A stretch of 64,000 bases of DNA, from assembly GCA_001574975.1 (NCBI GenBank), contig KQ965731.1, positions 310,001-374,000 of the forward strand, read 5' to 3'. Shown piece by piece: positions 1 through 64,000 of the stretch; the first letter of the stretch is position 1, and each line of letters opens with the position of its first letter. Below the pieces are notes generated by a model. It was not told where the DNA came from. It made no database searches and worked only from the letters and a program-made list of their open reading frames with translations. This DNA is from Gonapodya prolifera JEL478 (Eukaryota; Monoblepharomycota; Monoblepharidomycetes; Monoblepharidales; Gonapodyaceae). The translations under genes and the position numbers were made by a program.

Positions 1-3000
1 AGTTGAATCAAAAATCCTGCCATGTTGAGCGAAAAGAAGCGGCGCACTTCGTCATCCGAAAGTGCGTTATGAAGTACGAGCCGACAAATGCCCAAAAGCT
101 GATCTTCAACGAAACCCATCTCATTGTCCGTAATGTGCGACAGTTTAAGATTTCCAAGGATGACCGATATTTCAGTCCTTTCTTTAAGCTTTCTTTTGAA
201 CCATGTAACATCGCCAGTTACAAACTTCGCAGAAATCCACATTTGGAAGAACCGAGAAACGGACAATCCTCCCTTAGTTTCTATCGCGTGTAGAACTTTC
301 AGGAGGGAGCGATTACCGGGAGTCTTTTGCCCGTTCCATAGATGATATAATGTTTCCATGGTGCTGAGAGCATTATCAGGGGAACAATCATGTTCCAGAG
401 CTATTGCGACAGTTTGTATGTACCCGTCTGTCACATTCTCAGTGATTCCATTTGGTGCGTCCTCTCGGCACTCTTTTGCGATGCTCGTAACAAGTGGCCA
501 AGATTTTGCGCTCCCGTCGCTCAAATCCAAGAACGCAATCAATAAGGATGCGACGGCTGAAGATTCCCTAGAATAGCTCAAAAGGTTTAAAAAGGCTTCT
601 TCCGCGTCAGACGGATATTTTGACATCAATTCTTTGAGAAAATCTTCTCTCCTAAGTATGCTTTGTTCGCGCACAATCCCCAAAGCAGATATGAGCTCTC
701 GGCAAAGGACTGCAATGTGATCTTTTGTATCGATTTCAACTCCATGGAATGCCTCGGAGATCAGGGTCACAACGTGTTTGAACAGGCCTGCAACCGATTT
801 GAGCAATGCGTGCCCTCTCTTCAGCATCAATTCGACGATACGAATACAAGGACCAAGACCCAATAGCTTATTTGTCACCGTAACTGTTGATGAGTCCTTG
901 AGGAACTTCGCAGTCATATCAACGAAGGTGGTGGCAACATCACGTTGACATAGCATTGCGAACGTTGTAACAATTTGAGAGCATGATTCCAGAGTATCCA
1001 AGGTTGCTCCATTTGTCCAGCCATCAAGGAAACTGATTTCCCAGCAAAGCGGAACTTTCGAAATAGATAAAATTCCTTGTCGTTCACCTTGCTCCGCATC
1101 ATCTTTCCAGGTTGCTACTGAATCTCCTCGAACATGAATTGTCCCATCCATTACCCCACCTATAACAAGAACTTGATTTTCAAATTCCCATCGGAGAAGG
1201 TCCGGTCGGTGTTCTGTGGTCCATTTTAAGAACAAGTAACGACATTCTCTACTATTCTTCAGAAGGAAACCCATGAAACGTGCGGTAGCACCACAATTTT
1301 GAAGCAATGCAGAAAACAAAGAAGAGGACATCTTCCCAAGCACGGGTGCGAGTAATTCGTCGTTCACCATGACTGAAAAGAATCCCGAACAACCACTTTG
1401 GGCTGCCATTATAAGAATCTTGTGGAATATGCTCTTCTCCACAACCGATACTGTGTGGCACAATACAGATAGCGTAGAATCAAGTTCCACCGAGTGACTT
1501 TCAAATGGTCCAGACGTCCCCAAATATTCCAGTATGTGGATCTTGTCATCTTCAGAAAAAAAATCTGAAAGCTCTTTGCACAGAGTCAACGCCAAATTCC
1601 GCTGGCTTGCGTCCGCATTTTTCGAAGATTTTGCAATCAGGTCTTCAATGAGGTGTACGAGCTTTGTTTTGGCCCCCGTGAAAGATGGAGCAGTGTGTGT
1701 GGTATTGCTTGACGTTGTAATGCGGAGTACATCTGCCAAAGCTTCAATGAAAGATATTGCGTCACACTTTGGGTCTTACGCACAGAACATCGTTTGCTTA
1801 CCAAGAACGAAATCGGCGTCGACGACTCTTTTACGATCGTCCAAGTAGGATGTGATATGCTGGAGCAAGTTTTGGTAGTACGTGTTTATCACGTTCTTGG
1901 ATTTTTCGGTGGATTCAACAATCTCGGTAAATCGAGATGCTGCTTCTGCAACCCCAACTCGCAGAAGTTCTTTAGGTAAACTCTTTGCCGTTGCCGCCAG
2001 CAACTTAAGACAGAACACGGTTATCGAAAGGAGTAACTTGTCATCCTGAGAGCTTCCAATCATCTCCACCAGAGTCGACTTCGCCGTACTAGAGGTAACG
2101 GCATCGGCAGCAGCCACGAGATTCTTGAAAAATGCGAAAGAATGCCCATACGTCTCGCCGTGTCTGATAACATCCGCAGCTTGCTCTGCTCGAGTTTCGG
2201 TTTGTTTCTATTGGGGATGGACAGCGGTGATCCAACTCACTGGTTCTTAAAAGCTCTCGTAATGTGCTCCCAGCTTGCTTGCGCACATGTACTCCATCTA
2301 CCAACGTATTCGGGAACTTCTTCGAATACACCTGTGCGGCATCAATTTCCTTTGCAAGTGTCGTCGGCCAACTAGCATCTTCTCGACGTATCGACGTGAG
2401 CACCTTCGAAACAATTCGTGTACTTGCATAAGTGCGATCCACGATGTCTATAATCAGGAGTCGAACAAAACATGCTATCGCAGAGGCAGATTCAGAGTGT
2501 TGTTGTACCACTGTTGCCGCCCTTTGCACAGCAAGACACATGAGCGGACTGGAACGAGCCACATCGTTTGAGGCTTTTCCGATGTTATGCAGGTTGTCTG
2601 CTTGGCGACCGATGATCTCCTGAACAAGGTCGATACTGCGATAGGGATTCGCGGCAAGCTCGACGACAAGACTGTCCACAAACGCGACCAGCGCCGCTTG
2701 CATCTCGGCATGCCGTTGCGCAGACTCGACAAGCGCTGAGAACAGGCACGGAGCTTCTTCGGGAAACATGTCGAAGGGGAACGAACGGCACACAATCGAG
2801 TTGAGCCCTCTGGCGATGCGGTCACGAAGAGGTGTGCCGACCGGCGCAGTGACCAAGAGCTGCAAGAATGGATGAAGCTGCGAATGACCGTTGGAATCGA
2901 GCGTGCCTTCCCAGAAACGGTAGAAAGATGAGCGAGCGTTCTTGGAATCTTGGTCTCCGACCCCGCTCACCTTCCACCTTGACCCAACCACCGGCGATCA

Positions 3001-5330
3001 CCACCTCCATCGCAGCTTCTACCGTCGCGTTATCTCCCTCGCCACCTCCCCGAAGATCAATCGAGCCAAGAACTCTACCGACGTCCGCCTTCAACTTCCC
3101 CGCTGCGGACTCGCCAAACAGGGCCACGTACCCCGCCAAGCACCGGAGGCTTGCGGCGTGTGCGTGTTTTAAGTCGTCCGTAGCGCCGGGGGCAATCGCC
3201 GCGCGGTGGCACAGCTTGGTGGACGCGAAGAATGTCTGCAAGTCGGGGACGAACCGGGCGCACAGGGCGAGGTACTCGGTCAGCGTCTCGGACGCGTGGC
3301 GGTCGCGAAGCTTGGTGGCGACGGTCTTTGCCTTGTCGATGACGACGCGGATCGCTTCGGCCATGACGAACCGCACCGCGGCGTCGGCATGCACCAAGCC
3401 CCGCACCATGAAGTTCCGCGTCAAGGCGGGAGGGCACGTGTTTGCAACGAGGCTCGACATTGCGGGGATGCGGGATCCTAGAGTGACTGGCAGCTGAACA
3501 AGGCGGACAATGAGGGCCATGGATTGCAGCCATGAGGGAGACACCTGCGGGTCCAACGAGAGCGACGCTGCCGCGGCCGAACCCCAAAAGCTAACCCAAG
3601 GCGTCAGCACTCTGCTCGCGTAATGCTCACGGAGTTCGGCGACACACCTCTCAATGAGCTCCTGCGACTCGCCGAGTATCCCGACGAGCAAATCGCGGTC
3701 GCGATCGGCGCCGACGAGGGGCATGGCCTTTAAGAATCCCGCCAGAATCGGATTGTAGACCTTGTCCTGCGGGTTGAGACACAGCCCGTCGGAGTGGAAA
3801 CAGATCCCGCGGCCGGGTCGTGTTGAGAGGGCTGTCAGGAGCTCGTACGCGGCCAAGGTGCGAGCGTCCGAGCTAGGGCCGGCGGCGACGTGGTGTATCT
3901 AGTGCGTGTTCGACAATGTTGGATTGAGTGCGTTATGAAGCGAGCGAGTGAGTACGCGGAGGGAATACGAACTGCCGAGAGCAATTGGTGGTCAAACACG
4001 CCCACCAAGACGGTTTGGGTCAAGCGAGCATCCGGCCGCAGGAGGACTTCGAGGCCACGCAGTACTTGTACGGCAAGCTAACAGAGTCAGTGTGGTTGTG
4101 ACTGTCTTGTAAGGAAGCACCGGAGAGGAAGGGTGTCGGTCCGAACACACCTCAACGCTGTCACTCTGCAGACCCTTCACAATCGCCGGGATCACGCCCT
4201 TCTTGCCAAAAATGATGCTCTTGACTTGAAGATCGGACGAGGTCACAAGCGCCATTGTGAGAAGAACTGCGGGCTTTCTTAGACGACCTGATTTGACAGA
4301 TGGATTTTATTGGCAAGTTTTGATGACGTCGCCTCGTGTGAAGACCTACTGGAACTCTGCTTCGAACCGACATCTCGAGATTTCGCCCCGCGGTTGGCTG
4401 CGCCAAGAGTGCTTCCCCCAAGCAGTCGAATCAAGACCTTCAGAGTCCACCAAGGTTGATATTGGTATTTGCCTGACGAGTAGAGGCCAACTCACGTCCG
4501 CCGAGAGCAAGCTTGCGATAGTCCTCCCCACCATGTGTCCTCCCCTCTCTGCAAGAGCTTTCAGAATGAGTAGAGCTCCAGTGGCAGTCGCATGATCCGC
4601 TTTGGGTGCAAGGAGATCCACAAAGTCCGCCACGCGTTGCGAGAGGTATCGCACGAGTTGGACAAAGAGCCGCCGTGGACCCAGTGCGTTTGACAGGTGT
4701 GTGAGATAGGCAAGTGTTTTCAAGAGCGGGGCGAAGTGGAGGGAAGAAGCTCCCTTGACGACAACGACACAATTTGATGGAGTGAGGTCGGACACACGCT
4801 CGTTTCCATCTACAGCGACCCATACCTCGCCGAGATCGCCAACCAGCGGGGTCAAGTCCTCTGCGGCCGGTCTGTTCTCGGTGTACGCTCTGTACATGTA
4901 GAAGCGGAGGACATTGTCGCCCTCGAGCACGTCGGACATGTCCCGAATCTCGCTGTCCATCTCGCCAGGCGCCTTGAGCGTGCCGTGATCTCGCTGGATG
5001 GTGTCGTAGAGGGCGCCCAGGGTGTCGGACATGGATTCAAGACCTTTGCGGACCACGTCAGGTCGAGCGAAACGAAATTTCTCGCGATCTGGGAGTGAAA
5101 ATCTCACCTTGAAGGACATTTTTCTCGTCCTTGGACTCCAGAGCGTCCAGCCACAAGCGCTCGTCGCGGGGGACTTGAGCGGCATACATCTTCCGGATCT
5201 CCTCCTCGTCGTCCTTGAGCTGCGCGGCCTTGTGTCCGCCGTGATCGTCCTCCTTCGTCTGCGCACCTTTCTCCACCTTTCTCCTCTTCGCAGGCCTCTC
5301 GCCGTGCCGCGTTGGTCCCATCGCAGACAT
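1..5330 (-). CDS. URB1: URB1/NPA1-like nucleolar pre-ribosomal-associated protein (3' end outside window)
   Basis: Nucleolar scaffold needed for early 60S ribosomal subunit assembly (known for yeast Npa1/Urb1). About 1,600 codons are visible in nine exons; the C-terminus lies beyond position 1. The start at 5330 opens a basic, Lys/Arg-rich segment typical of nucleolar proteins. The family signature is in the exon 2971-3898: GICFHSDG followed by KVYNPILAGFLK, then the helical NPA1 N-terminal repeats. The rest is alpha-helical HEAT/ARM-like. Exons by phase and GT-AG: 5108-5330, 4496-5043, 4350-4437, 4151-4288, 3973-4077, 2971-3898, 2241-2906, 1802-2188, 1-1741; introns 52-78 nt in most cases. 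The frame is open to the window edge, so the gene looks intact. Identity is by recognition of the N-terminal domain; the middle part is too divergent to assign residue by residue. Confidence 0.85.
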
Positions 5331-5472
5331 AAAAACTGCGTGCTGCGGTCCGCTGGCGCGCTGCGGTCAGTTCGACCTTCTCTTAGTTTGGCTGCAAAGT
5401 TAACCACTGTAGCCTTTCGCATTCAAGAAGTCCATGAGTCCAATTCAAAAATACATATAACCAAAGTTCTTG

Positions 5473-7480
5473 CTACATAAGTCTACGGCGATGTTTCAGC
5501 GCCTTGGCACTCCACCCCTTCGCTGGCTTGGACTCCTCCTCACACGCGTACCCCTGCTGGCCCGTGCCCTTTCCGAGGGGCGAGGTGGACTGGGGAACTT
5601 CCGGGTCCGTCGTGAACGGGTCCGTCGACGACAAGCTCTTGACCCTTCCCAAGAGCACCTCGACTTGCCTATACGCCGCTGTTGGTGCGTATTGCGGCAC
5701 CATGTGCCCGGCAAGGTTCACGCTGACCCATGTGAGGCCGCGCTCCGAGTGTGTCGTTCCAAACACGCCCGACGCGGCAATGCTGGCCAGAGATGGGTCC
5801 TCGTTGTGGTAAGGCACGTAGAAGGGCTCCTCGGGCTTTCGCTCGAACCCGAGCTTGCCGCCCCACGTCATGTTCTGGATGCCCAGGAGGGTTCCGTTGG
5901 ACATGATGATCATGTCAAGCGCGCCGTTAGCAATGATGACGTTCTTGGTCGCTTCGATCACCTTGGGCAGCACGTGGATGTTGGAAGGCAGCGACGTGTC
6001 CGTGGTCAACACCCCGTTTGCGCATTCCTCCCATGTCACGTTGGGGGCGTGGATCGCTGCCTGCACGTCGGCGCGAGCAAAGTAGATCTCCCCTCCTTCG
6101 GGCAAGTACGAGAATGAGCCGGGAAAGCCGAGCGGATCGTACAGCAGCGGGCACGTCGTGGCGACTTGGTAGATGTCGAAGCAAGGGTTCAACCACGAAA
6201 TGGCTTCGAAGGAGTCGTTCAGGATGCTGCCGCACTCGTCTGTCGTGGTGCCGTTGCCGTCCGTGCCAGGGAGCTTGTCCGGTTGCTGGCCGGGTGGCGG
6301 GTATGTGAGGTACTTGTTGACAAAGCTTGTATAGCCACACTTTTTATCCTTTTTGCTGATCTCCTCGCGGAACGTATCGTTGAACGGGAACAATCCGCCC
6401 CAGTAGTCCGTAAACAACTTGAGCGGAATAAGCTAGAAGGAAGTCATGAAACGAATTCATTTGACAGTGTTGGAAAGCTCAACTTTGCGCCCAATTCCGC
6501 GCCAAGAACCTCACCTGCTGAATTTCCGTCTTGGTAATCACGGGGTCGTAGATAAGCATACCGGAAAGTTTGAAGTATGTCGGGTTCTTCTCGCTGAGCA
6601 TCGCGCTGGCGATATAGGGACAGTACAGCCCGGCGTACGACTCGCCCGAAATGTAGATCTCGTATCCGTGCAGCCCAAAGGTGTTGACAAAGTTCTTCCA
6701 AAACCCCTTGAATTGCTCTTTTGTCGCCAAGAAAAACTTTTGTAAGTATCGCTCATCGTTTCCGCATGAGTGGGAAGGTGCACATACCTGCAATTTCCTC
6801 CTCACTGGTTGCGTTCGGAGTTCCCTGAGTGAACCCAGTTCCGATGGGCTGCTCAACCCAGACCGTGTGAACCAGGTTTGTCCAGCTCCACCTGTTGGTG
6901 GCAGATCATTTCAGGACTGCACAGGCCTATTGAGTTTGCAAGGCAACCAAGAACCCACCTATTCGGGAATGGCTTCAAGGTGCCATACTGCCACAAGAAG
7001 GGGCCGTTCTCCTGGAAAAGCCCTTCAAACGACGAGCAGCCAGGACCTCCGTTGAGCCATATCATTATCTGCTTGGTTGAGTTTGGGTTTTGGGAGGGGA
7101 AGAACCAGAAAAACAACTGGTTGGGATCCTTGGGGTCGCTCGAGATGGGCATGAGACCCGAGTACGACTCCCCGACATCGAAATCGACCAGGGGGATTGC
7201 AGACCCGTTGACGGCGAATTCTTGAGAATTAGGTTAAGGTCTCTGTGAGTGCACAAGGTGGCACGCGTTCACGATTCCCACGAGGCTCACTTGTCGTGTT
7301 TGCGTTCAAAAAGAGCGGTGCCGACGCGCTCTGCGTCGCGTTGACGCTTGTCAAGCGCTGCCCATGGAGTTTCGACGGCAAGGCCGCAGGTGGGCGTAGC
7401 AGGAAAGAGCCCTCCTTCCTCGCGTCGGATCGCGCGGCGACCAGGGCGATGAGCGCAAGGAGCGCGGCCGCGAGTCGCAT
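5473..7480 (-). CDS. Secreted serine carboxypeptidase (peptidase family S10)
   Basis: Removes C-terminal residues from peptides in the secretory pathway, vacuole or outside the cell. Five exons with matching phases (7291-7480, 6959-7220, 6788-6891, 6515-6717, 5473-6432) give 572 residues, normal for the family. The start gives a classic signal peptide ([18 protein letters not shown]). Family landmarks are in order: NGGPGCSS (oxyanion region), [24 protein letters not shown] with the nucleophile Ser, an Asp in NGALDMII and the catalytic His in [10 protein letters not shown]. Several N-x-S/T sites fit a glycosylated secreted enzyme. The C-terminus past the His is longer than usual and ends in a Lys/Arg-rich stretch (KALKHRRRL). 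Its stop is only 142 nt upstream of the URB1 start on the same strand, a very tight spacing for two eukaryotic genes. Confidence 0.93.
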
Positions 7481-8149
7481 GTGGATCGCTGGAATGTGGA
7501 GGATGGATCCACGGATGGGTGCCGTGCGATGTCACCCCCCCCGAGAACCCTTAACCCCAGTCTTTTCTCCCTGTCCCTCGAATTTTCCAAAATCCGATCG
7601 TGTGCCTCCCCCACCTCGATGAGCAAACGATGACTCCACGCTCTCCACTCGCCCGAACATGAAACATGTGTGAAGTCGGCATTCGTTCATTCGCCGTTAC
7701 GGAGGGCCGGAATGTGGGAGTGTTCGCTGTGCGAGGCGCCCTTTTTCCCTTGCATTTCGCGTTGCGATAAGCGTAGGATATTAACACTTTATTCACGACC
7801 CAGGTGCAACGCCGCATAAACAATAAATTATATCGATGTGTAAATGGGTGACGGTGGGAGTTTGGTGGTGGTGATGTAATCCCAAAAATTTAGGGTCTTG
7901 ATACCCGTCTCATGCAGCCTCATCCGGCGGCGGCTCCTGTGTGGTCGAGTCAAAAGAACCCCACCGTCCCAAGCCCACTTTCCGCTCTGCCTGGAGATGC
8001 GCAGCAGACTTGCTCCCCTGTGCGAGGACGAGATCGAGGCCAGGAATCGCACCGTACGTTTGCGTCAGCCGTGCTGCCATCGAGTGGCTCATCAACACCA
8101 CACTCCCCGTGGGTGGACGTTGTCGTCGCTTCGATTCCGTCGGAGGAGG

Positions 8150-8275
8150 AGGAGACCGAGGCCTAAGCGCGGTAGCGCTACCCGAGGCTATCGAGCGAAG
8201 CGAAACATCCGCCGGAGGCGAATGATTCACTCGAGGCCTATGCGCGTTTGAGTCCGCCGGAGGCGAATACATTTC
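8150..8275. repeat. GNA-triloop hairpin repeat cluster A
   Basis: Contains CCGAGGCCTAAGCGCG (shared with the cluster near 49.38 kb), an AGCGC-GGTA-GCGCT hairpin, one GCGAAGC (8195-8201) and two exact copies of CCGCCGGAGGCGAAT (8209-8223 and 8254-8268). The last unit recurs exactly at 55619-55633. Stems are 3-5 bp with GAA or GGA loops. Confidence 0.8.
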
Positions 8276-8440
8276 AAGTGGGGCCGGCTTAGGCGCTTGT
8301 ACCAGTACGGATTCTCGATCGGGGCCCGGGCCCGGCGTCGGCGATGGCGAGGCAGTAAGCTGACGTCGTTCCTGCGAGAGTGGTGGCAGTGTCGGTGTGG
8401 TCCCTCCTCCGCCTCGTCGGTTATGATTATGTGCGCCCGT

Positions 8441-8572
8441 CGGACTGGAAGTCCGTTGAGGGCTGGATTGAGGACTGGAAGTCGTTTGAAAAGTCCCAGC
8501 GAACGCCGTGCGCGCCGGACTGGAAGACGATTGAGAAGTCCCGCTAGTGAACGAAGTGAACGCCGTGCGTCT
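8441..8572. repeat. GGACT-GGA-AGTCC hairpin repeat cluster B
   Basis: Three near-copies of a hairpin unit: GGACTGGAAGTCC (8442-8454), GGACTGGAAGTC (8472-8483) and GGACTGGAAGAC (8517-8528). Each is followed by a TTGA segment, and the last two by AAGTCCC. GAACGCCGTGCG occurs twice (8501-8512, 8559-8570). The GGA loop matches cluster A; the stem sequence differs. Confidence 0.7.
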
Positions 8573-8623
8573 TGATGTACCTATACTTCGCTCATGGTGG
8601 CCCTCATTCTAAATTGCCCGTCA

Positions 8624-11600
8624 TTAACCATCATCACACTTATCAATAAAGCTCGCTCTCACGTTTGAATAATCCACAATGATCCGAGACTCGTGGCCCC
8701 ACTCAAACAACGTATCTCGCGTTCCGGATCTCTGGGTCTGGGTCTGGTGTAGCTGCAGGGGGCATTGTGCTCGCGAGATTTCAGGCGCGTTCGAGTGGCC
8801 AATATCACGTTGAGCTCTGGTTGGTAGGAAAGCTGCTCTTGTTTCGCCACTCTCCACCATCGAGCTCGCACCAGCATTGGCAGCAGCTTCTTTCGAAATC
8901 CGGTGACGTTGCGATGATTGGGCGATTTCGATCACTTCCGGCGACCACATCCTATTTGTCGGAAGCGAGAATGAGCTTGTGAGCAACGAAACCCTTTTTG
9001 AAGTAGATGCAAATGCACACCATGTATACGGATCATAAAGCTCGGGCTTGCCAAACTCTTTTATCCTTTCACTCTGTTATGTCCGCACTTTAGAAATTTC
9101 GCACATGTGGAGGTGTATTGCAAGCTCCCACCTCACGAGACCACTTCTGCCTGAGATTTCTCGTCACTTCATCCTGATCGGGTGTTTTCGCGGTCTGGGA
9201 AGTTGCAGAGACCATTCCTCCTGCGTTACCGTCAGGCTTCGTTGGGATGCGAGTTTCATTCACGGGAGCCGCCTTCAAAGGTTCGTGATACTTGGTCTGC
9301 TCCGTAATGCTCACCTAGAAGGGCATATGGGCTACAACCACTCCATTATTCAAAATAGATTACTCACAGGCTCCGAGGGCACGCTGCGCTCCTTCTCCAC
9401 GTGCTTGGGAGGTGCGATGGCGCCCCCAATTTCTTTATTGACGTGGTCGAGTGTTTCTGCGTATGCGTTCAGACCCTTTTCGAAAACGTCAATGTCGGGA
9501 AGTGATATGGCGTCGTCACTGTGAAGATCATCAAGCTCGCGATACAGTTTCAGTTTGGCGAGATGCTTCCGTGCCAATTTTCCTATTGAACGAGGTTTTG
9601 TTTCATATCTTCACATGATACCAAACTCGAGGCCCCACCACACCCACTCACCTCTCCACAGTGATTGAATTCTGGTGACTTTTCTGGTCTTGACTCTGAA
9701 TATCTCCCGTCGTCGCATGATTTGACGATGCCGCCTCCACATACGTTGGAAGAGCAGTACGGCGGCCATTCGAGCGATTCGTTCCCGCTTTGCCAGAATC
9801 GCTCGCCAGCGCGTTTGGACATAAATTGTCGCTTGTACTTGGACTCGAAATTCAAGCTTGCGCAGGTGATATTGCATTATTGTGAGTCTGAAAAAAACAC
9901 GTAGTGCACTGATTTACGAAATAGAAGGACGTGACTAGAGCTTACCTCGACGGTGTTGCCAAGCTCAGAATTTCGTGGTGCTCGTGCGCGAATTGGCGAA
10001 CGATTGCGGTCACCCACTGGAGCCGTCGCTCTTGAGCACTGTGCTTGGCAGCAAGATCCCAGCTATGGAATTGTTGATCTCTTGGGCGGACAAGATACTC
10101 GTAATATGGCGGCTCGTACACCCCCATGTAGGAGTTGAAGACCTTGCAAAGTGGACTTTAGTGAACCAAAATCCACCTTCGGCAATGGGAATCGCTCACC
10201 GCGTCTTCACCCCGAATTCTGTCTACAAGTAAAGCAAATGTCGCATCGGAGACTTGATTGTCGTTTATTTCATCCAGAACCATGAAGTTTCCCCTGGATC
10301 CGTTTTTTACAGGATTCAACGAAGCAAGTTGTTGAACAAGCCTGTCAAATAATAGTGTGTCAAAGGTAATTCCACAAGACCAGATTGCTGAACGACACAC
10401 GAACCTTTCCTCCTCCTTACGAATCTCTACTCTGAAATAATCCAATGCGTACGTCAACACACTAACTTTCTTTACAGGACTCCTCAACGAACAGGCCATT
10501 CCAGACTCGCGGTAAACGTGATCTATTGGTCTGCCGTTCAGCATCTACAGCAGGCAAAGTTGATTGTGCTACGATTACGTCTCTTGGTGTCCACCTACTT
10601 TCAAATTGGGAAAAAGGGCCAATACGATGATGTCAAACCGTTTGCCATGAGCGATGGGATTCGCTGATAAATCCAAGTGGGTGAGTTGGTCCAGTATGCT
10701 CAAGGCAATAAGGTTTTGGGAATCTACGCAATAAAGGGGGATTGCCCCAAAGTTTTGGTGCACCAGAAGCTATGGACTCACGGACGATGGCATTGCCAGA
10801 AAGGTTTAAATGTCGAAGAAACATGAAGTTAGACGGAACGTCAACAGTATCGATAACATTATCTTGCACGGAAAGAACCCGCAGCATTGGCTGCCATGAC
10901 GGTACTTGCAATACTCTTTGCGTTGAAAAAGGGTGGTCAAGCAGGCGAAAATGCGATTTTGCTTCATGGGATCAAGCACCTCAATTTGTTTTGGTCAATG
11001 CGCAGCTCCCAAAGCCACTGATTTGACAGCTCTGGAATATTCAAGTAAGAGTTTCGACCTGCACCAAAATACTCGTGAGAGACTTCAAGATTGTACCACC
11101 ATGAAGTCGCCGTCCTCACTTAATTCCAAGAATTGCAGCCAAGGCGAATCGCTCAGAAAGTCTAAGGGCTCGTTGAGCAACCCGTTTCCTACCACAGAAG
11201 ATAAGCATCAAGGCATTATTTTAAGGCGGCAAGATCCATTCACCCCCAATGTCCAGGTAAAGAAGGTTGGGGAGTTGCGACAGGGCAGGAATATCGATTG
11301 CCTAAAGTGCACGCGTTCAAAAATATCTCCGATAATTATAGTGAGCCGCGCACCTTTGTATCACGGAGAACCAAAATCTGCAGGGACTTTGAGGATTCTA
11401 ACCAGTCGACAGACTGCACGGGGTTGTCTGCCAGATCCAGAACTTGGAGTTCAACGCATTCTCGAAACCCCTGAATTAAGCAATGGCAAGGCCACACTTT
11501 ATCGAGTCTGAAACGAGTCACCGTACCGAAATTGCGCTGATATTATTCTGGGGAGCGACAAAGGTTTTGAGCATCCGAAATTGCTGCAAGTCAACTGTTG

Positions 11601-14600
11601 TGACGTCATTGTTCTAAACATTTTTGGTGTGGAGGGGGGGGGGGTAGTTTCAGAGGATTTAGTCCCACCCCTTCTTGCATTTACCTTAATATCCAGAGAT
11701 CTCAAAATGTTGAGTCTTTCTAGACCCTTGAGGGTTGTAAGTGCATTGTCTTCCAGACTGACGTGGTGCACATTTGGCGTTGGAGCAAAATCCGGCACCT
11801 ACAAACAGAGTGAGCTTTTGGGAATAAGCTCTTGACATGCACAGTTGGTACACACACGTGTCAGATTTTTCTTCGCAGCTACAAAGCTCTCCATTTGTGT
11901 CATGGCATAATCTTGTCGCTCAATGTGAGGTCTGAGGTATTTTGCTTCTGTGAAGTTTGCTATGAACAGTTCTGCTTCAAAGTCCTTGTGTGCTTGCTCG
12001 CGTTGTCGTCGCGCTTGCAAGAGTACCTCAGCTTGAGCTCTGAGACTCGTATACTTCAGTTTTTCTTCCGCAACTTGGCTCTCCATAGTGGTCAGCTCAA
12101 CTTGGAGCGTGGAATAAGGTTGACCCGCGACAACCTTCTCCTCCCTCAAAACTTCTAACTTCTCTTTGTAAATTGCAACTTTCTTGTCCCAGTGAATCAA
12201 TTGGTCGCTCTCCTTTTCTTCTTTGTGCTCTTGGGAGACCTCTCTGATAGCCAGCAACACTCTCTCCCGATTTTGATTTGCTCTCGAGCGTTCTGACTCA
12301 AGTTGGAGTGGCAGCTCTTCTGTCATGTGTAAAGCTAATTTTCTTAAGCGTTCTGAAAGTCGTCGTTGTTGCTCGCGGAGGCTCCTCAATTGTCGAATGG
12401 CAACGTCTCTTGTCGGCCGAAGCCCTTCCAACTCGTTCAGGAATCGATTATGCAATTCGCGCTGAGATGCAACAGCTTGGATCACTTCAGAAAGTTCGCG
12501 ATCCATAGCACTCGCCAAGGCGAGATCAGCGGGGTCTATACTGGGCTGGTTTTCGTTCGAGGTCGTTTCTTCATTATTCATCGGTGCCATGAAAACCATT
12601 GGAGGCTCTTTGGATGCAGCTACCACGATCCGTTTCAAAGATGGTGGTATTCGATTATGCATTTGTTGTTTCCCCGGTTGAGAAACGCGACGGTTGCGAG
12701 ATTTGACGTCCAGAAATGTTGGGAGCTCTGGTAACTCATCGCTTGAATGCTCATGATTAGAAGTCCGTCCTGTTTCTGATAGTTCCTCCCCGTTGGGCTC
12801 GTTTTCGATTCCTTCATGTCCTCTATCCTTACCATCGGATCCAGCTTGTGTGGATATCAGGACTATGTCCACAGAGAGTGTGGAACGGTGCGTTTCGTGG
12901 GGTATATCAGTGGATTCGTTCGGAGCAGTCACAGTTTGATCCTGCACAAGGGCATTTTGCTTTTCTTGTGGGAGCCCTTCAGTACCAGTTCCCCCTTCAT
13001 CGTTTCGAATTGCCGCCTCGAGCCGTTCGAGCTCATTCTCTTCTTTGAGCTTCTCCGTTTCGAGGACACTACACAAGTTTATTGAGTAAGATAAGTAACC
13101 AAATAAATCAGGGTTGAGCTCACATCAGTCTCGCCTCAAACTGTTCTCGCTCTTGCTCAATTTTTTCACGCTCAGCAGCCCCAAGCTCAGGCTCACTTTT
13201 ATCATCGACGTCATTTGGTGCCAGGGTCACTGATAAACGTATTAATGGAAGAGAAAGCGCGCCTTCTTCCGACTCCCTCCGTGAATTTGCGTCTCTTTGC
13301 AAAAATGGTGATGATAACGACGGAGTGTTCATCGATTTGGAGGATTCCCGAAAAGATCGCAAGGTCGGCTCCGATACGAATGCACCACCACCACGTCGCA
13401 TCTTGAAGGTTGTTGAGTTATTTGGGCTATTTGCGCTTGATTCTAGTGCTTCAATGGAGATAACGGTCGAGGAACGGTGAGGTCGGTCCTCGCTGGAGAC
13501 CTCGGCTGAGTTGCCTTGCGACGAGGCATCAAGCGCTAACTCCGACGTCCTTAATTCAGACTGCAACGCGTCGTGTGATGTAGTACTGTCTTCCATTTCT
13601 TGTGGCTGTTGGTAAGGATCAGCCAAATCAGTCCTTGCGTGCAACGATTCGTCTGACATTGATTGAGGAGGTCGAAGGACAAAAAAGTCTGCTTCGTTTA
13701 ATATTTGCGATGTGTCGGTCTGTGCACTGGGTAACCGCGAGGTTCGACCAGTTATACCTTCCCCAGTCCCAGCAGGTTCCATTTCATTCTCCTCACCACG
13801 GCTGTCCGAGCTCTCGTTGGGGAGATCGCCTTCCACTTCACTAGCAAGCCCGGCAATCACTCTTTCTGTTTGCAATGAGGGGTCTATCATTGGAGGAGGA
13901 TAGACAATGTCTCCTGATGTCCACGTTTCCTCGGTCTCCGACAGTGGCTGTGATTTTGGTAGTCCGTCGAGTGTTGCTTTGTCGGAAAAGCCGGTAGAGC
14001 TTCCGTCATGTGCCAAACCATCCTCCCCTCCATTCGTAATTCCGATTTGCTCTTCAAAAGCGTTCCACGCAACTTCGGTGTTATTGCCGAGGCTGGAGTT
14101 AAGTTCAGCGCTTGTCCTCACGTCCACAGAATCAGCGCCCCCCAAAAATGGATCCGGGAACATTGCAAAATGCTGGAGTGAATTACCTTGGCCGATGTTG
14201 TCCTCATTTGAACTGTTTTCATTCGCTTCTGCAGTTCCCGGGGTGGCGTCCAAAGAATCGGCTACATTTGCAATTGAAGGTTTTGAGCCGTGTGTGTCGT
14301 CGCTATGGTTTTCGAGGGATTCTCCGTTGTCTTGTTCCAGTACACGTTCGTTTTCCCTGTCTCTTTCCGAGATCATAACATCGACATCGCCATCCTCGAT
14401 GTCATTCTTTGTTTCATAGTCTTCATCTGTTTGAAGCTCTCTCCACCGTCCCTCAATTTCGAGCTGTCGCTCGGACAAAGTGCGCAGAAGATCCTGAAAG
14501 GAATCTTGGAGCTGCGACAGAGATTTGTTAGGAATTACTTTAGCTCTGTATGGAATCTTACCGGTGAAGATGGTTGCCGTGTCGTCTCAACCTGCTCCTT

Positions 14601-14720
14601 GCCCTCCACATCGTCCTCCAATTCTGTGTCACCTAACGCCTCCAGCTCTTGTTTGATGCTAGATTCGATTTCATCAGAGAATATAGGCACGCGATATGGA
14701 ACGTCTGGGCCGGTGGACAT
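8624..14720 (-). CDS. LRRIQ1: LRRIQ1-like leucine-rich repeat and IQ-motif protein
   Basis: Probable ciliary/axonemal calmodulin-binding scaffold. ATG chosen at 14720 (MSTGPDVPYRVP), followed by an acidic helix DEIESSIKQELEAL like the LRRIQ1 N-terminus. Then come a long acidic disordered exon (about 13.12-14.48 kb), a coiled-coil exon (11.8-13.08 kb, rich in Glu/Lys/Arg heptads), and leucine-rich repeats spread over small exons between 10.6 and 11.8 kb (for example LRSLDI, LQVLDLADNPVQSVDWL, LRHLNLSGNAI, LTHLDLSANPIAHG). An IQ-motif exon follows near 9.6-9.88 kb (ATIYVQTRWRAILAKRER, VTRIQSLWRG), then a C-terminal tail ending at 8624. Order coiled coil-LRR-IQ matches LRRIQ1. Not all small LRR exons could be phased by hand. 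It could instead be another LRR/IQ ciliary protein such as a CEP97 relative, but the N-terminal coiled coil favours LRRIQ1. Confidence 0.75.
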
Positions 14721-15183
14721 AAAAATCAAATGGTGGGTTGACACTAGGGCCTTGCGCAAAATATCATTCAGCACTTTTCACTGATGTCAAACAATTTGCC
14801 AAGACACAGGGTGAGAAATTTGGGGATGAGGATAAATTCGAATATGTTCTAATTAATAGTTTAGAGTATACTTGATGAAGCGCTTTAATGGAGGAGAATA
14901 ACAATTTTTTACATGAGTGAAAATTGCTGAAGGAAATTCTGCGCAAGGTCCCTACTACTTCAAATCTTTTTTCACCTCCCTCCAACAAATTCAATAAATT
15001 CAGTGATAGAGGTGCACACCTCATAATCCTCCGTGCTCTTTTCAGTCTGGCAGGAGGACAAGTCTGATTTTTCCGCCTCTTGTCCCTGAACACGTTCAGT
15101 GATCTTCGAACACGTTTTTCGTCAAGATCCCTGCCAATTAATCTCTAGATGCATTCGGAAAGTACGTCGTTCAGAGTGTGACG
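14721..15183. other. Divergent intergenic region between LRRIQ1-like and NDUFS7
   Basis: About 460 nt between two outward-facing genes, so it should hold both promoters. It is AT-richer than the flanking exons. A 109-codon frame on the minus strand (14764-15093) has no recognisable domain. It may be 5' UTR, or contain the missing first exon of NDUFS7. Confidence 0.4.
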
Positions 15184-16134
<951 letters not shown>

Positions 16135-16198
16135 AAGCAGCTTTCGTGTAATTGAAGATCACAATCACTTTTATCTACTAAGCAGAATGCAGAAAATA

Positions 16199-19100
16199 TC
16201 ATCCAAAGCTGACACCATTCCTTTGGACCCAAAAGAGGACTGATCCGCTGATAACAAGCATCCCCACGACAATGCCTGAAGGAAGAAAAGAAGAGAGCGA
16301 GATAAAGAGACCGGCTGTAGTGGGTTTGTGAAATTCATGCACTAACCAATGAATGCCCAGTAAGGCTCATCAGGATCACCAGTCTGCTGCCAAGGAACGT
16401 GAACCTATGTAAACTTGACGTCAGCAAAATTCAGAGAAAATGTCCACCAATTTGATGGACAGACGAGGCATTCTTCTAGATGATTTGCTAATTGTAAGAG
16501 CAACTCACATTCATGCCCCATAATCCAGTAACTAGGTTGAGGAGCCAAAATGAGATACACTTTCATGTGATGCAACGCAACTACGTACCGATATTCAGTG
16601 GAACAAGAATACTTGCTAATGCGGTCATCTGAGCGAATTATAATGGACAGGTGATGCACTGTCGCATGCTTTCTGAGATACCATGTCAACTCACCTTCAT
16701 CACCACGTCGTTCGTCTTGTTACTGCTCTGCGTGATCTCAATACTAATTTGAGCCAAATAATTAGAGTGTGACCTTGCGAGTGTTTTCTCATGATGGTCC
16801 AGATTCTGCATCGATGTGAGCACGTGGTCTTGAATGTCGCCCAAATAGAGCGACACCTCTGGATGCGCGAACCGGTCGCGGGCACGCTTGACAAGGGTGC
16901 GTAGAACGTCAGACTTCCCAGAAAGGAGACGAAGGAGAAGGGAAAGCTTCTTGCGTGCATGACCTTTAAAGATTACCATTTGCCGAAGTTATCATTTGAC
17001 TAGGCCAAAGTGAGAGCCTGAAATAAACGGAACTCACCAATTCGTCTGAGCATATCCGTCTGCTCACTCTCTGTCAAAATGAGCACAAGATCGTCAATGC
17101 TCTCAACTTCAAACTCAACCCCTCGAACCACAGGCGCAAAAGAATCCACAACGTCGTCAACAAGGGCATAATTGATCCAGTCTAAGGACCGGTACAATGA
17201 AATAGAAAGAATTCGAATAGTTTGATTTGAGTATTGGTCATTTCAATTGTCGCACTCACCAGGGTTGATCTGCATCCCGTAGATTTTGAGCTGCTCCATG
17301 CGCCTAACAACATTTTTAGGGTGGGAGAGAGGACGACGGTGGAACTACGAGCAGTGTGTCCATTCACAGCGGCGAAGGTTGGGGAAACCGTTACTACTTG
17401 GAACCTCCAGTTTGCCTGGAGAATCAGGATCTCACTGATAGAATCCAATCCCGACCGACTATAATCTCCATGTTGACGGGTTGCAGATAGTTTAGCGAAT
17501 ACTCATCAGGGTCGAAGGTTCGCATAACGCTGGAAGGTGGTTGACGTGCGTAATATTATGAGTCCGCTGTTGCAGAGTCAAAATCACGTGATGTGAAAGA
17601 GACCACTCACATGAAGTAGTAGTTGACGTAGATCTCGCACTTCTCTCGCGTCTCGGCATCCTCACTGAGCACGTCTTCAGCAGTCAACGGATGGATTGAG
17701 AAGATCTATCAGAACGGTGACAAAGTGGGCATGAGAGATAAGAAGGGGAAGTTTTTAAAGGGGACCTCGGAAATGCGAATGGCTTCGGCTGCTGGGCATT
17801 TCGTTACTCTTGTTTCCCTGATCGCCATTTCCACCCAGAAATCAGGTCTCCTGAGATACATTGCAACTCACTTTACTCAAGCCGCTCATTTCTGATTCCG
17901 TAACTCCTTCTACATCAATCCAAAACCACCCTCCCTGAACAACCCGTAAAGCGCATTCTTCATCCCCGCCATCGTCCCCCATCGCGTTCTTGTTCCCCGT
18001 TGCGCCTCCGCCACCAAGTTTTCCCGCAGTCGTCAAAACACTCGCAACTGACGACGAGGTGACCAGTCCTGTGGACGCAGAGTAGAATGCGACGCGACCG
18101 CCGGTCGCACCGAGGTGGCTTGGTTTCTCGACGCCTGGGAATCCTGTTCCATTGGCAATAGGACTGGGCTCCCCGGGTGCGACAACGCGGGAGTTCCGCA
18201 CCATCTCACAGACCGCCTCAAGGTCTATTTTGAAAGTAGGTGGGCTGGGCTGTGTCGTGCGGGAGCCGGCGCGGGAAGGTAAGCGGGGACTTGCATCGGA
18301 TGTGTATCGCAGTGATTTCGGGGTCTGGGGGCTGGAATCCCGCATGGGTAGTGGATTTGGAAGGGGGAAGGCAAGGGGAGGCGAGGGGGAGGGCGTGAGG
18401 GAGCGAGTTTTTGAGGGTGATCGGGACCGGGGAGGGGACGCCGACGACCCCGTGCGGGTGCGTTTGTGAAGACGGCGACGACGAGTGGGTGAGGTTGACG
18501 CTTGGGAAAAAGTCGACGTTGCGTGGTGGGTCGTAAAATCCTGAGCATTTTGGGTGCTCGTCAGGTCGAAGGGTGCGGGGGAACGGTCCGCGCCGCTTCG
18601 AGGAGCTTCGGTAGTGGCAGTTGTGGTCACCTGGGTTGAGGACGTGAGCCCTTCACGCGCGAGTGCTTCAAGCGCCTGAGCAGTAATTGCTCCAGCAGAC
18701 GACTTGCGGCGCTGTCGGAAGGGCTCGAGAAGAGCGAGCGGGTCAGCCGACCCAGAGGGCGGCGAAGAGGAGAGATTTGACGTCAGTCCTCCCGTCGGTG
18801 ACGAGAACGCAGGCATTGGGAGAGTGTGTGACGTTGGAACAAGAGGAGGAGGCAGCGACGGAGCGGAGGCGAAGAACATGGAGGGCGTGGCGGGAACTGC
18901 AGACGGAAATATGGGAGATGTGTTACCTTGCCGAGAGGAAGAGTGCGTGTGTCGGGGCGATGTACGGTGAGAGGACGGGCGATGTTGGTGAGTGCGGTGT
19001 GTGTCCAAGTCCGATTCGACGTCTGATTCATGGTCTAAATCGGATAGGAAGTGAGTGTGAACGGAGCCTCTGTGCTGGAGTGACGGGAGTGACTGTGGGC

Positions 19101-19275
19101 CAAGAGGTAAGAGTGGGTCCAACGAAGTCACCGAAGACGGTGGAAGAGCGGGAGAAGATGGAGCAGGAGCGGAGGGAAGCGAAGACACTGAGACGGAGGT
19201 AAATGCATGGGTAGGTGAGTGTACGTGATGCTGGGTTGTGGAGGGCAGGGTGTCTGCCCTAGGACGTGTCGGCAT
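16199..19275 (-). CDS. MNR2: CorA-family Mg2+ transporter, ALR/MNR2-like
   Basis: Magnesium channel of the fungal ALR1/MNR2 branch of CorA. The start at 19275 opens a very long Ser/Pro/Thr-rich disordered N-terminus of roughly 450 residues (17.84-19.28 kb), as in MNR2. The CorA domain follows over several small exons: WFWIDVEGVTESEMSGLSK, IHPLTAEDVLSEDAETREK, CEIYVNYYF, then SLYLGDIQDHVLTSMQNL and SHSNYLAQISIEITQSSN. TM1 is near ALASILVPLNI, the selectivity signature GMN is in VTGLWGMN followed by VHVPWQQTGDPDEPYW, and TM2 is near FIGIVVGMLVISGSVLFW. The stop is at 16199-16201, only 64 nt from the convergent NDUFS7 stop, so the two 3' UTRs probably overlap. Plasma membrane or vacuolar location cannot be decided from sequence. 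Confidence 0.92.
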
Positions 19276-19973
19276 TGCTGATACGTGCTAGCTGTACCAA
19301 ATGAAGTGCGTGTGAAGCGTACTGTGTGATAAAAATGTTGAGTCAGCGCATGCATATGCTCTCAAGGATTGGGCCCGACTTGCGCATCGCCCGACGCATG
19401 GCCGCCCAAAGCACAAATAAAACCCATATCATTATTTGCCTCAACCTGGATATTGCTGACAGAGCGAGTGTCCGGGACTGACTAGAATCCCAAAGATAGG
19501 CAACGGTGATGAACCTACTCCTTCACCGCTCATTGGACAATCACCGCGATATTGCAATGAGGGACTCCTCTTTCCTCTGCGTGGCTCATGTTTTCCAGGA
19601 CTCACTCTATATCTTCCACCGTACGGAAGGTTTGGTTTCTCCTGTCTCGGCGACCCCTCTCGCTCCACCGAGTCAACGTCAATATCACCCCGGTCTCCTC
19701 CAGGAAATGGCGCGATCACTCTGTCGATCAAACGATGCTGTTCCGGTTTGGAAGCTTGACAGTCTCGCCACCTGGGGAATCCTTGTGGTGAAATTCCTCA
19801 TGAGCCAACGTGCCGCCAAGACTGGCGTCCTGAAGACGATCGGTGACTTCATCGGTTTTCTTGAACTGCCACGACCGCCTTTGTTCATATGATCATTTAT
19901 TTTCTCATGAATTACTTTACAGTAAAGAAAAAGTTTGATTTATTCCCTCCAATCCTCCGCTCCCTCTTTCATT
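19276..19973. other. Intergenic region, no supported gene
   Basis: Reading frames on both strands around 19.44-19.89 kb overlap each other and show no known motif or splice logic. I see no RNA gene or repeat in it. Confidence 0.4.
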
Positions 19974-22900
19974 TCAGATATAGAACGGGCGCCCGCCAAT
20001 AACCCTTGCTGGCATTCTGACTCCCTGTTTCCTTTGGTTAGATTGTGCTTTTCCCTTTGCTTGAGCCTTCGCCTTCGCTATGGCTTTCGCCTTTGATTTG
20101 GCCTTCTGCTTTGCTTTCGCGTTTTTTTTCTTGGATTTGCTGGAGGGGGCCTCTTTATTCTTCCCATTTCCCAGGTTTACGACCGGCTTTGCGGATCCCG
20201 TCAGCGCAATAAATGCCACCCTCTTGGTGTTGGGTGCAGGCGCGCTCTTTGTTGTAGTTGATTTCTCCAACTTTGAGCTTTGCTCATTTCCAGTGGCTTT
20301 CACCCCCAGTTTGGTGGTAATCTGAGAGCCATTATTGTCGAGCTTATCAGAATTCGTGGCCAACTCTGCTTGCACGGCCTTGGCCCTTAACGCCTGTTTT
20401 TGCAACTTGAGCGTCGCCCGTTTGGAGTCGCGGCTGCGCTCTATGAAATTGCACCGACGTACCCATTTGCACTCTCTAGGTTGCAATTTGGCCTTCTTGC
20501 CTCACCCCGACCTCCTGCTGAAGCGTCCATGGGTTAAAACCGAACCAACCATCCATGCCGGATCGCCATGCTCCACCATTCATCCCTGGAATAATCCACT
20601 CTCCGGCGCTTGCATACAAGTCGCCGTTCATGCCAAGTAGGCAGCTTTCTGCGTTTGCGTATTGGTTGCTGTTCACCCCAGGTAGCCAGCCTTCTGCGTT
20701 TGCGTATTGGTTGCTTTTCATACCAGGTATCGTCCAATCTCCAGAGTTTGCATACATCCCGCTGTTCATCATCCAATCCCCAGTGTTTGAATACTGGCCA
20801 CTGTTTATGCCAGGAATCATCCAATCTCCGTACGTGCCGGTGTTTGCGCCATCAAGCCTGCCCTCTCCACCGGTTGTACAGTGAACTCCATTGGCTCCCG
20901 GGAGGGGCCAAGTGTAACCAAGCGGATCCGTCACCGTAAAATTTGACGCTGCAGCAGTCGGGGGATCCGTTTTGTTCCACACTTCGCCGCCGGCACCTGG
21001 TCCCTGCATTGGCCTACCGTTATCCCCGTTTCTGTTCTCCCCTCGGGATTTGAGACTTCCGCTCTGTTTAAATCTGCTGGAAGGTCTCGCGTTTTGGTCA
21101 GACCCGTGGCTCGACCCAATTCTGGTGTCCCGGTCTTCTCGCCGCCCGAGATTATGCACGATTTCTCCTTCCTCCACGTCCAACATATCTTCATCGACTT
21201 AAATGACGCCATTTGCCTCAGAATCGCCATCCAAGTTGATGACGTCGGTCACCATGTCCACGTCGATGATCATATTCTCGTCTTTTTGCGTGAAACGGCC
21301 ACGGGATGCAGGAGCGTTCTCTCTCAATACCGCAGTGGTTCTTGTCCGCTCATCGCGCACGATCGCCTTTCCTTATCAAGCGAGCTTGGTTCACCACCAG
21401 TACGACTAAGTTCTTGTCGCCTCTCCGACCTCTTTCTCTCTCGTTCACTTGTTTCCCACATATGCTTCGCCCGATCTTTGCTCTGCTGTTCTCGTCTTGT
21501 GGCAGGGCGCATCTTCCTCCACAAAGTTGGACCCCGGCCGTCCCACTCTCTCATTCGATCAAGCCGCTCCTCATAATTCTCCCGCTCTCTTCGCCTTGCT
21601 TCCCGCTACATGGCTTCCCTTTGGTGCTGTGGGCGGTCTCGCTGTTGTGCCTGTAGGCGGTCACTGGGACCCGTTGGCGTCTCCACAGGTGGTGATTTGA
21701 ATGATTTTTTACTGGCCTGCTGGGGAGGCGTCGTAGTGGGGCTACTTCTGTTGCATGATGGTGGGACGACTGGAGTGGCGCTGGCCGGTTTATCTGGTAC
21801 ATTTGCAGCAGGCACGATTCCGCCCTTCGTTGGTTTGGGGGGGAGGGGTGACGTTCATGCGCAGCCGGCTGACGTTCGTGAGTAGCAGCCTGACGTTCGT
21901 GGGTAGAAGCAGGGCGTTGGTGGGTAGCAACAGCTTGGTTGGGTTTTGCGTAGGAGGGTGGGAAAGGAGCTCCCTCCTTTTGGGTATCCCGCTTTCGCCT
22001 TATTCGTGGAACCTTCCCTTCCGCAATCGCATCCCTGATACCTTCAAACACTTGGAACGCGTACTTTCCCTCGCCGACCCCTGCATCAACCATTTTCCCC
22101 AGCACATGCTCATCGATGTTCGAAATATCCACGTCATGCCTCCTCGCGAACCGCTCCACCTTGCCCATGTAATCCACCACCCTGCATCGTCTTCTTAGAG
22201 CGTCTGGTCCGCCAAACTTGGCGTATGAAAGAGCTTCTACTTCAGACTTCCAGAAACTGGTTCTTTGGGACCTTCACTGTAGCATGAGGCTTTTTGCATA
22301 GGATGCATGACGGGAACTGGCACGGCAGGAAATTTCGCCGGTTGGATTCCACTCAAGTCTTTGCTATTGAGTAGATACTTGTCCTTTGCGGCATGTCGAA
22401 AGATGAGCGTGAAGGCAACTTGTGTCTGTCCCTCATAACAGTCTTCGCACACCCATGGGCCCTCCATTCGAGCCCACGAGCCTAAACCCGTACGGCACAG
22501 CACGCAAAAAGGGCTCGTAAGATTTGGGTTCAAATAATGCTGGAATTTAATATTCTTGTGGGTCATGACACAGGAGAGCACTGCGAATGGGAGGTTGAAT
22601 TGTGTATGACAGAGTAAGCAACCGAATTCTGTAACTTCTTCGTGAGCCGCAGAACACCGGAACGTTTTAGGTTGCCAAGATCTCTCGCATTGAGATAGAA
22701 GAGTATCATGTCGAGGACTTCTGTAGGGATGACTGTGGGAGTCGCAGTATCTTTGGTCTTCTCTTTGGAATGATCTGGCTCCGCTCCATCTTTCTTCTTC
22801 TTCGCTGGATCATCATTTGAGGCTTTCTTTGTCTCAATTTTCTCAGCGGAACTGTTGATGGCCTCCTTTCTCAAGCGGTGCCGATCCATCACACCTGGAC

Positions 22901-22994
22901 GTTCCATAGTTGTATCGTGTTGCTCAACTTTCATGCTCTCATCGCCATTTTCATCTTTCAATTCTTGTTGCTGTTTGTTCTCTCTCCACTTCAT
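19974..22994 (-). CDS. F-box protein with XPA-C-like zinc/helical region and long low-complexity tail
   Basis: Probable SCF-type substrate adaptor. From the start at 22994: a charged N-terminus, an F-box (VIPTEVLDMILFYLNARDLG), then three C-x2-C pairs (CLLC, CVLC, CEDC), a segment AKDKYLLNSKDL and, in the next exon, SEVEALSYAKFGGPDAL. The KYLL-x4-DL and Y-x-K-x-GGP elements resemble the XPA C-terminal fold found in some fungal F-box proteins. An intron, or less likely a frameshift, must lie near 22.22-22.30 kb. The rest is disordered and basic, including an acidic DVEEGEI patch, a set of about 16-residue tandem repeats (SNQYANAE, GEWIIPGMN types, 20.55-20.83 kb) and a Lys/Ala-rich end with stop at 19974. 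Exon borders below 22.2 kb are unresolved, and the tail could belong to a separate gene. Confidence 0.6.
20550..20830 (-). repeat. Coding tandem repeat (about 16 residues per unit)
   Basis: Repeated units on the minus strand with the pattern (G)DW-x-IPGM or AEGWLPGV followed by NxxQYANA or LYASA. At DNA level GCGTTTGCGTATTGGTTGCT occurs twice on the plus strand near 20.66 and 20.70 kb. Unit length is close to 48 nt with some shortened copies, consistent with slippage in frame. Confidence 0.8.
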
Positions 22995-24567
22995 ATTCCT
23001 TGTACCTGTTTCTTCTTCCTATTGGTTTGCGGCACCTCCCCTTCTTCCAGCGGCCCCTGATCCTCCTTGTTCCCTGCCACCTTATTCAACTTCTTCTCAT
23101 GCTCCAACCGAGCCTGCTCGAAGTAATAAGCAACCACCTCTGCCTCGGTACTCGTCGGAGTGAGCAACGGGTCTCCAGGGAAGGGCACCACCGTGATTGT
23201 TCTGGGTGGTTGACGCACGGTAATACCGTAGTCACTCAGCGCTTGCGCCTCCTTTTCACGCTTTATCCTCGACCGTTGGACCGATTCCCAAGCAGCACAA
23301 AGATTTCTGTGTATAATGATATTTTTTTTCCGGAGGTTCTCTGTCAACTGCAAAGGAGGTAGATTCGCTCGCGTCTCCACCGGTGGAGCTCCCCTCTTCT
23401 CCACCGGCGGTGGTGGTGGTGGCACTTCAATCGGTGGTGAAGGCGGTGGTCGGGTCTTCAAGCGGTGGTGACTGTGGCGGTGGTGGCAACAGTTCCACAT
23501 CTTCTTTTGGAGAGGGTACCGTTGCATTGACAGATTGAGATAACGGTCCTTTAGGTCTGTTGTTGTGCTGAGTTGCAGAAGACGTAGTTGTAATCTCATC
23601 AAGAGCTGCTATCTCTTGCGATGGCTCTCTCTTGCGCTTCAGAAGGGTTGTTGCTGGAGATTCATCCTCGTTTTGCGAAGGAGTCGTGCATTTCTCGTCC
23701 ACTTCCACCGAAGGTTCACGCACATCGAACGAGTCTGGTGGAGTTGGAGCTGAATTGGTCTCGCAAGGACCATCATTTAGCGATTGCGTACTCGAACCAC
23801 TGCAGATCGCAAGATCTTCGGCTTGCTTTTCGGGCCTGCCGATGAACAAATGAATGTGTCGAAAACTTCTTTGAAACAATAACTAAACATGCACCGAGCT
23901 CACACTCACACCAGCGAATTGATTTCGGCAGCCTTATCGCCATCGCACAGGGCCGGCTCTTCGCCTAACGCCCACCTGCCCCGCTTGTCTGGCCCAGTTG
24001 TGCCTTCTTCGTTGCCACATCCGCTCTCGCTAACCAGACGCTTGCGCTTTTGATTCGCGTTGCTTGCAGATTGCGTTTCGCTGAGGACGGCGTCGCCGTG
24101 TCCGCCTGGTGTCTGAGACGGTGCCGTTTCGGGTACTGCAAGTGGTGGGTCGACCTTCGCCAACTCCCCATCGCTCAGATCAACCGCCTTGTACATCGCC
24201 CACACGCCACCAAGGCCCTCCGTATCACTAGTGTCTGGTGCCGGGCCCCAGCGAGCCGTGCGCTTGCGCTTCATGGGCAGCGCCCCGCTGAGTCCGAGTT
24301 GGCCTGTTAGGGAATCCGCCTCGTCAGGGTTTCCGGATCTCTTTTTGCTGTTGCGCTCGAGTGCATCGAGTTGAAGAGACGTCAGCGGGTGAGCAGGCCG
24401 TTGCGAGCATCGTCTGTGTGGGGTAAGCCCAAACACACGCACGTGAGTTTCGTTTCACACCCGAGCGCAGTACCGAGCCATCAACGCATGGGAGGAACGA
24501 TGCTTACGTCTTCGAGGCTCCTCTTGGCGTCGTCGACTGGTTCGGGAGACGTCTGACTGTCCGTCAT
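22991..24567 (-). CDS. Hypothetical disordered protein with RWGPA-type motifs
   Basis: I do not recognise this gene. A start at 24567 (MTDSQTSPEPVDDAKRSLED) runs into a good donor (GTAAGC). Later exons encode a Lys/Arg-rich segment with MKRKRTARWGPAPDTSD and DKRGRWALG (23.9-24.4 kb), an acidic/Ser-rich segment, a proline run (near 23.47 kb) and a charged helical stretch with RKKNIIIHRNLCAAWESV and DYGITVRQPPRTITVV (23.0-23.35 kb). The RWG motif and proline content recall RNA-splicing factors, but no KH, RRM or zinc knuckle is visible. The stop TGA overlaps the ATG of the F-box gene; alternatively a GTACAA donor at the same place splices the two together, making these exons the N-terminus of the F-box protein. 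Confidence 0.4.
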
Positions 24568-26678
24568 AGAGCCCCTTTGACCTTTGAGACGGGGTACAGG
24601 TCACCACTCCGTCCAAATTATGTAGGTGTGTAGTGCGGTATTCTGTATGCTGTTTTTGATGCTTTCCTGGTGGAAAGTGTGGAGTGAATGGGGTATCGGT
24701 GGGCTTTGTGTTTGTGAACCAACCTCACTTGCCCACGAGCCCATTTTGAGCTTTTAAGTTACATTTATCAACAAGATGATTGGAGCAGATTTACGGTAAA
24801 ATAGAACCAGAAACAAAATTTTCAAATCACTAGATAAAAAATGAGTGCTTCTTCCCCCATCGGCACCGACAGTCTTCACCCAACACGGCTATAATTGTCT
24901 TCACCGTACTATGTCTCCAGTCTCTCCTCGCCACTACGCACCCCAATTTGCACCGCCTCGTCTCTACTTACGGTCCTGGACACTCCTCTTGTCCGCGCCG
25001 AAGTCCTCCACGTCGGTCTTGCACGTGTCGCGGTGAAAGAACGACTCGGCTTAAAAGTTGGGCGAATCGAGGGAGCGAGGGAAGAGGTGAGACCGCACGG
25101 TCGGAGGGGTTGGTGGGAACCATCACACAAAGTAAAGGAAGGTTGGAAGAACGTTCTCCAGATCACGCGGCCGCGAGACCTGCGCAGGGCAACCATCATC
25201 TCCCGAACTATTTTGCCCCGATTTGCATCTTCCCCTGAGGGTGAAACTCTCGCGGGCACATTACCAAGCCCACGTGAGTGTCTTTCACATGCCAACACAC
25301 GCCATACCGCGCACCCGACCCTCCGTCTCCACGTGAGTCCTCAGATAGTCACGAGAACATGCCCCAGTCTGTACACACGCTCGCGTACCACACGTACCTC
25401 ATCCAGTCCTCCGTGGTGACTGCCATTCTAGATTTCTGAGCAGCACCCCGTGGTGAGCGAGGTGGGCTGGTAGGCTCCTAACGAAGTCCATGTGACAAGA
25501 ATTGTGAGTGTCCGCGCGGGGTGGGGAATTGTGGGGTTCTGCGTGTGGGAAGAAGGAACGCTTTCGACAAAGGTCGCATTAGACCATGCGTGCCCTGCCT
25601 CGACAGCACTACCCCCAACGCACCTCGCCGCCAGCATCACCGCAACGTAGCACGAAATTTGAAACCGCGGTGGTGCTGGCTTGGCGGAATCGGACGATGG
25701 GAGCGGCTCGGTTGGGAGTGGTGACCGAAATCTGGGCAACTGCGTGTACGTGAGCTACACTCCACTCCAAGACTGAGTCATCGCACGGCACTCACCAAAG
25801 TAGCCTCCTACCTCGTTCGCTTTCCAGCGCCGGGTGCGGGCGTGGATGTCCTGGGTTGTGATAGGCCCCGCGATCGTGCGGGACTGTCCCGTCTCCCCGC
25901 TTCGTCCTGCATCCACCACTTCATCGACACAACACGCGTTGTATGATCCTCAACCGTCGCCACGTCCTCCAGCTTGTCCAGTCTCTCGCGTGCGCATCTC
26001 GGTCCCAGGGCTTGTGGGTCACCACTTCGTGGAGGACGTTCAGAGCGAGCTTTTGTTCAGAATCGGGCGTGCCGGCGCCTGGCGATCACTGCGGTGATAA
26101 AAGAGGCGAGTTTCGACGTGACTCGAGTGCGAGGTCTTCTTGCGGGAAGCAGCAAGCACCCAATAGTACGGCTTCCGCATTCGTACTGGTCCTGAATCCG
26201 AACCCGAGCACGTACGAGAGGCCACGGGATAATGGCCGCAAGAGCAGAGAAGCGCAGACGGCCTGAAGAGATACGGGAGACTGGGCTGAAACGTGCGAAC
26301 CGAAATGTTGACACCATCGGTCCTGCATAACGAGGCCGACTCTGGGCACGCACCCGTAATTTACGACGAGAGAGCATAGACGGTGGAGATGCGCAGACGG
26401 CCTCGCGCTGTTGAAGAGGTCGGAGTGGTACGAGCGAAGCCGGTACGTTGTCGCCGCACGAGACCCTTCGGCATCGCATGTGCCATGTCTTGGGCTCGCG
26501 GATGGCTCTTTGAAGTGCGTGGGGGTGTGTATCTTGTTGGACGTATGTGTGTGTGTACGTGGAAGGTTTGGTGAGAAGGAGGTGATGTGGTGGAGGTGGT
26601 TTGGCAGGAACCGGTGGGGAAGAGGGCAGAAGGGGATGCAAAGAAGAAGTAGATGTAAGATGGTTAGTAGCTGGCCGA

Positions 26679-26702
26679 GGGGGGGGGGGGGGGGGGGGGG
26701 GG
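26679..26702 (+). repeat. Poly-G homopolymer, 24 nt
   Basis: Twenty-four consecutive G on the plus strand, flanked by purine-rich DNA (GAAGAAAAG on the right). This would form G-quadruplex DNA readily, and length may be misjudged by sequencing. Confidence 0.95.
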
Positions 26703-26989
26703 AAGAAAAGGCCGGGGAGAGAAATGTGTGAGAGGACTATGGTCGCTACAAACCACGTTGTTGCACCACACAATCTTTTTTAACAACTATTTATTCAATC
26801 AAAACAAATGGAAGAATCAAGTTAATTTATGTCAAGCGGAGTCAAATCGTGCCCCTTTTTGCCAAGGGAGACGGAGTGGACTCTCGTTCGTTGCCAACGT
26901 TGCGATGAAGACCATGTATTGGAACAATACAACCGAGCAGTCAACATTGGGTCTCGTGGAGTCCTGTCTCGCTGACGCACGCGTGAGGA

Positions 26990-27365
26990 CTTAGAGAGCC
27001 GGTGGCCGGGTGGACCCTGGACTCCCCAACACAAGATCGATCACCACACGGTCATTTATTTCGAAAAGAAGTAGAATCAAACTATTTGCGTCTACATAGA
27101 GGTGTCCAGTCCTGCCCGTCGTCACTGCCAAGACCACGTCGCCGTCTGCAGTAGACATTGACGCACGAGTGGACCTGAGAATGCGGGTGGCCGGGTGGCC
27201 AGTGGACTGGCTTCCAGCACACAAGATCAATCACCACCATACCATTATCCATGTATTCGAACAGAAGGCTAGAACCGTTCAGCGGAGTCCAGAGCTGCCC
27301 GTCACTGCCAAGACCACGTTTCGCGCCCTGTGCTGGCGAAGAGACCTGATGACTTGTACGACCTT
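26990..27365. repeat. Two-copy tandem repeat of about 187 nt, with a decayed third copy to the left
   Basis: Unit 1 starts near 27000 and unit 2 near 27187. Both begin GGTGGCCGGGTGG, continue with ACACAAGATC-x-ATCACCAC and a CATTATTTCGAA/ATGTATTCGAAC-like segment, and end with CTGCCCGTC...CACTGCCAAGACCACGT. The left neighbour (26.83-26.99 kb) shares GACGCACG and AAGACCA segments, suggesting an older copy. Confidence 0.75.
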
Positions 27366-28126
27366 GCAAACTCAGGGTAAGGTTTCAGCCTGTTTTTGCT
27401 TTCTCGTGGATTTCCTGATCTCTCTCCCGTTTTGCAGGGAAACAGGGCTCCATTGTACCAGGTGGTCATCAGGTGGTGTGATGGGATGACCTTTTACCCG
27501 GTGTATTTTTGTTGCTTGTACACATTTGGTTCCGATGCTTTGTGTGGGTAGTGTCGGGGAGACGGGGGAGTGCAGCGAGCGAGATAGAGATCGAGATCAC
27601 GATGGGAAATTAAAAGCGAGTGCTTGAAAATGCAAGGGGCTGACTCTGCAAAGGGGTCGAAGTTTGAAAAAGACAGGGACGTAGGATCAACGGTTTTTGG
27701 AGGCTGGAGATACGCCGAGAGTCTGGGGCGGGCTTTTTGACGAAGGCTGGCAGGAGAGGGCGAGCGGGGGAGTAGAGGGGGGGAGAGAGAGTGGAGAAGA
27801 GTCGCGATGGATTGCGAGAGCGGGAGGGGGAAAGCGAGAGGAGGGAGGGGTTTGCAAGAAATCAAAGGGTGGCCCTGCGACCAAAGCCTGAGGAGACAGC
27901 CGGAACGAGCCGAAGAATCGAACCCAGCGCAGACGGAAAGCGACGCATCGGAGGGAACGCAGACGCGGCAGACGGGAAAAAAGGACTGCAGACGAGAGAA
28001 GCGCAGGAAGGAAAGAGCGGGGGAAGAAAACAAGGTGCATCACAAAGACAGGGACCAGGTGCACGCAACCCACCGGACGGCAGGGAAGGAAAGGAGAGAG
28101 CAGCGAGGAAGGAATAACCGAGCATC

Positions 28127-31100
28127 ATGCATCTGGAGGCCAGCAGCGCGGGCGGCGCAGTGTGCGGAGGCGGACTCTCAGGCGATGTCGGTGCGGATGC
28201 GGGGGGCGGAGACGCTGCCAAGGCCATGCAGATGCACGGAATCGGCCACTCCGCTCAGGAAAATGACAACGACGGGCGGAATGTGCTTGGGCGGACAAGA
28301 TCGCAGCGGCGGATGCGTGCGGTCGACGGCGATGTACGGAGGGGCCAGGAGATGCAGGAGATGGAGGGGGTGATGGACCCTGGAAAGACCACACAGAAAC
28401 CACCCCGACATCTCCCGCACCCCGTCGTCGCCTGCATCGCGCTGTGGACCAGCAGGCTGCACAGGGTGCGTGTGCGCGAGAGCTCCTCCTCCTCCTCCTC
28501 TTCCTCCTTCTCGTCGGACGGCGATAGCCCCTCCAAGAGCAGAGCAGAGATCGTGCCCCGCAACCCCCTCCTCGACCCAGAATCCATCCGCCAACGCTCC
28601 CTCGCATCCCTCGCGCGCACCAACCGCGCGTTCGCATCCGAGGCACTCCCGCTGCTCTACTCCCGCGTCGCACCGACCTCCCTCGCTTGTTTCCGCCGCT
28701 TCCTTGCAACGTGCCATGCGTGGTGGGAGGCTGACGTTGCCGAGGCTGCCGCCTCTGCCACTGCTTCTGCTGGCGGGGGTGGTGCGACAGGGACTGGAAC
28801 AGGCTCTGGGGAGTGGAGCACAGACATGCACGAGGACTCCTCCTCTGCTGCACCACCCGCACGGGGTGGCCGATCCCGCTCGGCACGCGCGTCTTCCTCA
28901 CGGCGTACATTGCGCTCTTCGCCCTCATCATCCTCCTCCTCTTCCTCATCCTCCCGTTCATCCCTCTCACCCTCCTCCTCCTCCTCCTCTCCCCCCACCA
29001 CCCTAACCCTCCCACACACCCACCTCACCTCCCACATCAAAGAACTCGTGCTCTCCCGTCTCGTCCGCTCGGGCCTGTCGGACAACGAGATCCTCGCATT
29101 CACGCTCTTCGCCGATACATCCCGCCTCCAAGCCCTGATCCTCCCCCTGGAGTACCACTACATCTTCCCCTGGGAGATCGAAGACCACGCGGCTTACGTC
29201 GCCGACGCGGCCGGGATCGAGGCGCACCAGGGCCAGGCGCAAGTGCGGTTCGGACCGGGCGAGGACCCGGACGTGGAGGATTTCGATCCGGACAGCGATG
29301 TGGATGTGGATGGCGGTGCGGGTGCCGGAGCAGGTGCAGGTGCAGGCCAAGTTACCGGCACGGGTGCAGGTGCAGGTGCAGGTACGGGAGAAGGTGATGG
29401 GAGTGCGGTGGATGTGGAGAGCGGCGGGGAGAGCGGGGAGGATGAGACGGAAGAAGGCACGGAAGGAGAGGTCGAGGTGGATACGGACGGGGAGGATGTG
29501 GAGATGCATGATGGGGATGATATGCAAGGTGGGTGTTTTGTTGTGCTAGTGTTGGGGGTGTAGGTGGTGCGGACTTGGAAAGTGACGCATGGAAGTGTCG
29601 CGAGTGAAGCAGGCCGGTGTGCTTTCATGTCGAGTTGTTGCATATCAGGGATTGTCTCATCATTTGTGACTTACTCGTTGGAGTTTCACTTTTGCCCATC
29701 GTCCATCACCTAACATAACTTTTCTCGAACTTCCCCGCACCTCAGAACCCCCCTCGAACCCCCCGCCGCTCCTCGAAACCGCCACATCGCTCGCCACATT
29801 CCTCACCGCAACGTCTCTCTCTGCCACGGGATCTGTTCCCATTTCCATCCCCCCACTTGCACATGCTGTCGGATCTCCTATCCCCGCGCCGACTCCTGCT
29901 CTTGAACCCTTCTCCGCATCTCCACCCGCCGGAGGAGTCGGAGACGGCTGGACGACACAGCCCCTCCCGTCCAATATCGACGGGTGGACGGTCGTGGACC
30001 CCGACGAGGGCGATGCCGTTATGGACGATGTGGAGCCCGGACTGGGGTCTTCGCGGACGGCGCAAACCCAACTTGCCGACGTCGCGGCCCAAGCCACCGC
30101 CGCCGAACCCCCCACCATCACCGTCACCGCCGTGGACCCCTCCCCACCAACACCACACCTTTCCGACGCAGCGCACTTACCAACCGCACCCGCAACCGCA
30201 CCCCTCGCCCCACCTCCCGCCGCAGCACTGGAGGCCCCTCCGGCACCGGCACCACCGCAACGCCCGTCGCCCTTCTCCGAGTACCCCTTCCTCCCCATCC
30301 CTGCGGTGCCGCTGCCGCTCCCACACCCGCCCCCGCCCCCTCCGCGGCCGAGCACAGTGATCGCGTCGCACCCGACCACGTCGTCCATCTCGCCCACGCG
30401 GCCGCACCCGAACGTCCTGGCCACGTTCTACGCCCTTGCGGAACGGCAGGCCGAGGCCGTCGCGAGGGCTGCCGGTGTCCCGCCCCACCATCCCGCGGCG
30501 AGCGTGCTGAGACAATCGGCCGCAGTGCCGTTCGTGAGAGGAGGGTGCGGCGTGCGCGAGATGGCGCGCCGTGTCGCGCGGTTGCGTGCGGCTGGTAGTG
30601 CCCCCACCTCCGCTGCGCCCCCGCCCCCGCCCGTCGTTGTAGGAGCCCCATCTCTTCCCGTGCCCCTCGGTGGGCGCCTGACGCTTCCCGCGCTGGCGCT
30701 GCTACTTGCCACGTCGCCCTCGCTCGAGCGGGTTCGATTACCTGAGTTTTCGGACGCCCCGCAGCACGCGGATGGGTGCGTGCGTGTGATGGTCGGACGG
30801 ACCGGGGAAAGAATCGGAGCAAGTGTAAAGTCCAGGGAAGGGTCCGAAGCGGCCGATAAAGACGTTGTCGAGAATTGGCTTCGTGAAGGCGAAGTTTGGG
30901 GCCGTGGATTGCGGCGGTGAGTCTTTCTCTCGTCTCTCCACCGTTTCATCGTCTCACTCCACCACCATATCACCGCGCTCCACGCAGCCTACGCTCACTC
31001 GACCTCTCCGCCTCCAACAACCTCCTTCTCACGGAGACCTCGAACCGCCTCCTCGAGGACTTACTCAGGGGGTGCCCGCTCGAAGAGTTGTGGACAGGGC

Positions 31101-32929
31101 ATATGTGGTACGTGGTGCCGTAGGGTGGGGAGTATTCTATACTGACAATTCGATGACGTTGTTGTCTTTACACGTACCGCACCGCCACGTACGATCCTCG
31201 TTCGTTGACAGGGGAGCCGACCCGCGCGCGCTGCTCATGGCCCTACCTGCAATCCGATCGCCGCCTGCTCGCACTATAGCTGCAGACCTTGCCGACCGCC
31301 ACGCCGCCGCGATTGCGGAGATGGCGCGCCGACGGCGGGGTTGGCCTGTAATGGGTGCTCGGCCGTTAGGGATGGCGAGTGATAGTAGTGCCCTTGTGCG
31401 CAGACCTGGAGGCAGGGAAACGACACCCCCGCCAACCAAAGTTGCCGCCGGGGTTGAAGAAACGGACGCTGCTGCGGAGGAAGAAGGATACTTCTACGTC
31501 CCCACACGAGACGACGAGCGAATCCCAGAAGGCCGTCTGCGGTGGATGCTGGAAGACGCCCGATGGGCTGAGGGCAGAGAAGGTGTCGGGAGCGGGGTGT
31601 CTGGAGTGGAGGACGCATGGGGTTGGACGTCCGTGTCCGAGGTCGTCTCGGGACCTGCAGAAGCTGTCGCGTGGAGAAGGTTACGGACCCGCCTTCCCTT
31701 GCGCTCGAGTGCCATGACTGTTCCCACTGGTGTGACCAGGGTCACCCCACTGCCATTGCGTACGCTGCAGCTCGGGGGTTTCACTTTCCACCCCGAGAGT
31801 CTGTCCGCTTTGTTCCCCCCCGCGCTTGCCGCGCTGCACCCGGCGCTGACGGACCTGGAGCTGCGGCTCGACCAGCGCGGTGACGATGCGGAGGCGGCTT
31901 GCTTGTCTATGCCTGAGAGCTTGCCCAACCTGCGACGCTTTGCCGTTGCGGCGCCTCCACTGTCCAAACAGGCCCTCATGTGCCTGGCGCGCCATCCAAG
32001 TCTGACGGCCATCATTCTGTATTTCTCCCAGGAGAACTGGGATGACGAGTGCATGCAAGAGGTTGCTGCTAGGGGTAGGGTTGATACGCTGTGCATGCCC
32101 AGGTCCCGAGTCACCGTGAGGGGTGTACTAGGGTACCTTGCCGCGTTGGGCACCAAGGTGCGCATGATGGACGTGGAGGAGTGTATGGGCGTTATTGAGG
32201 CTGGTAGCAGGGACGATCCGGAGCAAGGGTTTGCGGTGGGGAAAGTGCTGGTTGAAGTGCCGGAATGGGGTCCACGGAGCGAGGATGGAGATCAACAGAA
32301 TGATATTTCGGGGACTTCGTTCACGGCTCGACCACCGAGGGTCATCGAAGGGCCCACGGGCGCTTTTGTCATGGTTACAGGATTCGCCGAACTGTGTGGA
32401 GGGCCAGGCTCGAGGCTCGACACTATTGATATGGGGTACATGGACTTCCGCCCGCGCCGGCCTGCACCGTCACTCAGGACCATGCATGCCGGCAACCTTG
32501 TCGTGCCCTCGACTCAAGCAGGGACTGTGTGGATCGACGGTGAGGGCGGGTCTTCCAGACAGATCGGTGCCGGAGTCCCGACGCGAGACCCCAGAGTGCC
32601 TGCGCACTTACCGCACGAACCGGGGGGACCTCTGTGGTCGGCGTCAGACCCCGTGTGGGGTAACCGATCGGGAGAGACGGCGTTGAGGAAGATGATGGAG
32701 CGGTGTTCGGGGTTGCATACCTTGGGGTACCAAAAGGTGAATGGGCTGAGAAGAGAGTTTTGCAAAGATGTTTTGGAGGAACGATTTGGGTGAGTGCATA
32801 CTTTTGATGACATGGCAAGTTGATGAAGGTTGCTAATGGTGCTATTGTTTGTTGGTCAGGCCGCCCGAGGGATTATGGCTCATCAAATGGAGGCTGCTAC
32901 AGAAGTCGAGACTGAAATGGGCAGAATAG
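28127..32929 (+). CDS. F-box/leucine-rich repeat-like protein with Ser- and Gly/Ala-rich tracts
   Basis: Likely ubiquitin-ligase adaptor of the fungal F-box/LRR type. Start at 28127. An F-box-like segment follows near residues 100-175 (HLPHPVVACIALW, then LASLARTNRAFASEALPLLY). A Ser tract from TCC repeats (about 28.49 and 28.93-28.99 kb) and a Gly-Ala hexamer run (29.31-29.39 kb) interrupt the structured parts. Exon 1 ends at 29528 (GTGGGT donor) and exon 2 begins at 29746. LRR-like segments are LRSLDLSASNNLLLTE, LRTLQLGGFTFHPESL, LTDLELRLD, LPNLRRFAV and LTAIILYF. The last intron splices ERFG to PPEGLWLIKWRLLQKS and the TAG stop at 32927. GC content and simple repeats are higher than in its neighbours. 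The target protein is unknown. Confidence 0.7.
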
Positions 32930-33205
32930 GAGAGCTTTTTCGATATTTTATTTTCTCTGCTCTTGTGAAATTTTTTTGAACCGAAAAGAGATTTTGCTAT
33001 GGTTATGTTTCCACCCTCTTCCGAGTGTGTACTGCTTGAAAGAGTAGTCTTGAGAAGAGGGGATTTCGCAGCTTCAGTGTTATTAATGACGTACATGAAC
33101 TAATTTGAATAACAAACTTTGGTTAAGATTGTGAACATAACACTCAAATGTCTCTCTGCCTTGGAGGCACCCTCTATCTACGTTAAGCTCCAGTTGTTCC
33201 ACATA
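32930..33205. other. Short convergent intergenic region
   Basis: The F-box/LRR gene and the KHA1-like gene end facing each other. About 275 nt, AT-rich, no gene seen; it should hold both polyadenylation sites. Confidence 0.5.
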
Positions 33206-36200
33206 TTAGACAGCATTTTGCACTGCATCCTGAGTAATCACTTCAAGAGACTCGTTCAAGTGAGCCACGTCCGCGGCACGCACAATCAGAATGCTGGCTT
33301 TCACGATGGGTGCATCTCCAGTGCTCGCGCTGACGTCTTGTCCACTCCTTGAGCGAGTGTGGACGGCAGACCTGGCCGGCAGGTGAGATGCCGTCACGAG
33401 TTCTCCTCCCACAGTACCAAATACTGCAACATCTGTGATATGATCGGCTTCAATATTAGTGGTAGATGCTTGGGCGCTCGGGCCAGCAATAGAGCGGGAG
33501 ATCCAAGAGGCAACACGCGAAGCAGCGGTCGCGGTCTAAGAGATTGAGTGAAGATGAAGTTTAAGTTACAAATCATTCAGCCTTAAACAACTGAGGCAAC
33601 GTACCAAGTCCGCATGCTCTGGTTGCGCGGGGTCCCCAGTCACCAATGCCGTACCGTCAGAGTCCGACAGCACAGCAAGCTGATCAGTGGGAATTGGAAT
33701 TTTGATCTCGGGAAGTGCTCCCTTTCCACAGAACAGCAGGTCCTGTCGGTTCAGCTGAGAGGCTTCGAAGAGAATGGTGCCGATGATTTTCTCTGGCTTA
33801 TCAGCATCCAAAGACACCTCCCGGGTGGACAGCTTGGAGCTGAACTTCCCGAACCTCTTCTTTTCGATTCCCGTTCTAATCCCTTCCCATAACTTGTCGT
33901 CCTCCGTTGCGGTCGTGCTCTCCCCAACCTTCACCCTCAAGATCTCAATCGACACCGAACTTTGAGCAAGGAATCGAAGGGCCAGAGCAACGGAAGTGCG
34001 ATCGTCCGCGCCTCCGAAGAACACGACTAAGATCTTGGTTCCCTTGTTGATTTTGACGGACGGAGACTTGGTTAAAGGGCCTTTACCGGGCTCCAAAGTT
34101 GTAAGAGTTTCAGTTGCAGTGGCAGTCGGCACGCTGGGGGAATCACCGTCGTGGTGAGAGTTAAGCCACGCCGCTCCGCTATGGTGTGTTCCGAGGGTGG
34201 AGTCTTGGAAGCCTCCAAAGCCATTGTCGATAAAGGCTGCAACAGCCGCTTCTGAGGTGGAGAACACGCTGCTGAGTTGGCGCTACACAAACGCGAAAGT
34301 TGATCAACGATGGAACGAAATCATGTGATGAAGGGGGCAACCGTCAACGTACCTTGGCCAATTGATGTTGTTCGAACCATCCTTCACCCTCCATCTTCGC
34401 GTCGAAGGGAAGAAGAATCAGGCCAGCTTCAGCATCGCGGACATGTGAAACAATTTCGTCGCCGAACAAATCTGGTTGCCTGATGGCGAGAGCAGGGTAA
34501 CACGGAATCTTGTTCAAAGAAGCAAAGGTTCGGAACACGTTCAACAGAGGGTCTCGCTGACAGTCGGAACAAGTTTATTAAGTGACTGCCCAAAACTAAT
34601 AAAACGCTGAAGATTCTTACCAAAATGGTTGTGTGCTCCTCATACTGGGCCATAATAGCGGACGTACGATCGGTCATCTCCATCAGCCTCAGAGCAACCA
34701 CCGAAAGCACTGGGGAAGACCTCGCTGCTTCATCCTTTGCGAGGGCTTCCTCGTCAGCTTTTGAGTCCGCGATATCTTGCTTCGCCGAGCTCAGCTTGCG
34801 AGAAGAGCTGAGCATCTGAATGAGCGACATGGACCCAGGCAACGACCGCTGGTCAAAGAGGCAGACCAAGACTTTGAGACTGGTGATATCGTCGGCAGAC
34901 AGCTTTGGTGTGGTTAAGAGTTCCACTTCGCGCATGATGCTCAACGTAGACTTGGAGCGAATGTGTTGGCGGGGGCTCGTATCGTCTCCTCCTTCCAGTG
35001 GTGCAGTCGTGTGGTTATGATACTTGGCGGGGTAAAGGTACGTGAGAACGGGTGAGGTCATGAGGGTAGTGACAAGCGCTGACAAGGGTCATTGTAAAGG
35101 CATTGTTAGGCGGACGAAATACTTTTTGGAAAGTTACAAACTCACCCATGATCGTCATCATCACGAAAACCTTCTCGCTGATAACCTTAGCATCCAGACC
35201 AACGTTCAAGACGATGAGTTCGACTGTTTGAAGTTAAACGTCATCGGAACAGCTCCTCGACGCCCTCTGTAAAACGATCTTACTCACCTAGACCCTTCGT
35301 GTTCATCAGGAACCCAACCGTCCAACTCTCTCTCCACGAAAGACCAAGGAGCCTTGAGGCAAACGTCGCGCCAAAAATCTTTCCCGTGCAGGCGCAAGTA
35401 ATGATAAGAATGACCATGCCCCAGGCTTCCCCATCGTTGAGAAGACCAATCTTCGTGCGTAAACCTGAGTTGGCGAAGTAAAGTGGCACGAGGAGGATGG
35501 CGATGAAGTCTTCGGTTTTCTCGGTAAGCTGAATAGCAAAGCCATCTTCGTGGGGAACGACGAGTCCAAGAATGAATGCACCGAAGATGGCGTGGATTCC
35601 TGTACACACAAATGAAAAAGTAACACCATTCCAGCGAGGGTGAACGTCGATGCAAACACTCGGACGTACCGATAGCCTCCGTGACCCAGCTGCTGACCAA
35701 CACCATGAAATAGACAAAGAAAATCAGGTTTGTACTGAGGGTTTCGTGAGTCGCAGAGAGCTTCACGAGGCGAACAAGCACTGAGCGTCGAAGGTACCGC
35801 ATCATAAGACCGATGGAGGAAACGCTTGGCGCGAGGCATTGGAGGCTCACCTTTACGAACGAAAAACAACATGAAGAGAACCCAAGCAACACCGCACAAA
35901 AACGCCCAGAGCGCGGACAAGGCAGAGTTCGCGGAGACGATGGCGACAACAAGAGCGAGAAGACACCAGCCCACGGCATCGTCAATGGAAGCCGCCGAAA
36001 TAGCGGTGATGCCGACTGGCGTGTGGAACAGGTTGTGATCGGCCAGAAGACGGGCAAGGACGGGGAAAGCCTTCGACCAGTCATGAGGTTAAAACTTATG
36101 AAAAGTACGACATGTAAAAAGCCAGACATTACATACCGTGATACTCATGCTGACCATGATGAAAAGAATGAAGTTCCCAACAGACACGTCCGGAGTTCCG

Positions 36201-36982
36201 TATTTCGAATACAGCAAGTAAGCAACGGGAGCTGAGACGGCGAACGGTCCAAGCAGTCCAGATCCGGCGATGGTGAGCGACTTCTTAATGTTTGCTTTGA
36301 AAGTGGTCAGGTCAAGCTCCAACTGGAGAACATGGCCACCGATGATATTAGACTCCGCAGCAATAGGCGACAGTTTGAAAATACCAACCCCAATGAGGAA
36401 CATGAAAAAGATCAGGCCAATATCCGCAAATTGTTTCAAATCTGTGAGCAGGACGCCACGTCAATTATGTGGCAGTAAGTAGACGGATCACAGAGCAGCG
36501 AGAAAACCACGGTCAGTAACTCCAATTCCCTGGGATGTTTTTTAACCTCCAGACTTACAAGGTAAAGACGCCGGTGGGAAAACATTTGTGCGCCATGCGT
36601 CCCAGTTGCCGAGGACGGATGGACCCAGAACGATACCACCCAGCACTTCAGCAATGACTCGCGGTTGGTGAAGTCGTTGAAGAGGGATAGAGAGGAGTCG
36701 GGTCGTCGTGATAACGACAAGAATCTGAACAGAATTCGTCCCTCCCAACTTCAGAGCGATTCGAGGCGTTTTGCGCTGTTGGTCTCACCTGAATGATCAA
36801 GAGCGATAGAGTGTTGCTTGGCGCAATGGGATTTGCGCCTTCAAACACTGTTTTGTGGGCGTTGTCGCCAATGATTGGGTGAAGCGGGCGCCAGGTTAAG
36901 AGCGCAAAACACGGTTCCGAGAAAGTCAGCCCGAGCTCAGAGTAGCAAGTTAGACATAAAACTAACGCGTTCCGCCAGCCAT
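33206..36982 (-). CDS. KHA1: K+/H+ (cation/proton) antiporter, KHA1-like
   Basis: Monovalent cation:proton antiporter of the CPA2 group; yeast Kha1 acts in the Golgi. The ATG at 36982 reads MAGGT, then an intron (GTTAGT donor, ACAAAACAG acceptor) joins LFEGANPIAPSNTLSLLIIQ, the usual fungal N-terminus. About twelve membrane segments follow; landmarks are RLHQPRVIAEVLGGIVLGPS, VLGNWDAW, DIGLIFFMFLIGV, IGVHAIFGAFILGLVVPHED and FLMNTKGLVELIVL. The cytosolic C-terminal half (33.2-34.9 kb) has a nucleotide-binding-like portion (KILVVFFGGADDRTSVALAL, EKIIGTILFEASQ) as in other KHA1 proteins. The stop lies at 33206-33208. The reading is continuous over many short introns, and I see no damage. Ion specificity cannot be told from sequence. 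Confidence 0.92.
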
Positions 36983-37477
36983 CGTTGCGCCGATTCACGG
37001 GATTAGGGGGGCCACGTGGGGTGGGAGTTGTCTAATACGAAGATCATCTGGTGTGAGGCACCAAAGGGACCAAAAAAAAATATTGAGGAGTGAGGATTCT
37101 CTCACGTTGCTGGAATCCGAGATTCGATTCTCTCCCGGCGAGTCCTGTCTCGCTGGGGTGGCAAATGGAAATGGAACAGTACTCGTGGTCCGGTCCTCCG
37201 AACCTCGGCGATCCTGTTCACGTTCTCAGCCTCAGCCTCCTCATACAGCTGCGCCACTCGGTAGAACCGGTCACAGGAATTAATCGCGTCATTTGCCGCG
37301 TTGGCGCATAACAAACATAGTGACCTCAATAGTTGGACGGATTCGTCATTGTATTGCAAAACATACATAAAACGGAACGAAAGCGAATGAAAAGGCATTT
37401 TAGGGTGACGCATCGACGCGCAGGACTGCGTATGACCAAGGTGACCACAGCATCCACTTCCACACGCTCGAACAACA
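36983..37477. other. Divergent intergenic region between KHA1-like and DDX60-like genes
   Basis: About 495 nt between two outward-facing starts; probable shared promoter region. Includes an A9 run at 37074. A GATTCGATTC motif near 37130 looks like a tRNA B box, but no tRNA can be folded around it. Confidence 0.45.
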
Positions 37478-40400
37478 ATGGAGGAGCCAGAGGGGCTCAG
37501 CCGCCATGGAGGGTTCGAAGAAGCGTTCATCCAATTGAGGCCCATGTACAGTAAGTCAGCAAAGAGGGGAGTGCGGTTGCCTTGCCCTTGCCCACAATTC
37601 CCCGCATGTTGAGTTGACCTCGTGGATGACTTTGGAGGCACTGAACGCTTTCTGATTGATAGTGTGAGCCTTGCGACAGAAATTCTTGCACGCGAGCCGG
37701 TACGTGAGCCCGTGATTCCCGAAACTGCGAAACTGCAGTGGGCGCCGTCCATCACTTCAGGTCGACTTTAAGCACGGCGGGCAGCCAGCTCACCTAGTGT
37801 ATGCCTTTGAGCGCTACGTATCCTTGCTTCGAGAGAGGGATTGCAAGTTCGAATTGGTGTGGTTTGAAGATACCTTTCGCCTCTTGGAAACAATTAGTGG
37901 GACATCCGTCTCTCTCTGTGTCAAGGTGCATGCTTTTTCGTCTTTTACATTGAATGATTCTTACAGCGCGTGAATCAGATATGCTGGCACCACTTGGAGC
38001 AACATGCTGTTGTGCGGAGCCACACCTTTCCATCCCGTTGCTCAGACGATTGGACCAATTTCGTCCTCAGCTACGAGCCCGCCTTTGTCCTAGTTTCTGT
38101 TGTTCCTCCCACCCACGAAACGGGACCTTTTGGCCCTTCAGACCGGGCCAGCCAGCAGCGGGACCTGCTTGCGCAGGACGGGAAGCTCCACGCGGTACAC
38201 CTCCTCTCACTCGACATCAATGTCGCAATGTTCCCACTCGAGTTCAAGGGGCCCAAAGTGTGGGGCTTTTCTTTGTACGGCAGACCTTCCGCGAAGTTGA
38301 TGCGGGCGTATCGCGACAAGGAGGACAAATTGAGCAAGGAGAGGCAGCCTAATCTTGCAAAAGAGTCCACAGCTTCAAAAATTACCAGTTTTCCTGGCCT
38401 ATCTCTTGTTGATTCTGCGTTTGTTCGTGCTTTGAAAACTATCCCGTCGTCGCTGGACCACAAAATCGCATTTATGCTGCACCTACTATACATCAAAGCA
38501 CTTCCTCTACATCAACGATCGTTGCAAAGTGTCACAGACCTCGACCACGGAGCTATAACTTTCATGCAGCAGATGCACACCCAAATGTCTGCAATGCTAC
38601 CCCAGCTCACTGCCGAACGAATCGTTGACCTGTTCGACGGGCGACTGTACGCAACAATGGTTGAAGAAGTCAGACGAGATGGAGGGGAGCTTGCGGCGCG
38701 GGAACTCGATGGCGAGGCAGGGAAACACCTGAACATAATGCTCGAGATGCTTGGTGAAGAAGCGATGCCGCCACATACCTTCGAGGGAGGACAGAACTCA
38801 AACACTCTGAAAGCTAACTCTCCCCCGCCAGTGGATGTGGGGCTCACCCCGATTGACAATGACCTGGTCAAGCAAATCCATGCGGCGGTGGACCCTCAAC
38901 TTGCACATACAGTCTACAAAACGAATCAATCAATGGTGTCCGACTATCGATACACCGCAAAGAGTCACTGGCACGTATTGAAGCCACTGAAGGATCCGTT
39001 GGACAGGATGCCTAGCAAACACCCAAAACGGGTAGAGGCACCGATGGGACAGCGCCCCATGACAGAGGCAAGGAGAATGGCGCTCGAAAACAAGCGCCGG
39101 CAAGTGTACTATAAATTTCTCAGAAACTACGCTGAGAGCTTATCAGGTAGCGCACAGCTGCATCACCACATTATCCTTCGACAATCTGACGGTCCCACCA
39201 ACTCCACGAAGAAAAAGTTGAGCTCCAAAGCACTGCAAATTATTGAACGAAACAAAATTGAGATGATGAAAAAGGCAGAAGCCACAGCGCGGAGTCAAGT
39301 GGACTTCTTGTTTGCGCAGACAGCGGATTTCGATGCACCTCAAAAGGTGCTTTCCTACATTATTTCTGGATCATTTATGCAAGCGATTGGTGCCCTACCT
39401 GCAGCAGTTGGCGCCGAGGCGCAGGCCAAAAGGATACAAGTGCTCTTTCGAGTGTTTCGGGATGTCGGAAAATGGGAAGCGGAGGATGATTTTGCTGTGC
39501 AGACTGTTTCTCAAATGTTTCGAGCAGTTTGGGAAATTCAACGGAACTATGTTGACCGCCCTGTTGGAGTTTCTTCCTCTGTTGATTGGCACTCGATATG
39601 GGGAGATGTGTCTTCGATAATGCGGAGGATTGGTTTTCCTGACGCGGAAGCTTCGCTCAAGGATTTTACTTCCTCGTCTGGCTTAGAAATTGCGACAGGA
39701 AAGGCTTCGACAACCCGTGCCCCGAGCACAGCTGTGCATTTTCAACTTTCGCAAATGGAAGAAGCACTCGAACGGGATTTGGAACGGGTGAGTACTCATT
39801 TCATTTGTTTTGATCATAAGGAGAACTTCGATTGATAGTTCAATTTTATTAAAGGTCCCAGACCCTCGCGTGAAGTTTATTCCAGACGGATGGCAGAAGG
39901 AACTGCTCGACATCATTGACCGAGATGAATCTGTCCTAATTTGCGCACCTACCTCCAGCGGTAAAACATTTGTGGCTTACTATTCGATGGAAAAAGTGCT
40001 GCGCGATCATAAAGATGGAGTTGTTGTTTACGTTGCACCTACGAAAGCTTTGACGAATCAGGTAGCTGCGGATGTGTACGCAAGACTCGTGACAAATGAC
40101 AAAAAGACGGTGTGGGGTATCTTTACGCGAGACTATCGAGTGAGTTGGCACTCGAAACGTGTTTTTTCAATACCTAACCCTGCCGGAACAGTTCAACGCT
40201 GAGACTTGCCAAATACTCATAACCGTTCCGCAAGTGCTTGAGATATTGCTCTTATCGTCAGTTCGTGAAAATTAGTGCAAGAAAATACGACGGATCATAT
40301 TTGACGAAGTCCACTCAATTTCCAATGCCGAGGACGGCGTGATATGGGAGCACTGTCTTCTTCTCGCGCAGTGCCCAGTCATTGCACTCTCAGCGACAGT

Positions 40401-42984
40401 TGGGAACCCTACAGAATTTTACACGTGGCTTGAAAAATGCCAAGCCCGACGAGGGTTCAAAACACACCTTATAAAACACGATGAGCGATACTCTGATTTG
40501 GTCAACTACACCTTTGTGGCAAATAAATGGAGAGGAAGCGCTACGCAAGGTGGTGAATTAGTCAGGATTCACCCTTTTGGAGAGATTCGGTAAGAGAGTA
40601 ACTTCACGAAGTTTCTCAAGGGATATGAATATGCGACTCTTCGCAGATTACAAGATGCCCAAACCGTAGGCATCCCCAGTGACCTTGCGTTAACCCCCAG
40701 CGAATGTGTCACTCTCTTTGAGACAATGTGGGAGGTCTCAAAAGGTAATGACTTGCTCCATCGGATGCAGCCCGATGCATATTTTCCGTCCAAGCATCGC
40801 GTCTCAAGAAAAGAGGTACGGCAGTATGAGCGAGACCTTAAGGTCATATTTCTGTCGTGGCTCAGAGACCCTCAAACGGAACGATGGTGTTACGACGTGG
40901 TTAAGACCCTGCGTATTGACGAGACATTCAGGATTTGTGATGATGCAGCAGCAAATTGGGAAGCGTTTCGCAATTCTGTTTTGGATTTGGCCCTCCAACT
41001 CAGGGATGAAGACAAATTGCCCGCTATCTATTTTTGCTTTGATCGCAACCTGTGCAATGCGATGGCGCAAAACCTCAACAAGGAGTTGGAAGACCGCCAG
41101 GAGAAAAAACGTGCGCAGAATGCTTCGCTTGTGAAAAAGGCCCAAGCACGGAAAGAACAACTTGATCGACAAGCGAAAGCCAAGAGGGATCTGGCTGCCA
41201 AACAAACTCAGCCTCAAACTCGTAAAGCGGCAGCAAATGCAGAACAGCAAGATGTACTCGAACCCGCCCTCGCAGCTCTTTTAGCAGACGTGGACCCCGA
41301 ATTTTCCTTTCGCGGTCGCAATCACGGCGTTTCGGATGAAGACTTCCAGGAGATTACGAAAGCAGCTCGGAGGATCTACCCATCAAATAGTCCACTCATG
41401 GTTGCGCTCAAACGAGGTATCGGTGTCCATCATGCAGGGTGCAACAAAAAATATACCGAGGTGGTGGAAGTGTTGTTGCGGCGTCGATATCTGACGGTTG
41501 TTTTTGCCACTGGCACGCTCGCTCTTGGTATCAACATGCCCTGTCGGTCGGCTGTGTTTCTTGGAGACTCTCCGTACTTGAACGCCCTTAATTATCGTCA
41601 GATGAGAGGTCGTGCTGCGCGACGTGGATTTGATGATATCGGTGGGTTCGTCTTGATCCCCAACAAAGCTCCTTCAAATTATGATTGAAATTTTCTCCAA
41701 GGTCACGTTATCTTTTATGGAATCGCACATTCAAAGATTCGGCGTCTCATGACAGCCGAACTCCCCCGCTTAAGAGGTCACTTCCCTTTGACTACGACGT
41801 TGGTTCTCCGATTGATGTCGTTATTCAATGAATCAAAGGATAAAGCACGCGCCGGCACCTTAGTTACTGATCTTTTAGAACAACCTCTGTTCTCACACGG
41901 TGTCGAACGTTTGGAGCTTCAAATGCGTCACAAGTTTCTGTTCTCGCTCGAATATCTCTCTCTGAGTGGCTTGCTTGACGCAAAGGGCTTGTTGAGGGGA
42001 CCGGCAGGGATCATTGCTCACTTGCATTATCACGAACCATCCAATTTTCATTTTGTTGCGCTCCTTGGGGCAGGCGTTTTTGCGGAGATCTGCGAACGCT
42101 TCGAAGAAGACAACAAGGGAGTGGAGTACGAGTTGCTTTTGATACTGTCTCATTTGTTTGGGCGCCGATATGTACCTCCTTATGTGACGGAAGAGTTCGT
42201 CAAAGAGCGTGGTGCCCATCCTTCGAAAGTAATTTTGGAAGCGATGCCCTACCAAGCTCAAAGGGTAATTGCGGACCACGACGAGCGGGCACTGAAAGTG
42301 TTTGCAAAATATGCTAAAACGTTTGCGATTTCAAAAGGAGAAAGAGTGCCAACTCTTCCAATTTCAAAGATTCCCGTGGGAGCGCCGCTCGAATCGCCCA
42401 CTTTTTTGCCAGCTCACATTGCTCAAACGCATTTTGTCGCTCGATCCCCGTTTTGTGCCCTCTCTGGCTTTGGAGATGTCTTCCAGGATGCTGCAGATCT
42501 CTCTACAAATGCGATTGAGGGATTATACCTTGATCCTTCCTCACTTCCAATCACCCAGCACATTGTCGTGACCCCCCAGCGTGACGCGGTGCTCCAGGGT
42601 CTCAAACCCCAAGAGAAAAGGCTTAACAGGTACCTGCTGGACTTTATGACGCACGGGCAACCAAAAGCACTCGTCTCAAGCAACTTTGTAAGGGCAGGAG
42701 ATGTGTGGCTCCTTTTGCAAGACTTTCATCTGGTTCTCAAGGCCGTGTGCGTTGCATTGGAAGCTATAAGCACTGGTGGGACTGTGGAAGACATGATGGA
42801 TGCTGAGGATAGAAAATTGGAGAGTGGAAGCACAATAGATTCGAGCGATGCGGGTGCCAGTGACGAAGAGTCTGGAGGCGCCTCAGCGAGACGTCCTCCA
42901 CTTGCTGCGGAGACAAAAGTGCTCCGGGCTTTTCAGTCCCTGCGGGACAATTTCGCAGAGCAGTTTTACAAAATCTGGGCGTAA
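37478..42984 (+). CDS. DDX60: DDX60-like SKI2-family RNA helicase (one in-frame TAG)
   Basis: Superfamily 2 RNA helicase related to SKI2; animal DDX60 is linked to antiviral RNA sensing. The ATG at 37478 starts [17 protein letters not shown] and splices to [19 protein letters not shown], the DDX60 N-terminal (PIN-like) region, then [13 protein letters not shown]. Helicase motifs: [18 protein letters not shown] (Q-like), APTSSGKT (I), [12 protein letters not shown] (Ia), IFDEVHSI (II), ALSATVGNP (III), [13 protein letters not shown] (V) and [13 protein letters not shown] (VI). [24 protein letters not shown] and [10 protein letters not shown] follow in the C-terminal half. A 60-nt intron near 41.63-41.69 kb removes an apparent TGA. 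One in-frame TAG remains at 40273-40275, where the family has a conserved Trp (REN[17 protein letters not shown]). Otherwise about 1,700 codons are intact, so a single-base change or sequencing error is likely. Confidence 0.92.
40273..40275 (+). other. In-frame TAG in DDX60-like gene
   Basis: Falls between motif Ic ([13 protein letters not shown]) and motif II (DEVH), in the position of a Trp that is conserved in DDX60 proteins. TGG to TAG is one transition. The only GT...AG segment removing it without losing motif II is 15 nt (40261-40275), far below the 42-nt minimum intron seen elsewhere in this window. Confidence 0.85.
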
Positions 42985-43142
42985 TGTTCTTTTCTTCTTG
43001 CTTTGTACATATACGATGTATCATGCTTCGAATATCACATAACAACCTTTTCAAGTACGGGTAACGACACCTCCCAAGAGCGATTTTCATAAAATACCCA
43101 TTCGAGGGTGGATATTTCATGTTCCACATCGTGACATCTACT

Positions 43143-44712
43143 TTACATCCCCTTCGCGCCGGCCTTGACCTTTTTGCTCTTTCCCCCCTCGGGATCCTCT
43201 CCCTTCCTCTTCTTCATCTGGCCCTTGCTGTTTGTGTCGCTCTTTCCCTCGTCGGGCAATGATACAGACGTCGCGGTGAAGGGCTTTGGGGATCCGTTCG
43301 CACCGGGAGCAGTTGACGTTGATGCCGACTCCCTTGCACTCTTTTGGCGGTCCGGCGCCTGCGCAAGGGTGGGCCGGGCGACAAGCGTGGGGGATACGGC
43401 GACGGCCGCTCGATGGGTGACCCGGCGGGATTCTGTGGGGTGTGGTGGGAGCGTATTTTGGAAGAAGGATGTAAGTCCGCGAGCTCCAAAATTAGACGGT
43501 TTGAGTTGACCACGCACCGGCTCGGGCGACTAGGGCACGGCAAGTGGTGGTGAGGGCAGCGCGAGCGGTGGAGGGGCTGAGACCGAAGAGGGTGGCGCTG
43601 TTGGATTTGGTGAGAAAACACGTTTACAAGACATTTTCAAGGGTACATATCCGCTGCACTTCCAAACGCCCACTTACAGATTCGCCAAGTCATGCCCCCC
43701 TCTAACCTCGATTGCCCTCGTCCAGCCTCCGCTGATGATGAGGTTCCTACCCCCACAAGCCTTGACGACCTGGGCCGCGTTGCTCACGAGCCATTTCCGG
43801 GCCCCCGAGTCCCTCACGGCAGGGCCCAACGCGAGTTCGAAGAATATCCCTCTGTCGGCGGCAAGACCGATGGTTGTGGGTTTGAGGTGGAAAGGGAGGC
43901 GGGATGACAGGTCGAAGGAGATGATGTCAATATTCCAGGAGGAACAGACGTGTTGCAGCATCCGTTCGGAGGTGGGCTGGACGGCGATGAGGTCGTAGGC
44001 ATTCAGGTGCGGGGAGTTGTGCTAGAGCGTGGTGTGTGGTGTGGACAATTTTAATCCTGAATTGCCACAGGACAGGCAGCAGCAACTCGCGCCGCTTCTG
44101 TCGACTCACAAAGCTATAACTCGCGCCCGGGTCGTCCGCCACGAGGGTAATGCGGGAGAGTTGGCGGATGCGCTTGGCGGACTTGTCGGAGGTGTAGGGG
44201 ATGAGATCGGAGCGGTGTACGGAGCTTTTGGCACGCAGAAGGTCACCGCGATGGGAGCCTGCGTCAGGAGGGGCGGGGTGGGATGGTTGAGTGGTGGTTG
44301 ATGGGGGTGCTGGTGGGTCGTTAGGGGGAGCTGTTTCCCGGAAGGCATCGAGAAACTTTATCGGGGAGACCTGGGAGGATTGAGAGTATGTGTAACGGTG
44401 TGCATCGATGGTCTATGCAGCATTAGCAACGAACATGGTTCTGAGGTAGCTTTGTGGTAACCGTTGTGTTGAAAGCACAGACTTGGAAACCGACTGGAAG
44501 GCAGGATTGCAGAAGAGCGAAATGTATCACGTGATGAGAATACGGTATCGAATGGGAAAAGGAAGGAAGAGTGCTCTTGCCAAAAGTGTTGCACATTTCA
44601 GGGGATTCGACTCACGAGTGCACAGCTGGTCGACTACGCGAGACAAGTTTGCAGTCTCTGCGGCAGACGGCGGATTTGATGGATGCGGAACGTTCAAGTC
44701 AAAGAAACTCAT
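43143..44712 (-). CDS. RPP1: RNase P/MRP subunit p30 (RPP30/Rpp1)
   Basis: Protein subunit of RNase P and RNase MRP, for tRNA 5' and rRNA processing in the nucleus. Exons fit in phase: 44616-44712, 44435-44493, 44110-44370, 43678-44021, then a short exon near 43.62 kb and the C-terminal exon to 43143. The N-terminus is diagnostic (MSFFDLNVPHP, then GFQVCAFNTTV). Next come RITLVADDPGASYSF, YDLIAVQPTSERMLQH, DIISFDLSSRLPF, RGIFFELALGPAVRDSGAR and RNLIISGGWTRAIEVRGGHD, a PHP-like TIM barrel without the metal ligands, as normal for Rpp30. The tail is Ser/Thr- then Lys-rich and disordered. Length is near 330 residues, slightly longer than usual because of a Pro-rich insert around 44.25-44.33 kb. 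Confidence 0.94.
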
Positions 44713-44812
44713 GAACGATACAAAACCACAGGGTTGTGTGGCCACAGCAGTTTCAACCACAGCAGAGGCACAACAGCAACCAACTGACTCGCACCAACGT
44801 CACCATCCAGCC

Positions 44813-45681
44813 ATGTCTGACGACGACAGAGAGCTCACCAGGCTGGCGGGATACATCTACCAGAAAATGTACTCCGTGAGCAGATCCAAAGTCACGCGGA
44901 TGAAACTCAACGGGAAGGGATGGTGACAATTTTTGATTCAATCTCTCTAGACATCCCGTTCAGCGCATGAAGATGTCATCTCAAACTACTACGCCCAGGA
45001 CGCCGTGTTCTCTGACCCCATAGTCATGGTGACGGGAAAATCGGATGGTGACGATCGATCCCGTCATCAGCGATCGGTTGATATTTCATGACGAGTTTGG
45101 TCCCTCCCCCAGTTGGTGCTCAATTCATTGGACTCGAGGCTCTTTTCTCGTCCATCACCAATAAAGTTCATGTGCGTGCTGCTGTCTTTATTCCTGCTTC
45201 TCTTCTCATCACACCGACCATCCACTTCACTTTCAGGGGGTCTCCGTATTCCCCACCTACTCTCCCCCATGGGACGATCCTACCGCTCTTCCGGTCACCG
45301 ACGCCACACGCCGCTTCGCAATAGTCCACGCGACCAGCACCTTCACCACATCCGTGGGCGTATCTATCCCCGTGCGAACATTCACCCAGTTCGAGTTCCG
45401 CAACGTGGAAGAGAAAGGACCGGCGAGGTGGGTCGTCGTGAGGCACGAGGTGAGTTTGAGTCGAGATCGGGTTTCGAGATCGCGCAACATGTTCCCACAC
45501 CCGCTGAATCGTGAAGGATACATGGTCGGTCTGGGACTTGATGCTTCCCATCACAGTCATGAAAGCGGCCAACACTTGGTGGAGGAGGGTGTTCGGGAGG
45601 GGCAGCAGCGAATGGATAACACGGTTTGCTGGGGTGCTAGATGGTGGGAAGGAAAAGGGAACGGTCGAGGCAGCGAAGTAG
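44813..45681 (+). CDS. SnoaL/NTF2-like domain protein, function unknown
   Basis: Small protein with an NTF2-like (SnoaL) alpha+beta barrel, common in fungi and without known function. Start at 44813 (MSDDDRELTRLAGYIYQ). After a first intron the diagnostic helix-strand segment reads RSAHEDVISNYYAQDAVFSD then PIVMVTG. Following exons give GAQFIGLEALFSSI, a strand-rich part (TSTFTTSVGVSIPVRTFTQF, WVVVRHE) and DTWSVWDLMLPITVMKAANT with a Trp-Arg-rich end; stop at 45679. Four introns with GTGAGT/GTGCGT donors. The barrel pocket could bind a small molecule, but no catalytic residues can be assigned. It starts 101 nt from the RPP1 start on the opposite strand, a likely bidirectional promoter. Confidence 0.7.
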
Positions 45682-45990
45682 GGGAGAGGGCGCAAATCAG
45701 CCAGTTGGCAGTCATTGTGTAGTTTTGCAATTGCAGTTGCGGGCAAATATCGGAGTTTCAAAGTTTTCCAAACAACCTCATCACATTGTGTCGAAAATGG
45801 GTTTTCGAGAGAATGAAAAGTTGACTGCCCGAATGTCGTAAGAGCAGAAACAACCTCACACTCCAAGGGAGATCTGCAGGACATTTAAAATAACGACGTA
45901 GTTGCAGGGAAAGAAGAAACTGAGAACAAATCCACGTTGGTGATCTCCAGCCTCGTATTCACAACAAAATCAGAATAAAGGAAATATATT
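45682..45990. other. Intergenic region, nothing recognised
   Basis: AT-rich, follows the stop of the SnoaL-like gene. No frame, RNA gene or repeat seen. Confidence 0.4.
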
Positions 45991-46710
45991 TTGAAAAAAC
46001 CGACATCGCAGAAGAGAAAGCAAGGCAAACGTTCACCGAGATACTCTTATGTAACACGTAGATCACAGACAAAACTTGATAGACCCCTCACATCAAATAA
46101 CTCTGAAAGCAATCATTACCGAGACTATCAGCACACTCAGTCAGACCAAGGAATACACGCACCTGCGATTAAGAATAATCCGACTCATTCCTCACCACAG
46201 TTTAGCAGGCTGGCACCCCGATCCTCCGCGAAATCGCGCATGGAAAGCGGCCGCAGACAACCAGCGATGACATTGCTTGGGTTGGCCCCTCTCGCAAGGC
46301 AGACCAACTGGCCCCCCCCCCAGGGGAATCCGACTTTCTACCGCGTGAATACACGTAGACTCCGAGTCAACCTCGAGCGAGTCTGCCGCTTTCAGAGGCG
46401 GCCCGAGGCGCATGTCAGACAGCCACTCTTCGCTTTCAAGAAATCTCATGAAACAAAGGTTCGCAGTTTTGCGAAAGGAGTACGACAGGAACACCTGAGC
46501 GAGTTGAGAGGCGAGGGGGAGGGGGAAGAAGTGCACAAGATCAGCAACGCCGGACCAGGAAGCGCCTCAGTCGGGAAGCAGAAATCAGGAAAGCTTGGAA
46601 GTTTCATTCAAGGAACCATCTGTGGGCAGATGGACGCATACGACAGGAACGGCGGAATCGACCTGATGCAGCAGATGGTTAGTTATCCAGGCAGCAGCTT
46701 CTCCTCTTGA
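45991..46710 (+). CDS. Hypothetical basic protein, 239 residues
   Basis: A single uninterrupted frame from ATG at 45991 to a stop at 46708. The product is rich in Arg, Lys, Ser and Gln with no known domain or signal; the last 30 residues (GSFIQGTICGQMDAYD, GGIDLMQQM) look most protein-like. No introns, unlike every supported gene nearby, and a C9-type homopolymer near 46313 makes the frame fragile. It may be a real orphan gene or a chance open frame. Confidence 0.3.
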   Translation: MKKPTSQKRKQGKRSPRYSYVTRRSQTKLDRPLTSNNSESNHYRDYQHTQSDQGIHAPAIKNNPTHSSPQFSRLAPRSSAKSRMESGRRQPAMTLLGLAPLARQTNWPPPQGNPTFYRVNTRRLRVNLERVCRFQRRPEAHVRQPLFAFKKSHETKVRSFAKGVRQEHLSELRGEGEGEEVHKISNAGPGSASVGKQKSGKLGSFIQGTICGQMDAYDRNGGIDLMQQMVSYPGSSFSS

Positions 46711-46953
46711 TAGCTCTGCGTACCAGGAAAGGAAGAATCGATGCGTCTCGCGCGGGCTTGTGTGTTGAAGTCAAGTGAGAACTATGTTAGCGAAGTTTGT
46801 GGCGAGTCATGAAGTGAAATGAACCTTCAATTGTAATTTATCAAAGTTCGGGAACCTCGTAGCAGATATGGAAAACATTCTAACAATTGCATTCTTTAAA
46901 CACACACACACACGTAGTATCGCAACACTTTTCCCCTCTGGGTGTCAACCGTC

Positions 46954-48640
46954 CTAAACGGCCCCGCCACCCGTCTGGAGAACAACCACGATCGGCTGGC
47001 CCATACCTCCCACCTGCGCCATCTGACCCATCTGAGGCTCGGGCACGACCTTGCCCCCACCTTCAAGTTTCGCGTAGGGGTTACCAGGTTCCGAGAGAGG
47101 TGTTCGCTTGGGAGTGAAGTACCCCAAGGCTGCGATCAGCACCCCTATAGCCGCTGTGATTGTGGACCACATGCCGCCGACGCTGGGTGTGTGGTGGATT
47201 CGTGGAGGGGTCGGGCGTCGGTGGACATTGGGTGATGAGGACGGTGTGCGGGTTGAGGAGGGGCAGAGTGACTCACTTTCCAGGAATGTCCAAAAAGCTT
47301 TGCTTCTTCGTGATGGTTCGCACGACGTAAAAGTTCTGCAGGGCGTACTTGAGCCCCTGGCCCGAGACCGGGTTCGATCCTGTCGTGGACGCGGGGCACT
47401 GTGCGGCCTTGATGGTGTTGCAGCCGACTTTGGTGAAGAGGAATGTGCCTGTCGATGTGGCCGCGCGGTACTGCGGCGGGTGGAGGTGTGGTGGTGGAAA
47501 TGGTGTGAGAAAATGGGGCGACGGTGCAATGGATGAGGACTTACGAGGTACCACTTGTCGAGGAGGGCGGCTGGAGGATTGGATCTGTGCGTGAACCTGT
47601 TCTTCCCACACACTTCCCCCGTCACCACTGCTGCCACTCACTTGTCGACACACCCGCCGTTGCATACGCGTACGAATCCGGGCCGTTCTTCACCTTGTCC
47701 ACGGTTTTTGTGAGGAGGAGGATCGTCGTAGCATCCATCAGGTCGCCCACGGATGTTACGGCCTCCACGACCGTTCCATCAGGGTTGAGCACCCGACCGG
47801 GAAGCTGGGTTGTAGTTTGTTGCGTTGCGGGTTCCCATTGGGATCCTAGAGTGGTGAGTGGTGAGTGAAATCAGGAAGGGTGTTCAAGTGTGGGAGAAGT
47901 GAAGGGAAAATGTACCTATCGAGGTGAAGGAAAAAACGCCGGGGGAGATCATGTCGCATCCGCCGCCGCAGGTTTTGGCGTAGAAGCCGATCCAGAGCGC
48001 GCCGTGGGCGACTTTGGGGCTGATTTCGCGGGTTTCGCCGGATGCAAGGTCGATGAAGTTGGTTTCTACGTGCGATCAAGTCGTTGCGTGTCCATGAGGA
48101 CATGAAACGTTAGATCTGGATCGGCGCACCACTCGTCGATCCACTCACGATCGTCAATATTGGTGCCCATGGCTAACTGCACCACACAGCCCGCGGCGTG
48201 CATGCAGTGGAGGCGGATCGGGGACGTCATGCCCGCTCCGACGGGGAGGATCTCGGTTGTGATGGTGACGTCTTGATTGGTTGTTTGGTAGACAAGACTG
48301 GGATTGCAGGGCGTGTTCAATGTTCACGCGTCATCTTTCTTCCTGAGGTTTCTTCCAAACACCGTACTCCTGTCGATCTTTCTTTCTTACTCTCCCCACC
48401 GGCCATAGCATTGGTTTCTGAGTTTCCTTTCCCCAGCCATACCCAACCCATATCGAAACCGCACCAAACTCACAATGCGGCGTACAGCACGAGCCCCAAT
48501 CCCGCCACGATTGTCCACATGCCCCCCGACGCGGTGACGCTGTCTGGATCGATGACGGGATCTTTGAAGACGGAGATGCGCTTGAGGATTCCATCGGACG
48601 GCATGTCGCGCGATCGCGGGATTGCGGAGGACAATGCCAT
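46954..48640 (-). CDS. Uncharacterised two-TM membrane protein with Cys-rich luminal/extracellular domain
   Basis: Not a family I can name. The start at 48640 (MALSSAIPRSRDMPSDGILK) leads to a first membrane segment preceded by SGGMW (TIVAGLGLVLYAAL). A large extracytosolic part over several exons contains paired Cys (CMHAAGCVVQL, CADPD, CGGGCDMISPG, CNTIKAAQCPAS). Near the end a second membrane segment again follows a GGMW motif (STITAAIGVLIAALGYF), then a short tail. Topology (N-in, loop out, C-in) recalls Erv41/Erv46 cargo receptors, but their conserved motifs are absent. The in-frame ATG at 48652 or further upstream could also serve as start. Introns carry GT-AG borders and the stop is at 46954. 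Confidence 0.55.
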
Positions 48641-49090
48641 GGATGGAGACGTGTTCTGACGTCGGAGAGAGAGAGAAATGGTGGGCTGTGGTTGGTGTGG
48701 GAACCGATGAGGAGTCAACACGATCATTCGCCTGGCTTGGCTCGATTGTTAACCCAAAAACGAGGAAGTAAAGTAACCAAAGCTATTGTAGCTTCTTCTT
48801 TGGAAGAAATCTGCAATGCCTCCCGTGCTCTGAAATACCTTCATTTTTCTCAGCGAACTATGTTTAAAAGCAAGTCGTGCAGAGGACTCACTTCAAACTC
48901 GCATTCCCTATGAAGGATACTGAATGTAATCAGAAAGTCATTATTCGAGTATGCTCTGATCTCTGAGAGCGACCTCTTGGTTGGTAACAAGGTTTCGTGA
49001 AGTTGAAGTTTTATAGTTGAAGTACAATAATAAACAATTCAGACTGACCGCAGCAACGCACCAGTCCCTTCTCCACGTGGCTTCGCATCC
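48641..49090. other. Divergent intergenic region
   Basis: About 450 nt between the outward-facing two-TM gene and WDR70. AT-rich, no gene or RNA recognised; likely promoters of both. Confidence 0.45.
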
Positions 49091-52000
49091 ATGTCGGAAA
49101 GGCGGGACACCTACTTCGACCTGTCTGCGTTTCTGCCCGGCGGAGGGGCAAGTGCCGGGACGAAGGGCGATGGGAAGAAGGACGCGAAGGACACCGGCGC
49201 GGGGGGAGACTCGGGCGACAACTGGATGCGCGCAAAGGTGCCCATGTCTTTTGGCGGGGGCGGAGGGTCCTGGTCGGTGAGTGGTCGGCGCGGGATGGGG
49301 GATGGGGGGAGGGGGGGAGAGAGACGGAACGAACGAGGCGAAGCGGATTGAAGTGGAGTCGAGCCCCGCGAGCGCAGCGAGCCCGAGGCCTAAGCGCGCA
49401 GCGCTGACCGAGGAGTCTGCCGGAGGCGAGTGCCGCGCGAAGCGGCATGTGCAGATTCAAGACAGAAGTTGCTGGGTGCCTGCAAATGAGCGACTGCGGG
49501 GTCCATCAAGGCGTGGAGACGCCGATTTTGCGTTCCTTTAGTCCTAAGCTAAGTATTCTTCCCCCTCCAGTTCAGCGCCACTGCCAAATCTTCCCCCACC
49601 GTCACCAACCCTCCTTCAGCACCTCCCTCTGCTCCCGCTCCCGCCCCGTCTCCCGACCCATCCCCCGCCCCACCAAAGAAACCCTCTGGTCCCCAGCGCA
49701 CCGCTCCCGGCGACGCGGTGCGCGCTGCCACCGTCTCTTCGGATTCTACAGCAGGACCAACACGCATACCTGGCCCGACGCGGACTCCTGGACCCACCCG
49801 CACTCCGGGCCCTTCTCGCGCCCCGGGTCCTCGTCGACCTATGACTCCCCCCGGCGACGACGAACCCGACGTGGAGCCATCGCCTCCGCCTTCCCATCAA
49901 CCCTCCAACGGTGGTGGTCCTGCCCGCGAGGACGACGACGACGACGCGCCCGACGTGGGTCCGGTACCTACAGCCAGCAATGGGAGTGGCGGCGGTGGGG
50001 CGAATTCGGACTCCGACTTGGACTCGGATGAGGATGGGGAGGATGAAGATGCGGATGTGGATGCTGAGGACGGTCCCATCCCACCACCCGTGGAGTCGGA
50101 AGCGGCCTTGCGGCATCACACAAAGGTGAGTGTGGTGTAAGGCGCGATGTGGCGCGTAAGAGGTGTTGCGTACATTGGAATCATATGGACCACCATATCG
50201 GTTCGACATGTTCAGTGTAGTTGCTAACTCTTCCCGTCCCATCACTTTCACTCCCGCAGCTCGTGTCTGCCCTTAGCATAGACCCCTCGGGCGCGCGATT
50301 TGTCACGGGCTCGTACGATTACAACGTAAACATCCACGACTTTGCCGGCATGGACGCGCGGCTGAGGCCGTTCAGGTCATTCGAGGGCGTCGAAGGGTGT
50401 CCGGTGCGTTGGCTTGCGAGTCTCGCGTGTGTCGGGGGAACAGTCGTGCTGACCTTGTGGCTCGCTTATCTTTCCTTTCCTTTCCAATTTCCACACCCAC
50501 CCGACACGCCCTCTGTTCCCCCACAATAAAACATTGGGTGCCGGACGCACGCCCAGGTCCGTGACTTGGCGTGGTCGATATCGGGCGACAGGTTCCTGAT
50601 GGCGACCACGGCGTTTTTCCCCAAACTGTTCGATAGGGACGGCAACATGGTGTGAGTTTGTCTCGTGGTTCGCGCGACGTTTGAGATTCTAACTGCGCTG
50701 TTCCTACACCTCAACCCCACCGCCACGCATCCACACAATACCAACCGCACCAGCGAAGAATTTATCAAAGGCGACCAATACCTCGTGGACCCAAAACGGA
50801 CCAAAGGGCACACGGCGCCACTGAGCTCCATCTCATGGCACCCGACGGACCGCAACCGCTTCCTCACGGCAGCAGGGGACTCGACGGTACGGATCTGGGA
50901 CGTGACCAACAAGCGGTCCCACCTCGAGGTCATCCCGCTCAAGTCGCGCCGGCGGGGCACGTCGGGCGCGCAGAGCAGCGCCGGGGTGCGCACCGCCGTC
51001 ACGGCCGCGAGGTTCTCCAGGGACGCGTCCAAGATTGCGTGCATTGCGCAGGATGGGGCCCTGCGGGTTTATTCCGCAAAGGGTCCCTTTGTGAACCCCA
51101 CCGTGACCTGGGACGAGGCGCACGAACCCGGGACGGAGACGGCGGGGCTGCTGTGGCGGGCCGACGATAAGTCGATTGTGACGAGGGGGTACGACGGCAT
51201 GGTCAAGATTTGGGACCTGAGGGCGACAAAGGGACCTGTGGCAGCCCGGGGTGGGTTCTCCGCGATGGCGCCGGAGTCTGACGTGTGTCTCAGTCCGGAC
51301 GAGAGGCTCATTGTGGTCGGAACGGCCGGGGAGCGTGGCGGTGGCGGGCGGAAGGCGGAGCCCGCCGCCCTGGTGTTTTTGGACGCGCAGGACCTCTCCG
51401 TGCGCAAGGTGGCCGAGGTTGTGGCGGGGGGCAACATCACGTCGGACATTCCCGCGGGCGTCGTGCGGGTCACGTGGCACCCGAGGCTGAATCAAGTGTT
51501 TTGTTCGACAGGGGGTGGGGATGTTGGAGTTCGCGTGTTTTACGGCAAGGGGTCCATGCGTGGGGCACTGCAGTCGGTCGGGAGGGCGGTCAGGAAAAAG
51601 AGGGTGGACGAGATGGAGGGCTTGCTCATGGGGTGGGTATGCGGTTGTTGGTTCCACAAGTGCCCTTTCTTGACTTATCTCGGTTGAATGGCAGGCCGAT
51701 CCTCACCCCGGCAGCTACTCTGCGTGGTGAAGTGACGAGTGTGAAGCGGAAGCGGGAGAAGGACCACGCGACGCGGTTGGCCGTGAGAAAGCCTGGTGCG
51801 TTGTTTTGGTTTTCAGACCTCTTGGTTTCCACTGAATACTGAACAATCCGTACTTGCTTTCTGCCGTGTTACAGAGGCGCCGGCGACTGGGCAGGGCAAG
51901 GCTGGAAAGATCGGTTACTCACTGCACGAACAGCTTCTCAAACCGTACATCAAGCAGGACCTTCGCCGCCTCGACGATCCCCGGGAAGCCTTTTTGCGGC

Positions 52001-52167
52001 ACGCGGAGGAGGCTGAACAGAACCCGACATTCATTGCGCCTGCGTATAGCAAGACGCAACCGAAACCCGTGTTCGATTATCAGGCGCTGGAAGACGAAGA
52101 ACACGAGTCGAAGCGAAGAGCCGTCGAGGAGGGGGAGAAAGCAAAGGCGGAGGGTAGATCGGGTTAA
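49091..52167 (+). CDS. WDR70: WD40-repeat protein WDR70 (GAD-1 family)
   Basis: Nuclear WD40 protein linked to DNA-damage response and transcription (CRL4 partner in animals and fission yeast). Start at 49091 (MSERRDTYFDLSAFLPGG) with MSFGGGGGSW before the first intron (49277-49570, 294 nt), which contains a hairpin repeat cluster. Exon 2 is Pro/Ser-rich then strongly acidic (DDDDDAPD, EDGEDEDADVD). WD repeats follow: VSALSIDPSGARFVTGSYDY, VRDLAWSISGDRFL, APLSSISWHPTDRNRFLTAA with STVRIWDV, TAARFSRDASKIACIAQDG, TAGLLWRADDKSIVTRGYDG with MVKIWDL, and VTWHPRLNQVFCSTGGGD. The family-specific end is DPREAFLRHAEEAEQNP then APAYSKTQPKPVFDYQ. Stop at 52165. The acidic linker is normal; the proline-rich N-terminal exon is longer than usual. 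Confidence 0.93.
49325..49450. repeat. GNA-triloop hairpin repeat cluster C (in WDR70 intron 1)
   Basis: Contains GCGAAGC at 49338-49344 and 49437-49443, GCGCAGC at 49372-49378 and 49396-49402, CCGGAGG at 49420-49426, and CGAGGCCTAAGCGCG (49384-49398), which is identical to 8157-8171. Entirely inside the 294-nt intron. Confidence 0.85.
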
Positions 52168-52269
52168 GGAGTGACGGAAATCGGGAGCGAATTGGACTCT
52201 CGCAGTAGTGTAACGACTATTTTAGCACAAAATTTCACACATGGCACAACAATGTCTTATCGGCGTGAG

Positions 52270-54576
<2,307 letters not shown>

Positions 54577-54969
54577 GCGGTGGGCGAGAAAGGTTAGGGG
54601 GAAAGGAAGAGCGGAAAGAGGGGGAAAGACAGAGCGGATGGAGCGGATTGCGATTCCCCGAATCTACCGCCGGGGCCCGAAGAGGCAAACTGAGAGAGGC
54701 ATTGAATTCTGCCAGGCATCTTTTTACGCAGAGTAGGAGTATGTATAGTACAAATTTACATCCACGCTTGGTGACAACGTGGGCCGCGACAGCAGGCCAG
54801 ACTCGGCGCAAAAACGCAATGGACCTCAGACTCAGAAGGCAGCAGGCAAACCAAAATTAAACGTGCGAACATTCCACAGTTCCATTGTTGCTAAGAAACA
54901 AGAACCAAAGACATCTTTTGCATCACAATTCCCCCCTTCTGTCTTCCTCAACCTCCCCACCATCACTCA

Positions 54970-57938
54970 TCACGACGCAAACAAATTCCTCCCTCCCTTC
55001 TCCCTCTCCCTCTCTGCCTTCTCCTTGCTCCGTTCCGCAGCCTCCCTCTCTCTCGCTTGCACCGCATACCTCCTCACAAGCTCTGCGCACCGCGTTTTCC
55101 CCTGCGCCTCCGCCATCGCCGCAGCGTCCAGACCGTGCTCTGTCATGCTAAAGGGCGACACGCCGCCCCCGCCACGGGTTGGCGCGTCGAGGAGGATCTT
55201 GCAGGCGCGGTCGTGGCCTGGGGGTGAGGGATCGTTATCAGAATGCAGAGTCGAGGCTAGCCCAAGACCCGGTAGCGCCGACCGAGGCTGTCCGCCCGAA
55301 GCAAAATGCACCGCGAAGCGTATTCCTCCACCGGAGGCGAATGATCTGCGCGGAGCGCGAATGATACAGCGCACAGCGCAAATTCCCACCGGAGCCGAGT
55401 GATCCATAAAGCAAATACTCCGCGAAGCACAAATACTCTCGCGAAGCGAGCCACGAGGCCCAAGCACGAAGCGCTGACCGAGACGACTGTCCCACGTGGA
55501 GCGTATTCCTCCCCCGGAGGCCAGTGATCCGCGTAGCAAAAACTCCGCGAAGCGAGACGTACGCCGGAGGGCGTATCCACCAGGAAGCGGAATAATCTTG
55601 CGGAGCGTACCGAGACGTCCGCCGGAGGCGAATCACTCGCGGAGCGATATCGATTGCACACGTACAACTCCCATGTGTTTCCCATCCGAGGCCGTTGCCG
55701 TGGCTTCATCGGACGTCCGACCCCAATTTTTTTCCCAGGCAATCTATAGTTTTACAGACCAAACGCACCTGCCAAGCACGCGATCATTAAGCTAGTGTAC
55801 GTCTTGCCCTGCCCGCACTTATCGGTCGGCTTTGCCCCGCGGCGGAGGAGCGTCTGGAGCACTACGGGGCTGCACACGGGGGAGGAGAGGAACCGGTCGA
55901 GTGGGGTGTAACCTGAACCACGCGAACGAAAGGGTGGGCGAATGTATTACATCCAAATCGCGCAAGCAAGAAAACGCGTGAGTTGATTGTACGACACCCG
56001 AACCACCACGCACTCCCTCCACTCACCTCTCCGATCCTCTCTCGCTACGTCCGCGCCGCAATTCAACATCTCCTCGACGATATCTTTCCCCTGGACGTTC
56101 TCCCCGGCGTTCTCGAGCGCGCAGTTGAGCGGGGTGGACCCGGCGTTGTCGGTGTGCTGGAGAAGGTCGCCGCGGATCGCCGAGCAGGAAGGGTGTCGCA
56201 GGAGAAGCCGGACGAGAGGGAGGTGGAGGGACGTCGCGGCGAGCATGAGAGGGGATTTCCCGCCTTTCATGGGGGAACGGACGACGGTTGATGTCAAAAA
56301 GCGACATGTCGAATGTTCGCGTGAAAAAAATGTATCGTAAAGCGGAGATCCAATTCTTCAAGCACGCACTCTTGCTTGCCGCAATCGGGCTGGCTCCACT
56401 GTCGAGCAACCACCTCGCCACATCTTCCTTCCCCAAATGACACGAACTCATCAAGAGCGTTCGGCCGTATCGATCGCGGATCTAGAAAAGGTCAAGACAC
56501 GGCACGGCACGGTCATAAATGCAGCTCAATCTGCTCTTGCTCTTGCTCTGCTGCAGAGGTTCAACGTACTTCGGTGTCAAATGTGTCGCCCATCACGGAC
56601 GCCAATTCCTGCGCGAGTCTGAGGTCTCCCTCGGCAACCGCGGTACATAGTTGATCGGCGAGGCGCGAATTGGCAGGCTGTGAGGCTTAAAGGGATGAAG
56701 TAGAGCACAAGTCAGAAGGAATGGAGGGAACGAATCACACAAGAAATTCCGATCATAATTGGCCATGCTGTCACTGCTGCTTTCCAAGGCAGCATCAGCA
56801 TAACCTCCAACATTGCTGTTTTTACCTCCAACACAATTCGTTTCCGCTTGTTCCACGTACCTCCCACAGCAACTTCAATTTCGCTTTCCCCCTCCGCGAG
56901 TCCCGTGATCCCAATCTTCCACCCATCCGTAGTCTCTCCCGGGGGACCTCTGACGCGTAAGCGAAAGCTGTACACCGTGCCTGGGAGCAACCCCGATGCG
57001 AGAAAGAACGACGCGCGACCGGTGTAGATGGTGAGCCAGGCGGAGTGCGGGTCGGAGGACGTCGAGAGCGTGTTGGGCAGTGATGGCGGGTTCGTGTCAA
57101 ACGAGGGTTGTGAGACGTCGCCTAAATTGTCTGACGTGTCGGTCCGCGAGATGGAACTCGAGTCAGCGTCGGAATTGAAAGACAATCCCGTGTCGGAGTT
57201 GACGGGCGTGGTGACGGCTGTTGGCTCTGTTCGGGAGAGTTGGTAGGCAAAGTTTGGCGGCAATGGACACTCGGACGCTTGTGGCGATTGCTTCAGCTTT
57301 GTACCAGGTGGACCCCATTGAAGTTCCACCGTTGATTGTCCGACGAGGCCGACTCTCAGACGAGGAATTTTCGCAAGAGATGTCGAGCTCAAGTTATCAT
57401 TGAGTTGCGTAGATTCATTTTCATTTGACGGCTCAGAGTCCGCCTGACTGCCTGCTATGGGCGAGACAGTGCCAGGTGCCGGCAACGACGGCAGCCGCAC
57501 AAACTCCGGATCAATCAATGTTTTTTCCGACGTTGGAGTAGGAGCAATCGCGGAATTCGGTTGTCGCACAGACCGTGCGCGTGGTGGAGGCTGTGACGAC
57601 CCGAACGATGCTGAAACGGAAACCCTTGGGCGATCCTGTGATGATGTAGCGGGCATGTGAGGGGCAGAGGTGTTGTCCAATCGAGTGTTGTACAATGTTG
57701 AGCCCGCGACACCATTGTCAACAGGTGGCGCTCGCTCCCTGTCTTCCTCCTTTTCTCGCTTTTCCACATCCTGCTCTCGCGCAGATGCGCGTCTGCTTAT
57801 CGAAGGTACAGGCGGCTGTCCGAAGCTACCGATTGGACCGTTGATGGGCGTCAAATGAGTGGGTGGAACAACTGGACGTGATCCATGGAGGTTTGATGGT
57901 GAAGCTGGAACTGATTTTCGCCGGGGTGTCTGCTGCAT
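54970..57938 (-). CDS. FANK1: FANK1-like fibronectin III and ankyrin-repeat protein
   Basis: FN3 domain followed by ankyrin repeats, the architecture of FANK1, a protein of flagellated cells in animals (testis). Start at 57938 (MQQTPRRKSVPASPSN), then a long Ser/Pro disordered part. The FN3 part is LRVGLVGQSTVELQWGPPG ... ASGLLPGTVYSFRLRVRGP. Ankyrin units: LADQLCTAVAEGDLRLAQEL, DRYGRTLLMSSCHLGKED, GKSPLMLAATSLHLPLVRLL, NAGSTPLNCALENAGENV, TSLMIACLAGHDRACKILL. The C-terminus is a Glu/Lys/Arg helix, stop at 54970. The last intron (55218-55768, 551 nt) is about ten times the local norm and is filled with hairpin repeats. The disordered N-terminus and a gap between FN3 and ankyrin exons (56.3-56.7 kb) leave some exon borders open. 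Confidence 0.75.
55258..55652. repeat. GNA-triloop hairpin repeat cluster D (in last intron of FANK1-like gene)
   Basis: Largest cluster, about 395 nt. GCGAAGC at 55313, 55422, 55441 and 55547; GCGGAGC at 55350, 55600 and 55639; GCGTAGC at 55531; CCGGAGG at 55331, 55514, 55564 and 55622. Longer stems occur, such as CTCGC-GAA-GCGAG (55438-55450). CCGCCGGAGGCGAAT (55619-55633) is identical to cluster A, and ACGAGGCCCAAGCACGAAGC (from 55453) is a variant of the A/C unit. Confidence 0.9.
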
Positions 57939-58480
57939 CCTGGTAGGAGATGGGAGATGGGAGATGAGATGAGTTTTTAGGCAAAATGAAATTGAACTTT
58001 ACTTTGATTGAACCTCCCCCCAGCCCCGGTCTCTGGCCATTGTCCGAAACAATGCTAACGAGCGCTTCATGAAACGCAGCTGTGTCAAAAGACCTTCAAA
58101 AGAAAATCGGACGGGACGGATGTATTTCGCGACGATAAATAATGTGAATAAGGCAGGCTGTAGCTAACGTAGTACTGACAAACTCACTCCAAAAGAAGTA
58201 CGACAGTGCTAAGGAGGTATGTACTGCCGCAGTCCGCTCGGGCCATGGCTCAGCGTCCCTCGAGCTCCGTATCAGAGGTTGCTTTGAGCGTGAAACAATG
58301 TTGTGTGGTGGTCCGGGATGGCGGACTTCCAAGAGGAAGAGATGTGTAGATGTAATTGTAGTGGGTCGACGCCCATGAGACACAGAAATAGGTGACACCA
58401 TCCCTCGCAGCTTGCCCACGCCCCACCATCATCTCAGTATGCTGTCCACCTCAGATATGTAAGATTTTTCTCCTTCACTT
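57939..58480. other. Upstream region of FANK1-like gene, no supported gene
   Basis: Normal CpG content like the rest of the left part. Small minus-strand frames near 58.1-58.43 kb have no recognisable domain. CpG depletion begins at its right end. Confidence 0.4.
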
Positions 58481-60991
58481 CGGGTTCCATCATTGAATGA
58501 ATAATACAATGGACTTTGGTCAAGCTCTCCTTCCACTTCCAGGTAGCATTTGGTTGGCAAGGTCTGTCTCATGCCATCAATTCTGGTTCTCAAATTTCAA
58601 CCACATCACTACATTACTGATCACTTGTATGTACCTTCATGAGTAGAACTGGAGTCTCCCTTTATGCTGATGCTTAGAGCAGGAGAACTAATTTAAACAA
58701 GTGGGCCATATAATCTGGTAAGCTCACTTTCTTGCAGTCTGTTCATCATCTTTCCTTGTTTGGCCTGTTTTGGGTGACAAGCACCTGTTACAACTGTCTC
58801 CTAAGCCCCCAACACTGTGGTAGAACTGGTACTCAGTCAGCCTCCTGGGCTCTGTCCAAAGGATAAGTATCAGTGTGGTACTAGAGAGGTGCAGACAGAG
58901 AGAGGTGCAAGTAGTGAGGTTATGATGTATTGGTCTAGCTAAATGAGGCATTGCAAGCAAATATAAGTCTACGTTTTGGCTACCCTAATTGCCCCATCCT
59001 ACCCAAAAGACTTACCAGTGGACTAGCCTTGCAAGCGTTAGTTCCACTACAACACTATTAATTATTTAATTACATTGAGGACATTAAGTTTTCACCCTGA
59101 ATTCTCTATTGCACCTTTTGGGGACATCTTGTTTGATTGATAACTGGGAAAGTGGGAGAATTTGGGTTCCCCAATTGTGACTGGCAGATTTAAATTCCCC
59201 AGCTAAAACTCTTGCTTGACAAAAGGGATTATGATATCATGTTACACATTCTCTTGATTTTGAAACAAAACAAACAAAAAAATCTGAAAAGCACAGGTAC
59301 AGTATTTACTGTTTTGCCACTTGCTGTTGTAGCAACATTTGTTCTAGTTTTGGGACCAGAAGTTGGAGTGCCTTGGCATCAGTGTGCATCCAGAGAGAAT
59401 GAGGAAAATCCCCATTACTGCTTCCTCTTGAGTTCTCACATGAAAATTGTTTGAGATTATCATAAGTTGCATATCTCAAAAATTCCACCTGCAGGTGTGC
59501 ATCTGGACGGCTAAAAAGCAGAGACAAATGTTTCACCAATATCACTACAGCAGTTCCAGAAAAGGTTGTCCAATGCTGACTGGCTGCAGTTTTTTTTAAA
59601 TTGAAGTCCCAAATTATTCCTGTCCCTTCCTGCACTGAAAGGCCCCCAAATCTCACGTCTCCAACCTTCCACCAACTTATTGCAGACAGCCCAGGGGGTA
59701 CGAGACCACAGATGGGGTTGGGGGAATTTTGACAATTTTTGGAGAAAAAAAGGCTCCAATCAGGGCAGTGGACAACCTTTCACAAAACAGCTGTGACATT
59801 GGTTGGCTAGCAATCTTATTTGTTCAGTTGATTTTTATGATCTTTCTATGATGTGCAGCAATTGAATTGAATTGAGACTTTTTCTGTGCTGTATTCAATT
59901 TCCACATCACCAAATTATGCTGCAACTTCAGAGCTTTGCATTTGATTGCAGCAAGCATATCACCATTAGCATCACATGTCAATAAATTGGATGGAAAAAG
60001 AGAAAAGAGGTTATTCCTGATTTACAGAATGAGAGAAAATATAAAGAGGATTCTTGATAAGGCGTTGAACCAAGTTGGAAAACAAGCTTAATTATTTCCA
60101 TTCCTTCTTTTCTGAAGAAGGCACAGCAGGTGTTAAACCATTCTCATCAACTCACCCCCTTGTTTGTGTGGCTGTGACAAACATTCTCATGTTTGAGAAC
60201 CACTCCATTTTGTCCTGCACCACATTGAAAAGAAAATTCCACTAGAGCATTGACTTATTGACTCACTCCTTGAAGCTAAAAGATCTTTTTGGCTGTGGCT
60301 ATACACAGACTAGTCCAGATAAAGGGGTTTGTCACTACTATGTACTTTGCACCAAATAATTAATATGTGATCATTAATTTGGATGGAAAGTGATTTCTAA
60401 CACTAAAAATACCACAACTCTTAAATTGTCAGCAAGTGTCAAAAAAAACTATAAATTGTACCAACCATTTAAACATTATGGACAGAATTTGGAGCTAATT
60501 GTCATGACACAGTATTTAATTGTTTACTTTATGAGTTGGGAATGTTGACTCTTGTCCCAAACTAATTTTGCAATCCTCTTTGAGTGGGGGGCAACAATTG
60601 TTTATAGAGAAAAATTTCTAGAAAATTTTGAAACCATCACCAATGACTCCATTTTTAAAGGTTTGCATCCAGTGGGTTGCATACAAGCCAAGCCAAGCCC
60701 ATTCTACTTGACTCTGGTCAGAGTGCTCACCCCCTTTTGGAAACCTACACCAATACTTTTTAAATACTTGTCTTGCTTTGTCAACCTTATGAAATAGAGG
60801 TGAGATAAGTAAAGGCTCTGGTCAGCACTGCCTCCCCCCCCCCTGGCTGCTCCACCAACACTGCAGTCACTTGTTCTGGTCAAGGGCAAATAGAAAGCTA
60901 CCCATAAGCCAACACCCTTTGAAATATATGTTTCAATGGGAAAGTCTGTCTTGGGCCACATGAAAATGACCACATTTTTTGTTGTGCTGGA

Positions 60992-61500
60992 TTATTGGGT
61001 GGTGGGGACAGAAATTGTGGTGTTCTGATCAATTGAGGGCTGGCCAAACTTTTTCTTGGCCCATGCCACACCTGCAGTATCACTAAATAACTTGTATGAA
61101 CTATGGGCTGGGATGTTATGTAAATTTGTGACCATCAACTGCTCTCGTCCCATTGCTGGACAGGTAAAAGGAGTTTTTGAATCTGTCTCTGCTCCATCAT
61201 CATGGAGACTCTTGGGATTTGACTTCAAAGTGTCAAACACTGAGATGTCACTATGCCCTCCTTGTTTGTGAGGAATTCAATGGATTCTGCTTGATGGACA
61301 CCACTGCCTGGGATTGTAATAAATATTTCAGTGCCAGCACTTTCTCTACTAGCTGCTAGGGGTGTTCTGGACTGGAGCATTAAAGAGCTTTTTTTTTGCC
61401 ATGTTTTGCCATTCAGGACAGACTGCGGAGTGCTTGCAGGGTTTGGGGGCAAGAGCAAGAGCAAAATCCATCCACTCCACACGCATGTCACATTTCACTT
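60992..61500 (-). pseudogene. Possible decayed hAT-type transposase fragment
   Basis: Minus-strand reading gives LMVTNLHNIPAHSSYKLFSD followed by WAKKKFGQPSID, which resembles the hAT dimerisation region (IPA-x-S ... FSDAG ... K-x-R ... LSID). Frames are interrupted, and the upstream piece (FITIPGSGVHQAESIEFLTN) is not recognisable. The match is to a short motif only. Confidence 0.3.
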
Positions 61501-63164
61501 TTACACTAAATCATGCAGTGTAGGTGAACACAATAGAAGACTCAAAATATGAGTTGGAGTTGTAGTAGCAAGGAACTGGTTGTGCACATTGAAAAACCTG
61601 TGGTCAACCACCTTTCCCTTGTAAAAAGACAGCAATCATGCTCCTTCCACTGCAAGGATGTCATGGAAGCCATTGCAGCGCAATGCTGCAATGGTGCAAT
61701 GGATATTTGGGCTGACAGAGATGGATTTTGCAGGAACAACCAACTTTGATTCCGCAACACCAACACCATTCAAGTATGCAATTTATGTTATTGTAAACCA
61801 AAAATTCAAATTTATTCTACTCAACAAGGTTAGTTTTTACCTGGATCTCTCTCATATTGTTGAAATTGTTGTAGATATTGTACACTACCATAAATAAATG
61901 CTGTAAAACAGCCAAAAGACATTGGGCTTGTCGGCTTGCCAAGCCAAGCCCAAAACCCTCTGTCATGCCAGAGCCAAGCTTTGAACCAATCAAAACGTAG
62001 CCTGGACTTGGCTTGACTGGTGCTTGGCTCAAGGGCTCAGCAAGTTGACTCAACTTGTGTCCAACCCTTGTTGTGCCCTGTCTGCAAGGCAAAGATGCAA
62101 AACACAGATGCTGTTGCCAGATGGACTTAAAAAATAATAATGATGATTAACTTGATTCTAGTTTTTTTTTGACTGCTTGGAGAGGAAAATATTCACTTGT
62201 TAGAGCATCTGATGCCTTGAAATGGAGGTTAAGTAATCCCCATAAATCTCACTCAAAGTTTTACGTGGCCACTGATATAATGCAAAAACAAGCAATCGTT
62301 TCAACTGAGGAATTTGAAGTTTTGCCCCCTTTGGTGCATTACAAATATTCTTGAACTTCAGTTTTTTGGATGAAATAGTAAAATTTTAGTTATACGTTTG
62401 TTTAGGTGCAATCCCTGTTGGCAGACTATCACCAATGGATTGTACAGCGCTTATCAGAAATGGCCTCAGTTTTCAACTGCAACTGCATCTTAGTCAACAC
62501 ACCGCAGTTCAAAGCTTCTTCTGTGTATGGTGTGAGCTCCTCACCAATCATATTTGGTGGTCTCTCCTTCTTAATTAAGGGGACAGGAGCACAGTGTGTG
62601 TTCAGTGTTCCCATCCTGGACAGACAGGACGAGAACCGCTGGAGAGTTACGCCCATCTATCTAGGACTCAGTCTTTCCACAATCTAACAGGATGTGTTGC
62701 TTCAAGTGGGACTGTCTCCCTTGGCCAAAAAACGAGCACCTAAATATTTGAAACATCAAAAGAGATCTCCAATTTCTCTCAATTCTTCAAAACCATGAAA
62801 ACATTGAAAAGATGAAATCTAGAGAAATATTTCACATGTACCTTTTGCAAATTTATGCTTGGCTAAAAAGCATTGGGGCACTCAAAATTACATCAGCTTG
62901 ATATCAACACATCATAGACTTAATCTGAGCCTGCAGCAGAATAATAAAGAGTTTTATATGTTTTTACCAAGAGGAATAGCAGAATTTTTCTATGGAAAGG
63001 TTGACTGATAATTTATCTGAAGAAACCTCTACATGGATTAGTGAGAAGTGCACTTGCAGTGACTTGAAAGAAATTGATGGGAAAGAGATGCAAAACCCAG
63101 TTTTCATGCAGGATTTCAATCTGAAAAGTTGGAAGAAAGATCTGCAAAAAATCAAAGCAGATAC

Positions 63165-63510
63165 ACTTTAAGAATTCTGGAAGCATTTGGCAAAATGGAA
63201 GGTATTCCTAAGAATACCATTGAATTTTAGCCAATGAATGGAAGTAATTTAGCAATCAAAACCAGAGAATATGGATCCTGAATACATAAAAAGTTACCAT
63301 ACAGGCAATTTTGTAATATGCTTTGGTTGGCAGAAGGAACTCAACAAGAAATGCTTCTTAAGCTTCAAGCATATTGGCATGTTATCAGACAAATTTGGTC
63401 CTGAGAACTGGATGCAAGCTAAACACCTATTTGGATATCTTTGTGGAGCATTGATTATGGAATTATGTATGCCTCCAGATACTGTGCTTGCAAGGGGAGT
63501 GTTGCTCAGG
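63165..63510 (+). pseudogene. Ty1/copia reverse transcriptase C-terminal remnant
   Basis: Frameshifted and stop-broken reading shows the copia order: SRYTLRILEAFGKMEG (like RYIxxILxRFGM), then PMN, KLPYRQFCNMLWLAEGT (like LPYRQAVGSLMWLAEGT), LSDKFGPENWMQAKHLFGYL in another frame, and SIDYGIMYA. These are the tail of the RT domain just before RNase H. At least two frame changes and several stops show the copy is dead. Confidence 0.8.
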
Positions 63511-63730
63511 ATAAGAAATCAAGTATGAAAGGAAGAAGATTAATGTATGGAGGGGATTATTTACATTTATGGCAACCTCAACTTCTCAACTCATCTTCAA
63601 AAAAGTTTTATTTGTGCATGATAAATTTAAATCCACAAGGAGTGTGTATCCAACAATGCATACACAATCAATACATGCTACCCGACCTAGGGGTGCTCCG
63701 TGAGACCTGTGTGCTGCAGGACCACGATCA

Positions 63731-64000
63731 TGTATGAGTGACACCAAGCATACATTGTAGATGGGACATGTAGTCTCACCTGCAGGACCACGACGCCAAA
63801 CGTGGGCTGTGCCCTGCAGGGGAGAATATATATACTAGGGAACTGTTCCATGCTGTGCCACCTAAGGTGCCTTGCCTTAACAGCACTGTGCTACACACTC
63901 AGCCCCTATCCGTGCTGTGCCACACTCCACCCCTCACAGCCATGTAAGTGGCTGTCACCCAGCAGGCTGGGTGACACTACACCCCTCACTTTGCTCAGAG
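63731..64000 (+). repeat. LTR-like sequence downstream of the copia remnant (runs off the window)
   Basis: Begins with TG, has a TATA-like AATATATATACTAGGG (63825-63840), a direct repeat CTGCAGGACCACGA (63715 and 63780) and two GTGCTGTGCCAC-like repeats. A perfect hairpin GTCACCCAG-CAGG-CTGGGTGAC lies at 63954-63975, preceded by ACAGCCA-TGTAAG-TGGCTGT. Borders cannot be fixed because the end and any second LTR lie outside the window. Confidence 0.45.

Follow-up and report, generated by a model that had tools for sequence, protein, structure and literature searches.

A dispersed family of hairpin-module strings, probably mostly intronic, in the genome of Gonapodya prolifera

The genome of Gonapodya prolifera JEL478 contains a dispersed repeat family whose members are strings of hairpin modules, formed on one strand and mostly capped by GNA or GNNA loops. 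The explanation that we favour, with slightly better than even confidence, is that of a non-coding, non-autonomous, intron-resident hairpin repeat whose copies would be made from the coding strand in single-stranded form and would decay afterwards. We see no sign that the host benefits.

Hairpin clusters in the window

The plus strand of the window (the whole 64,000-nucleotide stretch that was analysed) contains 23 copies of the heptamer GCGNAGC. Eight of these lie at 55313-55645, a span of 333 nt, four lie at 49338-49443 (two with GAA and two with GCA loops) and one lies at 8195. These numbers reproduce those of an earlier sequence-only reading, which had counted eight heptamers in about 335 nt, four at 49.34-49.44 kb and one at 8195, and its chance rate of about one per 4 kb is close to the expected density that we compute, roughly one per 3.8 kb per strand. 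All four bases are represented at the loop middle, as had been stated, and the paired stem variants that had been listed were all located: AGCGC-GCA-GCGCT at 49393, CTCGC-GAA-GCGAG at 55438 and CGCC-GGA-GGCG at 55620, 8210 and 8255. The constancy of the G..A and of the C-G closing pair is partly inherent in the heptamer used as the search pattern. Four C-GNA-G hairpins with at least four Watson-Crick pairs occur in the 55.3-kb cluster, three of them at GCGNAGC heptamers, and five of the eight heptamers there have stems of just 2-3 pairs.

Over both strands the window holds 42 copies against 33.4 ± 5.3 in shuffles, 6 of 100 of which reach 42 or more, so the heptamer by itself shows no clear enrichment. 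The unusual feature is its clustering: 0.087 copies are expected on one strand of 335 nt, and the densest cluster in 200 shuffles held four. It had been proposed that genome-wide heptamer counts at composition-matched expectation would speak against a family. The plain heptamer in the window does lie near expectation, but extended motifs lie far above their controls genome-wide. Composition and chance, which the near-expected window count would favour, are ruled out as the origin of the clustering by the shuffles and by the genome-wide counts of module A, its open-stem form and modules E and H, all with zero controls, and we consider them exceedingly improbable as an account of the family. The parts located in the window are as follows.

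55258..55652, plus strand: degenerate hairpin-string element (main copy) with 8 GCGNAGC; at least 52 genome-wide matches including itself
55331..55392, plus strand: B-C-D run of the main copy, profile match E 1.4e-16; consensus CGCC-GGA-GGCG, GCGC-GNA-GCGC, GCGC-GNA-GCGC, plus linkers
55454..55482, plus strand: module A, its loop of three bases (GAA), profile match E 1.4e-4
55620..55647, plus strand: final two mini-hairpins, CGCC-GGA-GGCG and TCGC-GGA-GCGA, from hairpin scan and profile search
55218..55768, minus strand: putative host intron of an ankyrin-like gene, donor GTGCGT at 55768 and acceptor CAG ending at 55218, picked by eye
49277..49570, plus strand: host intron (GTGAGT...CAG) of a plus-strand gene with a sense element, splice score 28.8 sense against 17.9 antisense
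49323..49361, plus strand: module H, GACGGAACGAACGAGGCGAAGC...AGTGGAGTCG, a long hairpin whose stem has GGA and GA steps and whose loop is GAA; one of 15 copies genome-wide that match exact end anchors (none in the reversed control)
49369..49381, plus strand: short F core CGAGC-GCA-GCGAG, from the short-F pattern search
49383..49413, plus strand: module A with a GCA loop, profile match E 8.8e-7
49419..49450, plus strand: modules B and C, GCCGGAGGC and CCGCGCGAAGCGG, from a weak profile match (E 0.064) and the sequence
8156..8270, plus strand: third element, with module A, GCGAAGC and two CGCC-GGA-GGCG hairpins, from heptamer, hairpin and profile scans

The main copy is tentatively antisense to the putative minus-strand intron at 55218..55768. 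A splice-model script placed the same donor with a different acceptor and scored antisense at 12.7 against 11.2 for sense, and the exons joined around this intron gave only sub-threshold ankyrin matches in Pfam (best E 7.6e-4). Elsewhere in the window, a serine-carboxypeptidase-like gene with a signal-peptide-like start (by eye) lies at 6479-7531 on the minus strand, and G+C content falls to 0.41-0.43 at 58001-64000 against 0.45-0.66 in the remainder.

Module architecture and genome-wide distribution

Read by eye along the GNA-bearing strand, elements tend to begin 5′ with a larger module (E, F, G or H), followed by module A and then by strings of modules B-C-D, with linkers in common that include AATGATC and ATATTCCC. 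It had been proposed that the family rests on structure, not sequence, but the common linkers make it a sequence family too. Module E reads GC-GA-GGTCT-GGA-GTGC-GAA-GCAC-GGA-AGACC-GA-GC and module F reads AGTCC-GA-CC-GGA-GC-GA-GC-AAC-GC-GA-GC-GGA-GG-GA-GGACT. Stems of the larger modules are split by symmetric purine steps, GA/GA and GGA/GGA, and since the same GA or GGA step is read 5′ to 3′ on both arms, the reverse strand is unable to fold alike. We assume sheared-pair geometry for these steps. The mini-hairpins described earlier are real, but they form only part of this wider set with GNNA loops and GA/GA and GGA/GGA steps.

Counts in 72 element clusters bear out several of these features. 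GA/GA steps number 16 against 0.75 in 20 shuffles, GGA/GGA steps 12 against 0.1 and GNA-capped hairpins of at least seven pairs 28 against 2.8. Hairpins of this length with any cap total 81 against 63.6, with 78 in the highest shuffle, and the hairpin scan shows no enrichment of GNNA caps (3 against 2.1). With their flanks, the 72 clusters contain GCGNAGC 216 times and its reverse complement GCTNCGC four times. Among the 94 of 100 listed module A copies that have one of three standard lengths, 25 have three-base loops, 23 of them GNA, and 69 have four-base loops, 54 of them GNNA; the third base is a pyrimidine in 42 of these 54. RNA GNRA loops require a purine at this position and DNA GNNA loops do not. 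The pyrimidines would thus favour DNA over RNA only weakly, since module A copies have common ancestry. At the level of sequence, the modules match the GNA and sheared-GA hairpin motif, and sheared pairs are predicted.

The ends of the elements are not uniform. Among the loci viewed, 5′ ends open with any of several modules, 3′ ends are variable, and no common inverted termini of the kind found in MITEs were seen by eye. At loci L032 and L057, the inner part of the short-F hairpin is inverted between intact GTCC/GGAC arms; these two inversions may be a single event, given their identical surroundings. On contig C1 (G000), the two strands each carry a copy of module A with an unusual cap, at 569522-569552 and 570742-570772; these copies are identical and 1.2 kb apart.

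The assembly searched comprises 47.6 Mb in 207 contigs. Used as a query, the main cluster matched at least 52 places including itself, with 40 of 116 candidates scored. Module A (31 nt, at most two mismatches) was found at 199 places (96 and 103 by strand) and its open-stem form at 195 (103 and 92), module E at 36 (19 and 17) and module H at 15 (10 and 5), each with no match in the reversed control. Module G was found at 19 places against three in the control and the short-F core at 232 (136 and 96) against 27 (16 and 11). The short-F stem with any loop gave 746 matches against 364, so about half of these would arise by chance. Between elements, 2908 of 2909 high-scoring segment pairs are on the same strand. 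Identity over at least 100 nt averages 76.5% and reaches 91% at most, so no recent copying event was caught.

Sequence was retrieved as roughly 1-1.5 kb around 39 places, as 3 kb (once 2.3 kb) at 20 places, about every fifth of 100 listed module A matches, and as ten arbitrary 6-kb stretches. Element profiles detected three loci in the window and, across the ten arbitrary stretches (60 kb), a single weak one (E 0.05 and 0.18). We estimate about 1,500 loci per genome (95% range roughly 400-3,900), a figure biased upward because the window was selected for containing the finding; the arbitrary stretches alone give about 800 (range 20-4,400). Two exact element patterns had no matches in viral contigs, and one pattern had a single match among prokaryote genomes, in a coding-like region of Nioella where no array was visible by eye; this match was taken as chance. 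There was no COX1 match in the assembly, and mitochondrial DNA therefore lay outside the genome-wide search. An IFT57 gene scores above its family cut-off at G000:C16:184254-185425; its presence marks a flagellated lineage, in keeping with a zoosporic fungus.

Probable intron location and module turnover

Among the 70 elements with both flanks, a GTRAGT donor lies within 160 nt upstream on the element's own strand in 36, in the mirrored antisense place in six and in two control places in none and four, against a background of 10.1%. Since this excess of sense donors comes without an antisense excess, most elements are probably intronic and in sense. The earlier claim of a dispersed and often intronic GNA mini-hairpin family is supported by these donors and by the 199 module A places against a control of zero. 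A looser donor pattern occurs in 51 of the same 70 elements in sense and 24 in antisense, with controls of 5 and 12, and the antisense count makes some antisense introns possible. Elements picked by module pattern rather than by similarity to the main copy behave alike, with strict donors for 14 of 25 in sense and 2 of 25 in antisense. The distance from strict donor to element is 7-107 nt in the 36 elements, as measured from the nearest donor and hence biased to short values. Judged by eye, 18 of 22 elements that start with F or E begin at most 26 nt from the GT.

A home-made splice-model search preferred sense for 55 of 72 clusters and antisense for 12, with no model for five, and all seven confident models are in sense. 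In locus sets chosen by hand and not as a census, Pfam domains span the joined exons at eight of nine sense loci, and ten further sense loci gave matches above cut-off at three, only below it at four and none at three. Ten of the 12 antisense-preferring models were checked and yielded one domain, MAGE at L033; L016, another of the antisense-preferring loci, gave a sub-threshold permease match when examined in sense. Elements at L033 and, tentatively, the main copy in the window look antisense. Coding-strand assignment left 68 of 72 clusters without a result on both flanks and was superseded by the donor, splice and Pfam tests, and a home-made coding-model intron census, which gave just 12 doubtful introns, was left out of the results. 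The sense bias may alternatively come from selection against antisense copies. An antisense E module holds CTCCAG, which could serve as a 3′ splice site.

Some host introns have features of their own. A short-chain dehydrogenase gene (L032:1-1051) has two successive introns with a sense element in each, the second identified by eye, and the first interrupts the NN|AG motif. The introns at L042, L044, L053, L056 and L058 have long G-runs between the likely 5′ splice site and the first module, and often C/T-rich tracts before the acceptor that could pair with them.

Duplicate genes were observed to differ by whole modules or blocks, through either gain or loss. The host protein of L014 on contig C107 has a duplicate on contig C55 with 80-91% DNA identity in aligned blocks. 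Their introns start at the same position but align poorly; by eye, the C55 intron has a degenerate E hairpin right after the donor that is absent in C107, and two A modules where C107 has four. A second gene family occupies eight places and has element-bearing introns at the same position on contigs C73, C30 and C78. Over the final 219 nt of the exon, C30 and C78 are 84% identical, and they have the start of the string in common, but next to its B modules C78 has roughly 100 nt of extra sequence, holding about five hairpins, that C30 lacks. The paralogue on contig C61 has, at the matching position, an 81-nt intron without an element (acceptor picked by eye), which could reflect earlier loss. 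The members on contigs C122 and C55 have donors but no module string within the 430 nt shown, where C122 has a single isolated GCGGAGC, and the remaining two members have no clear donor at the intron position.

These comparisons bear on two alternatives to mobile hairpin repeats. If the repeat were the body of introns that multiplied, as in introner-like elements, the sense bias and the short donor distances, including the 18 of 22 F or E starts close to the GT, would follow directly. We nevertheless regard this as unlikely, given the C61 intron without an element, the two further members that have donors but no string, the antisense elements apparently inside introns (L033 and tentatively the window) and intron ends that, beyond the modules, are not visibly alike by eye among the loci shown. 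The second alternative, to which we also assign a low probability, is that founding copies grew locally by slippage and recombination, without any mobile step and with only rare gene-to-gene exchange. An internal duplication at L020 and the extra block in C78 fit such growth, but module A by itself is present at some 200 places spread over many contigs, and the retrieved loci have modules and linkers in common, which needs spread between genes; local growth leaves the sense bias unexplained.

Pairing, proposed mode of spread and relation to known systems

Evidence for pairing is found between module types. In 72 of 100 listed short-F copies the pair immediately outside the core is Watson-Crick, where shuffled partners give 28.1, and all four pair types are observed. 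The arms pair at three or more positions in 16 copies against 4.3; with identical arm pairs counted once, 11 do so against 3.6 (largest shuffle 10). Module A has three interchangeable caps, and in its listed copies paired double changes occur 10 times where about 2.3 would be expected, although one-sided stem changes, at 67, are far more numerous. Three of 36 E copies have both arms changed yet still paired (two ATGC/GCAT and one GTAC/GTAC for GTGC/GCAC), and other E copies have one-sided arm changes. Within the aligned B, C and D slots of 62 copies, by contrast, double changes number 0, 0 and 2 against 0.2, 0.6 and 2.0 expected, and these copies decay without compensation. The stem covariation that had been suggested as a check is therefore present between module types and absent inside these slots.

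Folding of 72 elements, trimmed at 330 nt, was compared with dinucleotide shuffles using RNA and DNA parameters on both strands. Stability did not exceed that of the shuffles: mean z was -0.3 sense and -0.5 antisense with RNA parameters and -0.16 and -0.28 with DNA parameters, only three to seven of the 72 fell under z -2, and the main copy in the window likewise folded no better than its shuffles. The lack of slot covariation together with the lack of extra stability argues against structure kept after insertion, and the suggestion that the elements are kept because of their structure is not supported in that sense. The companion suggestion, of propagation because of structure, may hold: arms covary between types, and duplicates differ by whole hairpins or hairpin blocks. 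It seems that pairing shaped the types of module but does not hold single copies once they are inserted. A structured intron RNA retained for a host function, in splicing or as a processed RNA, could account for the sense bias, yet we judge it very unlikely: slot covariation and excess stability are absent, the third base of GNNA loops is a pyrimidine in 42 of 54, unlike in RNA-type GNRA loops, and an Rfam scan of 10 loci yielded, at E values up to 1, just two matches, each far below its gathering score.

For the preferred explanation, a mobile repeat that then decays, the template for new copies would be the folded single-stranded form of the coding strand, its putative source being either intron RNA that is copied back or the strand that a transcription bubble or R-loop displaces. 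Copies would then join other introns, and later recombination among repeated modules would lengthen or shorten the strings. A narrower version, of which we are doubtful, has the repeat spread as folded single-stranded DNA, with purine-rich hairpins forming on the transcription-displaced strand near intron starts and being copied or joined, as whole hairpins, into other open strands of this kind. The GA and GGA steps would here let one strand fold while keeping the duplex free of perfect palindromes, and the inverted inner parts of the F hairpins at L032 and L057 could be traces of the folded DNA form.

We place the family among the hairpin-unit repeats, as a variant of the kind that mitochondrial GC clusters represent. 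The GC clusters of yeast mitochondrial DNA (PMC4478555) are short, palindromic, G+C-rich dispersed units that merge and shuffle; they are mitochondrial, lie mostly between genes, and in the commonest type have short direct repeats on either side. The present elements resemble them in their interchangeable modules and in gain or loss in duplicates, but lie on large contigs among nuclear-type protein genes with GT-AG introns, a setting that is not mitochondrial, and are often intronic and sense-biased, with G-A steps that lead to one-strand folding. An Allomyces paper on double-hairpin elements is reportedly Paquin 2000. Fungal mitochondrial double-hairpin elements (PMC10085805) are likewise small and regarded as mobile, also in Allomyces, but are mitochondrial, have two hairpins by name rather than long strings and carry no link to spliceosomal introns. 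Introners and introner-like elements are also repeats within introns of many genes and create introns (PMC9860276, PMC4457414), whereas here one matching intron has no element and elements lie inside introns. Introner families would have near-identical introns; here modules are common across genes at no more than 91% identity over at least 100 nt. We file the family apart from introners because one gene family leans against intron creation and common intron ends are not demonstrated. DNA minihairpins of the d(GCGAAGC) type (PMC6479982, and Yoshizawa 1997 as cited there) likewise have GNA loops, which typically contain a sheared G-A pair, but they are a biophysical motif and not a genomic repeat family. 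A literature search that covered few subscription papers named no nuclear family of this kind.

The element is a natural, genome-wide record of a structural rule, that of GNA and GNNA loops and of GA and GGA steps, which is familiar mainly from test-tube DNA. Because some duplicate genes differ by entire hairpins, the process can be tested directly inside one genome. If the sense bias stems from insertion, transcription would expose introns to folded-single-strand copying, a route for intron growth.
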